A DNA stretch of 64,000 bases, from the NCBI GenBank assembly GCA_003224085.1, contig QHYK01000052.1, positions 1 through 64,000 of the forward strand. The letters are read 5' to 3'. The position numbers and the translations under genes are program-made. This DNA comes from Acidobacteriota bacterium (lineage in GTDB: Bacteria; Acidobacteriota; Terriglobia; Acidiferrales; UBA7541). Below are positions 1 to 64,000 of this stretch, piece by piece; the stretch's first letter is position 1; each line of letters opens with the position of its first letter. Under the pieces are notes generated by a model, which saw only the letters and a program-made list of their open reading frames with translations, searched no databases and was not told the origin of the DNA.

Positions 1-1
1 C

Positions 2-187
2 TCCATCTTGTTTGGTTTCTCTCACATCACCAACCTGGGATTCCCCAACTGGCGTTATGTGGTTCTCGCCTCCATCGCCGGGGTTTTCTACGGCTGGACG
101 TGGCGCAGAACCGGCTCCATCTTTGCCTCCGCGCTCGTCCATGGCGCCGTGGACACCGCCTGGCATTTCCTTTTCCACACGCTATAA
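2..187 (+). CDS. CPBP-family intramembrane metalloprotease (3' end only)
   Basis: Only the last 61 codons are present; the gene starts upstream of the window, so no start codon can be given. The visible part reads SILFGFSHITNLG, a hydrophobic segment, a Gly/Thr turn, then a final helix with ALVHGAVDTAWHF before the TAA. The FG..H motif and the later H...D motif match conserved motifs of the CPBP (CAAX protease and bacteriocin-processing, Abi) family of glutamic-type membrane proteases. The catalytic Glu-Glu motif would lie upstream, so activity cannot be judged. Substrate unknown. Confidence 0.7.
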   Translation, partial: SILFGFSHITNLGFPNWRYVVLASIAGVFYGWTWRRTGSIFASALVHGAVDTAWHFLFHTL

Positions 188-239
188 CGTCATGTGACTC
201 AACGGAAAGGCCTCGCCGCGCGAAAGGAGCTGGTGGACC

Positions 240-594
240 ATGACGCTGGAAGAAGCCCTGGTCACCGTGTGGCGCACTGCTCTCGTTGAGAATTCCCGCG
301 AAATAGAACTGGACGGCCAAACTTTTCCAGTGCGCACGACCCCCAAGAAACGGTTGCGCCAAGTGGATTTCGTCTTCGATGGCCAGGAAACTAGGCGGTT
401 TGGAACAAAATCCGGAGACGGGCTCGCGCTGGGCGCAACTGGCCCGCGCGGGACACAAGGTCATGCCATTTCTTTCCGAGGGCCGTTCCATCGCTAACGT
501 TGTGGATGTCAAAGTAACCTGGCATGGCCGAACCACGCGTGACGCAACCAGACCAACGCCGCGCAAACTCTCTGAGCGGTCGAGAAACTCCTGA
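240..594 (+). pseudogene. Conserved small hypothetical protein, frameshifted
   Basis: Two overlapping frames together read as one continuous protein. The first frame gives an N-terminal part with VWRTALVENSREIELDG and the phrase RLRQVDFVFDGQETR. The second continues with GLEQNPETGSRWAQLARAG and VMPFLSEGRSIANVVD. The join needs removal of one base, most simply the C at about position 396 (AGG-C-GGT). The combined sequence resembles a small conserved protein that I recall from acidobacterial genomes, of unknown function. Either a one-base insertion inactivated the gene or there is a sequencing error. The tail after IANVVD does not look conserved. ATG at 240 follows a GGAGCTGGTGG stretch that could serve as ribosome binding site. 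Confidence 0.6.
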
Positions 595-703
595 GAGCTG
601 GTTCACACTTGGCTGATCCCGGTTTCCCTCCCCCCGAGATAATTATTCTCTGTGTTCCCTGGCGTGCTACCATCAAACACCAAATCAACCAAGGGGCATG
701 AAA

Positions 704-1234
704 ATGAGCACCATGACGGCAGAACAAGCGCTATTCCTGCTGCAAAACGTTTATCTGGGCTCCCTGAAAAACGAAAGCCGCATCACTAAGAAAGTTCTGG
801 AGGCCGTCCCGGCCGGGAAATGCGAACATCGCCCCGACCCCATATCCAAAAGCGCCATCGAACTCGCAAGGCACATCGCCGTGGCCGAGAACCGCTTCCT
901 CGAAACCGTAATTAACGGCGTCTTTGACGCCAGCGCCTCTGCGCTGCCGGACACGGTGAAGACACCGCAGGAAGTCGCTGCCTGGTACGAACAGCGATTC
1001 GCAAAGAATTTCGATGCTCTGGCCAGGCTCAGCGGCGACCAACTCGTCAAGATGGTCGATTTTCGCGGCCTGTTCGAGCGTCCCGCCGTGACCTTCGTCG
1101 TGTTGGGGCTTCATCATACGATCCACCACCGCGGGCAGCTTTCCTCCTATTTGCGCTGCATGGGCGCGAAGGTTCCCTCCATTTACGGCGAGAGTTACGA
1201 CGACGCCCAGGCGCGCAAAGCCGCTGGCGGCTAG
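704..1234 (+). CDS. DinB family protein
   Basis: A protein of 176 residues with the DinB/YfiT four-helix-bundle pattern: an early helix with LARHIAVAENRFLE holding the first metal-ligand histidine, and a late helix with LHHTIHHRGQLSSYLR holding the second and third. Such proteins usually bind one divalent metal, and some are thiol-dependent transferases; the substrate here cannot be told. Two in-frame ATGs exist (698 and 704). AAGGGG at 691-696 is one base from the first and seven from the second, so 704 is preferred. It appears monocistronic. A second, exported DinB protein lies at 44938. Confidence 0.85.
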   Translation: MSTMTAEQALFLLQNVYLGSLKNESRITKKVLEAVPAGKCEHRPDPISKSAIELARHIAVAENRFLETVINGVFDASASALPDTVKTPQEVAAWYEQRFAKNFDALARLSGDQLVKMVDFRGLFERPAVTFVVLGLHHTIHHRGQLSSYLRCMGAKVPSIYGESYDDAQARKAAGG

Positions 1235-1325
1235 GTCAACCGCGCGGAGAGTACACACCTCGGGCTTGTGCCTGCTCACATCGCTGAGCTACGCTCAGAA
1301 AAGAAAAGAAGAGAGGGAGGTCCCG

Positions 1326-1877
1326 ATGAAACGCCACCGATTGAGTGTGGTTCTGTGTCTTTGCGCACCCTTAGCCAGTTTCGCACAGCAGGCCGCTTCG
1401 GACGAACCGGCGACCAAAGAAGACATTCAGAAGTATCTCGAAGTGATGCATTCCAGAGAAATGATGGCCAACGTCGTGGATGCCATGACCAAACCCATGC
1501 ATAAGATGTTCCACGACCAGTTTCTCCGGGACAAGGACAAACTCCCCCCGGACTTCGAAGAACGCATGTCCAGGATGATGGACGACATGCTGAAGTCCTT
1601 CCCTTGGGACCAGATGCTCGACTCCCTGGTGCCGGTCTATCAGAAGCACTTCACCAAGGGCGACGTCAACGCTCTCCTTGTCTTTTACGGCTCCCCCACG
1701 GGGCAGAAAATCCTGCGCGACATGCCCGCCATTATGCAAGAAGCGATGGAAAGCATGATGCCGCTTATGCAGAAGCAAATGGACACCATGAAGGCGCGCG
1801 TCCAGCAGGAAGTGGCTCAAATGCTGAAGGATTACAAAGCTCCCCAGAAGCAAAAACCCGAAGAAATCAAGAACTAG
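1326..1877 (+). CDS. Secreted DUF2059-like protein
   Basis: A protein of 183 residues with a signal peptide (MKRHRLSVVLCLCAPLASFA) followed by a Met- and charge-rich helical domain. The segment with SLVPVYQKHFTKGDVNALLVF and then GSPTGQKIL is characteristic of the DUF2059 family, secreted helical proteins of unknown function found in many Gram-negative bacteria. The C-terminal third is an amphipathic helix rich in Gln, Met and Lys. GAGGGAGG lies just before the ATG at 1326, which decides this start over an upstream alternative at 1266. It probably acts in the periplasm. Confidence 0.8.
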   Translation: MKRHRLSVVLCLCAPLASFAQQAASDEPATKEDIQKYLEVMHSREMMANVVDAMTKPMHKMFHDQFLRDKDKLPPDFEERMSRMMDDMLKSFPWDQMLDSLVPVYQKHFTKGDVNALLVFYGSPTGQKILRDMPAIMQEAMESMMPLMQKQMDTMKARVQQEVAQMLKDYKAPQKQKPEEIKN

Positions 1878-1911
1878 GGCGTTTGGCGTCTTGGGGGACT
1901 CCTTATCCAAA

Positions 1912-2130
1912 TGGAGCCGTAAAGCCCCGGCCTTGAGGCATGGGGATATAAGGCTCCGGACGAAATTTTGTGATAAGCTCCAGCTCTCGATGGGATCTGC
2001 AAAAACCAAGCGGTTCTGTCGGGACGCTCGGTCAGCCTGTGGAGACGCGGTAAGACCTGGACGCGAGTCCAGGCTGCATAGTAGCTCCGAAGAATCCCCC
2101 GCCGCTTGGGCGTGGGGAGTCGTCAATCTT
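1912..2130 (+). mobile_element. IS200/IS605-type remnant (MITE-like, with tnpB tail)
   Basis: Two similar hairpins bracket this stretch. The left one at about 1925-1945 has CCCC, an inner GCC-TTGA-GGC stem and TGGGG. The right one at 2096-2118 has CCCCCGCC, a short loop and GGCGTGGGG. The right hairpin with its flanks (GAATCCCC...GGGGAGT) looks like the right ends of IS605-family elements that carry tnpB. Between them a short frame reads DARSACGDAVRPG, resembling the C-terminal tail of TnpB, and ends over the right hairpin. No transposase gene and no catalytic residues remain, so the element could move only in trans, if at all. In intact elements the right end is part of the TnpB guide RNA. 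Confidence 0.5.
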
Positions 2131-2144
2131 TATCTCTAGATTCT

Positions 2145-3554
2145 CTACTTCTCTACGCCGGCTGAAGGCAGGGACGTGCGGTTCCGGCGCTTGTCATTGT
2201 AAAGAGCCTGGTCAACGGCGCTGAACAAGTGTTCAATCGTCGCCCCATCCCGCGGAAATTCGGCGACGCCGATGCTCACCGAAATGCGGGGCTCTTCCGC
2301 GTCCTGCGCTAGGCGTTGAGCAACACGCTGGGCCACCACGGTCGCCGATGCAGCGGAACTTTCCGTCAGCACCAACGCAAATTCGTCTCCGCCATAACGC
2401 GCTGCCGTGTCCGTCTCGCGGCAGCTTAAGTGCAATACCTCCGCCACGCGGCAAATCGCCAAACTTCCCACAAGGTGCCCATATTCATCGTTGATTTTTT
2501 TCAAGCCGTCCATGTCCAGCAAGAGAACCGCGAAAGAATTGCCTGTGCGCCCATAGCGTTTGATCTCTTCGTCGACGCGCTCCACGAGCAACCGGTAATT
2601 CGCCAACCCCGTCAGCGGATCGCGCACCGCCAGCATCCTGGCTTGCTCTTCCTGGCGCCGCCGCTCGGAAACTTCGGCGGCAAAAACCAGCGTCATCAGG
2701 GCCTGAATGGAAAGGAACGACTGCAAGAGGAGCAGCGAATCATTCGGCGATTGCCGCGCAAACGGCCCATACCCGTGCACGGTCCCCACCACCGCGATCG
2801 CACAAACCAAGCAGATAATGGCTGAAGCTTCGCGCGGGCCAAACCGAAACGCCGCCCAGAGGAGGAACGGCGTGCAGAGGAACGTCCAAGGATCGTTCCT
2901 GATTTCCGAGTGAAACACGGGGCCGAAAACGAATGTCGAGACAAGTAATGTGGAAAGCAACAGCCCCGCAGCTTCTAGGTATTGACGTTTGGACCAGCGC
3001 AAACGCGGATTGGCGCTCCACAAAAGCAAGCACGGCGCAAAAACCAGCGCCCCAGCAGCATCGCCAAGCCACCACGTACGCCAGATGATTCCGTATTGGT
3101 GCCACGGTGCATAACCGCCCAAAGCCAGGCTCGTGACTCCAAATGTTGCGGCGATGGCGGAGCTTAGAATTCCGCCACAAAGCGCGAAGCGAAGAATGTC
3201 CCACGTGCGGTCGAAAACCTCTTTGCCGCCGGCAAAGCGCGCAATCAAATAGCATGCTGTTACAGCTTCCAGGCAATCCCCTGCTCCGATCCCCAGTGAC
3301 GTCAGCGCCGAGCCTGCTGTTGTGAGATTGACAAAGAGCGCCCCCACAAAAATCGCTGGCCAATATCTCAACCCGAGAGTCAGCAGCGTCACAATGGCAA
3401 TGCCCGTAGACGGCCAGAGCGGACTCGCGCTGGGATGGACACTGGCCAGGCGCAGGCTTAGCTTCGCGGCAAAGGTGTAAGCGGCACACGCAGCCAGGCC
3501 GATCAAGACATGCTTGAATAAAGGCGAACGCCAGACGTTCAGCTTACGTTCCAT
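2145..3554 (-). CDS. MASE1-GGDEF diguanylate cyclase
   Basis: A membrane protein of 469 residues. Residues about 10-295 form 8-10 hydrophobic segments and match the MASE1 sensory region (HPSASPLWPSTGIAI near the N-terminus). Residues about 305-465 are a GGDEF domain that makes cyclic di-GMP from two GTP. The active-site loop RYGGDEF is intact at 386-392, and RETD at 379-382 sits five residues upstream, the normal place of the RxxD product-inhibition site, so both activity and feedback control are expected. The signal sensed by MASE1 is unknown. It stands alone; the PilZ protein at 14894 and pilT at 43678 are possible downstream partners. Confidence 0.9.
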   Translation of the reverse strand: MERKLNVWRSPLFKHVLIGLAACAAYTFAAKLSLRLASVHPSASPLWPSTGIAIVTLLTLGLRYWPAIFVGALFVNLTTAGSALTSLGIGAGDCLEAVTACYLIARFAGGKEVFDRTWDILRFALCGGILSSAIAATFGVTSLALGGYAPWHQYGIIWRTWWLGDAAGALVFAPCLLLWSANPRLRWSKRQYLEAAGLLLSTLLVSTFVFGPVFHSEIRNDPWTFLCTPFLLWAAFRFGPREASAIICLVCAIAVVGTVHGYGPFARQSPNDSLLLLQSFLSIQALMTLVFAAEVSERRRQEEQARMLAVRDPLTGLANYRLLVERVDEEIKRYGRTGNSFAVLLLDMDGLKKINDEYGHLVGSLAICRVAEVLHLSCRETDTAARYGGDEFALVLTESSAASATVVAQRVAQRLAQDAEEPRISVSIGVAEFPRDGATIEHLFSAVDQALYNDKRRNRTSLPSAGVEK

Positions 3555-3786
3555 AAGCGTCCGAGAGGTCGACCCCGGGGACAGGGCTCTACGCGCGCCA
3601 GTTCGGGCTGCCGCGTGAATCCTCCCCTTTATTTAATGTCCCATAACGGGGAATCGAACAGCAGGTTTATACCTTCCCAGTTTCGTATCCGTTATTCGGG
3701 GAAAAACTCTAACCCCATCGTTCAGGTCAAACGGGGCGTCTGAGGTACTTCTTGAACACCCCAACCGCCCTGATTAGAAGAATTGC

Positions 3787-4563
3787 CTAGCGCACAACGC
3801 CACTCATGGGGCTGGACGCCGAGGCGTACAACCGCTTGGGCATGCGCCCAGCAAGATAGGACTTGCGCCCCGCACCGACCGCATCGCGCATGGCCTCCGC
3901 CATGAGGACGGCATCCTCCGCCTCCGCGATGGCCGTGTTCATCAGCACGCCGTCGGCGCCAAGTTCCATGGCGATAGCAGCGTCGGAGGCCGCCCCTACG
4001 CCGGCATCCACGATCATCGGCACGGCAGTAATGCGCTCGCGCAAAATTCGCAGATTGGCGGGATTCTGAACGCCTAGCCCGGAGCCGATGGGCGCCGCCA
4101 GGGGCATGACTGCCGCCGCGCCCGCGTCAATCAGCTTGCGCGCCGCAATGAGGTCGTCGTTGGTGTAAGGCAGCACGACGAACCCTTCTTTCACCAGAAC
4201 GCGCGTCGCCTCGATCAACTGCTCCGTATCCGGGAAAAGTGTTTGCTGGTCACCGATCACTTCCAGTTTGATCCAATTCGACAGCCCCACTTCGCGCGCC
4301 AGCCGCGCCGTGCGGATGGCCTCTTCTGCTGTGTAGCACGCAGCGGTATTGGGCAAGATGAAGAGTTTCTCGCGGTCAATGTGATCGAGCAGCGATTCCT
4401 TTGACTTGTCCGTCAGATTCACGCGGCGCACGGCCACTGTGACCATCTCCGCCCCGGAAGCCGCGTGCGCCCGCGCCATTTCCTGAAAGCTGCGGTACTT
4501 CCCTGTGCCTACGATAAGGCGCGACGAAAATGCCCGCCCCGCAATCACTAGATGATCTGCCAT
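3787..4563 (-). CDS. thiG: Thiazole synthase ThiG
   Basis: A protein of 258 residues, full length for ThiG, which condenses 1-deoxyxylulose 5-phosphate, dehydroglycine and the ThiS thiocarboxylate to form the thiazole ring of thiamin. The TIM barrel shows RLIVGTGKY near the start, [10 protein letters not shown] with the Schiff-base lysine at K99, [11 protein letters not shown] and the phosphate-binding region [22 protein letters not shown] precedes the ATG. ThiS, ThiF and ThiO/ThiH are not beside it, so the pathway is scattered. I looked for a TPP riboswitch upstream and saw no CUGAGA or matching second arm. Confidence 0.95.
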
Positions 4564-4702
4564 AGTTCCCTCACTGCGATTCTAGACCTACCGCAGGAGG
4601 AGGACAAATCGGAGAGTAACCTGTCCACGCAAGCCTTGAGCGTTTATGGCGCAAGGCTGCGCCGCGCCTTCGTAAAAACAGAAAATCAGCTGTCCGAACA
4701 GT

Positions 4703-5209
4703 TCAGCTCTGCAGATGCGCTTCCAGGAACCAGAGGTCCTTGTCCAGTTCGCGCGTCAACGTCGTGAACAGATCCACGGTGATGTCATCGCCAAGGTCTC
4801 CTGCTTGTTGCACCGCTTCGCGCAAAGCGTTCGCGTGGTGTGCCACGTTGTGGACCAGCCACTTGAGCTGGTCCTGCCCATCCCAGGCGCTCAAGTCCGC
4901 TTCCTTCAGGCCACTCTTCGCTGCCGCCTCGCGAACCGTGCCGTTGGCCACTCCGCCCAACGTGACGGCTCGCTCCGCGATCGTGTCGGTTTGCTCCAAA
5001 ACGTGTCCCGCCACCGAGTCAAACAGTTCGTGCAGTTGAATGAAATCCGATCCCTTCACGTTCCAATGCGCCCACTTAATTTGGCTGTAGAGATCCAGGC
5101 TGTCGGCCAAGCGCGCATTGAGCAATGCGATGAGCGCCTGACGATTCGATTCCGGGACCCCCACGCTACTCTTGAAAGTGCGAGCCGTAGCCTTTGCTGG
5201 TGCTGCCAT
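4703..5209 (-). CDS. dps: Dps-family DNA-binding ferritin
   Basis: A protein of 168 residues, the usual length for Dps. Dps proteins form dodecamers that oxidise and store iron using peroxide, protecting DNA in starvation or oxidative stress. The ferroxidase motif is intact: KWAHWNVKG, then LHELFDSVAGHVLEQTDTIAER, giving the His, Asp and Glu ligands shared between subunits. A basic N-terminal tail (AKATARTFKSS) could bind DNA. AGGAGGG stands just before the ATG. It lies 139 bases upstream of thiG on the same strand; the gap suggests separate transcription. Confidence 0.92.
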   Translation of the reverse strand: MAAPAKATARTFKSSVGVPESNRQALIALLNARLADSLDLYSQIKWAHWNVKGSDFIQLHELFDSVAGHVLEQTDTIAERAVTLGGVANGTVREAAAKSGLKEADLSAWDGQDQLKWLVHNVAHHANALREAVQQAGDLGDDITVDLFTTLTRELDKDLWFLEAHLQS

Positions 5210-5541
5210 GATGTTGTCCCTCCTTAAGTCAATTTGAGGTCTTAGTCTACGCTGATTCGATGCTTTGCCGATTCAAAAGAGTGCAAATGTCACAGATCTT
5301 GGCGATCATCCTCCACTCCGGTGCGGCGTTCGCCAGAAACTTCCGCTATTTCCCGCCGAAGGTGTAGACTCACAGAGCCCTGGAATCCGGGCCGACGCAC
5401 CGCTGGCCGTTTACGAGTGTCGATTCGCCAGAAAATTTCGCCCTTGCTTCGTGTCTAGGACAAGTGATCCGCGGTGTGTCCAAAACAATTCGACTAGAAA
5501 ACCTCGTAGTGGTCAATTTTCGATTTCTGAGGGAGGGTGTG
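5210..5541 (+). other. Divergent intergenic region dps / M16 protease
   Basis: This 332-base spacer separates the divergent dps and M16 genes and must hold both promoters. The ribosome binding sites at either end (AGGAGGG for dps, GGGAGGG for the protease) are clear. I found no convincing gene, riboswitch or strong palindrome. A frame open from 5464 runs into the protease but lacks coding character before 5542. Confidence 0.5.
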
Positions 5542-8283
5542 ATGAAGTTTAGAGCAGCTTTGCCGATACTGGTTTTGGCGCTTACAGCCTGTATTGTTTT
5601 CGCGCAAAGCCCGCCCCCCCAAACAAGCGCCGACATCGACATCCCCTTTCAAAAATTCGTTCTGGACAACGGGCTGACCGTAATCGTCCATGAAGATCAC
5701 AAAGCGCCCATCGTCGCGGTGAACCTTTGGTACCACGTCGGCTCGAAAAACGAGAAGCCCGGCAAAACCGGTTTCGCCCACCTCTTCGAGCACCTCATGT
5801 TCGGCGGCAGCGATCACGCGCCCGGCCGCTACATTGACGCCATGGAAAAAATCGGCGCCACGGACCTCAACGGCACCACCAACAACGACCGCACCAACTA
5901 CTTCGAGAACGTCCCCACCTCGGCCCTTGATTACACGCTCTGGATGGAATCCGACCGCATGGGCTACCTGACGCTCGATCAGAAGACTCTCGACTTGCAG
6001 CGCGGCGTCGTGCAGAACGAAAAACGCCAGGGCGAAAACCAGCCTTATGCCGTTGCCTCCCAGCTCATCACGCAAAACACTTATCCCGCCGGGCATCCCT
6101 ATTCCTGGACGGTGATTGGCGACATGGCCGACCTGAACGCCGCCTCCATGGATGACGTGAAGGAATGGTTCAAGACCTACTATGGACCTTCGAATGTTGT
6201 ACTTTGCCTGGCCGGCGATATCGACCTGAAGACCGCCAAGGAAAAAATTGAAAAATATTTCGGCAACATCCCTCCCGGGCAGCCCGTCGCCCACCAGCAA
6301 GTTTGGATTGCGAAAAGGACCGCAACACACCGGCAAAAAGTGCAGGACCGCGTCCCGCAGGCGCGCATTTACAAGGTTTGGAACGTCCCGCCCGACGGCA
6401 CCCCCGATGCCGACTACCTCGACCTCGTCAGCGACGTTCTCAGCTCCGGCAAGACTTCGCGCTTCTACAAGCGCCTGGTCTACGACGATCAAATCGCCAC
6501 CAGCGTGTTTGCCTATGTGGACTTAAGAGAAATTGCCGGGCAGTTTGGCATTCAGGCCACCGCAAAACCCGGCCAGGGCCTCGCGCAAATCGAGAAGGCG
6601 CTGGACGAAGAGTTGGCTCGGTTTTTGAAAGAGGGACCGACGGCCGAGGAGCTGCAACGAGTTAAAACGGAATACGCCGCCAATTTCATCCGCGGAATCG
6701 AGCGCATCGGCGGCTTCGGCGGAAAGTCCGACCAGCTTGCTCGCAACCAGGTTTTCCACGGTGACCCCGCGCACTACAAGCTTTCTCTGGAGCGCGTCCA
6801 GGAAGCCACCGCTGAAGATTTGAAAGCCGCCGCCAACCGCTGGCTCTCCGACGGCGTTTACATTCTCGAATTGTATCCTTTCCCGCCGTACAAAGCCGCA
6901 GCAACGGGCGCTGACCGCTCAAAGCTGCCACTGCTCGGCACTCCGCCCGATTTGAAACTGCCGAAATTGCAGCGCACGCCACTTTCGAACGGCCTGAAGG
7001 TGATTCTTGCGGAACGCCACGAAGTCCCGCTCGTGCAATTTTGGATGGCCGTGGATGCGGGCTACGCTGCCGATCAGTTTGCCACTCCCGGAACCGCCAG
7101 CATGACTTCTTCCCTGCTCGACGGAGGAACCAGCTCGCGGAATGCCCTACAGATCAGCGATCAACTGGCCCTGCTCGGCGCTCAATTGCACGCCTATTCG
7201 AATTTGGATTTGTCCATCGTGCAGTTGTCTTCGCTCAAGGAAAAACTGGATCCTTCGCTCGACCTCTTTGCCGACGTGATTTTGAACCCCCTTTTTCCCG
7301 ACAGCGATTTCCAACGCCAGCAAAAGCAGATTCTCGCGGCCATCGAACGCGAGCAAACCGTGCCCCAGCTCATGGCTTTGCGCGTGCTTCCCGGCCTGCT
7401 CTACGGCTCCGCACATGCTTACGGAAATCCACTCACGGGTTCCGGCACCGCAGAAAGCATTTCGAAGATGACCCGCGAAGACCTCGTCAAATTCCATCAA
7501 ACCTGGTATCACCCGAACAACGCCACGCTGGTGATCGTTGGCGACACCACGCTTGCGGAAATCAAACCCAAGCTGGAAAAGCTTTTCGCCAATTGGAAAC
7601 AGGGACAAATCCCGAAGAAAAATATCGCCAGCGTTTCGCTTTCGCAAAAGTCCACCGTGTACGTGATCGACAAGCCCGGCGCGATTCAAACCGTCATCAT
7701 CACCGGAAGCGTCGCGCCGCCCAAGGCCAATCCCCAGGAAATTGCCATGGAAGCCATGAATGACGCGCTGGGCGGAACATTTAGCTCCCGGCTGAACTTG
7801 AATCTGCGCGAAGACAAGCACTGGTCGTATGGCGCGCGAACTTCGCTTGTGGCGGCTCGCGCGCAGCGGCCCTTCATCTCCATCTCCCCGGTGCAAACCG
7901 ACAAGACCAAGGAATCGCTGGTGGAAATCAACAAGGAGTTTCGCGGCATTCTCGGCGAGCACCCCGTGACCGCCGAAGAACTCGAAAAGATTCAGGCTAA
8001 TGAAACCCTGAAGCTGCCCGGCTCGCGCGAGACGCAGAGCGAAGTCGGGCAGTCCATTCTCGACCTCGTCCAGTTCGGCCTGCCGGACGATTATTACGAG
8101 ACTTATGCGGGCAAAGTCCGCGCCTTGAAAACCACGGATGTCGAAGCTGCCGCGAAAGCCATCGTGCATCCCGACAATTTGATTTGGGTAATCGTCGGCG
8201 ACCGCGCAAAAATCGAAGCGGGCGTGAAGGAATTGAACCTCGGCCAGCTCCGCTTCCTCAGCCCCGACGGCAAACCGCTGTAG
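5542..8283 (+). CDS. Secreted M16-family zinc metalloprotease, two-domain
   Basis: A protein of 913 residues with a signal peptide ending near FAQ (residues 20-22). The first M16 repeat has the inverted zinc motif HLFEH at 80-84 with the distal glutamate in VVQNEKRQG. A second M16-like repeat starts near residue 480 (TPLSNGLKVILAERHEVPLV) but lacks HxxEH, giving the active/inactive arrangement of long M16 peptidases. The family degrades peptides in a closed chamber; here it should act in the periplasm. GGGAGGG before ATG 5542 fixes the start. It is monocistronic and convergent with the gene at 8517. Confidence 0.9.
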   Translation: MKFRAALPILVLALTACIVFAQSPPPQTSADIDIPFQKFVLDNGLTVIVHEDHKAPIVAVNLWYHVGSKNEKPGKTGFAHLFEHLMFGGSDHAPGRYIDAMEKIGATDLNGTTNNDRTNYFENVPTSALDYTLWMESDRMGYLTLDQKTLDLQRGVVQNEKRQGENQPYAVASQLITQNTYPAGHPYSWTVIGDMADLNAASMDDVKEWFKTYYGPSNVVLCLAGDIDLKTAKEKIEKYFGNIPPGQPVAHQQVWIAKRTATHRQKVQDRVPQARIYKVWNVPPDGTPDADYLDLVSDVLSSGKTSRFYKRLVYDDQIATSVFAYVDLREIAGQFGIQATAKPGQGLAQIEKALDEELARFLKEGPTAEELQRVKTEYAANFIRGIERIGGFGGKSDQLARNQVFHGDPAHYKLSLERVQEATAEDLKAAANRWLSDGVYILELYPFPPYKAAATGADRSKLPLLGTPPDLKLPKLQRTPLSNGLKVILAERHEVPLVQFWMAVDAGYAADQFATPGTASMTSSLLDGGTSSRNALQISDQLALLGAQLHAYSNLDLSIVQLSSLKEKLDPSLDLFADVILNPLFPDSDFQRQQKQILAAIEREQTVPQLMALRVLPGLLYGSAHAYGNPLTGSGTAESISKMTREDLVKFHQTWYHPNNATLVIVGDTTLAEIKPKLEKLFANWKQGQIPKKNIASVSLSQKSTVYVIDKPGAIQTVIITGSVAPPKANPQEIAMEAMNDALGGTFSSRLNLNLREDKHWSYGARTSLVAARAQRPFISISPVQTDKTKESLVEINKEFRGILGEHPVTAEELEKIQANETLKLPGSRETQSEVGQSILDLVQFGLPDDYYETYAGKVRALKTTDVEAAAKAIVHPDNLIWVIVGDRAKIEAGVKELNLGQLRFLSPDGKPL

Positions 8284-8330
8284 TCCCTGCGGGATTACAG
8301 CGCTTGCATCTCACTCGCGCTCAGTCGTAG

Positions 8331-8350
8331 GGGCACGATACATCGTGCCC
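8331..8350. repeat. Palindrome, 9-bp stems, 2-base centre (AC)
   Basis: GGGCACGAT and ATCGTGCCC are perfect inverted copies separated by AC, preceded by GTCGTAG. It lies just after the M16 stop codon. It has the same layout as the palindromes at 8391 and 61804, with a different stem sequence. There is no T-run after it, so it is more likely a dispersed intergenic palindrome than a terminator. Confidence 0.6.
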
Positions 8351-8390
8351 TTCAGGAGCAAGTTCGTGCGCGTTGCACCGCACCGTTGTG

Positions 8391-8412
8391 GGGACGCGCT
8401 TCAGCGCGTCCC
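8391..8412. repeat. Palindrome, 10-bp stems, 2-base centre (TC)
   Basis: GGGACGCGCT and AGCGCGTCCC are perfect inverted copies with TC between them, preceded by GTTGTG. It belongs to the same layout class as 8331-8350 and 61804-61819. It may help end transcripts from the two convergent genes, but no U-tract follows. Confidence 0.6.
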
Positions 8413-8516
8413 GGCAATGACCGGCTCCCGTTTCAAGTTTGATGTGATGGTCAAGGCTCCAGGCCGTTGTAGCGCCGCCCTCTGTCCGTCGTTTTCTTTT
8501 CTGCTTTCTGCTTGCC

Positions 8517-9524
8517 TCAGTGCGCCCGCGGCCTCACCAGCGAACTGAGATTAATCCCGATCCCAAACGAATAGTTGTTCAGGTGCAGCGGCGTGCTGCG
8601 GCTATAGTCGAATTCGAAATCGAGGTAATACACGGGCTTGAAGTCGATGCCCGCCTCGTACCCGTTGTCGCGCACCAGGTCCGCGCCGCCGGTCGTCACG
8701 TTCGAACTAGTGAAGCCGCGCCGGTTGTGCGACGCGCCGCCCGGCGGGCACTTTGTTGTCGGACCGCAACGGAACACGCGGCTGATCTCCGCCTGAATTC
8801 CCCACGGCGCCAGGTCATAAGCTCCTGCCTGCAAACTGAACGGCCCTTTGTCGTATTCCAAGCCGCCGGTGAACGCCGCGTTATAACCAAAGCTCATGAA
8901 CGGCCGCGTGAAATATTTCGTATCCAGGATCGTGTTGCCGACACCCGCGTCCAAAAACGGCGACCAATCTCCAAATGCATGGTCGAAGTGGTTTGTATAA
9001 TTCCACGTGGCATGCCCGGTGCTGAAGCCTTTTTTTATGGAGGCAATCGGCGCCGTCAAGTGAAGCGCCGAACTGTAATTCAATGACGCATTCGGGTAAT
9101 TCCAGAGCAGATCCACAAAAGTATTCCCAATGCCAACCCCGGACACCGCTCCAGGATTACTCTGCTTGGTCGAAGCAGGCGTGGAAACAAAATAGAACGG
9201 AACGCCCGCGTCCATTCCAAAGTGCCGCGAAAAGTTGTAGCCGAGGGCGGTCCCCAAGTCGTATATGCCCCCCGCGCCGCTGTAGTCGCCTTCGAACCTC
9301 GCTCCGAGTGTCCACCCGGGCGAAAAGCCGCCGGCATCTTTGCTGGCGGGGTTCGTGGCCGCGGGAATCGGCGCTTGCGCCCTCAGCGGTGGACACCAGG
9401 TGAGAAGAACCGCGCACAGCAATGCGCGGAGAAACCACACGCTCGCGATACACGCTGCGCGAGCGATTCGGCTCTCTCCGCGCTTGACCACATTTGTCCC
9501 CCACGATCCGTGAATGAAGTTCAC
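8517..9524 (-). CDS. Putative outer-membrane beta-barrel protein
   Basis: A protein of 335 residues with a long N-terminal region before the hydrophobic signal (FLRALLCAVLLTWCPPLRAQA). The rest is made of alternating amphipathic strands with many aromatic residues and Gly/Asn turns (GNTFVDLLWNYPNASLNYSS and others), which fits an outer-membrane barrel. I do not recognise a specific family or ligand. The true start may be internal, since the first about 30 residues are an unusually long n-region. It is convergent with the M16 protease; no operon partner is seen. Confidence 0.6.
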   Translation of the reverse strand: MNFIHGSWGTNVVKRGESRIARAACIASVWFLRALLCAVLLTWCPPLRAQAPIPAATNPASKDAGGFSPGWTLGARFEGDYSGAGGIYDLGTALGYNFSRHFGMDAGVPFYFVSTPASTKQSNPGAVSGVGIGNTFVDLLWNYPNASLNYSSALHLTAPIASIKKGFSTGHATWNYTNHFDHAFGDWSPFLDAGVGNTILDTKYFTRPFMSFGYNAAFTGGLEYDKGPFSLQAGAYDLAPWGIQAEISRVFRCGPTTKCPPGGASHNRRGFTSSNVTTGGADLVRDNGYEAGIDFKPVYYLDFEFDYSRSTPLHLNNYSFGIGINLSSLVRPRAH

Positions 9525-9840
9525 AGTCGCCTCCAGACTAGTTTTTCCTTCGTCTTACACTTGCTTGCACTTCTTTTTTGCTCTGCTCTTTCGCTCACAG
9601 CGCAAGCAAGCAAACCGTTCACGCATGCAGAGTGATTCCAGGAGTTGAGGCGGGCGTTGTTTTATCTGATTCCAGTTTACGAAAAGAGGATGTCTTGATT
9701 TTTCGAGCTTACGACGCGTTGTTTTGAAAAAGAAACTGTACCGGAGAACAGGTGATCTGCTGCCCCGTGCACGAGCTGTGAAAAAAGCGAGCTGCCGGCC
9801 AGTCAGCGACACCACGAAGAATTACCGGGCGGCGGACCGG
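9525..9840. other. Intergenic region without recognisable gene
   Basis: This 316-base stretch lies between the start of the barrel-protein gene and the end of the acyl-CoA ligase, both on the minus strand. It must hold the barrel gene's promoter. It has T-rich tracts near 9550-9590 but no frame with coding character, no clear terminator and no repeat shared with the rest of the window. Confidence 0.4.
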
Positions 9841-11652
9841 TCATTCCCGGAAAATGGGATGCGGTTCCGCCACGTCCGTGTAAAGCGATTCAATCACGCT
9901 GCGGTATTTCTCTTCGACGACGCGGCGCTTGAGTTTCAGCGTGAAGGTAAGGCTGCCGTTGTCGAACGTGAAATCATCGGGAAGAAGTGCGAATCGCTTG
10001 ATGGTTTCATACTGCGCGAGATGCGCGGTGAGCCGTTTGACCTCACTTTCCATGAGCGCGCGCGTGCGCGGATGCGCCGCTAATTCGGCATTCGACGAAA
10101 ATTTCAATCCTTCGTCGGCCAACCGCACGGCCACCGTGGCTGGATTCGGCACGATCAAAGCGGCAATGAATTTGCGCTTATCGCCGACGACCATGGCATT
10201 CAGGATGTACGGGCTGGTCTTCAAGGCGTTTTCGATCGGCTGCGGCGCGACAAATTTTCCGCCGGCGGTCTTGATCAAGTCCTTTTTGCGGTCGGTGATG
10301 TACAAGTAGCCGTCGCCATCGACAAAACCAATATCGCCCGTTCGGAACCAGCCGTCTTCCGTGAGTGCTTCGCGCGTGGCCTCAGGATTCTGGTAATACC
10401 CCTGCATGACGCACGGTCCTTTGACCAGGATTTCGCCGTCTTCCGCAGTGCGCACCTGTACGTTGGCGATGGGTTTTCCCGAACTGCCCACGCGATTCGC
10501 CGGATAATTGCTCGAAACAATGGGCGAGGTCTCCGTCAGGCCGTAGCCCTGGTAGATGGGAACGCCTACGGCCCAGAAAAATTCCGCCAGCTCTTTGGAA
10601 AGAGGCGCTCCGCCGGAACTGATGAGGCGCAGGCGTTTGCCCAATCCCGCGCGAATTTTTTTATAGACCAGCTGGTTGGCCAGCAGCCATTGCAATTTCA
10701 CCGCGAGGCTTGCATGTCCGCCGCTGGATCGCCAACGCGCCGACAGGCTGGCAACCTTCATCGCCCAGTCAAAAATCTTTCGCTTAACGCCCGCGGTTTT
10801 CGAGCCTTGCTCGACCAGGCGTGCGTAAATTTTCTCGAAGAAGCGCGGCACGGCCGCGATGAAGGTCGGGCGAATTTCCAGAAGCGTCTGAGGCACCCCG
10901 TCGATGGCATCAACGTAGGCAAGTGGGCAGCCTTGAAAGATGCAGATGTAATCGACGATGCGCCCGTAGACATGGGAAAGCGGCAGAAATGAGACCGCCA
11001 CGTCTTCCGCGGGATTCAAATGGAAGTCGTGCCCCACGTCGGTCACGTTGGAGCAGAGGTTCGTGTGTGTGAGCATCACGCCTTTGGGCTCGCCGGTGGT
11101 GCCTGAGGTGTAAAGGATGGAAGCAAGTTGGCCGGGCAACACCTGCGAAGCGCGCAAGCGATACGAGGAAAGGTCCTTCTCGCTGGCGCCGGCGACCAGC
11201 GCTTCGTACCGCAAGCATTCGCCGGGCACGTCCGCGCCCGCGTCGGCCACAATCATGTTTTCGAGTTCCGGCAGGTGGCCACGCACAGAAAGCAGCTTTT
11301 CGAGCTGCGCTTTGCCCGCCACGAAAACCACTTTCGCGCCGCAATGCTTCAGGATATAGGTCATGCGGTCGGGCGATTCGTTGAAGTAGACCGGGACGGT
11401 GATGGCCCCGGCGCCGTTGATGGCGAAGTCGGCGGTGTGCCATTCGGGCCGGTTCGTGGAGAAAAGACCGACGCGATCGCCAGGCCTCACGCCCAATTCG
11501 ACGAACACGGAAGACAAGCCGGCTGCGCGACGGAGGAATTCCTTGGACGAAATGGTTTCCCATCGGCCGTCCCGACGCACCATCTGCGCGCGTGGATTGG
11601 GCAGATGGTCAACCGCATTCAGAAACCGCGAGGGAAGCGTGCCGTAGCTCAT
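9841..11652 (-). CDS. Long-chain acyl-CoA synthetase (AMP-forming)
   Basis: A protein of 603 residues of the ANL superfamily, activating fatty acids with ATP and CoA for beta-oxidation or lipid synthesis. The phosphate-binding motif YTSGTTGEPKGVMLTH, the QGYGLTETSP motif and the WFRTGDIG...DRKKDLIKTAGGK block with the catalytic lysine region are intact. The lid domain ends in a long FACS-type tail, suggesting long-chain substrates. The start is uncertain: ATGs at 11652, 11688 and 11799 are in frame and none has a good ribosome binding site. 11652 is chosen because similarity to the family begins just after it. The stretch beyond 11688 looks non-coding. Confidence 0.9.
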   Translation of the reverse strand: MSYGTLPSRFLNAVDHLPNPRAQMVRRDGRWETISSKEFLRRAAGLSSVFVELGVRPGDRVGLFSTNRPEWHTADFAINGAGAITVPVYFNESPDRMTYILKHCGAKVVFVAGKAQLEKLLSVRGHLPELENMIVADAGADVPGECLRYEALVAGASEKDLSSYRLRASQVLPGQLASILYTSGTTGEPKGVMLTHTNLCSNVTDVGHDFHLNPAEDVAVSFLPLSHVYGRIVDYICIFQGCPLAYVDAIDGVPQTLLEIRPTFIAAVPRFFEKIYARLVEQGSKTAGVKRKIFDWAMKVASLSARWRSSGGHASLAVKLQWLLANQLVYKKIRAGLGKRLRLISSGGAPLSKELAEFFWAVGVPIYQGYGLTETSPIVSSNYPANRVGSSGKPIANVQVRTAEDGEILVKGPCVMQGYYQNPEATREALTEDGWFRTGDIGFVDGDGYLYITDRKKDLIKTAGGKFVAPQPIENALKTSPYILNAMVVGDKRKFIAALIVPNPATVAVRLADEGLKFSSNAELAAHPRTRALMESEVKRLTAHLAQYETIKRFALLPDDFTFDNGSLTFTLKLKRRVVEEKYRSVIESLYTDVAEPHPIFRE

Positions 11653-11945
11653 GATCGGATTTGTGGCCCGAAGTTCACTGTAACCCATGACGTTGTGCGG
11701 CGCAATGAATGCAGGATGACAAATGGCCACTGCCCCTCGCGACTCGGGATAAACGAGTGGCGAGAGAAGAACTCTGAAAAGTTTAATGCAGAGACGCACA
11801 GCGCGCAGAGGCTCCGAGGGTTCCGGAATGGGAAGAATGCGGATACACCCACGGCAGTTATCGCAAGAGCCCGGCCTTAATTAAAGAGGGAGAAACGCTC
11901 CAAGAGCGGGGAGCGCAGTTGCGAAACAGGCGACGCTGAAGAAGT

Positions 11946-14024
11946 TTAATGGCTTACCACGTGTTTTTCGTCGGTGAGGCGGATGCGGTCGGCGTGGGCA
12001 ACGCTGGACATGTCGGAGAGGATGACTTTGTCGCCTTCTTTGAGCCCGTCCAGGATCTCGATGGTATTCACCGACGCGCGGCCAAGCTTGACGTGGGTTC
12101 GCACCGCTTCTGCGCCATTGTTGATGATCTTAAAGAGGTCCATGGTGGCGTTCTGGGCGCCATTCACGGGGCGTCCGATATAGAGAACGTTGTCCAGCCT
12201 TTCGATCTCGATGGTGGCATCGACTTCCGCGACATTTCCCGCTCCGGAGCCAACCCAGAATCCTTGAGGCAGGGGGCCATCAATCGCGATGTTGACGGTG
12301 CGAGTTTCGTCCGAGGATCCGGGGCTGACGCCAATTATGTGGCCCTTCACAAGGCCTTTGTGCGTATCAACGGTAGCGTTTTGATTGCCGCGCACGTCGG
12401 CAGCCATGACTGCGGGGAGAGCTAGTTTGACTACCGAGTTTTCGGAGCCTTCCGCGCGGCTGAGGGTTCCCCGGCCGCGAACCTGGCGAAACATCGGGCC
12501 TCTCTTTGCTGTAAAGGTCCAAATGGTGGAAATGTCCACGCTCGGTTCATTCTGGGAAGCGTGGCTGACGGTCGCGCCGACGATGCCGCCAGGGATGCCC
12601 TCTGCGATTCCCTTGGGAATTCCTTCGGCAATGCCGCGCGAAATCCCTTGAGCGATGCCTCCCGCCACGCCACCGGCAATCCCGCCCTCCGGCTTGCCCG
12701 GCACGAGAGTTTGCTTATAGACGTCAAATTGCAAAACGACGTGACGGGCCGATCGTGATGAGGGAGCCAGAGTAAATCGGACTTCAATGGTGGCGCCCCG
12801 CTCGCTCCAAAAGTCTTGCAGGGCTTTCCTGATGGCGTCCGCGGTTGCCTGGTCGTAGGTGGGGCCGGCCGTCAGGCGGGCGGGAAGTTGCTTGAGCCGA
12901 GCTTGTTCCGCGTTCACGACGCCGTCGTTCAAGTCGGCGGCGCCGAAATCGTGATGCTTTACTTCGATGCGCTCGAATAGGGGAGGCGCGGCATCGGCAT
13001 TTTGTTGAGAACTGTTTCTGCGCGTGGATCTGGCGGGACGTGGCGCGGCTTTGAGCGGGAAAGTGCGTGCGGCAAGGGTAATGACCAACCCAAGACAGCA
13101 CGAGATGAGGGTCAATGTGGCGATCCGTCTTCTTCTGGACATACGAACCTCCTTAAGTATGAGCGCGACGCGCTCGACGAGCTGACGCTCGGCGAGAAAT
13201 GGCGGCGCAGGGACGGCCGCCAGAGAGGCGCGGCCGCTCGTGAATTCAAGCAGAGCTTCGAGGTAGGGCTTGCGCGCGTTCGTGAGACGGACGACTTCGA
13301 GGTCCACGACTTGCTCGCGTGCGAGACGGACGCGCGAAACGAGCCAGGCGATGGCGGGATGGAACCAGAACAGAGCGCGAAGAACTTCTTCGCCGAGGTG
13401 CTGGGCCCAATCGTGGCGGCGGATGTGAAGGAGTTCGTGACAGGCAATCACGGATTGGAAACGCGGGTCCAAAGATGCAAAACGCTCGGGCAGGAGGACG
13501 ACGGGGGCAAGAAAGCCGAACGTGACGGGCGAATCCACTTGGGCGGACAGGCGGAAGTCCGCGGGCGCAAGCACGTGAGCGCGCATGGCGTGGAGAACGG
13601 CGGCGCATTCCGAAGAAGAGGCGATTGGCCGAGAGGCTTGGCGCAAGCGGCGAAGTTTGAGAAGGCCGAGCGCAAGGATAGCGAAGCGCAAGATCATCCC
13701 GGCGAGAATCACGATGCCAAGAAGTGGAGCAATCGTTTGGAGGCTGGGCAAATGCCAACGGGTATCAACGGGCGTGGATGGCGGAGGCAGGGGAAAGCCG
13801 ACAAATTCGGTGGCGAAAACAACTGGTGCAGTATTTTGCGGGCCATGCCAGGGCTGAACCAATGGGAGAAGCAGGCTGATCGCGAGGAGCGACCGCCAAC
13901 ACGCGAGAAGGACGCGAGGCTCGAGAAGTTTGAGAACGCGCGTGAGAAGTGCAGCGGTCGAGACGAGAAGGGCCACCTGGATACTCCAGAAAATCACGTT
14001 TGAAAACCACAGAGGAATTTCCAT
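11946..14024 (-). CDS. M56 (BlaR1-like) metallopeptidase fused to POTRA-like and efflux-adaptor-like domains
   Basis: A protein of 692 residues. Residues 1-320 are a BlaR1/M56 module: hydrophobic helices and HELLH at 196-200 with the downstream WFHPAIAWLVSRVRL segment. After the last helix (about 304-320) comes a region at about 350-440 that reads like a POTRA fold (LTAGPTYDQATADAIRKAL, then a long strand pair). Residues 447-484 are a Gly-Ile repeat (GIAEGIPKGIAEGIPGG). Residues about 535-690 match the beta-barrel and membrane-proximal part of HlyD/MacA efflux adaptors (IEIERLDNVLYIGRPV; NTIEILDGLKEGDKVILSD). AAGGAGT precedes ATG 14024. It lies 31 bases behind blaI and should cleave BlaI on a signal. 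The trigger and the purpose of the fused domains are unknown. Confidence 0.8.
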   Translation of the reverse strand: MEIPLWFSNVIFWSIQVALLVSTAALLTRVLKLLEPRVLLACWRSLLAISLLLPLVQPWHGPQNTAPVVFATEFVGFPLPPPSTPVDTRWHLPSLQTIAPLLGIVILAGMILRFAILALGLLKLRRLRQASRPIASSSECAAVLHAMRAHVLAPADFRLSAQVDSPVTFGFLAPVVLLPERFASLDPRFQSVIACHELLHIRRHDWAQHLGEEVLRALFWFHPAIAWLVSRVRLAREQVVDLEVVRLTNARKPYLEALLEFTSGRASLAAVPAPPFLAERQLVERVALILKEVRMSRRRRIATLTLISCCLGLVITLAARTFPLKAAPRPARSTRRNSSQQNADAAPPLFERIEVKHHDFGAADLNDGVVNAEQARLKQLPARLTAGPTYDQATADAIRKALQDFWSERGATIEVRFTLAPSSRSARHVVLQFDVYKQTLVPGKPEGGIAGGVAGGIAQGISRGIAEGIPKGIAEGIPGGIVGATVSHASQNEPSVDISTIWTFTAKRGPMFRQVRGRGTLSRAEGSENSVVKLALPAVMAADVRGNQNATVDTHKGLVKGHIIGVSPGSSDETRTVNIAIDGPLPQGFWVGSGAGNVAEVDATIEIERLDNVLYIGRPVNGAQNATMDLFKIINNGAEAVRTHVKLGRASVNTIEILDGLKEGDKVILSDMSSVAHADRIRLTDEKHVVSH

Positions 14025-14055
14025 AGACGACTCCTTCACACCATCCCAGGGGCTC

Positions 14056-14430
14056 TCATTCGCTTTCCTCGACCATACGGACAATCTTTTGCAAATCTTT
14101 TTCGCGAAGGCGGCGCGATTTGACGAGATGGACGAGCAGAGGCTCGGCCGAGCCATTGAAAACGCGATCGATGAATTCCCGGATCATGCCGCCAATGATT
14201 TGGTTTTTCGGATGCGCAGGGCGGTAAAGGAAGGCGCGGTCCTGGCGGCGCTTTTTGAGATAGCCCTTGGTTTCGAGGATCTTCATCATGGTCATGACGG
14301 TGGTGTAAGCGATTTTGCGGCGATCGAGGAGAGCTTCATAAACGTCGCGGACGGTGGCGGAGCCGCGTTTCCAGACGAGCTTCATGATTTCGAGCTCCTG
14401 GGGAGTCAGGGTGTTGTGCTTGGGGCGCAT
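14056..14430 (-). CDS. BlaI/MecI-family transcriptional repressor
   Basis: A protein of 124 residues. The N-terminal winged helix is typical (LTPQELEIMKLVWKRG, then RKIAYTTVMTMMKILETKGYL) and the C-terminal helices form the dimer region. BlaI repressors bind inverted repeats as dimers and are inactivated when a partner M56 protease cleaves them; the M56 gene follows at once, so this is a coupled sensor-repressor pair. No beta-lactamase gene is nearby. The ATG at 14430 has no ribosome binding site and sits at the predicted transcription start, so the transcript may be leaderless. Confidence 0.92.
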   Translation of the reverse strand: MRPKHNTLTPQELEIMKLVWKRGSATVRDVYEALLDRRKIAYTTVMTMMKILETKGYLKKRRQDRAFLYRPAHPKNQIIGGMIREFIDRVFNGSAEPLLVHLVKSRRLREKDLQKIVRMVEESE

Positions 14431-14465
14431 AGCACGTTTTTAGTACTAATTAATTCGTATGTCAA
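14430..14465 (-). promoter_or_regulatory. blaI promoter with overlapping palindromic operator candidate
   Basis: On the minus strand TTGACA (14460-14465) is followed after 17 bases by TAAAAA (14437-14442), which puts the transcription start at or next to the blaI ATG. A perfect 10-base palindrome TTAGTACTAA (14440-14449) overlaps the -10 element, a natural place for autorepression by BlaI. The -35 is perfect; the -10 is weak. Confidence 0.5.
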
Positions 14466-14531
14466 GGGAAAAGTGCGCACCCCGGGCTTGGGTGGAAGGG
14501 AAAGTAAGACCATCGGCGGCCGCTAGGCGAG

Positions 14532-14867
14532 GTGAAGTTTCCCAAGGACGACAAGCCCGACTGCCTGCAGTTTGCGATGGAGAACGGCGACCTGAAGACA
14601 GGTCCTTCGACAGCGCTTAGGAAGGCGGCGCCGAACTGCGTGGTGCCGCCGCGTTACCACACCGCGGAAGAGCAGCTGATTATTGATCGCGGAGAAGTCT
14701 CGACGGGGATGGAGGGAATGCCGGACACGATTCTCGGTCCGGGAGGATTCGCGATGATGGCCAGCAAGCAAGCGCACTGGTTTACGTGCACGGCGAAGGA
14801 AGAATGCCTGATGTTCGTAACCTTCAACCGGGCGTACGACATTGTGTGGGTCAAGGAGAAGAAGTAG
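14532..14867 (+). CDS. Cupin-fold protein, apparently N-terminally shortened
   Basis: A protein of 111 residues starting with GTG. The segment PPRYHTAEEQLIIDRGEVSTG looks like cupin motif 1 and ASKQAHWFTCTAKEECLMFV like motif 2, with His and Glu as likely metal ligands. Related secreted cupins usually carry a signal peptide and 30-40 more residues; here a stop codon lies just upstream in frame at 14505, and the start has no ribosome binding site. It may be a truncated copy. It lies between blaI and the PilZ gene, both on the other strand. Function unknown. Confidence 0.5.
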   Translation: MKFPKDDKPDCLQFAMENGDLKTGPSTALRKAAPNCVVPPRYHTAEEQLIIDRGEVSTGMEGMPDTILGPGGFAMMASKQAHWFTCTAKEECLMFVTFNRAYDIVWVKEKK

Positions 14868-14893
14868 AGGCAAGCCAGAAAGGAGAGCGGGCC

Positions 14894-15892
14894 TTACTTT
14901 GGGCGGGACTTGGCGTCGGGGTGGCGGGGGGACCAGTCCTTTGGCGGGAAGGCGACGTGCCAAAAAGTTGGATTAGGGAGCAGGAATTCGAGGCCGACTT
15001 TCACCTGCTCGTTGGGAAAGCGGTCAATGTGGGCGACCACGCACTCGAGCGACTCTTTTGTCTGCGGATTTGAAAGAGTCAGGCGCTGGCCGCGGTGGAG
15101 CGGCGCGGAAACGGCGAGCAGCGCGCCGTGAGCACTTACGGCTAGTGTGTACGTATCTTCTTCGGAGAGCGGTGTGGCGCCAAGCTGCATGGAGACGCGC
15201 ACCGGAACATTCATCAGGACGCGCTGGCTGCGGCGGCGATTGTTGGCGAGCCAGGAAGTTTCGCGGGACTCGTTGATCCAGTCATCGAGAGTGCCGCCGT
15301 GTTCCGGCTTGACCGCGGTAAACATGAGCCCCATGCCTTTGCCAGGCTGGTTGTACACGACGCGGCCCTGGACCTCGAGCGATTTGGCACCTTTGGTCAT
15401 ACGCACATCGGCGACGGTGCCCAAAGGCAGCGGGCTGTCGGTATCCAAGTAGCAGCCCTGCTGGCTCAAATCGCGCACCTGCGTCTTGGACTTTGCGCCG
15501 GAGTCGTTCGAAACGACTTCCGCGGTGGCCTTGAATGCGTAGCGCGGATGCGTGCGGCGGTCGGCGGCGGCTTGCGCCGCAGGACGGGAGTCGGACGCAC
15601 CCGGGCTGGCTGACGGTAGGCTGGAAGCGGGGCGTGTCCCAGACACCGTTTGCACGTGGAAGGAGTTGGTGAAATTCTCGATTTCCTGCTGCAGCTCGCC
15701 GGAAATTTCGAAGCTATCGGGTTCGGCTGTCGCTTCGGCAGGAGTCGGGGGGCTAGGGAGTGGCTGAGGTTCGGCCCCCACGGCAACCTGTGATGCTGGC
15801 CTGTCCGGATTCAACGGCTGCCACTCTGGCTCACAGGGCTTCTCGCGGGGCGCGGGATTCGGCTTACGCTTGCGACTCTTGCGACGCTTCAT
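14894..15892 (-). CDS. Protein with two PilZ domains
   Basis: A protein of 332 residues. The N-terminus is very basic (MKRRKSRKRKPN), followed by a Pro/Ala-rich linker. The first PilZ domain (about 110-205) has RRTHPRYAF and later DLSQQGCYL, which fit the two c-di-GMP-binding motifs RxxxR and D/NxSxxG. The second (about 215-320) starts RRRSQRVLM but has AVSAHGALL in place of the second motif, so binding there is less sure. It is probably an effector of c-di-GMP, made by cyclases such as the one at 2145. A GTG at 15895 directly precedes the ATG used here. Confidence 0.85.
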   Translation of the reverse strand: MKRRKSRKRKPNPAPREKPCEPEWQPLNPDRPASQVAVGAEPQPLPSPPTPAEATAEPDSFEISGELQQEIENFTNSFHVQTVSGTRPASSLPSASPGASDSRPAAQAAADRRTHPRYAFKATAEVVSNDSGAKSKTQVRDLSQQGCYLDTDSPLPLGTVADVRMTKGAKSLEVQGRVVYNQPGKGMGLMFTAVKPEHGGTLDDWINESRETSWLANNRRRSQRVLMNVPVRVSMQLGATPLSEEDTYTLAVSAHGALLAVSAPLHRGQRLTLSNPQTKESLECVVAHIDRFPNEQVKVGLEFLLPNPTFWHVAFPPKDWSPRHPDAKSRPK

Positions 15893-16041
15893 CACTACCC
15901 AATTGTAAAACAGCCCGGGCCGGCGGAGACAGCTTGCAAGCTGGCGTGCGAGCTAAGAGGAAATAGCTGTCGAGTAAAGGGCGAGTCGCGGATGCAATCG
16001 GCAGAGCGGTGCGCTAGTATGGGCGGCGGAGAAAGAAATTC

Positions 16042-17730
16042 ATGAAAGCGACGATATCGGAAGGCGTGGCAGAAGCGGGACTGTCGAAAGGGCCGTATCG
16101 CGCGCCGCGCGGCACGCAGATTTCCTGCAAAGGCTGGCAGCAAGAGGCGGCGCTGCGGATGCTGCTGAACAATTTGGATCCGGAAGTTGCCGAAAAACCG
16201 GAAGAGCTGGTGGTATACGGCGGAACGGGAAAAGCGGCGCGGAATTGGGAATGTTTTCACGCGATTGTGCGGTCGCTGAAGGCACTGGAAGCAGACGAAA
16301 CGCTGCTGGTGCAGTCGGGAAAACCGGTGGCAGTCTTAACAACGCATGAGTATGCGCCGAGGGTGTTGCTGTGCAATTCCAACCTCGTGGGCCATTGGAA
16401 CAATTGGGACAAATTTCACGAGTTGGACCGCGCGGGCTTGATGATGTATGGGCAGATGACCGCGGGAAGCTGGATTTACATCGGGACGCAAGGGATTTTG
16501 CAAGGGACGTACGAAACCTTTGCGGCGGCGGCAAAAAAACACTTTGGCGGCGACTTGAAGGGCAGGTTGGTCGTGAGCGGCGGCATGGGCGGCATGGGCG
16601 GAGCGCAGCCGCTGGCGGCAACGATGAACGGCGCGGCGTTTCTGGGAATTGACGTCGATCCGGAACGAATCAAGAAGCGGCTGAAGACGGGTTATTGCGA
16701 CGTGATGGTGACTTCGCTGGACGAGGCGCTGCGGATTTTGAAAAATGCGGTGCGCAAAGGCGAAACGGCTTCGGTCGGGGTGGTGGGCAATTGCGCGGAC
16801 GTGATTCCGGAACTGGCGAAGCGCGGCGTGGTGCCGGATTTGCTGACGGACCAAACCAGCGCGCACGATCCGCTCGGCGGGTACGTGCCGAACGGAATGT
16901 CGCTGGAAGCGGCGCTCGAGCTGCGGAAGCACTATCCGGAGGAATACAAAAAGCGCGCGCTGGCGGCCATGGCCACGCATGTGCAGGGCATGCTGGATTT
17001 GCAAAAGCTGGGCGCGGTGACATTCGACTATGGCAACAACATTCGCACGTTTGCGTTTCAGCAGGGCGTGCAAAACGCGTACGACTTCCCGGGATTTGTG
17101 CCGGCTTATATCCGACCGCTGTTTTGCGAGGGCCAAGGGCCGTTCCGGTGGGCGGCGCTTTCGGGCGAGGCTTCGGACATTGCGCGAACAGATCGGCTGG
17201 TGCTGGAAATGTTTCCGCACGACGAGCATTTGAGCCGGTGGATCAAGCTGGCGCAGAAGCGCGTAAAATTTCAAGGGCTGCCGTCGCGGATTTGCTGGCT
17301 CGGATATGGCCAGCGCGACAAGTTTGGACTGGCGCTGAATGAGTTGGTGGCGAAGGGCGAAATCAAGGCACCTGTCGTGATGGGTCGCGACCATTTGGAT
17401 TGCGGGTCGGTGGCGTCGCCCTACCGCGAGACGGAAGCGATGCTGGATGGCTCGGATGCGGTCGCGGATTGGCCGCTACTGAACGCGATGATTAACACCG
17501 CGAGCGGCGCGTCGTGGGTGTCGATTCACAACGGCGGCGGCGTGGGGATTGGGTATTCGCAGCACGCCGGGCAAGTCACCGTGGCGGATGGCACGAAAGA
17601 AATGGCGAAGCGCATCGAGCGCGTGCTGACGAACGATCCGGGGATGGGCGTGGCGCGGCACGTGGATGCGGGATATCCCGAAGCGATTGCCTTTGCGAAA
17701 AAAACCGGTGTGAAAGTGCCGATGAGCTAA
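16042..17730 (+). CDS. hutU: Urocanate hydratase
   Basis: A protein of 562 residues, full length. It hydrates urocanate to imidazolone propionate in histidine degradation using tightly bound NAD+ as an electrophile. The NAD-binding glycine motif [13 protein letters not shown] is present near residue 180 and the catalytic-cysteine segment [13 protein letters not shown] near 455. Next come hutI and ftcD on the same strand, so the cluster takes urocanate to glutamate plus formimino-tetrahydrofolate. No histidine ammonia-lyase (hutH) or HutC repressor is seen in the window. Confidence 0.97.
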
Positions 17731-17748
17731 AGGGAAAAGCGAAAAGCA

Positions 17749-17774
17749 GATTCCTCGCTTCGCTCGGAAGGACA
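17749..17774. repeat. Copy of a dispersed intergenic repeat (TTCCTCGCTTCGCTCGGAA core)
   Basis: Downstream of hutU the sequence GATTCCTCGCTTCGCTCGGA followed by AGGACA matches the core of a short repeat that I recall as very common between genes in several bacterial phyla and metagenomes. It contains an imperfect palindrome (CCTCGCTTCGCTCGG). Only this copy was noticed in the window. Confidence 0.4.
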
Positions 17775-17871
17775 ACCGCTCATCTTTCGCCGGCTCACTC
17801 CTTCGCCCAACTCGCAAATGCACGGCCGAAGTCTGTGCTAAGGAAAGCCTTTCCGGCATAATACGAGGGCT

Positions 17872-19149
17872 TTGGCGAATTCCCTGCTCATTACGGGCGC
17901 ATCACAATTGCTGACGCTGCGCGGAGGGGGTCCGCGACGCGGCGATTCCCTTTCGGACTTGGATTTAATCGAAGACGGCGCGGCGCTGGTGCGCGACGGC
18001 GTGATTGCCGCCGTGGGAACGCGAGCGCAAGTCGAAGCACTGCCCGGAACACGTGGAACGGAAAAGCTGGATTTGGGCGGACGCGTGGTGCTGCCGGGAT
18101 TCGTGGATTCACACACACACCTGGTTCATGCGGCAAGCCGCGTGGAAGAGTACCAGCTGAAGATCCAGGGCGCGAGCTACGAAGAGATTGCACGCAAAGG
18201 CGGCGGGATTCTCAATTCCGTGAAGAAAATGCGCGCGGCGACGGCCGACGAATTGAAGAAGCGTGCGCTGGCGGCGCTGCAACAATTTGCAGCATACGGC
18301 ACAACAACGATTGAGGCTAAGAGCGGTTATGGACTGGACGTCCCCAGCGAATTGAAGATCCTCAAGCTTCACAAGGAGCTGGCGGCGGAACAGCCGCTCG
18401 AGATTGTGTCGACATTTCTCGGCGCGCATGTCGTGCCCGAGGAATTTCGCAAAAAGGCGGACGGAGCGAAGCGGTACATCCAGTTGCTCGAGGAAAATCT
18501 TCTGCCGGCCGTCGCCGAACACCAGCTTGCGGAGTTTTGCGACGTGTTTTGCGACCGCGGGGCGTTTAGCGTTGCGGAATCGAAGCGGGTTTTGCAAGCT
18601 GGACGCCAATGGGGACTCGCTCCGCGGATGCATGCCGAGCAGCTTTCGCGGACCGGGGCAGCGCGACTGGCGATTCTTTTGCGCGCGGCGAGCTGCGATC
18701 ATCTTGAGCAGGTGAACAAGAACGACATCCGTGCGCTCGGGAAATCGGACACCGTGGCGACGCTACTGCCGGGATGTGATTTTCATCTGGGATTGAAGAA
18801 GTATGCGCCGGCACGTGATCTAATCGACGCGGGAGCGATTGTCGCGCTGGCCACGGATTATAATCCGGGTACAAGCCCGACGCTGAGCATGCCGATGATT
18901 TTGTCGCTGGCATGCACGCAATTGCGCATGGCGCCGGCGGAGGCTATCACAGCCGCGACGATCAACGGCGCCTGCGCGCTGCGGCGCGACAAGCAGGTTG
19001 GTTCGCTCGAGGTTGGCAAACAAGCGGACATGGCCGTATTCGATGTGGCCGACTACCGCGAAATTCCTTATTATTTTGGGGTAAACCAATGCTGGATGAC
19101 GATCAAGCGCGGTTGCGTGATCCATGCCGCCAAAGAGTCCAGGAACTAG
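17872..19149 (+). CDS. hutI: Imidazolonepropionase
   Basis: A protein of 425 residues of the amidohydrolase superfamily. It opens the imidazolone ring to N-formimino-L-glutamate. The metal-binding motif DSHTHLVHAASR is near residue 80, TTTIEAKSGYGLD near 145, and the late LATDYNPGTSPTLSM block holds the catalytic Asp. The start is TTG with GAGGG five bases upstream; no ATG fits the family N-terminus (NSLLITGASQL). It follows hutU after about 140 bases and overlaps the next gene by 26. Confidence 0.95.
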   Translation: MANSLLITGASQLLTLRGGGPRRGDSLSDLDLIEDGAALVRDGVIAAVGTRAQVEALPGTRGTEKLDLGGRVVLPGFVDSHTHLVHAASRVEEYQLKIQGASYEEIARKGGGILNSVKKMRAATADELKKRALAALQQFAAYGTTTIEAKSGYGLDVPSELKILKLHKELAAEQPLEIVSTFLGAHVVPEEFRKKADGAKRYIQLLEENLLPAVAEHQLAEFCDVFCDRGAFSVAESKRVLQAGRQWGLAPRMHAEQLSRTGAARLAILLRAASCDHLEQVNKNDIRALGKSDTVATLLPGCDFHLGLKKYAPARDLIDAGAIVALATDYNPGTSPTLSMPMILSLACTQLRMAPAEAITAATINGACALRRDKQVGSLEVGKQADMAVFDVADYREIPYYFGVNQCWMTIKRGCVIHAAKESRN

Positions 19150-19777
19150 CTATACCGGCAAACCCGTCCGGCGACTGAAACTTCCGAAAACCGGGCCAAC
19201 GAAGACCCAAAACCTCTTCGAAGAATATTTTTATACGCTCTTGGCGGTGGTCTTTTTTGCGGTGGCGATTCTGGCGAAAGCGGGCGGGTTCAGCGGTTAC
19301 AACGCGCTGATTGTCGCCGCCTGGACAACAGCTTTTCTATGGTTTGCAAATCAATTGCGCGGGTATTTTGCGGAGAAATCGAAAGCAGAGAATGGGAAGA
19401 GTGTTACGCCGCCAGCCACTGCTCCTGCGAAGGAGCCGAAAGGACCTTTGCCTCTGCCGCCAAGCATGAAGCCGATGATTGGACCACAATGGCCAGTAAA
19501 GCCAGGAGCGCGGCCGTCGTGGCCAAAATTGCCAAAGCAACAGCCAGTAACAGCAGCGGCGGCGCAAACTTCTCTGACGCCCGTGGACCAGACACCCACT
19601 GTTCAAGACCCGGGTGCTCCGGCAACAGGGACAAATTCAGACGCGATAAAGCGCGCTTTCGTTTATGAACGGCCCACATTGCCGGACCGCAAGCCAAAGC
19701 TACCGTACAATTGGGCAAACATGAATGACAAAAAGCAGAAAGACAAAAAACGAAAAAACAAAAAACCGAAACGATGA
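19124..19777 (+). CDS. Unknown membrane protein inside the hut cluster
   Basis: A protein of 217 residues with a basic N-terminus, two hydrophobic helices (about 36-52 and 57-75) and a long soluble tail very rich in Pro, Ala, Lys and Gln, ending in an extremely basic stretch (KKQKDKKRKNKKPKR). It overlaps the end of hutI by 26 bases and the start of ftcD by 4 (ATGA), so it is translated as part of the hut operon. I recognise no family. Its coding status rests on the tight overlaps and the clear membrane segments. A role in transport or membrane anchoring is a guess. Confidence 0.65.
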   Translation: MPPKSPGTSYTGKPVRRLKLPKTGPTKTQNLFEEYFYTLLAVVFFAVAILAKAGGFSGYNALIVAAWTTAFLWFANQLRGYFAEKSKAENGKSVTPPATAPAKEPKGPLPLPPSMKPMIGPQWPVKPGARPSWPKLPKQQPVTAAAAQTSLTPVDQTPTVQDPGAPATGTNSDAIKRAFVYERPTLPDRKPKLPYNWANMNDKKQKDKKRKNKKPKR

Positions 19778-21312
19778 AACGACTGATTGAGTGCGTGCCG
19801 AATTTTTCCGAGGGGCGTGACGCGGCCAAGGTGAATGCCATCGCTGCAGCCCTGAGCAGCGTCCCGGGTGTGTACGTGCTCGACCGCGAAATGGACGCGG
19901 ACCACAACCGCTCAGTGATTACGCTGGCGGGTGAACCAGATGCCGTCGCGGAAGCGGCGCTGCGCGGCGTGGGCAAGGCGATGGAATTGATTGACCTGAC
20001 CAAGCACACGGGGGCGCATCCGCGCGTGGGCGCGACCGACGTGTTGCCGTTCATTCCGATCGAAGGGGTGGTGATTGAAGATTGTGTGGCGCTGGCACGG
20101 CGCGTGGGCCACGAGATCTGGAACCGCTACCGCATTCCCGTTTTCTTCTATGAAGCGGCAGCGACACGGCCAGAGCGCGTCAACCTGGAAAATGTGCGGC
20201 GAGGGCAGTTCGAAGGGCTGCGCGAGGAGATGAAGAAGAATCTCGACCGGCTACCAGATGTGGGAGAGCCCAAAGTTCATCCGACGGCTGGCGTGACCGT
20301 CGTGGGAGCGCGCAAGTTCTTGATTGCTTACAACGTGAATTTGAACACGCCCGACGTCACCATCGCCAACAAGATTGCCAAGGCAATCCGGTTTTCGTCG
20401 GGCGGGTTGCGCTACGTAAAGTCCATGGGCGTGGAATTGAAAGCGCGCAACCTGGCGCAAGTGTCCATCAACCTTACGGATTTCGAACAGACGCCGATGC
20501 ATCGGGTGTTTGAAATGGTGAAGCGCGAAGCGCAACGCTATGGCGTGATGCCTGTGGGGAGCGAAATTGTCGGGCTGGTACCGAAGAAGGCGCTGGAAAT
20601 AACGGCAGATTTTTTTCTGCAACTGGAGAATTTTTCACCGGCACAAGTTTTTGAAAACAAACTGGCGAACGCGCTGAGTGGCGCCCCGCTGGCGGCGGCA
20701 AAGGATGGAGTGCTGGCGGGATTGGCGCGGCCATTTTTGGACGCGGTGGCAGCGCCGTCGGCGACGCCGGGCGGCGGAAGCGCTTCTGCATTTGCGGCGG
20801 CCCTGGCGGCTTCGCTCGGGCAGATGGTCGCAGGCCTCTCGCGAAAGAAGAAATCGCAGGCCGCCTACGTGGACCAGCTCTCTGCGGCGCTGGAGGAAAT
20901 GCGGAAGACGGCGGACGAACTGGCCGAGGCGATTGACCGGGACGCCCGGTCGTACGACACGGTGATGGCCGCGTTCAAATTGCCACAGGGAAATGCTGGG
21001 GAAACGAGAAAACGCGAAGAGGCGATCCAGGAAGCCACAAAAGGAGCCGCGGAAGTTCCGCTGCAAGTGGCCGACCGAACGGTTGCCCTTTTCGAACGGC
21101 TGGGACAACTGGAGAGTATCGTCGCGGCATCCATGCGTTCAGACTTGCAAGTAGGACGGCAGTTGGCCGGCGCGGCAGCCCGAGGGGCGCTGGCGAATGT
21201 CGAGATTAATCTCGACGGGTTGACGGATGCGGCTTACGTAGCGGAGATGCGGGCGAAGGCCGCGGCCCTGCGCGAGCGATTGGGCGATGCGCCTCGCGCC
21301 ACGAGCGCGTAA
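19774..21312 (+). CDS. ftcD: Bifunctional glutamate formimidoyltransferase / formimino-THF cyclodeaminase
   Basis: A protein of 512 residues with both halves of the animal-type FTCD. Residues 1-300 are the formiminotransferase (LIECVPNFSEGRD at the start, HTGAHPRVGATDV near 80). Residues about 315-510 are the helical cyclodeaminase (ATPGGGSASAFAAALAASLG). It transfers the formimino group from formiminoglutamate to tetrahydrofolate and releases ammonia, giving 5,10-methenyl-THF. With hutU and hutI it completes histidine to glutamate. Its ATG overlaps the previous stop (ATGA). Confidence 0.95.
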   Translation: MKRLIECVPNFSEGRDAAKVNAIAAALSSVPGVYVLDREMDADHNRSVITLAGEPDAVAEAALRGVGKAMELIDLTKHTGAHPRVGATDVLPFIPIEGVVIEDCVALARRVGHEIWNRYRIPVFFYEAAATRPERVNLENVRRGQFEGLREEMKKNLDRLPDVGEPKVHPTAGVTVVGARKFLIAYNVNLNTPDVTIANKIAKAIRFSSGGLRYVKSMGVELKARNLAQVSINLTDFEQTPMHRVFEMVKREAQRYGVMPVGSEIVGLVPKKALEITADFFLQLENFSPAQVFENKLANALSGAPLAAAKDGVLAGLARPFLDAVAAPSATPGGGSASAFAAALAASLGQMVAGLSRKKKSQAAYVDQLSAALEEMRKTADELAEAIDRDARSYDTVMAAFKLPQGNAGETRKREEAIQEATKGAAEVPLQVADRTVALFERLGQLESIVAASMRSDLQVGRQLAGAAARGALANVEINLDGLTDAAYVAEMRAKAAALRERLGDAPRATSA

Positions 21313-21351
21313 AATACAGATTCCCTCGGCCCTATCCGAAAGGAGCATCAT

Positions 21352-22377
21352 ATGAGAGTCATCAGGGCGATCGGCAAGGCCGGAGCTGCAGCGATGCTGG
21401 CGGCAATTCTCCTGGCGGCGCCCCAGCCCGCGCGGGCAGGCAGGTTGGGCACAGACGTGATTGCGCTGTTCCCGAAGGAAATCGGCGAGTTTGCGTATGC
21501 CGATTTGAAGAAAGCGCGGTCCCAGAAATGGTTTCCGCAGTTGCAGGAACAGATGATTCCAGAGCGGTTCCGGCAATTCGAGAAATTCCTGGCCTCCGCC
21601 GGAGTGGATCCAAATTCGCAGGTGGATGAACTGGCGTGGGGACTCGTGGCGGAGGGACTGACGTCAAAGACGGAAGGAACGGGTTCGGCTGCAGTCCCCA
21701 CGGGCGAAGAGGTCGTGGGCGTTGCGCTGGGGAACTACAACACGAGCTCGACGGAAGCCTATTTCAAGCAACAGAAACTCCCGACCTTCAAAACGCGCGG
21801 CTACACACTTTACTCGTTCGGCAGCGGCACGGGGGCGAGCGACCTGTTTTTCCTTTTCATTGACTCGAACACCGCGGCATTCGGGCACCGGGAAATGCTC
21901 GAGAGAATGGTGGACGTGCGCTTTGGTGAGACAGAAGGATTGCTTTCCAACGACAAGTTCTTCTCGCTGATCAACGAGGCCAACGGGAACGGCGTGGTGT
22001 GGGCGGTGCTGAATCCCGCGTACACACGGCTGGCCATGCAGCAGCTGGCGCCGGAAGTCGAACAGTTTCCGGAAGCGGCGAAGCTGGTGGCGCGCATGCA
22101 GAACTTAATCATCAATGTGGATGCCAGCAGCGGGATTGACGGAAAGTTTCAGGCCGTTTGCGGTTCGCCGGAAGACGCGAACACGCTAGGGCAACTGCTG
22201 CAGGCGGGGTTTCTGTATAAGCGCTATCAAGCACAGAAGGAGAACCCGGAGCTGGCGGATCTGCTGGATCAAGCGCGCATCACCCCGGCGGGAGACCGCG
22301 TGACGCTGCGCATGTCACTGAGTGATGATCAGATGACTTCGCTCATCCGGAAGAACACGTTCGCGCTGAAGATGTAA
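21352..22377 (+). CDS. Secreted protein of unknown function
   Basis: A protein of 341 residues with a signal peptide ending near PARA (residues 23-27). The mature part starts DVIALFPKEIGEFAYADLKKA and has repeated alpha/beta segments (VVGVALGNYNTSS; FFLFIDSNTAAFGHREMLERM), a pattern I associate with uncharacterised acidobacterial proteins related to DUF3352-type folds. No catalytic motif is visible. AAAGGAGCATCAT precedes the ATG, a good binding site. It lies 39 bases after ftcD, possibly the last gene of that operon, and ends at a terminator. Confidence 0.75.
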   Translation: MRVIRAIGKAGAAAMLAAILLAAPQPARAGRLGTDVIALFPKEIGEFAYADLKKARSQKWFPQLQEQMIPERFRQFEKFLASAGVDPNSQVDELAWGLVAEGLTSKTEGTGSAAVPTGEEVVGVALGNYNTSSTEAYFKQQKLPTFKTRGYTLYSFGSGTGASDLFFLFIDSNTAAFGHREMLERMVDVRFGETEGLLSNDKFFSLINEANGNGVVWAVLNPAYTRLAMQQLAPEVEQFPEAAKLVARMQNLIINVDASSGIDGKFQAVCGSPEDANTLGQLLQAGFLYKRYQAQKENPELADLLDQARITPAGDRVTLRMSLSDDQMTSLIRKNTFALKM

Positions 22378-22404
22378 GACGACAGAATCCTTGAAAGAGT
22401 GAAG

Positions 22405-22440
22405 GGGCCGGACGGAGATTTCATCCGGCCCATTTTGTTT
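22405..22440 (+). terminator. Rho-independent terminator after the hut/ftcD cluster
   Basis: GGGCCGGA (22405-22412) pairs with TCCGGCCC (22424-22431) across an 11-base loop and is followed by ATTTTGTTTT. It ends the plus-strand cluster. Confidence 0.75.
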
Positions 22441-22553
22441 TGAAGGCCGCTCGCAACCGTGATTGCCAAGCAGGGGCTCAGCATGCTCGGCCCCTGCAAG
22501 GGGCCTTTGGCTCTGGAGAGTGCGCTTTGCGAAGAACTCGGCTGCAGTACGGA

Positions 22554-22979
22554 CTAGACGCTGGGTGCGACTTCGCCGAGATACTTGGTCAAACGAGTCA
22601 CCGTTTCGTTGCCGTGGGTTTCGTGTTGCACGCGATCCACGCCCGCCAAGGCCTCTGAGTCCTCTGCGCTTTCAACTTTTCTTGCGGCAAAGCCCGTAAT
22701 GGTGTGCACGCCAATGGCAGGACTGTCGTTTTCATGAGAGAGGGAAACTTCGAGGCGGTCGGAGAAACGCGCGAAGGTTACATCCAAATGCGGGTGCGCT
22801 CTGGCCAGGTGTTCGAAAGCCTCCAGGCAAGCCTCAATGACCGCGGATTGCAGCCGGGCGACGGCATTGCTGTCGAGACCTGCAGCATCGGCCAAAAAGC
22901 GCGCTACTCCGCCTGCTGCTGCCGCCAGCCTGGGGTCGGCATCAATGCACAGGTGCAGATTTTTCTGTTTAGCGGCCAC
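22554..22979 (-). CDS. RsbW-like HATPase-fold protein, divergent
   Basis: A protein of 141 residues with the size and strand/helix order of anti-sigma factor kinases (RsbW/SpoIIAB): LQSAVIEACLEAFEHLARA corresponds to the N-box helix and TRLTKYLGEV to the usual C-terminal end. The conserved Asn that binds Mg-ATP is Glu (E53) and the DxGxG motif is not seen, so kinase activity is doubtful. It may only bind a partner. Its ATG overlaps the end of the upstream Cys-rich gene by 11 bases, so the two are co-translated. Confidence 0.6.
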   Translation of the reverse strand: MAAKQKNLHLCIDADPRLAAAAGGVARFLADAAGLDSNAVARLQSAVIEACLEAFEHLARAHPHLDVTFARFSDRLEVSLSHENDSPAIGVHTITGFAARKVESAEDSEALAGVDRVQHETHGNETVTRLTKYLGEVAPSV

Positions 22980-23151
22980 GGCTGCTAGCGGCTAGCGCGA
23001 CGTCGCAAGCTTCCCGGCAATCCGGGCAATAGTAGAGGCCGTCGGCGCAGAGACGGATGTTGTGCTGCCCCTTGCAAATAGTGCAGTACTTCTCGCAAGT
23101 GCAGCGATCTTCCGGCAGGTCGCATTGCACGCAAACCGTAGGACCTTCCAT
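22969..23151 (-). CDS. Cys-rich zinc-ribbon mini-protein
   Basis: A protein of 60 residues with ten cysteines, arranged CxxC (7,10), C17, C19, CxxC (23,26), C35, CxxC (42,45) and C49. This suggests two treble-clef or zinc-ribbon sites. The frame is open further upstream, but GAGGG before the ATG at 23151 and the cysteine pattern favour the short form. It overlaps the RsbW-like gene and lies divergently from gcvT. Function unknown; a small regulator or protein-protein adaptor is possible. Confidence 0.6.
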   Translation of the reverse strand: MEGPTVCVQCDLPEDRCTCEKYCTICKGQHNIRLCADGLYYCPDCREACDVALAASSRGR

Positions 23152-23339
23152 GAATGCCCTCTTGAAAACTGTACCTGAGCCAAGGCGCGCGCGGCAAGGT
23201 GGACGTTTGAGTGCGATGGCGACAGGTGCACGCTTCGCAGCGCTGCGCGGCGACGCCGCTTCTTTGACCGACTTGGAAGCGCATGTTAGTATCGGTTTCT
23301 GCCCGAGCGATTGGAATGGAATCCTCCACAATTTCTCTC

Positions 23340-24503
23340 ATGAGCGAGCTACGCAAAACGCCGCTGAACGCATTGCACCGCCGCCTGGGCGCGAAAATGG
23401 TCAATTTCAGCGGCTGGGACATGCCTGTGGAGTATCCGTCGAGCGGCGGATTGATCGCGGAACACAAGGCGGTTCGCGGGAGCGTGGGAGTGTTCGACGT
23501 CAGCCACATGGGGGACATTAGGATTGGCAGCGGAAAGAAGCCTGGCGGGGCGCTGGCAGCGGTTCAATACATCACCATGAACGATGCCTCGAGGCTGGCT
23601 ATCGGGCAGGCGCAGTACTCGGCGATGCTTTATCCCGATGGCGCGTTTGTCGATGACGTGATCGTGCACCGGCTGGGCGAGGATGATTTTCTACTAGTGA
23701 TCAACGCCGGCACGCGAGAGAAAGACATCCACTGGGTGCGTGCGAACACCAAGGGATTCGATTGCGTGGTCGAAGACCTGAGCGACGCGCACACGCAATT
23801 GGCGATTCAGGGGCCGCGGGCGGCCGAGGTGTTACAGAAACTGACCGACGCAGATTTGAGCGCCATCAAAAACTATTGGTTTACGCACGGCACGGTCTGC
23901 GGGTTGAGAAACACGCTGATCGCGCGCACCGGCTATACGGGCGAGGACGGATTTGAGATTTACGTGCCGTCGGACGCGGCGGCCAGCGAAAAAGCCTGGA
24001 ATCAGGCGATGGAAGCGGGCCGAGAATTCGGCATCATTCCCTGCGGCCTGGGGGCGCGCAACACGTTGCGGCTGGAATCGAAGATGGCGCTGTATGGGCA
24101 TGAAATCAGCGAAAAAATCAATGTGTGGGAAGCGGGACTGGATCGCTACTGCAAAATGGAGAAGGGCGACTTCCTCGGACGTGCGGCGCTGGAGCAGGCC
24201 AAAGCCGCCGGATTGACGCGCACGCTGGTTGGCTTGGAGATGATCGACCGCGGGATTGCACGCGACGGATATTGTTGCTGCAACAAAGCTGGGGAAAGCA
24301 TTGGCGTGGTGACAAGCGGCTCGCCTTCGCCGACACTGGGCAAGAACATTGCCCTGGCCTACGTGCCGCCTGCGTCCGCGGCGGTGGGTACGATTTTGTA
24401 CGTAGAAATTCGCGGGCAGAAATGCAGGGCACAGGTCGTTGCGACTCCATTTTACAAGCGGCAGAAAAAAGCGGCGGCGCCGCAGGGAGCGGGAGGTAAC
24501 TAG
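23340..24503 (+). CDS. gcvT: Aminomethyltransferase, glycine cleavage T-protein
   Basis: A protein of 387 residues. It moves the methylene group from aminomethyl-lipoyl H-protein to tetrahydrofolate. RTPLNALHRRLGAKMVNFSGWDMPVEY at the N-terminus, described here by its ends RTPLNAL and GWDMPVEY, and VGVFDVSHMGDI are typical, as is ARTGYTGEDGFEIYV in the folate-binding half. The start at 23340 (MSELRKTPL) fits the family; ATGs at 23316 and 23283 are in frame but extend it atypically, and no start has a strong binding site. First gene of gcvT-gcvH-gcvPA-gcvPB. Confidence 0.95.
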   Translation: MSELRKTPLNALHRRLGAKMVNFSGWDMPVEYPSSGGLIAEHKAVRGSVGVFDVSHMGDIRIGSGKKPGGALAAVQYITMNDASRLAIGQAQYSAMLYPDGAFVDDVIVHRLGEDDFLLVINAGTREKDIHWVRANTKGFDCVVEDLSDAHTQLAIQGPRAAEVLQKLTDADLSAIKNYWFTHGTVCGLRNTLIARTGYTGEDGFEIYVPSDAAASEKAWNQAMEAGREFGIIPCGLGARNTLRLESKMALYGHEISEKINVWEAGLDRYCKMEKGDFLGRAALEQAKAAGLTRTLVGLEMIDRGIARDGYCCCNKAGESIGVVTSGSPSPTLGKNIALAYVPPASAAVGTILYVEIRGQKCRAQVVATPFYKRQKKAAAPQGAGGN

Positions 24504-24546
24504 TCTAATTCAGACTAGTGTAAACACGATCCCAAGGAGTGGTCTG

Positions 24547-24948
24547 ATGGCGTATCCAAAGTCGTACCGCTATACCAAAGAGCACGAGTGGATCGAAGTG
24601 AAGGGCGACCTCGCGACGATTGGGATCACCGATCACGCGCAGCATGAATTGGGCGACGTGGTTTTTGTCGAACTGCCTAAGCCTGGCGCAAAGATTGAAG
24701 CCGGAAAATCCTTTGGCACCGTCGAGTCCGTGAAGGCTGTGAGTGAAATCTACGCGCCCGCCAGCGGCGAAGTGATCGAGACGAACGGCGAGCTCCAGAA
24801 CAAGCCGGAGACCATCAACAACGATCCGCACGGAGCCGCGTGGCTGATTAAAGTGCGGCTGACGAATGCCGCAGCGATCCGCGATTTGATGGACGCGCCT
24901 GCCTACGAAGCTTACATCGCGGAGAAGGGCAAGGAAACTTCCGCCTAA
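24547..24948 (+). CDS. gcvH: Glycine cleavage H-protein
   Basis: A protein of 133 residues. The lipoyl carrier shuttles intermediates between P, T and L proteins. YRYTKEHEWIEVKGD at the start and TVESVKAVSEIYAP with the lipoylated lysine are intact. AAGGAG six bases before ATG 24547 fixes the start. The stop codon TAA shares its last A with the ATG of gcvPA, indicating translational coupling. Confidence 0.97.
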   Translation: MAYPKSYRYTKEHEWIEVKGDLATIGITDHAQHELGDVVFVELPKPGAKIEAGKSFGTVESVKAVSEIYAPASGEVIETNGELQNKPETINNDPHGAAWLIKVRLTNAAAIRDLMDAPAYEAYIAEKGKETSA

Positions 24949-26294
24949 TGCGCTACCTCCCGAAGAGCCCCGTCGAGCGGCAGGAAATGCTGGCCGCCAT
25001 CGGCGCAAAATCCATCGATGAATTGTTTTCGAGCATCCCGGCGAAGTACCGGCTGCGCGAGGCGTTGAAGATTCCCGGGCCGTATTCCGAAGCGGAAATT
25101 ATCCAGTATTTCAAGGAGCGCGCGGCGGAAAACGCGGCGGGCTACACCAGCTTTCTCGGCGCCGGCGTTTACAACCATCAGCGCTCGGTGGTGACGGAGA
25201 CCATCATCCAGCGCGGGGAATTTCTCACTTCGTACACGCCGTATCAGGCGGAAATCTCGCAGGGCACGCTGCAGGCCATTTTCGAGTTTCAGACGTTGAT
25301 GTGCCAGTTGACCTGCCAGGATGTCGCGAACGCGTCAATGTACGACGGGTCGACGGCCACGACGGAAGCGGTGCTGATGGCAGAGCGGCTGACCGGACGG
25401 CGTCGCGTGCTTGTCGCACGGTCGGTACATCCGGAATATCGCGAAGTATTGAAGACCTACGCGAAAAATTCCGGGTTGCGCATCGAAGAGGTTCCCTTCA
25501 CCGCAAGCGGAACGGTCGATGTGAAGGCGTTGCAAAGCGCGCTGAAAGACGACGCGGCCGCCGTGGTTGCGCAGTCGCCGAATTTTTTTGGCGCGATCGA
25601 ATCGTACGCGCCGCTGGCGGAAGCAGCGCACAAGGTTGGCGCGATGCTTGTCGTCGCGATTGCGGAAGGCGTTTCGCTGGGACTGCTGAGCCCGCCTGCG
25701 GAGGCAGACATCGTGGCGCTGGAAGCGCAGAGTTTCGGCTTGCCGCCGAGCTATGGCGGGCCGTTTGCGGGTGTGATCGCCGCGCGCGAGAAATATGTGC
25801 GCCAAATGCCCGGAAGGTTGGCCGGACAAACAACGGACATCGATGGACATCGCGGATTTGTTCTGACGCTCGCCACGCGCGAGCAGCACATTCGGCGGGA
25901 GAAGGCCACTTCGAACATTTGCACGAATCAGGCGCTATGCGCTTTGGCGGCCACCGTGCACTTGACGCTGCTCGGCAAAGAAGGCTTGCGGGAGATGGCG
26001 GAGCAGAATCTTTCGAAAGCGCAGTTTGCGCTCGGCGAGTTGCTGAAAATTCCCGGCGTACGACGCGCCTTTGACGCGCCATTCTTCAATGAATTCACCG
26101 TCGAGTTCCCGCGCTCAGTGAAAATCGTAAATTCGCACCTCATGCGCGAAAAAATTGTGGGGCCGTTGGCGCTCGGCACTGCCTATCCGGAACTTACGAA
26201 AAATGCCCTGGTTTGCGTCACGGAGACGACTCCACGCGCGGAGATTGAACGGTTTGCAGGTGCGGTGAAACGCGCGCTAGAACAACCCGTTTAA
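24948..26294 (+). CDS. gcvPA: Glycine dehydrogenase (decarboxylating) subunit 1
   Basis: A protein of 448 residues, the N-terminal half of the P-protein in the two-subunit type. With gcvPB it decarboxylates glycine and passes the aminomethyl group to the lipoyl arm of GcvH. YLPKSPVERQEMLAAIG at the start, FLGAGVYNHQRSVV and NASMYDGSTATTEA are family marks. It forms the dimer partner and lacks the PLP lysine, which lies in the other subunit. It overlaps gcvH by one base and is followed by gcvPB six bases on. Confidence 0.96.
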   Translation: MRYLPKSPVERQEMLAAIGAKSIDELFSSIPAKYRLREALKIPGPYSEAEIIQYFKERAAENAAGYTSFLGAGVYNHQRSVVTETIIQRGEFLTSYTPYQAEISQGTLQAIFEFQTLMCQLTCQDVANASMYDGSTATTEAVLMAERLTGRRRVLVARSVHPEYREVLKTYAKNSGLRIEEVPFTASGTVDVKALQSALKDDAAAVVAQSPNFFGAIESYAPLAEAAHKVGAMLVVAIAEGVSLGLLSPPAEADIVALEAQSFGLPPSYGGPFAGVIAAREKYVRQMPGRLAGQTTDIDGHRGFVLTLATREQHIRREKATSNICTNQALCALAATVHLTLLGKEGLREMAEQNLSKAQFALGELLKIPGVRRAFDAPFFNEFTVEFPRSVKIVNSHLMREKIVGPLALGTAYPELTKNALVCVTETTPRAEIERFAGAVKRALEQPV

Positions 26295-26300
26295 GAGAAA

Positions 26301-27827
26301 ATGAACGACAATATCAAAAAAGCTAAGCGGCACGTGAACCAGAACGAAGGGCTGATCTTCGAGAAATCGTCGCCCGGAAAGCGCGCGTTCGAATTGCCGC
26401 CGCTGGACGTGCCCAAAGCGGAACCTTCCAACGCGCTTGGCGCGCATCACCGCCGGGAGGGTGTTGAAGGGTTTCCCGAAGTCAGCGAAATCGAAGTGAT
26501 CCGCCACTTCACTCGGCTTTCTACCTGGAACCACGCCATTGACCTTGGCATGTACCCGCTGGGTTCCTGCACCATGAAGTACAACCCGCGCGTGAACGAA
26601 TTTGTGGCGCGGCTCGAAGGAATTGCAACCGAACATCCTTACCAGCCGCAGGAACTTTCGCAAGGCTGCCTGAAAATCCTTCGGCTGCTGGAAAAATGTC
26701 TGCTGGAAATTACCGGAATGGACGCCATCACTCTGCAACCGGCTGCAGGTGCGCAAGGAGAACTTACGGGCCTCCTGTTGATCCGCGCGTACCTGCAAAA
26801 GCAAGGAAATCCGCGCAAGAGAGTGCTGATTCCTGATTCGGCGCACGGCACGAATCCGGCGACGGCGGTCATCGCCGGCTACGAAGTCGAAAATATTAAG
26901 TCGAATGAGCATGGACAGATGGACATAGAAAACTTACAGAAATTGGTGACCGAAGATGTCGCGGCCCTGATGATCACCAATCCCTCGACGCTGGGTATTT
27001 ACGAACAGAACCTCCCCGAGATTGCGCAGATCTTGCACGCCAAAGGCGCGCTGCTGTACATGGACGGCGCCAACATGAACGCGCTCGCGGGAATCACGCG
27101 CCCAGGCGATCTCGGCGCGGACGTTATGCACCTGAACTTGCACAAGACGTTTTCGACCCCGCACGGCGGCGGTGGACCAGGTGCAGGTCCTGTGGCGATG
27201 AAAAAGGTTCTCGAGCGGTTTCGTCCCGTGCCCATCCTCGTGGAAAAAGAGGGCGGTAGGCTGGCGCTCGAGCCAGTGCGGCCGGACTCGATTGGCCGCG
27301 TGAAGGCGTTTAGCAGCAATTTCGGCGTGCTGGTTCGCGCGCTGGCGTACATTCTTGCGTACGGGCCGGGCGTGCGCCAAGCGACGGAAGACGCCGTGCT
27401 GAATGCGAATTACATTCGCAGGCACCTCGAAGGCGTTTACGACTTGCCTTATTCCCTGCCCTCGATGCATGAAGTAGTCTTCAGCGACGCGCTTCAAAAG
27501 AAGAACGGCGTGAACACCATGGATATCGCCAAGCGGCTGATTGATTACGGCTTTCATCCCTACACCACAGCCTTTCCGCTCATCGTTCCCGGCGCTTTGA
27601 TGATCGAGCCGACAGAATCCGAGTCGCGGGAAGAGTGCGACCTCTTCATTGGCGCTATGAAAGCCATCGCGGATGAGGCAGCGAGGCAGCCGGAAATTGT
27701 GAAGACCGCGCCGCACACCACGCGCGTCCGGCGGCTGGATGAGGTTGGCGCCGCGCGCAAGCCAGTGCTGCGATGGAAGCCTGCCGCGCAACGCAGCACG
27801 GCCCAGACTAGCGGGGCGCGGGATTAG
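26301..27827 (+). CDS. gcvPB: Glycine dehydrogenase (decarboxylating) subunit 2
   Basis: A protein of 508 residues, the PLP-carrying half of the two-part P-protein. The PLP lysine lies in LNLHKTFSTPHGGGGPG and the Gly-rich loop that follows is intact. YPLGSCTMKYNPR near residue 85 and PDSAHGTNPATA near 180 are typical. The first 20 residues (NDNIKKAKRHVNQNEG) are poorly conserved. Six bases after gcvPA, the last gene of the cluster. The L-protein (lipoamide dehydrogenase) is not in the window. Confidence 0.96.
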   Translation: MNDNIKKAKRHVNQNEGLIFEKSSPGKRAFELPPLDVPKAEPSNALGAHHRREGVEGFPEVSEIEVIRHFTRLSTWNHAIDLGMYPLGSCTMKYNPRVNEFVARLEGIATEHPYQPQELSQGCLKILRLLEKCLLEITGMDAITLQPAAGAQGELTGLLLIRAYLQKQGNPRKRVLIPDSAHGTNPATAVIAGYEVENIKSNEHGQMDIENLQKLVTEDVAALMITNPSTLGIYEQNLPEIAQILHAKGALLYMDGANMNALAGITRPGDLGADVMHLNLHKTFSTPHGGGGPGAGPVAMKKVLERFRPVPILVEKEGGRLALEPVRPDSIGRVKAFSSNFGVLVRALAYILAYGPGVRQATEDAVLNANYIRRHLEGVYDLPYSLPSMHEVVFSDALQKKNGVNTMDIAKRLIDYGFHPYTTAFPLIVPGALMIEPTESESREECDLFIGAMKAIADEAARQPEIVKTAPHTTRVRRLDEVGAARKPVLRWKPAAQRSTAQTSGARD

Positions 27828-27961
27828 CCGGAATAGCGAAGCAAATTCCCTTCTCTCAACCATTGGCGACAAGGCACACGAAGGCTCATCAGGTGAATTG
27901 TCCCTTTGCCGCTTCCGGTAAACTGGGTTGGCTTCCCTTCTCCTCGAAGATTGAAGAAAGC

Positions 27962-29668
27962 ATGAAATTCGAAATCGAAGACTGGCTTCCAAAATCCGTA
28001 ATTCTTCTGCGCCATTATGACCGGCACAAATTCGTTTCTGACTTGATTGCCGGCGTAACCGTAGGCCTGGTCGCACTGCCCCTGGCCATGGCGTTCGCGA
28101 TCGCTTCGGGCGTGCCGCCGCAAGCGGGGCTTTATTGCGCGATGGTGACCGGCTTTTTGATTTCCGCGCTGGGCGGCTCGAAAACGCAGATTGGCGGGCC
28201 CACCGGAGCTTTCGTGGTGGTCGTCGCAGGCATCATCGCGAAGCATGGCATCGACGGCCTGTTCATGTGCACGATGATGGCGGGCGTGCTGCTGGTGCTT
28301 CTGGGCATCACCGGCATGGGTACGATGGTGAAGTATTTTCCCCGGCCGGTCGTTGTCGGTTTCACCAACGGAATTGCGATTCTCATCGCCAGCACGCAGA
28401 TTCGCGACTTCTTCGGACTGAAGATGGACCATGTTCCTGGCGATTTTTTTCATCGCATGAAGGCGTTTGCCGAGGCGTGGAGCACTTTCTCGATGCCCGC
28501 CACGGCGGTTTCTATTCTTTCGATTGCGGTGATGATTTTCTGTCTGAAGTACGCAAGGAAGATACCGGGCGCCATTTTGGTCACCTTCGGCGCGACCGCC
28601 GCGGTCATGCTTTTCCACATGAAAGTGGAAACCATCGGAACGCGTTTTGGCGGAATTCCGCAGGGCCTGCCCACCATTGTTGTTCCACAATTCCATTACG
28701 ACATTTTCCGGCAGTTGCTGTCCTCCGCCTTCACGGTGGCGATGCTGGGAGCGATTGAATCGCTGATGTCGGCCGTGGTTTCCGACCGCATGAGCAACGA
28801 TAAGCACAATCCCAACGTGGAATTGATCGGTCAAGGCCTGGCAAACATCCTTTCGCCGATGTTCGGAGGGCTGCCCGCCACCGGCGCGATCGCGCGCACG
28901 GCCACAAACGTTCGTTCCGGCGCAAAAACCCCCGTGGCCGGAATGATTCACGCCCTCACGCTTCTGGCGATCATCCTGTTTGCGGCGCCGCTGGTGAAAA
29001 ACGTTCCACTCGCGGCGCTCGCGTCCATTCTGATGATCGTCGCTTACAACATGGGCGATTGGGAGGAAATTCCGGAAATCCTGAAATTAAGCGGGGCGGA
29101 CATTGCCGTATGGTTTCTGACGATGACGCTAACCGTGGTAACAGATCTGACGTTCGCGGTGGAAGTCGGCATGGTGCTTGCCGCGCTCATGTTTATCCGC
29201 AAGGTTTCACGCACCACCACCGTAAGTCCGGTTACGAAAGACTATGTGAAAGACAGCCGCGTTCACGTGCTTCAGGGCAAAGATATTCCGGACTACGCGA
29301 TTGTCTACCGCATCCACGGACCGTTCCTTTTTGGCGCGACCGACAAGTTCGCGGATATTCTTCACTCGCTCGACAAGCTGCCGCCCATCGTTATTCTGCG
29401 CTTGCGAAACATGACCGCTATTGACGCGACTGGCCTTGGCGCCATTCGCGATCTTGCCGACACGCTGCACGACTCGGGACGTTCGCTTCTCCTTTGTGGG
29501 GCAAGAGAGCAACCCTCACAATTAATGAAGCAAGCGGAGTTCGAACGCCATGTGGGCGCGGAAAATATTTGCCGCAGCATAACCGAAGCGATTGAGCGCG
29601 CCGCGGAAGTTTATCGTTCCCAGTATGCAAGCAAAAAAGCGGAAGAGCTGACTCCAAGCCATTCTTGA
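27962..29668 (+). CDS. SulP-family anion transporter with STAS domain
   Basis: A protein of 568 residues. About 10-12 membrane segments (VTVGLVALPLAMAFAIASGV near the start, then GGPTGAFVVVVAGI) are followed by a cytoplasmic STAS domain from about 440 (ILRLRNMTAIDATGLGAIRD). SulP proteins move sulfate, bicarbonate or other small anions; several bacterial members with this architecture are bicarbonate or C4-dicarboxylate carriers, so the substrate cannot be fixed from sequence. ATG at 27962 (MKFEIEDWLPKS) fits the family; the frame upstream does not look coding. It follows gcvPB by 134 bases. Confidence 0.9.
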   Translation: MKFEIEDWLPKSVILLRHYDRHKFVSDLIAGVTVGLVALPLAMAFAIASGVPPQAGLYCAMVTGFLISALGGSKTQIGGPTGAFVVVVAGIIAKHGIDGLFMCTMMAGVLLVLLGITGMGTMVKYFPRPVVVGFTNGIAILIASTQIRDFFGLKMDHVPGDFFHRMKAFAEAWSTFSMPATAVSILSIAVMIFCLKYARKIPGAILVTFGATAAVMLFHMKVETIGTRFGGIPQGLPTIVVPQFHYDIFRQLLSSAFTVAMLGAIESLMSAVVSDRMSNDKHNPNVELIGQGLANILSPMFGGLPATGAIARTATNVRSGAKTPVAGMIHALTLLAIILFAAPLVKNVPLAALASILMIVAYNMGDWEEIPEILKLSGADIAVWFLTMTLTVVTDLTFAVEVGMVLAALMFIRKVSRTTTVSPVTKDYVKDSRVHVLQGKDIPDYAIVYRIHGPFLFGATDKFADILHSLDKLPPIVILRLRNMTAIDATGLGAIRDLADTLHDSGRSLLLCGAREQPSQLMKQAEFERHVGAENICRSITEAIERAAEVYRSQYASKKAEELTPSHS

Positions 29669-29842
29669 AGAGCGCAGGCTTTTGTCGCCCCGCTACCAAG
29701 AGCACCAGTACTCACCTCCCGCATTCCTCCTTGATTCACGGAGCCGACACGCTCCGTTTCCACTCCTGTAACACAGCCCGCCTAGCTTCTACGCCCGGGA
29801 CGATCATTTCTATTTTTCTTCCCAACCAAAGGAGAATCCCCT

Positions 29843-31594
29843 TTGAAAGAAAGAACTCTTGCAATCGCTTTGTCTCTTGTGCTCGTTGGCGCAACTGTCC
29901 CCGCGCCAGCTCGCGCCAACAACCCCAGCCCAGCAAACCCTATCCAGCACGTTCTGCTCATCAGCATCGATGGCATGCATGCGGTTGATTATGAACATTG
30001 CGTGGCATCGCAGACTTGTCCATATCTGGCCGCTCTCGGCACGACCGGAGTGCACTACACACGCACGACCACATCGAGGCCGTCCGACTCCTTTCCCGGC
30101 CTGATGGCACTCGTGACCGGTGGAAGCCCCCGAACGGTAGGCGCGTTTTACGACGTGGCTTACGATCGCGTTCTGGCGCCACCGAAGACAGCCACGGGCA
30201 ACGGACTGCCGGGAGGACCCTGCAATTTGAACGTCATCAACGGGACGCAGACCGAATATGAGGAAGGCAACGAAATCGACCAGACCATGCTCAATGGCGG
30301 GTTCCCCGGATACTCCACCATCGACGGTGGCGTTAAATCAATCAATCCCGACAGGCTGGTGCGCGATCCGTTTAACAACTGCAAACCCGTTTACTCCTGG
30401 AACTTTGTTCGCACGAACACCATTTTTGGCGTGATCCACGCCGCGGGCGGCTACACAGCCTGGTCCGACAAGCACGCTGGGTACGCCTCCGTTTCCGGTC
30501 CCACCGGAACCGATCAACCCAGCAACGTGGATGACTACTATTCACCTGAGGTCAACTCTCTTCAGATTGTACTGCCCGGAATTAAGACGGCAGCCCTCAG
30601 CCCCGAAGCCAGTTTTGACTGCGGTAGGCTTGTTCCCAATGGCGATGATTGGACCACCGATTTCAATGCCATCAAATGTTACGACCAGCTGAAGGTCAAC
30701 GCCGTTGTCAATGAGATCCAGGGCAGGACCCACCTCGGTACAAGCAGGGCTCCAGTCCCAACGATCTTCGGCATGAACTTCCAGGCGGTCAGCGTAGGGC
30801 AGAAGCTGATTGAGCCCAAATCCGCTATCAGAACCGACGCAAACTCTGGCGGTTACGAGGATGCCCAGGGTACCCCCAGACCCAAAATGCTGGACGAGAT
30901 CCAGTTCGTGGATGCGGCGATCGGGCAGATGGTCGCTGCGCTCAAGCACGAGGGTCTTCTAGATTCGACCACCATCATCATCACCGCAAAACACGGGCAG
31001 TCGCCGACCGACCCGAACCGCTTCTTCCCCATTCCGGGGCATTCCGGCAACAACGGCACACCGCCGTCTGGGATCATCGGAAATCTTCTCCCGGCAGTTT
31101 ACAATGATCCCAATAACGGCCTCGGACTGGCCGAGGACGACGTTTCCCAGATCTGGCTGGCAGCTTCAAACCGCACCGGGGACGCAGTAACGGCTCTGGA
31201 GAATGCCGCGACAGCGATCGGACTCGGCCAGATCTACTATGGCGCCTCACTGAGCACGCTCTTTAACCCACCGGGCGTGCCGGAGCACCCCGGCCCCTGC
31301 TGCAAGCTTCGGGAAGGGGGCGACCCGCGTACTCCCGACATCGTAGTGATTCCAAACGTCGGCGTGGTGTATACCGGAAACCTAAAGAAGCAATCCGAAC
31401 ATGGCGGCTTCGCATGGGATGATACCAACGTGATGCTGATGGTATCCAATCCCAACCTTGAGGCCCGCACCTCCCACAGCTTTGTGGAAACCGCTCAAGT
31501 GGCTCCCACGATCCTGAAAATCCTGGGCCTGGATCCAAACGCCCTGGATGCTGTTAGGCTGGAAGGGACGCCAGTCCTGCCGTCTCTCTTCTGA
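29843..31594 (+). CDS. Secreted alkaline phosphatase-superfamily phosphodiesterase/pyrophosphatase
   Basis: A protein of 583 residues with a signal peptide ending near PARA-NN. The mature protein begins HVLLISIDGMHAVDYEH, giving the first metal-ligand Asp, then TTTSRPSDSFPGL with the likely nucleophile, IIITAKHGQSPTD and SEHGGFAWDDTNVML with metal-ligand histidines. This is the type I phosphodiesterase/nucleotide pyrophosphatase pattern. The start is TTG with AAAGGAG ten bases upstream. It probably hydrolyses phosphodiesters outside the inner membrane; the substrate is unknown. A terminator follows. Confidence 0.85.
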   Translation: MKERTLAIALSLVLVGATVPAPARANNPSPANPIQHVLLISIDGMHAVDYEHCVASQTCPYLAALGTTGVHYTRTTTSRPSDSFPGLMALVTGGSPRTVGAFYDVAYDRVLAPPKTATGNGLPGGPCNLNVINGTQTEYEEGNEIDQTMLNGGFPGYSTIDGGVKSINPDRLVRDPFNNCKPVYSWNFVRTNTIFGVIHAAGGYTAWSDKHAGYASVSGPTGTDQPSNVDDYYSPEVNSLQIVLPGIKTAALSPEASFDCGRLVPNGDDWTTDFNAIKCYDQLKVNAVVNEIQGRTHLGTSRAPVPTIFGMNFQAVSVGQKLIEPKSAIRTDANSGGYEDAQGTPRPKMLDEIQFVDAAIGQMVAALKHEGLLDSTTIIITAKHGQSPTDPNRFFPIPGHSGNNGTPPSGIIGNLLPAVYNDPNNGLGLAEDDVSQIWLAASNRTGDAVTALENAATAIGLGQIYYGASLSTLFNPPGVPEHPGPCCKLREGGDPRTPDIVVIPNVGVVYTGNLKKQSEHGGFAWDDTNVMLMVSNPNLEARTSHSFVETAQVAPTILKILGLDPNALDAVRLEGTPVLPSLF

Positions 31595-31629
31595 AAAATA
31601 GCTTCAATTTCAGTTGAACAGAAAGAACA

Positions 31630-31664
31630 GGGCGTTCCGGGACTAGGAACGCCCTTCGCTTTGG
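31630..31664 (+). terminator. Rho-independent terminator after the phosphodiesterase gene
   Basis: GGGCGTTCC (31630-31638) and GGAACGCCC (31646-31654) form a 9-bp stem with a 7-base loop, followed by TTCGCTTT. The T-run is imperfect but the stem is strong, and it lies 36 bases after the stop codon. Confidence 0.7.
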
Positions 31665-31724
31665 GCACAGAAAGACTCGGTTCAGGTTGCTTTGCTAATT
31701 CCTACCGTTGCTTCCGATCAAGCG

Positions 31725-33164
31725 CTATTTCGGGAATCGCACGCTGTCGAGGACGGCGTCGAAGGTCTTGTCGTATTTCTCGTACGTGGATTGCGGCGCT
31801 ACGCAAATAAACGAAACCAGCCCTTCGGGACGCAGCGTGCTGACGACCCAGTCGGTTTCCTGGCCGCCCACGGGCGAATCGTTGCTCAGATAGGTCGCGA
31901 GTCCGGGCTGGCCGTTCAATCGCACGCGCTCCGGCTGCCGCGTAATTTTCATGTTCGGATTCGAGTTTTGAAGCTCTTGGATGACTTTCTGTGTGGCGCT
32001 GTTCAAGGCATCCCAATCGTCGGGGTCGCCGGTGGCGGAAGCGACGCTGACAATCAACCCATACGCAAGCGCAGCGTGCCCGGTGCCGTCGTCCACCACG
32101 CCGCCTTCCGGCGCAAACGAAGCGCCGCTCCCGTTGGTGTCGGGATATTTCTTCCAATTGTCCGGATATTTCAGCGTGTAAGCATTTGTTTGATAGGCGG
32201 CGAAATTCCCGGACGGTGGCGCAGGAACCTTCAGGGCTCCGGCACCGGCCCGGGCTCCCGGCGCCAGCTTCTTCGCAACAGGCAACGCCAGCACTTCGCG
32301 CTTGATGGCTTCGAATTCGGTAGAATCCCGCTTGGCGTGGGGTGGAACTCCGCCCAGCTTTTCAATTTCCTCGTCCACTCGCTCCACACGATGCTCGGGA
32401 TTCGGATGGTCGGAGAAAAACTCCGGCGGATTTTTCCCTTTCGTTTCGGCTTCGAGCTTTTCGAAAAACTGCGCCAAGGCGCGCGGGTCGTAGCCGCTGT
32501 CGTAGAGTGCCTGCGTGCCCATCACGTCGGCCTGCGATTCCGCAGTCCGCGAGTAGCGCAGCAGCACGCCCCCCGCAGCGAATGCCCCTAACTTACTCAG
32601 CAAAGCCCCACCCGTCGAGCCGCCAAATATTCCATCGGCAATGCCGAGAACGCCGTTGGCAAACTCGGCTTTGGACGCCTGATTTGTGCCGTGGCGCAGT
32701 GCCACGTGCGAGAGCTCGTGCGCCATGACGCCGGCAAGCTGTGCTTCGTTCTCCGCCACCTCGATGGCCCCGCGATTGATAAATACGTATCCGCCTGGCA
32801 AGGCAAATGCGTTGATGGCCTTGTCATTCACGCAATGAAACTCGAACGGATACTGCATCCCGCCGGTTGGCAGCTTCTCCGCCAGCCGCATCCCCAGCTG
32901 CGTCAGATAGGCGTCGACTTTGGGCGCATTGCAAAGAGGCAACTGTCTCGCGGCATCGGCCGCGGCTCGCTTGCCCAGTTCAATGTCCTGCTGGGGAGAG
33001 AATATGTTCCATCCAGGCTTCAGCGCCGTGCGCTGCGCCGCAGCCGACGACGTAAACGTCCACAAACCCAGGAGCATGACTAGCGTGGAGGCGGCGTGGG
33101 CTGCGCTCCGCGGCCGAAGCGCCCTTTCTCTGAACAAATTGCTTTTCCTGTGCCGCGCGTTCAC
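31725..33164 (-). CDS. Secreted M48-family zinc metalloprotease with PsbP-like C-terminal domain
   Basis: A protein of 479 residues with a signal peptide after a basic n-region (residues 1-44). The M48 core has HELSH at 149-153 and the third ligand in the downstream helix (ESQADVMGTQAL). It resembles BepA/YggG-like periplasmic proteases that act on misfolded outer-membrane proteins. From about residue 325 a second domain starts (TNAYTLKYPDNWKKY) that looks like a PsbP/DUF1795 fold. The active site looks complete. It is convergent with the phosphodiesterase gene and lies downstream of the Clp-like operon, from which a terminator separates it. Confidence 0.88.
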   Translation of the reverse strand: MNARHRKSNLFRERALRPRSAAHAASTLVMLLGLWTFTSSAAAQRTALKPGWNIFSPQQDIELGKRAAADAARQLPLCNAPKVDAYLTQLGMRLAEKLPTGGMQYPFEFHCVNDKAINAFALPGGYVFINRGAIEVAENEAQLAGVMAHELSHVALRHGTNQASKAEFANGVLGIADGIFGGSTGGALLSKLGAFAAGGVLLRYSRTAESQADVMGTQALYDSGYDPRALAQFFEKLEAETKGKNPPEFFSDHPNPEHRVERVDEEIEKLGGVPPHAKRDSTEFEAIKREVLALPVAKKLAPGARAGAGALKVPAPPSGNFAAYQTNAYTLKYPDNWKKYPDTNGSGASFAPEGGVVDDGTGHAALAYGLIVSVASATGDPDDWDALNSATQKVIQELQNSNPNMKITRQPERVRLNGQPGLATYLSNDSPVGGQETDWVVSTLRPEGLVSFICVAPQSTYEKYDKTFDAVLDSVRFPK

Positions 33165-33244
33165 TGCGGCCTCCCGACTTGAGTCCCAAACTAGGATGGC
33201 GGTTTTCTCTGCAAAGTTACTTTAGCACTCGGAAGGCGCAAAGA

Positions 33245-33277
33245 GAAAAAGCCCGGATGCCTGGGGGCATCCGGGCA
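33245..33277 (-). terminator. Rho-independent terminator of the Clp-like ATPase operon
   Basis: On the minus strand GCCCGGATGC and GCATCCGGGC make a perfect 10-bp stem with a 6-base loop, followed by TTTTTCTCTTT. It lies about 35 bases after the stop codon of the ATPase gene at 33313. Confidence 0.85.
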
Positions 33278-33312
33278 GGGACAGGAGGGCAAGTCGGGCA
33301 AAGAAACTCGAT

Positions 33313-34476
33313 TTACCGAGCCACGCGTGGTGAAGGCTCGGGAGAAGGCGTGGTGCTGGGAGCATCCGCGGCTTTGCCGTTTCGCGCCGGAACAGCTTTC
33401 GCTGCCGGTGGGGGCTCCGGCTTGCGCGCCGGGAGGGCCTGGTTTTCGCCTTCGCGAACGAACGTCAAACGGTCCTGCTCCTTATTCCAATCAATGCCAA
33501 TCAGGTCGCCCAGGTGAACTTGCTCCGTAGCAAGCAGGTTGGCGAGAGGATAGACCACGTGGCGCTCGATGGCCCGCTTCAGGTGCCTAGCGCCGTAGCG
33601 CTGATCGGTGCCTTCTTGCAAAAGAAATTCGCGACCCGGCTGAGTCACCCGGAAAAGAAACTGCCCTTTGGCCGTTTCTAGAACGCGCCCTTGCACTTGG
33701 CCTAACTCGATTTCGAGAACCTGTTCCAACTGTTCACGCCGCAACGGATGAAACACCACCACTTTGTCCAGGCGGTTCATGAACTCGGGAGAAAATTTGC
33801 GGCGCGCCGCTTCCACCGCTGTGCGCTCCACTTTTTGATCCAAGCCAGAGGCGGGCTTGTCGGCCGGCTGAATGAAGCCCATGCCGCCCTGCATCATTTC
33901 CGTGATTTCGCCGCTGCCAAGGTTCGAGGTCAGGAAAATAACCGTCTGCGAAAGGTCCACTCGGCGGTTGTCGCCGAGCGTCAGCGTCGCCTTGTCCAAC
34001 ATGCCAAGCAGCAACTGCCAGAGCGCGTCGCTGGCCTTCTCAATTTCATCAAAAAGCAAAAAGCTGAGCTTCAGCCTGTCCGTGTGACAAGCCGCCAAGG
34101 CTTCCTGGGTAATCAAAGGATGGGTCTCCCGGTGCCCGAGATACCCCGGAGGTGAACCGATCAGCTTCGCGATTTCGTGAGAGTGTTGAAACTCCGCGCA
34201 GTCAACCTTAATTACCGTGCGCGGGTCCCCAAACAGGATTTCCGCAGCTGCTTCGACGATGCGCGTTTTTCCGGACCCTGTAGGACCGAGGAACAGCAGA
34301 TTGCCCACTGGGCGCCCCGGGGAATTCAATCCAGCGCAGAAAACCTGGTACATATCCACCAGGGATTGCACGCCTTCCTCCTGACCGACAATCTTGGCAC
34401 GCAGGGAGGCATGAAAATCCCGGGTGTCATTGCTGCGGATGCTTGGGTCCAGTTGGTGGCGGACGGCAGCTCTCAT
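33313..34476 (-). CDS. ClpA/ClpB-D2-like single-domain AAA+ ATPase (copy A)
   Basis: A protein of 387 residues, close paralogue of the gene at 34809. It contains a single AAA+ module of the Clp second-ring type and no N-domain or first ring. Seen in order: KIVGQEEGVQ, Walker A GPTGSGKT, pore loop PPGYLGH, Walker B LLFDEIEKA, sensor 1 TSNLG, the tripeptide MGF where ClpA and ClpC carry their ClpP-docking loop, arginine finger FMNRLD, and sensor 2 YGARHLKRAIERH. The ATG at 34476 aligns with the paralogue's start and has AAGGGG upstream; an ATG at 34500 adds eight residues. The tail is Pro/Ala/Arg-rich. Substrate unknown. Confidence 0.85.
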   Translation of the reverse strand: MRAAVRHQLDPSIRSNDTRDFHASLRAKIVGQEEGVQSLVDMYQVFCAGLNSPGRPVGNLLFLGPTGSGKTRIVEAAAEILFGDPRTVIKVDCAEFQHSHEIAKLIGSPPGYLGHRETHPLITQEALAACHTDRLKLSFLLFDEIEKASDALWQLLLGMLDKATLTLGDNRRVDLSQTVIFLTSNLGSGEITEMMQGGMGFIQPADKPASGLDQKVERTAVEAARRKFSPEFMNRLDKVVVFHPLRREQLEQVLEIELGQVQGRVLETAKGQFLFRVTQPGREFLLQEGTDQRYGARHLKRAIERHVVYPLANLLATEQVHLGDLIGIDWNKEQDRLTFVREGENQALPARKPEPPPAAKAVPARNGKAADAPSTTPSPEPSPRVAR

Positions 34477-34808
34477 TGCATCGCCCCTTCTCCGCGTCAA
34501 GTTCCCCCAAACGCGGCGCGCGTCTCAGTCCCGCGCGAAAAATGAGATAGTGCATGGCGGATGCCAATCTTTTTCTGGCTGTTGCTGGTGAGGAAACGCA
34601 CTGGTTTCAGTTAGATACGGAATTCCAAATTCTGTAGGGCGTCTCACTCTGTGAGAAAGAGTTCCGTTTGAGTCAAAAATGAGAGGATGCGGTAAGCAAG
34701 CCGAGCATTTTGTGTCACGCCGCGGGGAACAAAAAGAGGCGCATTCGCCCCCGTTCCAGCAGTTAAAGTTTTACTTTAAGCGTTCCGGCCTGGCGAACCC
34801 TAGGAACT
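34477..34808. other. Spacer between the two ATPase genes
   Basis: The 332 bases between the paralogous ATPase genes hold no credible gene. The tandem copies do not share this spacer, so the duplication is old. It contains the candidate -24/-12 element described separately, and copy A may therefore have its own promoter. No terminator-like stem follows copy B. Confidence 0.4.
34552..34567 (-). promoter_or_regulatory. Possible sigma54-type -24/-12 element
   Basis: On the minus strand TTGGCATCCGCCATGCA has GG and GC at the fixed spacing of sigma54 promoters (consensus TGGCAC-N5-TTGC). It lies about 75 bases before the copy A ATG. No enhancer site or sigma54 activator gene is visible, so this is tentative. 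Confidence 0.3.
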
Positions 34809-36029
34809 CTAGGAATTGGATCGATCATGCTTCTTGCGGCCTTGTGGTGCCGCCGCAGGTGCCCCGCCCGGCTGCGCGGCACGCGACTTTTTCTCTTCTG
34901 CCACGGCTTCCTCCTGCGCGCTGGCCGACTTGCCGTCGATCGCTTCGGCCGAAGCCGCCGCGGCTCCCGCGCGCTTGGCCGCTGGTTCCACCAGCGCTCC
35001 TTCGCCTTCGCGCACGAACGTGAGCCGGTTGTTGGCCTTGTCCCAATCAATGCATACCAAATCGCCCAGATTCACCTGGTCGGTGGCCAGCAAGTTAGCC
35101 AGCGGATAAACCACGTGCCGCTCGATGGCCCGCTTCAAATGGCGCGCTCCGTAGCGCTGGTCGGTGCCTTCCTGCAGCAGAAAATCACGGCCTGAAGGAG
35201 TTACCCGGAACAGGAATTGGCCTTTAGCCGTATCCAGCACGCGCTGCTGGACTTGGCCCAGCTCGATATCCAGAACTTCTTGCAACTGCTCCTTCCGCAG
35301 CGGGTGGAATACCACCACTTTATCCAACCGGTTCATGAATTCTGGGGAGAACTTCCGCCTGGCCGCTTCCACTGCCGTGCGTTGTACCTTTTCGTCCAGA
35401 CCGGTGGCGGGTTTGTCGGTTGGCTGAATAAAACCCATGCCCCCTTCCATCAGCTCGGTGATTTCTCCGCCACCGAGGTTGGAAGTCAGAAAAATGACCG
35501 TTCTGGACAGATCGACTTTGCGATTGTCACCGAGGGTTAGCGTGGCTTTATCAAGCATGCCCAGCAATAACTGCCAAAGCGCGTCACTCGCCTTTTCAAT
35601 CTCATCGAAAAGCAGGAAACTCAGTTTCACCTTGTCGGTGTGGCACGCCGCCAACGTTTCCGGAGTGATGAGCGGATGTGTTTCCCTGTGCCCCAAATAG
35701 CCCGGCGGCGAGCCGATCAGCTTGGCGATCTCATGCGAGTGCTGAAACTCCGCGCAATCCACTTTGAGTACCGCCCGCACATCCCCAAACAAAATTTCAG
35801 CGGCAGCTTCCACGATGCGCGTCTTTCCCGACCCAGTCGGGCCGAGGAAGAGCAGGTTCCCCACCGGGCGTCCCGGCGAGTTCAAACCCGCGCGAAACAC
35901 TTGGTACAAGTCGACCAGCGCTTGTACCGCCTCTTCCTGGCCAACAATCTTCGCGCGCAGGGATGCCTGGAAATCCATCGTGTCTGTGCTGCGCTTAGTT
36001 GGATCGAGAGAAAGCGTGTAGTCCCCCAT
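34809..36029 (-). CDS. ClpA/ClpB-D2-like single-domain AAA+ ATPase (copy B)
   Basis: A protein of 406 residues. Walker A GPTGSGKT at 63-70, pore loop GYLG at 110-113, Walker B LLFDE at 139-143, sensor 1 TSN at 182-184, tripeptide MGF at 198-200, arginine finger in NRLD at 233-236, and a sensor-2/small domain (YGARHLKRAIERHVVYPLA). ClpA and ClpC have IGL or VGF at the MGF position to dock on ClpP, so pairing with ClpP is possible but unproven. Without N-domain and D1, substrate delivery must differ from ClpA/B/C. The tail (from about 345) is Ala/Lys-rich and disordered. It follows the small gene at 36039 by nine bases. Confidence 0.87.
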   Translation of the reverse strand: MGDYTLSLDPTKRSTDTMDFQASLRAKIVGQEEAVQALVDLYQVFRAGLNSPGRPVGNLLFLGPTGSGKTRIVEAAAEILFGDVRAVLKVDCAEFQHSHEIAKLIGSPPGYLGHRETHPLITPETLAACHTDKVKLSFLLFDEIEKASDALWQLLLGMLDKATLTLGDNRKVDLSRTVIFLTSNLGGGEITELMEGGMGFIQPTDKPATGLDEKVQRTAVEAARRKFSPEFMNRLDKVVVFHPLRKEQLQEVLDIELGQVQQRVLDTAKGQFLFRVTPSGRDFLLQEGTDQRYGARHLKRAIERHVVYPLANLLATDQVNLGDLVCIDWDKANNRLTFVREGEGALVEPAAKRAGAAAASAEAIDGKSASAQEEAVAEEKKSRAAQPGGAPAAAPQGRKKHDRSNS

Positions 36030-36038
36030 GACCGCCTC

Positions 36039-36473
36039 CTAGCGAACCCGCCCCTGCAGGTTGCCGTACCGCCCGCGCACCCGGCCAAACTGTTCCAGTT
36101 TGACCTGGATGGTCGACTGAAGGAGCCGCAACTGCACGAGCAGCTCCTTCGCCACCGCGGGCGATTCTGAAATTCGGACGAGCGGCGGAAGCACATCCGC
36201 CAGTTCGAGATTGAGCGTACGAAGAGACGAAACCAGCTTTTGGACCGCCGGAGACTGGGGATCCGCCAGGGCCCTCGAGTCATTGCACTGCTCTCTGAGA
36301 GCTCTCCAATTCAGCTCCACAAACGGATGCTTTTTGGTGACTTCCTTGACGACCTCCTCGGTAATGCGCGCACGCTGCCCCAGGCGCGCCAAATGCAGTT
36401 GCTGCACTTTTTCGCCGCGACGCACGTTGTGCACCAGGTAGAACGAATTCCCTTTGCGGCGAACAAAAGCCAT
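36039..36473 (-). CDS. Unknown protein, first gene of the Clp-like ATPase operon
   Basis: A protein of 144 residues. The N-terminus (FVRRKGNSFYLVHNVRRG) has alternating strand-forming residues; the C-terminal half is helical and Leu/Val-rich (AKELLVQLRLLQSTIQVKLEQFG), possibly a coiled coil. I recognise no family. It lies nine bases before the ATPase gene, so it is probably co-expressed, and could be an adaptor or substrate-binding partner for ATPases that lack their own N-domain. That role is inference from position only. Confidence 0.6.
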   Translation of the reverse strand: MAFVRRKGNSFYLVHNVRRGEKVQQLHLARLGQRARITEEVVKEVTKKHPFVELNWRALREQCNDSRALADPQSPAVQKLVSSLRTLNLELADVLPPLVRISESPAVAKELLVQLRLLQSTIQVKLEQFGRVRGRYGNLQGRVR

Positions 36474-36503
36474 GACCTTACTTCACCTCAGGCTCATTCC
36501 ATT

Positions 36504-36537
36504 GGCGTAGTGTAATCAGCTTCCACTACGCCTGCAA
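36504..36537 (-). promoter_or_regulatory. Sigma70-like promoter overlapped by a 9-bp perfect inverted repeat
   Basis: On the minus strand TTGCAG (36532-36537) and TACACT (36509-36514) are 17 bases apart, with the start expected near 36502, about 30 bases before the ATG at 36473. The inverted repeat GGCGTAGTG (36504-36512) and CACTACGCC (36524-36532), with an 11-base centre, covers the -10 and the spacer. It looks like a repressor operator. The rest of 36538-36868 is AT-richer and shows no gene; it must also hold the promoter of the plus-strand gene at 36869. Confidence 0.5.
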
Positions 36538-36868
36538 TATTAGACACAGAATTTCGCGAAAAGTTGCAGCCTATTAGTAACGCCTTCACCTTAAACATGC
36601 TTGCGGTTATCACCCCCATTAAATTTCTTTCTTATTTCCATCCATTTCCCCGCATCATTCGTTGATCTCCCGCAACCGCGTGCCTTTTTGCATGGCGCGA
36701 ATTAGATGGTGCATGAAATACCGTCCGATTCTCCTTTTATTCGCAACTACCTATTCATTTTCATTAAACCTGGCCGCGCCACTTTTCTCTTGTTCTTCCG
36801 CGTGCCCGCTCCTACCATGACGCATTCTCTGTTTTGAGTGCGACTGGACTCGGGAGTTACATCAAGAA

Positions 36869-37213
36869 ATGTCTTGGGACGCCGTCTATCGTCTCGTGCA
36901 ACGAATTCCTCGCGGAAAGGTTCTAACTTATGGAGGGGTGGCTAGGCTTCTGCGCTTGCCCGGCGGCGCCCGCACGGCCGGACGTGCCATGGCCGCCACT
37001 CCGTCCGGAAAAGGCATTCCCTGGCACCGCGTGATCGGCGACCGCGGAAAAATCCTGATTCGTGGCCCACACGCCTTGCTCCAAAGAAAGCTCCTTGAAA
37101 GCGAAGGCGTCTCGATCGTCGAATTTCGCGTAAACCTGAAGCGCCACCTTTGGCGACCGCGCAAGACAACTGCTCTGAAAGACAAGAGACCTCGCAAACG
37201 TACTCCAAAGTGA
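36869..37213 (+). CDS. Alkyltransferase-like (ATL) DNA-repair protein
   Basis: A protein of 114 residues with the DNA-binding domain of O6-alkylguanine-DNA alkyltransferases: VYRLVQRIPRGKVLTYGGVA, then GRAMAATPSGKGIPWHRVIG. The active-site motif PCHRV is PWHRV at 51-55, so the acceptor cysteine is replaced by tryptophan. Such ATL proteins bind O6-alkylguanine without repairing it and channel the lesion into nucleotide excision repair. The C-terminus is very basic. It begins after GGGAG and is divergent from the Clp-like operon. Confidence 0.88.
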   Translation: MSWDAVYRLVQRIPRGKVLTYGGVARLLRLPGGARTAGRAMAATPSGKGIPWHRVIGDRGKILIRGPHALLQRKLLESEGVSIVEFRVNLKRHLWRPRKTTALKDKRPRKRTPK

Positions 37214-37315
37214 CGCGGGGCCGGCTTTCTTGCCTGCCTGCGTGAGCCGTAGAGCCGTATGCGGTATGCTATAAGCCCAGCTTCCAATCGCGCCTCTTTT
37301 CGCGGGGCAAGAAAA

Positions 37316-38236
37316 ATGGCCAATGCCATCCTTCAAGTGGAGAATCTCGTCAAGCACTACGGCGACGTGCACGCCGTGCGCGGAGTCAGCTTCAGCGTAG
37401 AGGAAGGCGAAGTTTTCGGTCTGCTGGGTCCTAACGGAGCCGGAAAAACCACCACCGTCGAAATCCTCGAAGGCTTGCGCACGCTCGACTCCGGCCGCGT
37501 TTCCGTTTGCGGGCTGGATCCCGAGCGCGATTCCGATGCGCTAAAGCAGGAAATCGGCGCCTCGCTGCAGGCTACCTCCCTGCCCGACAAAATTCGCGTG
37601 ATCGAAGCCATCCGGCTTTTTGCGAGCTTTTACAAAAGGCACCGGGACCCGCAAGAGTTGCTGAAACGTTTCGGCCTGGATGACAAGAAAAATTCTTTTT
37701 ACAGCCAGCTTTCCGGGGGACAAAAGCAGCGCCTCGCGGTTGCCATGGCTTTGGTGAACGATCCGCGAGTCTGCTTCCTCGACGAGCCCACGGCTGGCCT
37801 GGACCCGCAGGTGAGGCGCGAGATCTACGACGTAATCGAGGAGCTGCGCCGCGAGAAGAAAACCGTTCTACTGACCACGCATTACATCGAAGAAGCCGAG
37901 CGGCTGTGCGATCGCGTCGCCATCGTCGATCACGGTGTGGTGATCGCTCTGGGCACTCCGCGCGAACTGAAAGCTCGGTCCGGCGGTACGACGCGTATCG
38001 AAGCGCGCCTATCCAAGACCGAATCCAACGGAACAATGAAAAGTCTTGAAGGCGTCGTGGATGTTCGCGAGGTGGATGACACTTACGTCCTGCATTCGAA
38101 GCGGCCACCCCAAACGATCGTCTCCCTGGTCAAGCACCTGGAAGCTCAGGGCAATGAACTGGTCAGCCTGGAAATTGCCACACCTTCCCTGGAGGATGTG
38201 TTCATCGAACTCACTGGAAGGAGGCTACGCGATTGA
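37316..38236 (+). CDS. ABC transporter ATP-binding protein (ABC-2 exporter)
   Basis: A protein of 306 residues. Walker A GPNGAGKTT, Q-loop region, signature LSGGQKQRLAVAMAL, Walker B VCFLDEPTAGLDP and switch His in LLTTHYIEEAERL are intact. The C-terminal extension (LVSLEIATPSLEDVFIELTGRRL) is typical of drug/lipid-type ABC-2 ATPases. The ATG at 37316 fits the family (ILQVENLVKHYGDVHAVRG). Its stop codon overlaps the start of the permease gene, so the two form one transporter of unknown substrate. Confidence 0.93.
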   Translation: MANAILQVENLVKHYGDVHAVRGVSFSVEEGEVFGLLGPNGAGKTTTVEILEGLRTLDSGRVSVCGLDPERDSDALKQEIGASLQATSLPDKIRVIEAIRLFASFYKRHRDPQELLKRFGLDDKKNSFYSQLSGGQKQRLAVAMALVNDPRVCFLDEPTAGLDPQVRREIYDVIEELRREKKTVLLTTHYIEEAERLCDRVAIVDHGVVIALGTPRELKARSGGTTRIEARLSKTESNGTMKSLEGVVDVREVDDTYVLHSKRPPQTIVSLVKHLEAQGNELVSLEIATPSLEDVFIELTGRRLRD

Positions 38237-39192
38237 AAAACTTCGCCGCCCTCACGCGCATGCGCGTTCAGCTTGCGTTTCGCAACAAAATGTTTTTCTT
38301 TTTCGTGATCGTCATGCCCCTGGTGTTCTTTTTTCTTTACGCCGGCGTTTTCGCTAAGAGCGTGCCGCGCATCGTCAGCTTCTATCTCGGCCCGGTGCTG
38401 GCGTTCAACGTCATGGGCAGCTTCTGGGGGCTCAGCGCCACGCTGGTGATGTTTCGCGAGCAAGGAATTCTTCGCCGCTTTCACGTCGCGCCGGTGACCG
38501 CCAGCGATCTGCTGGCTTCGAGTATTGTTGCCAACTACGTTCTCACTCTGCCCACCGTTACGCTGGAATTGGTTCTTGCTCGCCTTATCTTTCACGTCCC
38601 AAGTATCGGGAATCCGATTTCTCTCTTCATCCTCCTCTCCATCGGCATCCTCTCATTTGGGTCGCTAGGCTTGGTCGTCGCCAGCGTCACCAATACCATG
38701 CAGGAAACCCAGGTGTTGAACCAGCTCCTTTGGCTTCCTTTGATTTTTCTTTCCGGGGCCACATTTCCACTCGCCTATTTGCCGCGCACCGTGCAGCGAT
38801 TCGGCTTGTTTCTTCCCGCAACTTATCTGGTGAACGGCCTCCAGCAGACGATTATTCACTCCGCCACGCTCTGGAGCCGCTACGTGGAGATCCTCTCGCT
38901 TGCCGTCTGGGCGTGTCTTACCTTCTTTCTCTCCGCGCAACTGTTCCGCTGGGAACCGGAAGCCAAAGTTCCGCGAAGAACCAAGATGCTGGTTGCGGCT
39001 ACGGCCATTCCCTTTCTCCTTCTGGGAATTGTGGAGAACGTGTCGGACCGCATTCTCCGGGAAGCCTACACCGCGTTCGAATCGTTCACCTCGGCACCAG
39101 CGACCCGGCGGCCTCCTTCTTTGAGCATGCCGGGAAAACCTGGAGAAGCGAGCAACCCTTCCCGCAGCAGTCAAAACCAAGCGAGGCAGTAG
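38233..39192 (+). CDS. ABC-2 type permease
   Basis: A protein of 319 residues starting with TTG that overlaps the ATPase stop (TTGA). About six membrane helices: one at 16-36, a pair around 50-75, then 100-125, 130-155, and the typical PLIFLSGATFPLAYLPRTVQ segment before a large loop and a last helix near 250. The C-terminal 50 residues are Pro/Ser-rich and soluble. It forms the channel of the exporter with the preceding gene. Substrate unknown; drugs or lipids are usual. Confidence 0.88.
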   Translation: MKNFAALTRMRVQLAFRNKMFFFFVIVMPLVFFFLYAGVFAKSVPRIVSFYLGPVLAFNVMGSFWGLSATLVMFREQGILRRFHVAPVTASDLLASSIVANYVLTLPTVTLELVLARLIFHVPSIGNPISLFILLSIGILSFGSLGLVVASVTNTMQETQVLNQLLWLPLIFLSGATFPLAYLPRTVQRFGLFLPATYLVNGLQQTIIHSATLWSRYVEILSLAVWACLTFFLSAQLFRWEPEAKVPRRTKMLVAATAIPFLLLGIVENVSDRILREAYTAFESFTSAPATRRPPSLSMPGKPGEASNPSRSSQNQARQ

Positions 39193-39318
39193 CCGCCAAT
39201 TTGGTTTCCGCGTTCTCTCCTCGCGCACCGCGAAGTTCGTTGACGCTCGCTCTCCCGTACCGTATTCTGAATTTTCCAGCCGCACCGCTTCGCGCGGCCT
39301 GATTCAAGGGGAACCATC

Positions 39319-40266
39319 ATGGCGATTCAACCCACGGAGAAAATCTGGCACAACGGAAAATGGATTAATTGGGACGACGCCACGCTGCACGTCCTTTCTC
39401 ACGTCGTGAGCTACGGCTCCGCCGTTTTCGAAGGCATCCGCTGCTATGAGACCAAGCAAGGTCCGGCCATTTTCCGTCTCCGCGAACACATGCAGCGGCT
39501 CATCAATTCCGCGCGCATTTACCGCATGGAGCTTCCCTACTCCGTGGACGAATTCTCGAACGTCGCCTGCGAACTCGTGCGCGTCAACAAAATGAATGCC
39601 TGCTACGTGAAGCCCATCGTTCTCCGCGGCTATGGCGACGTCGGCGTGAATCCTCTCAATTCTCCCATTGATTTCTACATGGCTTGTTGGAGCTGGGGCG
39701 CGTATCTTGGCCCTGACGCGCTTTCGAAAGGCGTGGATGTCGGCGTCAGCTCCTGGACGCGAATCGCGCCAAATACGCTGCCCGCCATGTCGAAAGCTGC
39801 TGCAAACTACATGAATTCGCAGCTCATCCGCATGGAAGCTTCGTTCAACGGCTTTACCGAGGGCATCGCCCTCGATTCCCACGGCCACGTCAGCGAAGGC
39901 TCGGGCATGAACATTTTCCTGGCGCACGACGGCACGCTCTATACGCCGCCCCTGGCCACCAGCATTCTTCCCGGGATCACCCGTGACGCGGTCATGAAGC
40001 TTGCCGAAGATCTCGGTATCTCGTGCAAGGAAGCCGTCATTCCGCGCGAAATGCTCTACATCGCCGATGAAGTGTTTTTTGTCGGCACCGCCGTGGAAGT
40101 CACGCCGATCCGTTCCGTCGACCACATTCAGGTGGGCAAAGGCATCGCGGGATCGCTCACGCGCAAACTGCAGGAGGAATTTTTCGCCATTACCAGCGGC
40201 ACCAAGCCCGATCGCCACAACTGGCTCATGCCGGTCGGCGCACCCGTCAGCGCCGCTTCGCGCTAG
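39319..40266 (+). CDS. ilvE: Branched-chain amino acid aminotransferase
   Basis: A protein of 315 residues of fold-type IV PLP aminotransferases. It interconverts Leu, Ile, Val and their 2-oxo acids. Seen: GSAVFEGIRCYET at the substrate loop, SKAAANYMNSQL, EGIALDSHGHVSEGSGMNIF and GITRDAVMKLAEDLG, with the order and spacing of IlvE. The PLP lysine is in the YVKPIVLRGYG to SKAAANY region (K in SKAAANY in this family). AAGGGG precedes the ATG. It appears to be a single gene. Confidence 0.93.
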   Translation: MAIQPTEKIWHNGKWINWDDATLHVLSHVVSYGSAVFEGIRCYETKQGPAIFRLREHMQRLINSARIYRMELPYSVDEFSNVACELVRVNKMNACYVKPIVLRGYGDVGVNPLNSPIDFYMACWSWGAYLGPDALSKGVDVGVSSWTRIAPNTLPAMSKAAANYMNSQLIRMEASFNGFTEGIALDSHGHVSEGSGMNIFLAHDGTLYTPPLATSILPGITRDAVMKLAEDLGISCKEAVIPREMLYIADEVFFVGTAVEVTPIRSVDHIQVGKGIAGSLTRKLQEEFFAITSGTKPDRHNWLMPVGAPVSAASR

Positions 40267-40356
40267 AGCAAGCGGCCACACCAATTTGGCTCTGGCGCTC
40301 TTGGCCCACTATGTTTTCTTTTGGATATGAGTGTGTTCAACTCTGGAGAGCAGGCC

Positions 40357-41169
40357 ATGTCCAAGCCCAACGCGGTTCGCATCGGCATCATCGGAGACTT
40401 TGAGCCGTCCTATCATTCGCATTTCGCGACCAACGCCGCGCTCTACGATGCCGCCACGAACCTGAACTTCCCGCTCATGGTGCGCTGGATCCCGACACCC
40501 TCGCTCGACAGCGCTGACGCGGCGAAAATCCTCAGCCGTTGGGACGGCCTGATCGCCGGACCCGGCAGTCCCTACAACAGCTTCACCGGAATGCTGCGCG
40601 GCATCGAATTTGCCCGCACGCACGATTGGCCCTTCACCGGAACTTGAGGGGGCTTCCAATATACTCTGTTAGAGTATGCGCGAAATGTTTTGAAGATTGC
40701 CGACGCGGACAGCGCGGAGAATAATTCCGGCTCGTCGCACTATGTGGTCGCGCCGCTTTCCTGCAGCTTGCCGAATCGCCGCGAGGGTGGTCCCAAGGCC
40801 TCCGGGGAGGAACGCCTGAAAATTCTTCCCGGCACTCGCCTCCATTCCATTTGCGGAAGCGAAGACGATTCGGAGCAGTATTACTGCAACTACGGCGTCA
40901 ACGAAGAATACGAAAAGCAATTCCAGGCCACCGGTCTTTGCGTAAGCGCCCGCGGCATGCAGGGTGAGAGTCGCGCCGTGGAGCTGCCCAATCATCGTTT
41001 CTTTATCGCCACGTTGTTCCAGCCGCAGCTTTCGTCGCGGCCCGAGGCGCCGCACCGCTTTTGGCTGGCATTCCTGCGCGCCGCCATGCAATTCCAAAAA
41101 GCGCGCGCCAGGCGCGGTACAAGTCGCGTCTCTCACGGCAAAGCGCGCGCCAAAACCGCCGCGGGATAG
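40357..41169 (+). CDS. CTP synthase amidotransferase-domain-like selenoprotein (UGA read as Sec at codon 97)
   Basis: A frame of 270 codons interrupted only by TGA at 40645-40647. Around it the protein reads WPFTGT-(TGA)-GGFQYTLLEYA, which matches the nucleophile elbow of class I glutamine amidotransferases as in CTP synthase PyrG (GICLGMQ), with TGA in place of the catalytic cysteine codon. The frame, conservation-like composition and codon use continue unchanged to 41169. A SECIS-like hairpin follows the TGA. I recall a database family named CTP synthase C-terminal region-related (seleno)protein, not checked here. The second half of the triad is altered: QFHPE of PyrG is LFQPQ (220-224), so ordinary glutaminase activity is unlikely. 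GGAG eight bases before ATG 40357 decides the start. The alternative is a nonsense mutation. Confidence 0.8.
40645..40677 (+). promoter_or_regulatory. SECIS-like element with in-frame UGA
   Basis: After TGA (40645-40647) come 19 bases, then loop TGTTA (40667-40671) closed by the 6-bp stem ATACTC/GAGTAT (40661-40666 and 40672-40677). Bacterial SECIS elements have a short apical stem, a small loop with G in one of its first two positions (here G then T), and lie about 16-37 bases after the UGA. All three conditions hold. SelB would bind it in the mRNA. Confidence 0.65.
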
Positions 41170-41248
41170 CGGAAATACCGAATCCTCTTCCCCGCGCGCT
41201 ACGCGTAAAATGATGCGCCCGATTGCACGGGCAAGAGGAGTTCCACTT

Positions 41249-42415
41249 GTGACCACACGCGCGCTGCTCGTCACTGCTTTCGCGTCTCTTTTCGCACTCT
41301 TGATTCGGTCGCCTCTGGCTCCCGCTCAGGAACATCGCCCGCGAGCGCGCGACCTTGGCATCCACCCCGGTGTCCACCAGCCCGGACCCCACAACGCCAT
41401 CACGGACGTCCCCGGCGTCCAGGTGGGCCAATTGACCATCGTCAAGGGCGAAAACATTCGAACCGGGGTTACGGCCATACTGCCGCATTCAGGAAACATC
41501 TTTCAGGACAAAGTAGCGGGCGCCGTCTTTGTTTACAACGCGTTTGGCAAGCTTCTCGGCTCAACACAGGTGGCCGAGCTCGGACAAATTGAAACACCCA
41601 TCGTTCTTACCAACACGCTCGGCGTCTGGGATGCGGCGGCAGCCGTCGCCAGTTGGACGCTGGCTCAGCCAGGAAACGAAGAAATAGGCAGCGTCAATCC
41701 CATTGTCGGCGAAACGAACGATGGCTGGCTCAACGATATCCGCGGATTCCACGTTGGAGCCGACGATGTCAAGCGCGCCTTACGCGAAGCTCGGGGCGGT
41801 CCGGTGGAGGAAGGCTCCGTGGGCGCAGGCGAAGGAACCGTCGCCTTCGGGTGGAAAGCCGGCATTGGAACAAGCTCGCGCCATCTTCCTGAAAAAGACG
41901 GAGGTTTCACCGTCGGAGTACTTGTCCAAGCGAATTTTGGAGGCCGGCTTACGATCGCGGGGGTTCCCGTCTGGAAGGATCTGCATCCTGCCGAGCCCCT
42001 GAGCCGCAATTCCCAATCGCAAGCTCGAAATCAGGCGGACGGCTCCTGCATGATCGTCGTCGCAACCGACGCGCCCCTGGATGCGCGTCAATTGCGCAGG
42101 CTGGCCGTTCGCGCCTTTCTCGGAATGGCGCGGACGGGGTCGACCGGAAGTAATGGCAGCGGCGATTTTGCCATCGCCTTTTCCACGACAAACCACATTC
42201 CCTTTGGCGCCTTGCGCGTTCCGGCGCTGTCTCTGCTCGGCGAAGATTCCCTTTCTCCTTTGTTCGAGGCTGTGGTGGATGCGACAGAAGAAGCCATCTA
42301 CAACTCGCTCTTGAAAGCGCAGACGGTGCGCGGACTCGATGGTCATGTTGCGGAAGCCATTCCCATCGATCGCTTGCGCGCACTCCTGAGCCCCGCCCAG
42401 TCTCCGGCTCATTGA
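41249..42415 (+). CDS. Secreted P1-family (DmpA-type) aminopeptidase
   Basis: A protein of 388 residues starting with GTG, preceded by AGAGGAG. A signal peptide of about 27 residues ends near APAQ. The mature part has TDVPGVQVGQLTI, NPIVGETNDGWLND and the autocleavage site: SNGSGDFAIAFST with nucleophile Ser304. DmpA-type enzymes cut themselves into alpha and beta chains before this serine and act as D- or beta-aminopeptidases. The frame is open further upstream but reads through the end of the preceding gene without sense. The substrate is unknown. Confidence 0.9.
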   Translation: MTTRALLVTAFASLFALLIRSPLAPAQEHRPRARDLGIHPGVHQPGPHNAITDVPGVQVGQLTIVKGENIRTGVTAILPHSGNIFQDKVAGAVFVYNAFGKLLGSTQVAELGQIETPIVLTNTLGVWDAAAAVASWTLAQPGNEEIGSVNPIVGETNDGWLNDIRGFHVGADDVKRALREARGGPVEEGSVGAGEGTVAFGWKAGIGTSSRHLPEKDGGFTVGVLVQANFGGRLTIAGVPVWKDLHPAEPLSRNSQSQARNQADGSCMIVVATDAPLDARQLRRLAVRAFLGMARTGSTGSNGSGDFAIAFSTTNHIPFGALRVPALSLLGEDSLSPLFEAVVDATEEAIYNSLLKAQTVRGLDGHVAEAIPIDRLRALLSPAQSPAH

Positions 42416-42853
42416 ACGCCAGCATCTACAACTCGTAGCCGGTCGCGGCCGGCGCCTGCCGTTCTTCGGCTACTTGATTTTCCTGTCTTGGTTCGGGGAA
42501 TTGACTTGCCAGCATGAATCCGCCTCCCTCCGGTTCCATATGTATCATGATGATTCACCCCCTGTTCCCATTCTCCATTGGATTCCTAAACTTTTTCGTC
42601 GTCACCCAGATCCCTTCGGCGACCTATTTCCCTTGCGCTGACGGGTCATGCTCCGAATTTCGAGTTTCGGATTTCGGTTTTCGAATTTCCATTTTCCCTT
42701 TTCCACCTTCCATTTTCCCCGTCTTCTTACTGCCAACTGTAAACGGTGAGCGGTCAACGCTTCCCCGGGACTGGCATTCGCCGCGGCATTACGGCTAGAA
42801 TGCACCCGTTCGAATCGTGCCCGTTTTCCTTCCCAGCTTGGGAGGAAGCCTCC
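42416..42853. other. Intergenic region before aquaporin gene
   Basis: This 438-base stretch holds no credible gene. Bases 42640-42720 are a low-complexity run built from related units (GAATTTCGAGTTTCGGATTT, then TCGGTTTTCGAATTTCC, then C/T-rich sequence). GGAGG with its inverse CCTCC at 42841-42853 directly precedes the aquaporin ATG, so the ribosome binding site lies in a small hairpin. Confidence 0.4.
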
Positions 42854-43540
42854 ATGTATAGCATGACGCAAAAACTCGTCGCGGAATTCATCGGCACGTT
42901 TGCCCTGATTTTCTTTGGAGCCGGCTCCATCTGCGCGGACCAATATTTGCGCAGCTCCGGCGGCCTCGGCCTTCTCGGCATTGCGCTCGCGCACGGCCTC
43001 GCCATCGGCATCATGGTTTCCGCCCTTGGCCACATTTCCGGCGGCCATTTTAACCCAGCGGTGACCATCGGCGTCTGGGTCACCAAGCGCATCAACACGG
43101 CCGAAACTTTGCTGTACTGGGCCGCTCAACTTATCGGCGGAACCGTTGCCGCGTTTATTTTGAAGGCCGTCATTCCCGATGACACCTGGCGCGCGGTGGC
43201 CCTGGGCACGCCCGAGCTCGCGCGAGATTTTCCCGTCGGAGCAGGAATGGCCCTTGAAGCGGTGGCCACTTTTTTCCTGGTCCTCGTTGTTTTTGCAACC
43301 GCGGTGGATGAAAGGGGCGCGTTCAAAGCCATCTCTGGCTTCGGCATCGGATTGACCATCACCATGGGAATCTTGACGGCTGGCCCGCTCACCGGCGCCG
43401 CTCTCAATCCCGCCCGCGCGTTCGGGCCGGCGCTGGCTGCGATGCACTGGGCTCATCACGGCGTTTACTGGATTGGCCCGCTTGCCGGAGGCTTCCTCGC
43501 CGGCCTTCTCTACGACACCCTGTATCTGAAAAAAGCTTGA
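42854..43540 (+). CDS. Aquaporin / MIP-family channel
   Basis: A protein of 228 residues with six membrane helices and both half-helix motifs: GGHFNPAVTIGV and GAALNPARAFGPAL. The helix-2 and loop residues look more like water channels (AqpZ type) than glycerol facilitators: the second motif is NPAR and there is no long glycerol-facilitator loop. GGAGG nine bases before ATG 42854. It should let water, and perhaps small neutral solutes, cross the inner membrane. Confidence 0.93.
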   Translation: MYSMTQKLVAEFIGTFALIFFGAGSICADQYLRSSGGLGLLGIALAHGLAIGIMVSALGHISGGHFNPAVTIGVWVTKRINTAETLLYWAAQLIGGTVAAFILKAVIPDDTWRAVALGTPELARDFPVGAGMALEAVATFFLVLVVFATAVDERGAFKAISGFGIGLTITMGILTAGPLTGAALNPARAFGPALAAMHWAHHGVYWIGPLAGGFLAGLLYDTLYLKKA

Positions 43541-43677
43541 CAGAGCTAACTCGCTACCCTCCGTACAGGTAACTACCGCGCAACCAGCCTGTCCGGCCGT
43601 CCTTGCCCGCCCTTCCGGCGGATGCTACCGTCGCTGAATAGCTGCACGAGCTCCACGTTTGCGGGGTTTACACACTT

Positions 43678-44823
43678 ATGCCAACCAGCGTTGATGATCT
43701 GCTCCGCCGAGCCGTCGAAAACAAGGCTTCCGACTTGCACCTGAAGGTCGGCAACCATCCCTATTTGCGCGTAGACGGCCTGCTCGCCCCGCTCACCGAC
43801 GTAGCCCGCATTACACCGGAAGAAATGCTTTCCATGGCCTTCAGCATGATGACCAACCGCCAGAAGCAAAAGTTCAAGGAAACGGCGGAATTGGACATGG
43901 CATACGGCGTCGCCGGCCTCGGCCGCTTCCGTGTGAACGTCTTCCAGCAACGCGGCAACGTTGGTATGGTCCTGCGCGTCATTCCCACGAAAATCCGCAC
44001 CGCGGAAGAGCTGAATCTTCCCGCGGTGATCAACAAAATTTGCGAAGAGCAGCGCGGTCTCGTGCTCGTCACCGGCACCACCGGTTCCGGTAAGTCCACC
44101 TCTCTCGCTGCCATCATCGACCGCATCAACGCCACTCGCGCCGACCACATCATCACCATTGAAGACCCCATCGAGTTTCTGCACCGCGACAAAAGGAGTT
44201 TTATCAACCAGCGGGAAGTTGAAGTGGACACCGCGAACTTTTCCAGTGCCTTGCGCGCCGCTCTTCGTCAGGACCCCGACGTGATTCTGGTCGGCGAAAT
44301 GCGCGACCTCGAAACCATCTCCACGGCGCTCCTCGCCGCCGAAACCGGCCACCTCGTGCTCTCCACATTGCACACGCTCGACGCCACGGAAACCATTCAG
44401 CGTATCATCGCGGTCTTCCCGCCTCCCGAGCAAAAGCAGATTCGTTTGCAGTTGGCCGCCACGCTGAAAGCCGTCGTCTCCCAACGCCTTGTCCGCCGCG
44501 CCGACGACAAAGGCCGCGTCCCCGCCGTCGAAATCATGATCGCCACCGCGTACATCCGCGATTGCGTCATCAATCCCGACAAGACACGCCTGATTCACGA
44601 CGCCATCGCCGCCGGCACCAGCCAGTACGGCATGCAGACCTTCGACCAGTCGCTTTACGATCTCTATACCAAGCAGCTCATCACTATCGACGAGGCACTC
44701 TCGCGCGCTTCCAACGCCGACGAATTCAAACTGCGCATCCAGGGCATTCGCTCCGCCTCCGACGCCGCCCGCGAGGAAATGGAGCGCCAGATGGCCGACT
44801 TCGAGCGCTTCGCCCGCAAATAG
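43678..44823 (+). CDS. pilT: Type IV pilus retraction ATPase PilT
   Basis: A protein of 381 residues. The N-terminal PAS-like domain starts VDDLLRRAVENKASDLHL. Walker A GTTGSGKS is at 133-140, the Asp box at IITIEDPIEF, Walker B at DPDVILVGEMRD and the His box at GHLVLSTLHT. The C-terminal AIRNLIRE retraction motif of classic PilT is not clear, so a PilU-like or PilT2 role is possible. It powers pilus retraction at the inner membrane. No other pil gene lies in the window. Confidence 0.92.
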   Translation: MPTSVDDLLRRAVENKASDLHLKVGNHPYLRVDGLLAPLTDVARITPEEMLSMAFSMMTNRQKQKFKETAELDMAYGVAGLGRFRVNVFQQRGNVGMVLRVIPTKIRTAEELNLPAVINKICEEQRGLVLVTGTTGSGKSTSLAAIIDRINATRADHIITIEDPIEFLHRDKRSFINQREVEVDTANFSSALRAALRQDPDVILVGEMRDLETISTALLAAETGHLVLSTLHTLDATETIQRIIAVFPPPEQKQIRLQLAATLKAVVSQRLVRRADDKGRVPAVEIMIATAYIRDCVINPDKTRLIHDAIAAGTSQYGMQTFDQSLYDLYTKQLITIDEALSRASNADEFKLRIQGIRSASDAAREEMERQMADFERFARK

Positions 44824-44937
44824 CACACTCGCTGGACGCTAGACTTTCCAACGCGCGCACACTAAGTTTTACATGCTATGATTCGCCCGTTACCTGCCCG
44901 CGCATCGCCGCGCGAATCCTTTTCCTAGGAGCTTCTC

Positions 44938-45609
44938 GTGACGCCATTCATTCCTTGTGACTGCTGGCCGAGCCGCCGAGCATTCCTGAAGGCCGCCACG
45001 GCGTTCGCCGTTGCGTTTCCCGGCTTGACCGCTTCGACTCCAACCGCACTTGCGGACGAATCCAAAGAATCCGACACCATCGTTGGCCCCCGCAAAGGCT
45101 ACTCCCCGCAAATCGGCACGCTGGTCTCCCAAATGGCTTTCATGCGCTGGCAGGTCTACGACTCCACCAAAGGCATGACGCCAAAAGATCTCGACTTCCT
45201 CCTCGACGACAAAGCCAACCGCATCGGCGCGCTGCTCCTTCATCTTGCTGCCGTCGAAAAGTTCTACCAGGTCAACACCTTTCAGGGCCTATCGCCGGAC
45301 AAAATCCCCGATTCCTTGAAGGAAAAATGGGGCATGCCCATGGAGCTGGGCGAACCCGCGCGCAAAGGAATCACAGGCAATAATCTGGACTACTACGTGA
45401 ACATTCTCAAAGAAACCCGCGAAGAGACTCTTGCTGAACTTCGCAAACGCGATGACGCCTGGCTCGCGGCCGTCGACCCAAAATGGGGTTGGGGCCCAAC
45501 GAACAACTACTGCAAGTGGTTCCACGTCACCGAACACGAAGCCAATCACAACGGCCAGATCAAGCTCCTCAAAGCGCGACTCCCCGGCGCCAAACCCGCC
45601 AGCGAATAA
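44938..45609 (+). CDS. Exported DinB-like protein
   Basis: A protein of 223 residues starting with GTG, with TAGGAG nine bases upstream. The N-terminus carries a Tat-like signal (SRRAFLKAATAFAVAFPG) and a predicted cut before residue 40. The mature part is a DinB four-helix bundle: LLLHLAAVEKFYQV with the first His, and WFHVTEHEANHNGQIKLL with the second and third. Export of a DinB-type protein by Tat would allow metal loading in the cytoplasm. It follows pilT by 114 bases; a link is not evident. Confidence 0.8.
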   Translation: MTPFIPCDCWPSRRAFLKAATAFAVAFPGLTASTPTALADESKESDTIVGPRKGYSPQIGTLVSQMAFMRWQVYDSTKGMTPKDLDFLLDDKANRIGALLLHLAAVEKFYQVNTFQGLSPDKIPDSLKEKWGMPMELGEPARKGITGNNLDYYVNILKETREETLAELRKRDDAWLAAVDPKWGWGPTNNYCKWFHVTEHEANHNGQIKLLKARLPGAKPASE

Positions 45610-45826
45610 TTACACCCTCCTTTGTCGTTTCAACTCTTAAATTTTTGAACTCTTGGACTCTTAGACTTTAGAAATTTTGAACTTTTTTTTCCTTTCTTGC
45701 GTTATGGTTTCGCCCCTTTTTGGCACTCAGCGCCGAAGTTCAAATTCAGTGGGTAATTTACCTCCTTGTTTTCGGAATCGACGGCACGCTAGGCTTCCCT
45801 GCCTGGGGTAAATTGGGGATTGTTTT

Positions 45827-47653
45827 ATGATGCTTTCTCGCTGGAAGGCCTTTCCCGCTCTCTCCTTCCTCATTTTCACTCTTCCTGGCTGCAGTGGTAC
45901 GACCTCCAGCACGCCTCCCCCTCCGCCCCCCAAGCCTACCTTTACCAGCACCGCCCCCACTTCCGCCACCGAGGGCGTCACTTACTCTTACCAGGTCACC
46001 GCCACGTCACCCGACTCCAGCCCCATCACCTTCTCCCTCGCCACTGCTCCGTCCGGCGCATCGCTCTCCGGCAACACTGTCTCCTGGACCCCAACTCATG
46101 CCGAATCCCGCACCTCCAATGCCTTCACCGTCACAGCCACAACCGCTGCTGGCGGCAGCGGCACGCAATCCTGGACCGTCACTCCCAACGGCACCATCGA
46201 CATCACCGCCGTTGCGACTTACCGGACTCCTTCCGGCTCCGTCAACGTCCCTCCACAATGGCCCGCCAATGTGAATTACCCCGCCGCTCTCGTCCCGCAG
46301 TCCGACGGCTCGCTCCAGCGGCTCCAGGGTGCCGCGAATGCGGACGGCTCCTTCAGCATTCCCAACGTTCCCGCCGGTTACTACTGGCTCGAAATCAACC
46401 CCAACGCCAACTATTGGACCACCGCGAGCGACTTCGATGCTGGCTACGACGTGATTGGCCGTCCTCCCGCCACGACGGCGACGCAGACTACTACCACGTT
46501 CACGTCCTCCATCCTCGGCCTCAATCCTTCCACCATAGGCGGTGATTTTTTCCTGACGCAAACCGACATCGACAATTCTTTTTCACCGGCATTCGGTCCA
46601 ATCCCTGCCAACTCTACGACGTTTACTTCCAACCTCCCCGTCACCTCGAACACGGATTGGACACAGGTAACAACGCTCTACCTTGGACAGTACGTATTCA
46701 CCACTTCCGGTAGTTTCACCGGCTATCTCCTCGGCCCCTCGGCGACGGTTTCCAACGTAGCTTTCCTAAATGGCGCAACCAATCCGATCAATGCCACTTT
46801 GTCCTCCAGCCCAACTGTGTCTTTGCCCCTCAGCATCACCGGCTCGGCTTGGGCTGCCCTTGACTCTTCCATCGGCCCCGGAACCCCTTCGCCGACGGTC
46901 TCCGATTATTCCGTTTTTGCGCAACCCTACGTCACGGATCGTCTGGCCCTGCCACCTTCAGGATTGCTTCTCGGACCCGATCTGATTTTGCTTGCGCCCA
47001 CCGCCCCTCCCCCCGCGAACTCGATTCCCGTTCCGGCCTCCTACGCTTGCAGCTTTTCCGTGGGGCCCCTCAACTCCCCGCTCGCCGGCTTAGGCTTGGC
47101 TCCCATCACCTTAGATGTGGACTACGGCACACTTTCTTACGGCGACCCGTATCCCTCGACCTGGCCGCGAATGTTTCAGTACTGCCAGATTTCCACGGTC
47201 GCTCTTCCCCGGCCCAACTCGACCGCGATGGACACTTTCATCGTCACCAACAAGCAGACGACCACGCTCCCCACGGGCCCCGTCGCCCCGATCCTCGGTC
47301 CCGTGCAATCTCCCACGCTCAACGGAGGCAATCTTTTGCAAACCGCAACTCTCAGTACCACCGCAGTCGCTATTAGCTGGAGTCCTCCCTCAACGGGTCA
47401 GCCTTACGGCTACTTTGTTCAGGTTTATCAACTGGGGACTCTGCCGAACGGCGGGACGGGATACACCCTCGCTGGGAATTATGGCACCGCTAAAACTTCC
47501 GTAATGATTCCGTTCCTTGCGGCGGGCAACACCTACGTCTTCGCCATTCTGGCCGGGTCCGATGCCAACGCCAACATCGAAACCAAGCCCTCCCGCCGCC
47601 AAATCCCCACTGCCGAATCCGCCGTCGTTTCCGCCCCCTTCATCATTCAATAG
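45827..47653 (+). CDS. Ig-like domain lipoprotein of unknown function
   Basis: A protein of 608 residues with a lipoprotein signal (LSFLIFTLPGC, Cys22 as lipid anchor) and then a Pro-rich linker (TPPPPPPKPTF). Residues about 38-125 form an Ig-like domain of the He_PIG type (SATEGVTYSYQVTATSPD). A carboxypeptidase-regulatory-like segment follows (ADGSFSIPNVPAGYYWLEI), then a long Thr/Ser/Pro-rich beta region and a C-terminal fibronectin-like stretch (AISWSPPSTGQPYGYFVQVY). It should sit on the outer membrane or cell surface. No enzyme motif is seen. The sequence is C/T-rich on this strand. Confidence 0.7.
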   Translation: MMLSRWKAFPALSFLIFTLPGCSGTTSSTPPPPPPKPTFTSTAPTSATEGVTYSYQVTATSPDSSPITFSLATAPSGASLSGNTVSWTPTHAESRTSNAFTVTATTAAGGSGTQSWTVTPNGTIDITAVATYRTPSGSVNVPPQWPANVNYPAALVPQSDGSLQRLQGAANADGSFSIPNVPAGYYWLEINPNANYWTTASDFDAGYDVIGRPPATTATQTTTTFTSSILGLNPSTIGGDFFLTQTDIDNSFSPAFGPIPANSTTFTSNLPVTSNTDWTQVTTLYLGQYVFTTSGSFTGYLLGPSATVSNVAFLNGATNPINATLSSSPTVSLPLSITGSAWAALDSSIGPGTPSPTVSDYSVFAQPYVTDRLALPPSGLLLGPDLILLAPTAPPPANSIPVPASYACSFSVGPLNSPLAGLGLAPITLDVDYGTLSYGDPYPSTWPRMFQYCQISTVALPRPNSTAMDTFIVTNKQTTTLPTGPVAPILGPVQSPTLNGGNLLQTATLSTTAVAISWSPPSTGQPYGYFVQVYQLGTLPNGGTGYTLAGNYGTAKTSVMIPFLAAGNTYVFAILAGSDANANIETKPSRRQIPTAESAVVSAPFIIQ

Positions 47654-47920
47654 GCGATTCTCAATAAGCGATTCCGCGCCTTAACCGCCCTTTGTTTGCT
47701 TGATTCGGATTCTCGCTTTTGCAGCTTCTGCGTTGAATCTTTTCCTTTTTTCTTTTGACCTCTTGAACCTTTGACCTCTTCTCTGTGATCTCTATGTTGA
47801 TCCTTCCTTTTGCGTTCTCCGCACAAGCCACTCGTTTACCCGTTTACCCCGAGCGAGAGCGAGCGGCCACTTCCCCCTTACCTCTTTACTTCCTTGCTTC
47901 TTTGCTTCATCTTTCTTTCT
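47654..47920 (+). other. C/T-rich low-complexity spacer upstream of recX
   Basis: 267 bases dominated by pyrimidines, with short direct repeats (TTTGACCTCTT, GAACCTTTGACCTCTT). Similar C/T-rich runs occur at 45640-45720. No ribosome binding site is seen near any recX start. No gene. Confidence 0.4.
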
Positions 47921-48466
47921 GTGTTCTCCAAGCCCCGCCAGCTCGACTCCGAATCCGCTCTGTACGACGCCGCCATCAAAATCCTCATGCGCCGCGCGCA
48001 TTCCGTCCGCGAAATGAAGCAAGCGCTCGAGCGCCGCTGCGAAGACTCTACGCTCATAAAAAACGTGATGGCGCGCCTCAAAAGCGCCGGACTAATGGAC
48101 GACGCCCGTTACGCCAAGCAGTTCGCCCGCCACCGCACCGAATCCCGCAAACAGGGCAAATTCCGCATCGCACGCGACCTGCGCGCCCGCGGCGTCCCCG
48201 ACCGCCACATCGAAGCCGCTCTCGAAGAAACCGCCCAGCAAACCGACGAAGCTGCGCTTGTCCGCCAGCGCATCGAGCGCAAGCTGCGCTCCCTCCGCGG
48301 CCCTTCCGCCGGAAACTCCGGCCCCGGAAAGCTCATCGACGAGAAAAAGCTCGCTGGGCTCTATCGCAGCCTCCTCCATGCCGGCTTTTCCGCCGACGTC
48401 GTCCACCGAGAGCTGCGCTCAATGATGCGCGAGGAAGTGCCCGACGTAGAGACCGATGCAGAATAG
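47921..48466 (+). CDS. recX: Regulatory protein RecX
   Basis: A protein of about 181 residues that matches RecX, which binds RecA filaments and limits recombination and SOS signalling. The three-helix repeats are clear: ALYDAAIKILMRRAHSVREM at the start, RLKSAGLMDDARYAKQF, and the KLAGLYRSLLHAGFSADVV repeat at the end. The start is uncertain: GTG 47921 gives a normal RecX N-terminus (FSKPRQLDSES), while a TTG at 47810 would add 37 residues of low-complexity sequence. No recA gene is nearby. Confidence 0.85.
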   Translation: MFSKPRQLDSESALYDAAIKILMRRAHSVREMKQALERRCEDSTLIKNVMARLKSAGLMDDARYAKQFARHRTESRKQGKFRIARDLRARGVPDRHIEAALEETAQQTDEAALVRQRIERKLRSLRGPSAGNSGPGKLIDEKKLAGLYRSLLHAGFSADVVHRELRSMMREEVPDVETDAE

Positions 48467-48498
48467 GTTTGTTTCCACCAAGGAGTCGCAGGCGAAGC

Positions 48499-48633
48499 GT
48501 GTTCAAGCTTTCGAAGTGGTATCTCGACTGTGTGACCGGGCAGGGCGATGCGTCCATTGCCTACACGGGCGAAGAAATTACCGGATCCATGTTGAGTTGG
48601 CGAGCAGATAACCGGGTTCTCGCCACTTTCTGA
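48499..48633 (+). pseudogene. 5' fragment of a carotenoid-hydratase-like gene
   Basis: A 44-codon frame starting with GTG reads FKLSKWYLDCVTGQGDASI followed by AYTGEEITG. The phrase KWYLDCVT..GDA.I.Y resembles the N-terminus of proteins related to carotenoid 1,2-hydratase (CrtC-like) that I recall from acidobacteria. The frame ends 38 bases before alaS, with no sign of the remaining 250 or more residues. It is probably a truncated remnant; a chance frame is possible. Confidence 0.35.
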
Positions 48634-48670
48634 CTCATCCGCCCTCTGCGATAATGGCTGTACTCTAAAA

Positions 48671-51640
48671 ATGACCGCCGTCAACCCCAAGTCGACGCCC
48701 GCCGCGGGCGGGCATAAGAAGAACGGACTCAGCGGGAGTGAGATTCGCGAGATGTTCCTGCGCTTCTTTGAGGGCAAGGGGCACAAACGTGTGCGCAGCT
48801 CGTCGCTGGTGCCGCATGGAGATCCCACGCTGCTCTTCACCAACGCCGGGATGAATCAGTTCAAGGACGTCTTCCTGGGCCTCGAAAAGCGCGAGTACAC
48901 GCGCGCCACGACCGCGCAGAAATGCGTGCGGGCCGGCGGCAAGCACAACGACCTCGAAAACGTCGGCTTCACCAAGCGCCACCACACTTTTTTCGAGATG
49001 CTCGGCAATTTTTCCTTCGGCGATTATTTCAAAGAGAAGGCCATTCCGTATGCGTGGGAGTTAGTGACCTCCCCGGACTGGTACGGGATTCCAAAAGACA
49101 AGCTATATGTCACCGTCTTCAACGGAAAGCTGTCGATACAGACCGCCACTCCCGACATGCCGCCCGATGACGACGCACGCAGCTATTGGCTGGAGCAAGG
49201 CGTCCCGGAAGGGCGCATTTTCGCCTTGGACGCCAAAGACAATTTTTGGGCCATGGGCGACACAGGCCCATGTGGTCCGTGTAGCGAAATTCACTACGAC
49301 ATAGGTCCCGCCGCCTCGGAAGCCGGTCACACCGACTGCAAATTCCCCTGCGACTGTGGTCGCTTTGTCGAAATCTGGAACCTTGTGTTTATGCAGTACA
49401 ACCGCGACGAGCGAGGCAACTACACACCTCTTCCCAAGCCCTGCGTGGACACCGGCATGGGCCTCGAACGCACCGCCGCCGTCCTCCAAGGCGTCATCTC
49501 CAATTACGACACGGATTTGTTCGTGCCGTTAATGAAACACGCCGCCGAACTCTGCGGGGTCGATTTCCAGCGGGAAGAAAAGCTCGAAGAAGGCAAAGGC
49601 GGCGCTGCTTCCCTCCGCGTCATCGCCGATCACGCGCGCGCCACAACCTTCCTAATTACCGATGGCGTTTTACCCTCGAATGAGGGGCGGGGTTACGTCC
49701 TCCGCAAAATCGTGCGTCGGGCTATTCAGCATGGCCGCCTGCTTGGTTCTGACAAACCGTTCCTGTCGGAGATGGTTCTCGCCGTGCGGAACCTAATGGG
49801 CGGTGCCTATCCTGAACTGCTCGAGTCTGCGGCAGCTCGCGTACCGGATGTTGTCCTCGCCGAAGAAAGGCGGTTTGCTACCACTCTCGACAAGGGCCTC
49901 AAGGAATGGGAGGCTACTCGAGAACAGCAAGCTGTTGACTGGCATGTTTCGCTGCTTAGAGAACTGAACGATGCAAGACCTGACGCCAAGACCAAGACCG
50001 ATGTGGCCTACCAGAAAGCCGTTAACTCACGCGACCTTCCTTCATTTTTTACCTTTGTAAAAAAAGAATTCGGCGATGAGCGCGCCAAGACCTTCCTTCG
50101 TCGCTGGGACCTCGCTTACAAACTCCCCATGCATGGAGACGCGGCGTTCCGCCTCTATGATACTTACGGTCTCCCGCTGGATTTTATGGTCGACCTCGCT
50201 CGCGACGCGGGCATTGAATTCGATCAGCAAGCCTTCGACCGTGCGATGGAGGAACAGAAAAAGCGGGCGCGTGCGTCTTGGAAGGGCGGGGCGAAGGAGG
50301 CGGCGAATCCCGCGTATGCGAAGCTGGCGGAGACGTTCAAGACGGAGCCGTGCTTTTATTTTGGGACGGAGGCAAAGGATTCCCGCATCGAGGCAATGGT
50401 TACGAAAAATGGACCCGTCAAGGAGCTGCAAGCGGGTGAGAGCGGCGAAGTTGTGCTCAACCGTACGGCCATCTACGCCGAATCCGGCGGGCAGGTGGCG
50501 GACACCGGGTGGTTCTACGACCACTCCGAATCCCTGGAACTCGCCGAAGTGAAAGGCGCGTTCTACCCCGTCGCGGGGCTGATCGCGCACAAAGTGGTAG
50601 CCAAGGAAACGCTGCGCGTGGGCGATCGCCTCGCCGTTGTCGCCGACGCCGAGCGCCGCGCGCGCATCATCCGCAACCACACCGGCACGCACCTGGTCCA
50701 CGCGGCCTTGCGAAACATTCTGGGCACGCACGTCAAGCAGTCCGGCTCGCTCAACGCGGCTGACCGCCTGCGCTTCGACTTTTCACATTTCGCGCACGTC
50801 GACGCCGAAGAGCTGCGCGACATCGAGCAGCAAGTGAACGACGAAATCCGCCTCAACACGCAAGTCGAGACCAACGTCACTTCGCTCGAAGACGCGCTGA
50901 ACTCCGGCGCGCTGGCTTTCTTCGGCGACAAGTATCCCGAATCCAACGTCCGCGTGGTGACCATCCCCGATCCCCGCGCCGCCCGCGGTTTCTACTCAAA
51001 AGAGCTGTGCGGCGGCACCCACGTCGCGCGTGTGGGCGACATCGGCGTGCTCAAAATCGTGAACGAAGAGTCGGTCGCCGCCGGGGTGCGGCGCATCGAA
51101 GCCGTCACCGGCATCGGGGCCTTGGAGCACTACCAGCAGCAGGCGCAAACCCTGCGCCAACTGGCCAGCCAGCTCAACGTCGGCGAAGAGGCCGTCCTGG
51201 TCCAGGTCGAAAAACTCTCCCAAACCGTCAAGCAGCTCGAAAAGGAGCTGGAAGCTCAGAAGCGCAAGGGAGCCTTGGGCCAGCTCGACGAGCTCGCCCG
51301 GCGCGTGCAGGTTATTAAAGGCATTAAAGTTGTCGCCGCCGAAGTGCAAAATGTTGATCGTGAAGGACTTAGGCAGCTGGTCGACAGCCTTCGCCAAAAG
51401 CTGGGCTCCGGTGTGGTCGCCCTGGGCATGCCAGAGAACGGCAAAGTCGCTCTCATCGCCGGCGTCACCAAAGACCTCACCGCTAAAGTCCATGCTGGCA
51501 AGCTGATAGGGGCCCTGGCGGAGAAGCTCGGCGGCAAGGGCGGCGGAAGGCCGGATTTGGCCGAAGCTGGCGGTAAAGATACAGCTGGACTCAAAACGGC
51601 CTTGCAGACAGTTCCTTCTTACATTGAAGGTCTGCTATAG
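48671..51640 (+). CDS. alaS: Alanyl-tRNA synthetase with internal insertion
   Basis: A protein of 989 residues, longer than the usual 870-900. The aminoacylation core (HHTFFEMLGNFSFGDYFK, motif 3 DTGMGLERTAAVLQG), editing-domain motif NHTGTHLVHAAL, CGGTHVARVGDIG and the C-terminal dimerisation coiled coil are intact. About 65 extra residues lie between KGLKEWEATREQQ (near 417) and GDAAFRLYDTYGLPLD (near 487), where typical AlaRS has a short loop; this stretch (REL-NDARPDAKTKTDVAYQKA) is charged and helical. The ATG at 48671 has no clear binding site. It is essential for translation. Confidence 0.96.
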   Translation: MTAVNPKSTPAAGGHKKNGLSGSEIREMFLRFFEGKGHKRVRSSSLVPHGDPTLLFTNAGMNQFKDVFLGLEKREYTRATTAQKCVRAGGKHNDLENVGFTKRHHTFFEMLGNFSFGDYFKEKAIPYAWELVTSPDWYGIPKDKLYVTVFNGKLSIQTATPDMPPDDDARSYWLEQGVPEGRIFALDAKDNFWAMGDTGPCGPCSEIHYDIGPAASEAGHTDCKFPCDCGRFVEIWNLVFMQYNRDERGNYTPLPKPCVDTGMGLERTAAVLQGVISNYDTDLFVPLMKHAAELCGVDFQREEKLEEGKGGAASLRVIADHARATTFLITDGVLPSNEGRGYVLRKIVRRAIQHGRLLGSDKPFLSEMVLAVRNLMGGAYPELLESAAARVPDVVLAEERRFATTLDKGLKEWEATREQQAVDWHVSLLRELNDARPDAKTKTDVAYQKAVNSRDLPSFFTFVKKEFGDERAKTFLRRWDLAYKLPMHGDAAFRLYDTYGLPLDFMVDLARDAGIEFDQQAFDRAMEEQKKRARASWKGGAKEAANPAYAKLAETFKTEPCFYFGTEAKDSRIEAMVTKNGPVKELQAGESGEVVLNRTAIYAESGGQVADTGWFYDHSESLELAEVKGAFYPVAGLIAHKVVAKETLRVGDRLAVVADAERRARIIRNHTGTHLVHAALRNILGTHVKQSGSLNAADRLRFDFSHFAHVDAEELRDIEQQVNDEIRLNTQVETNVTSLEDALNSGALAFFGDKYPESNVRVVTIPDPRAARGFYSKELCGGTHVARVGDIGVLKIVNEESVAAGVRRIEAVTGIGALEHYQQQAQTLRQLASQLNVGEEAVLVQVEKLSQTVKQLEKELEAQKRKGALGQLDELARRVQVIKGIKVVAAEVQNVDREGLRQLVDSLRQKLGSGVVALGMPENGKVALIAGVTKDLTAKVHAGKLIGALAEKLGGKGGGRPDLAEAGGKDTAGLKTALQTVPSYIEGLL

Positions 51641-51831
51641 TTCAGCAGACGGAGGAGTGGTGTCCGCGCCCGCGGTTGCGGGGGCACCTGATGGTTGGAG
51701 TCTCCTAGTACTCGCGGGATATTGACGCCATGAGCAGGGAGACGATATCTAGGGAGCGTTTGGGAGTGGCGTTATGATTAGACCCAGTGCCCTGGGCAGA
51801 CCATCAAAGTGGGGTTAAATCGAAGAGGGAC

Positions 51832-52554
51832 ATGAGCTTTCCCCGAGCCATGAAGCAGAAACGCGCGACCGTCACGGCCCTGTTGCTAGGTTCTCTGGCG
51901 CTGTGCGTTCGTCCGGCCAGCGCCCAAATCGCCAAGATCAAGGACGACAGCGGCCGCAACTTCTTCATCAACTCCAACCCGGCGGCCATCAAAATTGCCG
52001 CCTCGACGAAATCGCACGCCAATATTTATCTCCCCGCGGAGACCTCTCTGACCGGACACTCGCGCGCTGCGATGGACATCGACCGCGATGGCGTCGAGAA
52101 GCTCGTTCGCGAAGCCGCCGATCGCCACAAAATGGATCCGGCGCTGGTTCGCGCCGTGATCGAAACGGAATCCAATTGGAACCCTAAGGCCTATTCCCAT
52201 AAGGGCGCCGGGGGCTTAATGCAATTGATCCCCACGACCGCGCAACGCTATGGCGCCTACGACGTTTTTGACCCGCAACAGAATATCGACGCCGGTGTTA
52301 AATACCTGAGGACGCTTTTGGAACGCTACCATGGCAACCTCGACTTGGCATTGGCGGCGTATAACGCAGGCGAAGGCGCGGTGGACCGCGCCGGAGGAGT
52401 TCCCTCTTTCCGGGAAACGCGCGATTACGTCCAGAAGGTCCAGAACGCCTATTTCCGGCCCGGGTCCGGCCGCATGCCCGAAGCATTCGTCAACACGCAC
52501 GCCATCCACAGGGACGTCACACCCGACGGCCGCATCGTATTTAGGAACGACTGA
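51832..52554 (+). CDS. Secreted lytic transglycosylase (SLT domain)
   Basis: A protein of 240 residues with a signal peptide (TVTALLLGSLALCVRPASAQ) and a family-1 SLT domain at about 90-215. The catalytic glutamate is in VRAVIETESNWNPKA; GLMQLIPTTAQRYG and ALAAYNAGEGAVDR follow. It cleaves the glycan strands of peptidoglycan in the periplasm. A short Lys/Arg-rich region links signal and domain. ATGs at 51832 and 51850 and GTG 51787 are all possible starts; GAGGGA lies too close to 51832 to be decisive. The amidase at 52931 may act with it. Confidence 0.88.
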   Translation: MSFPRAMKQKRATVTALLLGSLALCVRPASAQIAKIKDDSGRNFFINSNPAAIKIAASTKSHANIYLPAETSLTGHSRAAMDIDRDGVEKLVREAADRHKMDPALVRAVIETESNWNPKAYSHKGAGGLMQLIPTTAQRYGAYDVFDPQQNIDAGVKYLRTLLERYHGNLDLALAAYNAGEGAVDRAGGVPSFRETRDYVQKVQNAYFRPGSGRMPEAFVNTHAIHRDVTPDGRIVFRND

Positions 52555-52930
52555 AAACAGTCATAAGTTTTCAGTTGTAAGTTCTCAGTTTTCGCGCTTC
52601 ATGGCTGTGCTATCGCATGATCCAGGGCCGCCCGAAAGTAGGCGGAATCCCAACGGCATCGTGAACCGCTTTGGATGGCGGCGGCGCCGGGGAATCCGGA
52701 GCCTTTGGGGCGTGCCAGAAGAGCCCGAGCCTGCTCGATCTTGCGGCGGTTACGCCGGCAATATTGCTGCGCCGCCGCTCCGGGCTGGGTGCGGCCAATC
52801 GAAATTGTGAGCCACGCTATGTTTAATATTTGGATTAAGTCTTGCAAAATGACTGAATAACGAGTATGCGAATGGATTAGTATTCCGTTGGAACGGCAGC
52901 ACGGGCCGTACAGTTGAAAGCGGCTAAAAA
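52555..52930. other. Spacer between transglycosylase and amidase genes
   Basis: 376 bases. The first 45 hold a direct repeat (GTTTTCAGTTGTAAGTTCTCAGTTTTC, in two parts TTTTCAGTT). 52600-52850 is GC-rich with a minus-strand open frame of 82 codons rich in Arg and Ala that I do not accept as a gene. 52815-52900 is AT-rich and probably holds the amidase promoter (TTGCAA, 17 bases, TATGCG is the best pair). Confidence 0.35.
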
Positions 52931-55180
52931 ATGTTCAGGGAGATGATGCGAAAGGTTTGGGGGAGCCGACGGATGTTTGCGGCGAAGAAAAATCTCCTTC
53001 GGGTCTTCGCCCCCGTTTCGCTAGCTTTTGTCCTGAACCTTCCGTTTGCGTTTCTGGTTTCCGCCGGCACCAAAGGGAATTCCGCCAGTCCCACGGCCTC
53101 GGTCAAACGCCAGTCCGCTTCCGCGCAATTCGCTCGCGCCGAAGAGCAGCACGCTGCGCTGAATGCGAAACCCAGCGACAAGCGCACGCTCGCCGATTAC
53201 AAGCAAGTAGCCATGAGTTACCGCCGCGTGGCGCTGATTAATCCGCGCGCGCCGGAAGTGCCCGATTCCCTGCTGGCTGCTGCCGAACTTTACACCGAGA
53301 TGGGCGACCGCTTCGGGCGCAGCTACTACCAGTCGGCGGTGTATACCTACGAATTTCTTGTTCGCGAATATCCGGCGCACAAATATTGCCAGGAAGCTTT
53401 GCTGCGCATCGCGAAGCTGCAACGCGATCAGCTTGCCGAGATTCCGCAGGCGCAGAAAACTTACGAAGAATTCCTGAAACGCTTTCCGCGCTCGCCAAGG
53501 AAGCGAGAAGTTGAAGAGTCCTTGGCGGAACTGGCCCTGCTGCAAAACAGTGCAGACAATGGGGCAAAGAATAGCGCCAGTGAAAACTCCGGTTCAACAA
53601 AGACGGTGGCAATAGAGGAAGCGCGGGCCGGCGCTCCGGTGCATTCCGGCGGAAAGTCCGTGGCCTCGTCAAACTCCGGGGAAATCCCGCGCGTGCGGCG
53701 CATTCGCACGTCGCTCAACGGAGATGCCACGCGCGTAACGATTGATCTCGACAATTCGGTGGAATTCACTTCCGGGAGAATTGCGAATCCCGACCGCATC
53801 TTTTTTGATTTGCACGCCGCGCGGCTAACGCCGGAGGTGGCGCGGAGCAGCATCCGCGTGGAAGGGGATCTGTTGAGCACGGTGCGAGTGGCGCAAAATC
53901 ACGCGGGCGTGGTGCGCGTGGCGCTGGACGTGAACGGAGTCAAAGAGTACACCGCCGTGCTGACGAGCAATCCGGCGCAACTGGTGATTGATTTATACGG
54001 AAGCCCGTGGAGCCCGCTTGGCACGGAACCCGTGCGGATGGCCAGCGCCAAGCGCCCGGAGAAATCAGAGAAAACGCCAGCAGAAGATTCGAAGCAAATC
54101 GAAGCGCCCGCCGGTAACGGAGCCAAAGATACACAAACCGTTGCGGCAAAGAGTTCCAGTGCAGAGGCCGCTCCCCCATCCGACGCGACACCCGCCGCCA
54201 ATTCGAAAACTGTGGTGACTGGCATGCTAGATAATTCGGCTGGCGCGACCAATCCAATACCAAATCCGCGCAACACGATGCCGAGCGCGAAGAATCCAAA
54301 GTCCAAATCGTATAAGGCGTCGGCTGCAGACGCGAAGCCGGACTTGGTGCGCCCGGCGAGCGCGCCACAGCCCACACGCGATGGGCAATCCACTTTGACG
54401 CGCACCCTCGGCCTGAAAATCGGGCGCCTCGTGATTGATCCCGGGCACGGCGGGCATGACACCGGAACGATTGGGCCGACGGGCTTGATGGAAAAAGATT
54501 TGTGTCTGGACGTGGCGCTGCGGCTGGGAAAAATCATCGAGCAGCGGCTCCCGGGCGCGGAGGTAATCTACACACGCTCCGATGACAGTTTCGTTCCGCT
54601 GGAAGAGCGCACTAATATTGCTAACCAGTCGAAGGCCGATCTTTTTATTTCCATTCACGCGAATTCCAGCCGCGATACCGGTGCACGCGGCATTGAAACG
54701 TATTACTTGAACATGAAAGGCTCAGCGGAAGCCATGGAAGTGGCGGCGCGAGAAAACGCCACCGCGCAGGAAGGTGTGCACGACCTGGAGAACCTGGTCA
54801 AGAAAATTGCGCAAACCGAAAAAATCGACGAGTCTAAAGAATTTGCCCAGGACATCCAGGAATCGCTCTCGAAGCGAATCCAAAAGTCGGGCAAAAACAT
54901 ACGAAACCGCGGCGTCCGCAAAGCGCCGTTCGTGGTGCTTATTGGCGCGGACATGCCTTCCATCCTCACGGAGGTTTCCTTCCTGAGCAATCCCGCCGAC
55001 GAAAAGCTGTTGAAGCAGCCCGAGCAGCGCCAAAAGGTGGCCGAAGGGCTGTTCCAGGGCATCTTCAGCTATCTGCAGAACATGAACAGCATGACCGTAA
55101 ACCTTCCGCCAAGGAAGGGCGCGGAGCGGCCCACGTCAAGCGCGGTGCCCTCGGTTGAACAATCAAGAAACCAGCGGTAG
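52931..55180 (+). CDS. N-acetylmuramoyl-L-alanine amidase with TPR-like and AMIN domains
   Basis: A protein of 749 residues with a signal anchor near 22-45. Residues about 50-200 are TPR-like (RIAKLQRDQLAEIPQAQKTYE), as in YbgF-type envelope proteins. An AMIN domain at about 255-345 (RIRTSLNGDATRVTIDLDNS) should bind the cell wall or secretin. A long low-complexity linker leads to the Amidase_3 domain at about 495-720: VIDPGHGGHDTG (zinc His), SIHANSS (second zinc His) and EVSFLSNPADE (catalytic Glu). It splits peptide from MurNAc at division or around envelope machines. It precedes the 55206 gene by 25 bases. Confidence 0.93.
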   Translation: MFREMMRKVWGSRRMFAAKKNLLRVFAPVSLAFVLNLPFAFLVSAGTKGNSASPTASVKRQSASAQFARAEEQHAALNAKPSDKRTLADYKQVAMSYRRVALINPRAPEVPDSLLAAAELYTEMGDRFGRSYYQSAVYTYEFLVREYPAHKYCQEALLRIAKLQRDQLAEIPQAQKTYEEFLKRFPRSPRKREVEESLAELALLQNSADNGAKNSASENSGSTKTVAIEEARAGAPVHSGGKSVASSNSGEIPRVRRIRTSLNGDATRVTIDLDNSVEFTSGRIANPDRIFFDLHAARLTPEVARSSIRVEGDLLSTVRVAQNHAGVVRVALDVNGVKEYTAVLTSNPAQLVIDLYGSPWSPLGTEPVRMASAKRPEKSEKTPAEDSKQIEAPAGNGAKDTQTVAAKSSSAEAAPPSDATPAANSKTVVTGMLDNSAGATNPIPNPRNTMPSAKNPKSKSYKASAADAKPDLVRPASAPQPTRDGQSTLTRTLGLKIGRLVIDPGHGGHDTGTIGPTGLMEKDLCLDVALRLGKIIEQRLPGAEVIYTRSDDSFVPLEERTNIANQSKADLFISIHANSSRDTGARGIETYYLNMKGSAEAMEVAARENATAQEGVHDLENLVKKIAQTEKIDESKEFAQDIQESLSKRIQKSGKNIRNRGVRKAPFVVLIGADMPSILTEVSFLSNPADEKLLKQPEQRQKVAEGLFQGIFSYLQNMNSMTVNLPPRKGAERPTSSAVPSVEQSRNQR

Positions 55181-55205
55181 GCTGGTAGTGTCTAAGTAAG
55201 AAGAC

Positions 55206-56324
55206 ATGAAAAGCTACCTCTGCCCCTGTGCGTTGTTCCTCCTGGGCCTGGCCGCACCGGCGAGGGCTCAGACTGGGCTGCTGCCCGACCAATTGGCCGG
55301 CTGGCATGCTTCTGGCCCGGCTTCCACCGTGAAACCAAGTGACCTGGGGCCGAACTGGGACCGCTGGGAAGAGGGCCAGCAAATCCTTGCAGAGAGCGGC
55401 GTAGTCAAAATTCAAGGCCGTGCATACAAGAAAGGCGCCGATGAACTCGGGCTGCGGCTGTACGAATTCAAGGATCCCACTAGCGCCTACGAGTTTTACA
55501 CGTTTGCGGTGGTTCCGGGGATGCAGCCGCTTGGCGTGGGAGAGCAGTCGGCAATCCGGCAAGATGATGCACGGCTGGTGGTTGGAAATTTTGTGGTCCA
55601 GGCCGGACTGTCGGAACATTTGTCGCCTGCAGCGCTCGAGGATGTGATGCAAGCATTGAAAGCGCACGCCGATCCGACTCCTCTTCCTGTTATTCGCAAC
55701 TATCTGCCAACCGAAGGACGAATTTTCGGCTCGGAGAAATACGCCGAAGGTCCCGAGGCATTTCGAGAGGCCGCAAAATTCCTGGACCGGCCGGAGATTG
55801 CCGGCCTTACCAACGAAGTAGGCTTCGACCGGGATGACGCGGAAGCCATGTTCGCACAGTACCGCACGCCAAAGGGCGAAGCGGTGCTGCTTCTAGTGGA
55901 TTATCCCACTCCGCAGTTGGCCGAGCAGCACTTGCACCACATTGAAACGGCCCTTTCGCCTGCCGCAAAGCAAGCGGGAACAACCGTGGAGCGCAAGGCA
56001 TCACTGCTTTGCGTGGTCTTGAAACCTTCCTCTCAAGCGTTCGCCGAATCTCTGCGCAACGGCGTGCGCTACCAGACCGCAGTGACGTGGAACGAGCCGA
56101 CGCACAAGCTCACAGACCCGCCGTGGCTTGTCATTGTGGGAAGGATCATCATTTTGACGCTATTGTTTATGGGCTTGGCTGTGGCAGTGGGCGCAGCTTT
56201 TGGAGGCGTGCGCGTCCTACTGAAAATCCTTTTCCCCGGAAAAATTTTTGACCGGCCGGGCCAAATGGATGTATTGCAACTCGGACTCTCTGGCAAGCGC
56301 ATCAACTCCCGCGATTTCTACTGA
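55206..56324 (+). CDS. DUF6599-like exported membrane protein
   Basis: A protein of 372 residues with a signal peptide (residues 1-21) and one C-terminal membrane helix (IVGRIIILTLLFMGLAVAVGAAFGG, two parts). The mature part begins GLLPDQLAGWHASGP and contains the phrase ALRLYEFKDPTSAYEFYTFA in variant form (LRLYEFKDPTSAYEFYT), typical of the DUF6599 family known mainly from acidobacteria. No catalytic residue is obvious. It sits 25 bases after the amidase gene, so the two are likely co-transcribed; a link to the envelope is suggested. Confidence 0.7.
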   Translation: MKSYLCPCALFLLGLAAPARAQTGLLPDQLAGWHASGPASTVKPSDLGPNWDRWEEGQQILAESGVVKIQGRAYKKGADELGLRLYEFKDPTSAYEFYTFAVVPGMQPLGVGEQSAIRQDDARLVVGNFVVQAGLSEHLSPAALEDVMQALKAHADPTPLPVIRNYLPTEGRIFGSEKYAEGPEAFREAAKFLDRPEIAGLTNEVGFDRDDAEAMFAQYRTPKGEAVLLLVDYPTPQLAEQHLHHIETALSPAAKQAGTTVERKASLLCVVLKPSSQAFAESLRNGVRYQTAVTWNEPTHKLTDPPWLVIVGRIIILTLLFMGLAVAVGAAFGGVRVLLKILFPGKIFDRPGQMDVLQLGLSGKRINSRDFY

Positions 56325-56517
56325 CACAGACAGGCGGAAGTGCCTGTTTCATCCCGTAACACGCAGCATCAAGTCCATCTATCGGATCGCTGGGCCGGGC
56401 ATCCAACCAAGTGCCGGTGCCCGCGGTATTAGTGTCTTAGCCAAGAGTGTCGTAAAATAACAAGCACCTTGGATGAATATGCATCTGGCCATCGCTATTC
56501 GTGAGGCGACAAAAGTC

Positions 56518-57639
56518 ATGCCTGGGAACCGGCGCGTGACCCCTTGCGCCCTCGCTCTCGTGCTGGCTTTGCTTTTGCTTGGCTGCGGGAAGAGCTCTGC
56601 CAATGCGCCCGGCGGTGGCCCCGGGCCCATGCCGGTTCAGGTGCAGGTTGCCGCCTCGGCCAAGATTCCTGACACGACGGAATACTTGTCGATCTTGAAG
56701 TCACGGCATTCGGCGGCCATCAATCCGCTCGTGGAAGGCCAAATTACAAAAATCCTGGTGAAGTCCGGCGACCACGTGACCGAAGGAGCGCCGCTGCTGC
56801 AAATCGACCCTCTGAAACAGGAGGCAACGGTGCGCAGCCAGGAAGCTTCGCGCGCCGCGCAAGAAGCCAATGTGCGGTATGCGAAGATTTCGCTCGATCG
56901 CGCAGAAAAACTGCATGATGCCGGAGTCATCAGCAAGCAGGAACTGGACAATGCGCAAACGGCTTACGATGCAGCCGTGGCGCAGCTCAAGGCGCTCGAG
57001 GAGCAGGTACGGCAGCAAAGAGTGGAGCTGCACTACTACAGCGTGAGTGCCCCGATGGACGGGATTATCGGCGACATCCCTGTGCATGTGGGGGATCGCG
57101 TGACTGTCGCGACCATGCTGACTACAGTGGATGAGCCGGGGGCACTGGAAGCTTATATTTACGTGCCGGCCGAAAAGGCGCGAAACCTAAAGCGCGGCTT
57201 GCCCGTGAGCTTGCTCGACGGCGATGGAAATACGGTAAGCGAGACAAATCTCTCGTTCATGTCGCCGCAAGTGGATACCGACACGCAGACCGTCCTGGCC
57301 AAAGCCACGGTTCAGAATCCGAAATCAAGACTGCGAATTGCGCAGCAAGTGCGTGCTCAGATTACCTGGGGAGTCCACCAAGGGCCGGTGATTCCCGTTC
57401 TCGCTGTGCAGCGCATCAATGGCGAGTTTTTTGCGTTTGTGGCTGTTAACGAAGGCAAAAGAACCGTGGCTCGGCAGCGGCCCCTAAAACTGGGCGACAC
57501 GGTGGGAAATGATTTCGTGGTGTTGGGTGGTTTGAAACCGGGGGAGCACATCATCGTTTCTGGAACGCAATTCCTCCAGGACGGAATGCCCGTGAACGAA
57601 CAGATTCAAAGCGACGGCAAAAGCGCCACCGGCAAATAA
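56518..57639 (+). CDS. RND efflux periplasmic adaptor, lipoprotein
   Basis: A protein of 373 residues with a lipoprotein signal (ALVLALLLLGC). The barrel-sandwich half-motifs are NPLVEGQITKILVKSGDHV and HYYSVSAPMDGIIGDI, enclosing an alpha-hairpin (about 90-150). A beta-barrel domain and a membrane-proximal domain (LGDTVGNDFVVLGGLKPGEH) follow. It links the inner-membrane pump encoded next to an outer-membrane TolC channel, which is not in the window. ATG 56518 gives a normal signal peptide with GAGG upstream; ATG 56473 adds 15 odd residues. Confidence 0.92.
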   Translation: MPGNRRVTPCALALVLALLLLGCGKSSANAPGGGPGPMPVQVQVAASAKIPDTTEYLSILKSRHSAAINPLVEGQITKILVKSGDHVTEGAPLLQIDPLKQEATVRSQEASRAAQEANVRYAKISLDRAEKLHDAGVISKQELDNAQTAYDAAVAQLKALEEQVRQQRVELHYYSVSAPMDGIIGDIPVHVGDRVTVATMLTTVDEPGALEAYIYVPAEKARNLKRGLPVSLLDGDGNTVSETNLSFMSPQVDTDTQTVLAKATVQNPKSRLRIAQQVRAQITWGVHQGPVIPVLAVQRINGEFFAFVAVNEGKRTVARQRPLKLGDTVGNDFVVLGGLKPGEHIIVSGTQFLQDGMPVNEQIQSDGKSATGK

Positions 57640-57697
57640 TTTCTTCCAGACAGAATGAACCGCGAAATTGCAATCCTAATGAGGACGAAATCCGGCC

Positions 57698-60600
57698 TTG
57701 TTCGTTGATTTCTTCATCCAACGCCCGGTGTTCGCCACAGTCTGTTCGCTTTTCATTATTTTAGCCGGTGCTATTTCCATTCCTTTGCTGCCCGTTGCCT
57801 ATTTCCCAGATCTTGCGCCCCCGCAAGTGCTTGTCAGCAGCGTTTATATCGGCGCGAACGCGCAGACCGTCGAATCGGCGGTAACCATCCCGCTCGAGCA
57901 AGCCATCAACGGCGTCGAAGGAATGAAGTACATCATCTCGACGAGCGGAAACGACGGAATCAGCCAGATCACCGTCGTTTTTGACGTCACGCGCAACGCT
58001 GACCTGGCCGCCGTGGACGTGCAGAACCGCGTCAACCAGGCGCTCGGGCGGCTTCCCAACGCCGTCAAAAACACCGGCATCATCATCACCAAGCAAATCG
58101 GCGGATTCGTTTTTGGCGGCGGCGTGTACGCCGACCAAGAACAATACGACAGCTTGTTCCTGAGCAATTACCTGGACATTTACGTGAAAGACTCGGTTAA
58201 ACGCGTCAAAGGCGTGGGCGACGCCGTCATTTTTGGCGAACGCAAGTACGCCATGCGCCTGTGGCTGGATCCCGCAAAAATGGCTGAGCACGGGCTGACC
58301 GCGACAAACATTGTGAACGCCTTGCAGGAACAGAACGTTCAGGTGGCGGCGGGACAGATTGGCCTGCCTCCCACGCAGCAGGAACATTCCTTTCAAATTA
58401 GCGTACGGGCGGTGGGACGGCTGAGCGAGCCCTCCGAATTCGACAACATCATTTTGAAAACAGGCACAGATGGAACGCTGGTTCGCGTGAAAGACGTGGG
58501 CCACGCAGAACTCGGCGCCGAAAATTACGGAACGCTGCTGCGCTTCAATGGCCACGACGCGGTCGGTTTGGCGGTTACGCAGCTCCCCGGCGCGAATGCG
58601 TTGGACGTCGATAAAGCTGCCAAAGCGGAGTTGGTGCGCCTTTCGAAAAATTTTCCACCCGGTATGAAAGCTGCAGTGGCGTTCGACACGACGACCGTCA
58701 TCGGCGAGTCCATCAACGACGTGCTTATCACTCTGATCGAAGCCATCGGGCTGGTCATTTTGGTGATTTACATTTTCTTGCAGGACTGGCGCAGCACGTT
58801 CATCCCGGCGATCGCCATTCCCGTTTCTCTGGTCGGTACCTTCATCTTCGTCAAGCTGCTTGGCTTTTCGATCAACACGCTCACCTTGTTCGGCATCACG
58901 CTGGCCACGGGATTGGTGGTGGACGACGCCATCGTGGTCATCGAAAACGTCGAGCGGCACATCACCGAAGGGATCACGGAGCCGCACAACGCCGCGTCCG
59001 CGGCGATGAAAGAAGTGGCCGGCGCGGTGATTGCAACTTCTCTTGTGCTCGTGTCCGTGTTTGTGCCCGTAGCGCTCTTCCCCGGCACTACCGGAATCCT
59101 TTTTCGCCAGTTCGCGCTCACCATCGCCTTCTCAGTGGCGATTTCCGCCTTCAACGCGCTGACGCTTACTCCTTCCCTCTCCGCCATTTTCCTGGGCCAT
59201 CATCGGGAACGCGCGCAGTTTCTGTTCTTCCGGTGGTTCAATCAAATGGTCACAGCGGGAACGGGCCTTTACCGGCGCAGTGTTGGTCGCGTGCTGAACC
59301 TGCGCTTTGCTGCGCTAATTGTCTTTGTGGGGCTTCTCGCCGCCACGTACTTTGTCTATCAACGCGTTCCGCGCGCGTTTCTCCCCGAAGACGACCAGGG
59401 CTACTTGATTTTCGTCGTGCAGGCGCCGCAAGGCGCTTCTCTGACCTATACGCGCGACATCTGCGCCAGGGCCGAGCAACTCATCGAGCGCGACCCGGAG
59501 ATTCTAGGAGTTTTCTCGGTTATTGGACAGGGCGCTGCCGGCAACGCGTCCAACCAGGCTCTCATGTATGCGAGTTTGAAGCCTTTCGAAGAACGCAAGG
59601 GGCCAGAGCAAACTGCCGCAGCTGTGATCCGGCGTTTACGCGGCAAGCTAGCCGCTCTCTCTGGCGCCGTCGTGGTCGTGTTCAATCCGCCGGCCGTCTT
59701 CGGCCTCGGCCAATTCGGCGGATTCCAATTTGAACTGGAAGACTTGGGACGTAATTCGCTGCAGACCATCGCGTCCACCGCCAACAAATTGGCTGCCGAA
59801 GGAAACGCGGGCAAAGACCTGGTGGGCCTCTTCAGCAGCTTCACCGCTAACGATCCGCAATACATCGTTCACATCAACCGCGAAAAAGCCAAGAGCCTGC
59901 AAGTGCCGTTCAGCCAGATCACCGACGCGTTGCAAGTCTACATGGGTTCGGTGTACGTGAACGACTTCGACTTCAACAACCGTTCCTACCGCGTGTACGT
60001 CCAAGCCGACAGCCAGTTCCGCTCGCAGCCCAAAGATATCCGCGAATATTACCTGCGGTCGGACACCGGCAAAATGATTTCGCTCGATAATCTCGTCAGC
60101 GTGGAGCAAACCGCGAATCCGCAGGTCATTCGCCACTACAATCTGTTTCGCTCGGCGGAAATCAACGGCGCGGCCGCACCTGGACACAGTTCCGGCGAAG
60201 GCATCGCTTCGATGGAAGCGCTGGCGAAAAAAGTCCTGCCGAACGGCATGACGTTCGAATGGAGCGGCCTGTCGCTCGAAGAAATCGAGTCCGGCGGCAA
60301 AGCGCTCATTCTGTTTGCGCTGGGACTCGTGGTCGTTTACCTGACGCTCGCCGCGCAATATGAAAGCTACGTGCTGCCATTCATCGTGCTGCTCGCCGTG
60401 CCGGTGGCGCTGCTCGGAGCGCTGGGCGCGCAAGCTCTGCGCGGATTGGAGAACGACGTCTACTGCCAGATTGGGCTGGTCATGCTCATCGGCCTCGCCA
60501 GCAAGAACGCCATTTTGATCGTCGAATTCGCCGAGCAGCTGCGCGCCCAAGGACTCTCGCTCACGGAAGCCGCCGTGGAAGCCGCGCGCATTCGCCTGCG

Positions 60601-60823
60601 CCCCATTTTGATGACTTCGCTGGCGTTCATTCTGGGCGTGCTTCCGTTGGTCTTCGCGCAAGGCGCAGGCCGCGCAGGTCGCATCTCCGTCGGTACGACC
60701 GTCTTTGGAGGTATGATCGCCGCCACCACGTTGAACCTGCTCTTCATCCCCGTTCTTTATGTGATTCTCCGCAGCATCGTTCCGGGACGCGCCACTGCGC
60801 GCGCGCCTCATGCAGGCGCATAA
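57698..60823 (+). CDS. RND multidrug efflux permease (HAE1/AcrB family)
   Basis: A protein of 1041 residues, standard AcrB length, starting with TTG (FVDFFIQRPVFATVCS). Twelve helices with two large periplasmic loops. The proton-relay residues are in place: GLVVDDAIVVIENVERH in TM4 (paired Asp) and IGLASKNAILIVEFAEQ in TM10 (Lys). It therefore should export drugs or other hydrophobic compounds using the proton gradient, as a trimer with the preceding adaptor, 58 bases upstream. No repressor gene lies next to the pair. Confidence 0.96.
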   Translation: MFVDFFIQRPVFATVCSLFIILAGAISIPLLPVAYFPDLAPPQVLVSSVYIGANAQTVESAVTIPLEQAINGVEGMKYIISTSGNDGISQITVVFDVTRNADLAAVDVQNRVNQALGRLPNAVKNTGIIITKQIGGFVFGGGVYADQEQYDSLFLSNYLDIYVKDSVKRVKGVGDAVIFGERKYAMRLWLDPAKMAEHGLTATNIVNALQEQNVQVAAGQIGLPPTQQEHSFQISVRAVGRLSEPSEFDNIILKTGTDGTLVRVKDVGHAELGAENYGTLLRFNGHDAVGLAVTQLPGANALDVDKAAKAELVRLSKNFPPGMKAAVAFDTTTVIGESINDVLITLIEAIGLVILVIYIFLQDWRSTFIPAIAIPVSLVGTFIFVKLLGFSINTLTLFGITLATGLVVDDAIVVIENVERHITEGITEPHNAASAAMKEVAGAVIATSLVLVSVFVPVALFPGTTGILFRQFALTIAFSVAISAFNALTLTPSLSAIFLGHHRERAQFLFFRWFNQMVTAGTGLYRRSVGRVLNLRFAALIVFVGLLAATYFVYQRVPRAFLPEDDQGYLIFVVQAPQGASLTYTRDICARAEQLIERDPEILGVFSVIGQGAAGNASNQALMYASLKPFEERKGPEQTAAAVIRRLRGKLAALSGAVVVVFNPPAVFGLGQFGGFQFELEDLGRNSLQTIASTANKLAAEGNAGKDLVGLFSSFTANDPQYIVHINREKAKSLQVPFSQITDALQVYMGSVYVNDFDFNNRSYRVYVQADSQFRSQPKDIREYYLRSDTGKMISLDNLVSVEQTANPQVIRHYNLFRSAEINGAAAPGHSSGEGIASMEALAKKVLPNGMTFEWSGLSLEEIESGGKALILFALGLVVVYLTLAAQYESYVLPFIVLLAVPVALLGALGAQALRGLENDVYCQIGLVMLIGLASKNAILIVEFAEQLRAQGLSLTEAAVEAARIRLRPILMTSLAFILGVLPLVFAQGAGRAGRISVGTTVFGGMIAATTLNLLFIPVLYVILRSIVPGRATARAPHAGA

Positions 60824-60920
60824 AACTTCTTTTCTTGCGTGCCGCAGTTGTGTAAGGATGGGGCCCGCGGTCCAGAAATCGAATCGCCACGATTCACTGA
60901 TTCAATTGAGTAGGATTCAT

Positions 60921-61787
60921 ATGACGCCGGATAATACGACCCCACACACTGTCTCACGCCGAACGTTCATGGCTTTATCCGCAACGCTTCCCTTCGCCCT
61001 GAAGGCTCGCGCCGCGTCCTCGCTTCCCGTCGGTCTCGAGCTTTATTCCGTCCGCAAAGAACTGCAGCGCGACCCGCAAGCCACCGTGCGCGCGGTGGCG
61101 AAAATGGGCTATCAGTGCGTCGAATTTTACGCGCCCTATTTCGAATGGTCCGAGGCCGAAACCAAGCAAATGCGCAAGCTGCTCGACGACCTCGGCATCC
61201 GCTGCTTTTCCACTCACAACAACCACTCTTACATGACCGCGGACAACCTCGCGCGCGCCCGCGACAAAAACCTCATTCTCGGCTGCAAATATATGGTGAT
61301 GGCCTCGGCCGGGAAAGAGCCCGACCGGCTCGACGCCTGGAAAGCCGTTGCCGACGCGCTCAACTCCGCCAATGAGCAATTGGAAAAATCCGGCTTGCAT
61401 GCCGGCTATCACAATCACGAGCCCGAGTTCACGCCGGTGGATGGCGGCCGGCCCATCGAAATTCTCGCAAAAAACACCAAGCATTCCGTCATGCTACAGC
61501 TTGACGTCGGCACTTGTGTCAAGGCCGGTTCCGATCCCGTGGCCTGGATTCGCGCGAATCCCGGCCGTATTCGCTCGCTGCATCTCAAGGACTGGTCGCC
61601 CGACCCCGCAAAGGGCTATTCGGTTTTGTTCGGCGAAGGCATCGCCGATTGGAAAGGCATTTTCGACGCGGCAGAAACCGTCGGCGGCGCCGAGTACTAC
61701 CTCATCGAGCAGGAAGGCAGCCGCTTCTCCGAACTCGAAACCGCCGAACGCTGCCTCCAAACCTTTCGCACCATCCATCCTCGCTAA
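60921..61787 (+). CDS. Tat-exported sugar phosphate isomerase/epimerase-like protein
   Basis: A protein of 288 residues with a Tat-like signal (SRRTFMALSATLPFALKARA). The mature part is an AP-endonuclease-2/xylose-isomerase-like TIM barrel: VGLELYSVRKELQRD, GYQCVEFYAPYF, AGYHNHEPEF with metal ligands, QLDVGTCVKAG and LHLKDWSPD. Family members are often epimerases or dehydratases of sugars; the substrate is unknown. TAGGA before ATG 60921 supports this start over an earlier in-frame one that overlaps the pump gene. Confidence 0.85.
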   Translation: MTPDNTTPHTVSRRTFMALSATLPFALKARAASSLPVGLELYSVRKELQRDPQATVRAVAKMGYQCVEFYAPYFEWSEAETKQMRKLLDDLGIRCFSTHNNHSYMTADNLARARDKNLILGCKYMVMASAGKEPDRLDAWKAVADALNSANEQLEKSGLHAGYHNHEPEFTPVDGGRPIEILAKNTKHSVMLQLDVGTCVKAGSDPVAWIRANPGRIRSLHLKDWSPDPAKGYSVLFGEGIADWKGIFDAAETVGGAEYYLIEQEGSRFSELETAERCLQTFRTIHPR

Positions 61788-61803
61788 CCAGCCATTGTAG
61801 TGG

Positions 61804-61819
61804 CGGGTCTTCAGACCCG
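61804..61819. repeat. Palindrome, 7-bp stems, 2-base centre (TC)
   Basis: CGGGTCT and AGACCCG are perfect inverted copies around TC, preceded by ATTGTAGTGG and followed by TTCTTTTCC. It lies 17 bases after the stop codon of the epimerase-like gene. It shares its layout with 8331-8350 and 8391-8412. The T-rich tail may make this one act as a terminator. Confidence 0.5.
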
Positions 61820-62083
61820 TTCTTTTCCTTGCTCCACTCTCACTCGGCCCGCTATCTCGTTTAGCAGCGTGTTGCAGGGAAGGATCTCGCTTGCTCCGCC
61901 CCTCGGCTCTTCCGCAACTCGGCACTCGTTTAGGCTCCCTCTGCGAATTTTGTGCTCCGGCCTCTCCGTCCTCTGTGTCAAAGTCTTTGTCTTTGGCGCT
62001 GAACTCTTAGACCCGTTCCGGCCCCTGCTGCCCCTCTTGAATAACGTTTCTTCTCGAATCTCTAGTCTCCGAATTAATAATCA

Positions 62084-62112
62084 TTGACATAAAAATTTTC
62101 GCTAACTATACT
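62084..62112 (+). promoter_or_regulatory. Near-consensus sigma70 promoter of TonB receptor gene
   Basis: TTGACA at 62084-62089 is a perfect -35, and TATACT at 62107-62112 matches five of six -10 positions, with the optimal 17-base spacer. Transcription should start near 62119-62120. The spacer and upstream part are AT-rich (AATTAATAATCA), like an UP element. This is the clearest promoter in the window. Confidence 0.75.
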
Positions 62113-62238
62113 CCCCCGCAAATGGAGTAGTTAACCGATTTACTTAAGGGTGCGGGGCCATTTCGGGAATTCTTTCTTTGGGTCGATAGTTCCTTTTTCG
62201 GTTCGCAACTTCTTTTGTCAGGGGTGGAGGAAAAATTC

Positions 62239-64000
62239 ATGAGTTTAAGCAAACTTTCTGTGCGGCTCATTGTCTCTTCAGCTTGCGTAGTATCTATGAG
62301 CGCCGTTGCTAACGCGCAATACCGCGCTTCCATACAAGGCGTCGTGATGGATCCACAAGGGGCCGTCGTTTCGGGAGCGAAGGTAACGGTCACCGCCAAA
62401 GATACGGCGCTGACGCAGGAAGCCACCACAGATCAAAATGGCGTGTATACGGTTAACCGGCTGGCGCCTGGTCTCTACACCATCACCGTCGAGAAATCCG
62501 GATTTCAAAAAAAGGTTCTAGAGAGTGTCAACATCATAGGGGAACAGGCCAACTCGTTGAATGTGACGCTTGAAGTCGGCCAGGTGACTCAATCTATAAC
62601 TGTCAACGGGAACGATTTGCCCGCGATTGACACGGAAACCGGCCAAATTAGTGGCACCCTCTCAAGCACTGAGATCCAGGATCTTCCCTCGTTCGGCCGG
62701 GACCCTTTTCAACTACTCCGCCTAGCTCCCGGCGTTTTCGGTGACTCCGCGCACAATAACGGCGGTGGAAGCCAGAACGTTCCCGGAAGTGCAGGCCCAG
62801 GTGGGGCCAGTGCCACCAGCAGCATTTTTCAGACGGAGAACCAGGTTCAAGCTTTTGCAAATGGCCAGCGCAACGAAGCAAACGGCTTTCAGGTTGACGG
62901 CGTCTCTGTGAACAGCCTGGACTGGGGCGGCGCGGCGATCATTACGCCCAACGAAGAGTCGGTGAAGGAGGTCAAGGTAACTTCCAACTCCTACGACGCA
63001 GAGTACGGGCGAAGTAGCGCTGCACAAGTGGAGGTGATCTCGCAAAGCGGCACGAATCAGTATCACGGAAGTATTTTTCTCAAAATGGACCGGCCGGGCT
63101 TGAATTCCTATCAGGGATACAACGGTCCGAGCGGACCAGCTGCAGACCAGCGCGTCAGCAACCGGTTCAATCAGATCGGCGGCAGCGTCGGTGGACCGAT
63201 TATTCACAACAAGCTGTTCGCATTTTTCTCTTACGAAACGCTGCGAAACAACTCTGTGAGTACCGGGACCACTTGGGTGGAAACGCCTCAGTACCTCAAA
63301 GCGGTAGGCGCCGAATCCGGCTTTATTGCGGGTAGCATGCTGAGTTTCCCCGGAGAGGGCGCTTCCTTCAGCACGGCGCTTCCGTCAACGTGCGCGCAGG
63401 CGAATTTTCCTGCAACGAACTGCCAGGCAGTGGGCGGCGGCTTGGATATTGGCTCGCCTCTAACGTCTGGCAAGGGCACGAAGGACCCCACCTTTGGCCA
63501 AGCAGGTACCCCCTTTGGAGTTGGCAATGGCCTTGATGGTGTTCCTGACATTGAATTCGTGCAATTCACGAATCCGACGATTCTGACGGCGACCCAATAC
63601 AACGGCCGCGCTGATTACCAGGTCAAGCCCAGCGACCTCGTGACGTTTAGCGTCTATTGGGTACCGAACGACGCGACTTTCCTGAATGGGCAGGCGCGCA
63701 CAGCAAACCTGTGGCATTCCGACCGCCTTAATTACTCAGGTACCATGCTCTGGAATCATACCTTTGCACCAACGCTCCTCAACGAAGCGCGCTTCAACGT
63801 TTCACGCTGGTATTTCAATGAAGTCCAATCCAACCCGCAAGAGCCGTGGGGCCTGCCCCAAGACGCGATTACCGGACTGCCCGGCGCTATGAATCAGATC
63901 GTCTTCGGGGCTAACGGCCCTGGCGTTTTCTACAAAACCGGTTACAACATCCGAGACACGGTCAGGAAGGCCCTGAACCGGCATTCTTTGAGTTTCGGCG
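62239..64000 (+). CDS. TonB-dependent receptor with carboxypeptidase-regulatory-like domain (Oar-type), 5' part
   Basis: The frame is open from ATG 62239 to the window end (587 codons), so the gene is cut by the edge; family members have about 1000-1200 residues. A signal peptide ends near ANAQ (residue 27). Residues about 30-115 are a carboxypeptidase-regulatory-like domain (GVVMDPQGAVVSGAKVTVTA). A plug domain follows (ANGQRNEANGFQVDGVSVN, EVKVTSNSYDAEYGRSS) and then barrel strands. Such Oar-like receptors are very numerous in acidobacteria and are thought to import glycans or other large nutrients; the ligand is unknown. GGAGG precedes the ATG. Confidence 0.9.
   Translation, partial: MSLSKLSVRLIVSSACVVSMSAVANAQYRASIQGVVMDPQGAVVSGAKVTVTAKDTALTQEATTDQNGVYTVNRLAPGLYTITVEKSGFQKKVLESVNIIGEQANSLNVTLEVGQVTQSITVNGNDLPAIDTETGQISGTLSSTEIQDLPSFGRDPFQLLRLAPGVFGDSAHNNGGGSQNVPGSAGPGGASATSSIFQTENQVQAFANGQRNEANGFQVDGVSVNSLDWGGAAIITPNEESVKEVKVTSNSYDAEYGRSSAAQVEVISQSGTNQYHGSIFLKMDRPGLNSYQGYNGPSGPAADQRVSNRFNQIGGSVGGPIIHNKLFAFFSYETLRNNSVSTGTTWVETPQYLKAVGAESGFIAGSMLSFPGEGASFSTALPSTCAQANFPATNCQAVGGGLDIGSPLTSGKGTKDPTFGQAGTPFGVGNGLDGVPDIEFVQFTNPTILTATQYNGRADYQVKPSDLVTFSVYWVPNDATFLNGQARTANLWHSDRLNYSGTMLWNHTFAPTLLNEARFNVSRWYFNEVQSNPQEPWGLPQDAITGLPGAMNQIVFGANGPGVFYKTGYNIRDTVRKALNRHSLSFG

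Follow-up and report, generated by a model that had tools for sequence, protein, structure and literature searches.

The question raised by this locus is whether an in-frame TGA codon, in a gene resembling the C-terminal part of CTP synthase, is read as selenocysteine (Sec) and what the resulting protein might do. The window, that is the whole stretch of DNA analysed, comprises 64,000 nucleotides of an Acidobacteriota bacterium from soil (contig QHYK01000052.1). The features discussed here are as follows.

40357..41169, forward strand: predicted stand-alone CTP-synthase-C-terminal-like selenoprotein gene, 270 residues with Sec97 (read-through translation, NF004836 at 264.3 bits)
40645..40647, forward strand: in-frame TGA, codon 97, putatively selenocysteine (aligned codons in 54 of 56 loci)
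40661-40666 and 40672-40677, forward strand: stem of the candidate bacterial SECIS hairpin, loop TGTTA at 40667-40671 (six pairs, comparative support)
40762..40764, forward strand: codon for Cys136, invariant in the stand-alone rows; PyrG has E or D at this column
40885..40887, forward strand: codon for Cys177, invariant in the stand-alone rows; PyrG has His at this column
41020..41028, forward strand: codons 222-224 (Q-P-Q), aligned with the H-P-E of PyrG, which includes its catalytic His and Glu

The in-frame TGA and its relatives

Positions 40357-41169 of the forward strand form a single frame of 271 codons when TGA is counted as a residue, with codon 97 as the sole internal stop. Read-through translation of this interval confirmed the preliminary description of a 270-codon frame interrupted by TGA alone. 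The probable start is the ATG at 40357, and a GGAG stands 5' of it.

The in-frame TGA aligns with a cysteine of the relatives (45 Cys codons versus nine TGA). Among 56 related loci in genome contigs, the aligned codon is TGC in 31, TGT in 14 and TGA in nine, such that homologues with Cys or Sec at this position, the check first proposed for this reading, are found in all but the two loci in which the codon is not aligned (L072 and L080). These counts, like the stem counts given below, include both L075 and L077, which come from one isolate and are perhaps two ends of a single gene, and L072 and L080 are without an aligned codon in both comparisons. In L080 a gap of Ns lies beside the codon and the sequence next to the gap reads Cys. 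L072:6001-6659 is a relative, 86% identical in its best segment, from which a stretch including the Sec codon and Cys136 is missing, with assembly error or real loss as the candidate causes. In a draw of 297 genomes from the phylum, 12 carry the stand-alone form (distinguished by a score of at least 250 bits, where PyrG scores 175 or less), and three of these, including the window, have TGA.

If the TGA terminated translation, the locus would be a pseudogene or would encode a 96-residue product. The lack of the codon-bearing stretch in L072, a close relative, is consistent with termination. Substitution rates 3' of the TGA argue against it, with dN/dS values of 0.056-0.193 that fall under the upstream value in each of the five comparisons made, several of the dS values being close to saturation. 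On these estimates, selection remains purifying past the TGA.

Comparative evidence for a SECIS hairpin

Positions 40645-40677 read TGA GGGGGCTTCCAAT ATACTC TGTTA GAGTAT, giving a hairpin with a 5-nt loop, G second in that loop and a spacing of 19 nt after the TGA. The bacterial SECIS model, as set out in a recent review, has a loop of 3-9 nt with G in one of its first two positions, a spacing of 16-37 nt and an MFE of at most -7.5 kcal/mol (PMC13188914). The window hairpin agrees with the model in loop size, G position, spacing and MFE, the last only marginally because its MFE over 48 nt is -8.0 kcal/mol and its centroid -7.4. The folding energy is no better than that of shuffled sequences (z 0.13), a point in favor of TGA as a stop, and an Rfam search of 40500-40900 returned zero matches at E 10 or better. 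Thus, the case for the hairpin rests on comparison among relatives.

All six stem pairs are present in 12 of 12 TGA rows, namely the window and 11 relatives, and in 0 of 54 Cys rows, three of which attain five of the six pairs (66 usable rows). The associated Fisher p of 2e-13 ignores relatedness as well as two Cys rows that are probably repeats of another row. L036 and L089 are identical, and both are counted in this comparison and in the 61-row alignment described below; the stretch from L084, whose start is not at the codon, was left out of the folding comparison. Among the 10 distinct TGA sequences every stem cell is paired, while controls slid along the sequence drop to 17-65% paired, and two stem pairs are altered on both sides, as compensatory changes. 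The covariation score, the number of paired cells and the number of cells with double changes are each above all 500 shuffles. The count of pairs with double changes and the count of pair types do not go beyond the shuffles (105 and 406 of 500, respectively, reach the value). The loop reads TG(T/G)T(A/G) in all of the TGA genes, in agreement with the published pattern (PMC13188914). The hairpin originally noticed 19 bases behind the TGA is therefore borne out by its presence in the TGA rows and its absence from the Cys rows, and the retention of TGA and hairpin together in 12 genes is a second argument against termination.

Selenocysteine machinery in the host and related genomes

The host genome (6.8 Mb in 159 contigs and 97% complete) contains selA (561 bits), selB (353) and selD (345), all above cut-off, together with a tRNA-Sec bearing the anticodon TCA; all four of selA, selB, selC and selD, for which a search had been suggested, are present. 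No tRNA genes were found in the window itself. Formate-dehydrogenase-like matches with one TGA each occur in three places of the host genome, none over the family cut-off, and the two that were inspected have U in the contexts NRTUHAPSV and ARVUHGPTV. L129 and L130 are formate-dehydrogenase-like genes with in-frame TGA from this same genome. The L014 fragment was considered as a SelD with its own Sec and rejected; it lies in a frame containing many TGA codons and looks like a chance match.

These Sec genes also weigh against the TGA as a stop, a reading that we regard as extremely improbable. The gene in the window is almost certainly a selenoprotein gene, as far as sequence comparison can tell: the putative Sec is aligned with the cysteine of relatives, the hairpin is conserved and the Sec machinery of the genome is complete, so that the initial suggestion of a probable selenoprotein is upheld. 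Under the direction of the hairpin that follows, SelB and Sec-tRNA would decode the UGA at 40645-40647 to give Sec97, a course of events suggested by the comparison and by the genes present.

Across genomes, selA is above cut-off in 12 of 12 that carry the TGA form versus 39 of 48 with the Cys form (p 0.18; G084 and G308, with the same contig coordinates, were taken once). A link between the family and selenium use was considered and rejected, there being no association in the phylum draw (selA above cut-off in 7 of 12 stand-alone carriers versus 191 of 297 genomes overall).

The distribution of Sec and Cys forms was examined on a tree whose 68 rows comprise 12 Sec forms, 50 Cys forms and six of the 18 PyrG. 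The Sec label requires four changes on this tree, all four forced by well-supported branches, and shuffled labels require 11.4 on average. Long branches (L070, L088, L091 and L092) make the exact places of the changes unsure. The tree suggests at least four Sec/Cys changes in Acidobacteriota, with gains indistinguishable from losses.

A predicted CTP-synthase glutaminase fold with a largely replaced triad

The window protein belongs to NF004836 (PRK06186), the CTP synthase C-terminal region-related (seleno)protein family, narrowly over the cut-off (264.3 bits versus 260, near full-length), with the next model far lower. The preliminary description had named this family, and correctly. In a six-frame search the score is 256.8 bits, and of 10 relatives scanned six lie above the cut-off and four below it (248.3-336.9). 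Full-length CTP synthase models are not reached (NF003792, 137 bits versus 308; TIGR00337, 131.5 versus 462.75), the match being confined to the C-terminal part. Apart from the window gene, the host genome contains a PyrG-like match within an open frame of 580 aa (G000:C122).

The Pfam GATase model matches residues 27-123 of the window protein at 27.9 bits, against a gathering score of 22.8. An AlphaFold model built from 43 rows has a mean pLDDT of 87.1, and its best PDB matches are CTP synthases, including the glutamine-bound 1vco; sequence matches agree. The predicted model thus has the CTP-synthase glutaminase fold. Position 97, Sec here, occupies the nucleophile elbow of a class I amidotransferase, at what we take to be the position of Cys379 in the E. 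coli enzyme.

The remainder of the active site was compared in an alignment of 61 stand-alone rows and 18 PyrG rows, all from Acidobacteriota, with TGA entered as Cys. The alignment omits L072, L080, L074, L075, L077, L079, L028 and L090, the last being the window itself. Cys/Sec97, Gly99, Gln101, Arg109, Glu121, Glu209 and His213 are common to both groups, and Gly99, Gln101 and Glu121 are retained in 61 of 61 stand-alone rows. Glu121 presumably corresponds to E. coli Glu403, a binder of the glutamine amino group. Columns 222 and 224, presumably the catalytic His515 and Glu517 of the E. coli enzyme, are H and E in 18 of 18 PyrG rows. In the stand-alone rows, by contrast, column 222 is Q in 56, V in two, L in two and H in one (L070), and column 224 is Q in 55 and E in six. 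Two cysteines, Cys136 and Cys177, occur in every one of the 61 stand-alone rows and in none of the 18 PyrG rows, which have E/D and H there, and GGFG at columns 69-72 of PyrG becomes mostly PGSP.

Nine further members from Actinomycetota and Gammaproteobacteria, chosen among the 40 listed of 87 plasmid-collection records (many of them PyrG), comprise two near-identical Klebsiella sequences, one each from Enterobacter and Methylobacter, and five from actinomycetes. Cys97, Cys136 and Cys177 are found in all nine. His at column 222 occurs in none and Glu at column 224 in eight, and residue 121 is Q instead of Glu in one (L113). Outside Acidobacteriota it appears to be mainly the His of the triad that is gone. 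Loss of the triad is not total, given His222 in L070 and Glu224 in six of the 61 rows and in eight of the nine further members. The description of codon 97 as the catalytic cysteine of a class I amidotransferase holds for the nucleophile position and fails for the rest of the triad, as the window protein has Gln222 and Gln224 where His and Glu would complete the triad, and it shares the two invariant cysteines that PyrG lacks.

What the protein might do

We favor, with moderate confidence, a thiol/selenol enzyme carrying three invariant Cys/Sec residues on a class I amidotransferase fold like that of the C-terminal domain of CTP synthase, in which Sec97 takes the place of the nucleophile. Glutamine hydrolysis would have been lost, given that the His and Glu completing the triad in PyrG have been replaced and that two further cysteines are invariant. 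The substrate attacked or reduced by Sec97, a Cys in most relatives, would be small and probably amino-bearing, with Cys136 and Cys177 acting as resolving residues or ligands. The three residues may meet in space, the Cys136 loop being of low confidence in the AlphaFold model (residues 136-139, pLDDT under 50). Sec usually marks residues whose chemistry sulfur performs less well.

An enzyme that still works as a glutaminase or amidase, in which Gln222/Gln224 or other residues take over from the triad and Sec serves as a stronger nucleophile, is an unlikely alternative. Retention of Gly99, Gln101 and Glu121 in every stand-alone row, the Pfam GATase score, the CTP synthases (glutamine-bound 1vco among them) as fold matches and the Glu at column 224 in a minority of rows and most of the further members all speak for such an enzyme, as does the label in print, glutamine amidotransferase, in the deep-Sep paper (PMC12013277). 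Against it, 60 of 61 rows and all nine further members have another residue where PyrG has its His, columns 69-72 have mostly changed to PGSP, the frame is without a synthase domain, and the two new invariant cysteines would be left unexplained. The usual amidotransferase label of the family is probably wrong, because the catalytic partners are absent and two extra conserved cysteines are present. That the whole stand-alone family forms a separate enzyme class, a glutaminase fold turned Cys/Sec enzyme with non-amidotransferase chemistry (redox or thiol/metalloid transfer) in which Sec and Cys were exchanged several times in Acidobacteriota, is a broader proposal whose chances we consider evenly balanced.

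Repeated Sec in a family filed under amidotransferases, with the triad mostly missing in the rows examined, makes the functional label doubtful, and a label of "CTP synthase" is carried by public records, for example in Klebsiella and Enterobacter. The thiol/selenol reading names three residues as targets for one mutagenesis series.

Gene neighbourhood

The window gene lies between a class IV aminotransferase, on its upstream side, and a downstream S58 peptidase, and no operon partner pointing to a substrate was found in the loci examined. A downstream flank of 4.5 kb or more is available in 39 loci; msrA or msrB was recognized by motif in 20 of them and both in 19, all on the opposite strand and at distances of under 0.2 to about 4 kb. 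Pfam confirmed the one msrA and the one msrB that were checked. The 19 loci with both genes, L029:8635-9990 among them, have msrB and msrA together 3' of a Cys form and on the strand opposite to it. No methionine sulfoxide reductase gene was found at the 11 remaining TGA loci, where flanks are short in several cases. A GIDE-domain gene clusters across 40 of 68 loci, two of which are TGA forms (L065 and L067). Both neighbourhoods are read as synteny, since the set is dominated by relatives. In nine wider regions inspected by eye from ORF starts, L121 and L123, of the same genus, have a similar downstream gene, and no partner shared by all nine was seen. In Klebsiella (L111:2991-4681 and L119:1272-2962) the Cys form adjoins DUF488 and DUF523 genes; DUF523 is itself among the Sec families listed in the review (PMC13188914).

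A Cys member is fused in frame to an N-terminal GNAT acetyltransferase domain at L128:5511-6815 (L092/L128), and this fusion hints, weakly, at an amine-bearing substrate. In Streptomyces sp. NBC_01708 a family member follows EPSP-synthase and iPGM-type genes, from which a single small gene separates it. Enzymes of these two types open the synthesis of the organoarsenic compound bisenarsan (PMC12159101), and the pair at L113:1740-5633, on a Streptomyces plasmid, resembles the first two steps so described. An enzyme that uses three Cys/Sec ligands to act on arsenicals or related metalloid compounds would suit this arrangement. The arrangement was seen at a single locus: a tblastn search with that iPGM at E 1e-40 found no second plasmid-collection record, and the pair was not seen by eye in the other eight plasmid-collection loci (annotations and filtered ORF starts) or among the ORF starts of nine acidobacterial loci. 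We consider an arsenic-related function highly unlikely.

Comparison with known systems

The family is not new, as the name of NF004836 already says "(seleno)protein", and it is less obscure than the little-studied group first supposed, appearing as a Sec family in the 2025 deep-Sep paper and in a 2026 review table. What the present analysis adds is the Acidobacteriota set, with what the tree suggests are at least four Sec/Cys changes, and the evidence against the amidotransferase label. A literature search limited to open-licence papers found no paper on triad loss in NF004836.

The review table gives NF004836 with the motif GxUxG (PMC13188914), and the window protein has its putative Sec at this same position, where the family has Sec or Cys. 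The family name gives no function, and the published passages available do not mention the triad loss or the invariant Cys136 and Cys177. Xiao and Zhang (2025) describe a Sec member from Desulfosediminicola ganghwensis as "glutamine amidotransferase (PyrG)", COG0504 (PMC12013277). That protein is like the one described here in having a predicted Sec in place of a conserved Cys, Cys-containing relatives and a SECIS-like structure; it differs in coming from another organism group, and the likeness is one of description rather than residue by residue. The C-terminal glutaminase domain of the CTP synthase PyrG shares the fold and the Cys-elbow region with the window protein, whereas the window protein is without the synthase domain and has its His and Glu columns replaced. 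PyrG in turn has neither Cys136 nor Cys177, both of which are additions of the stand-alone family.
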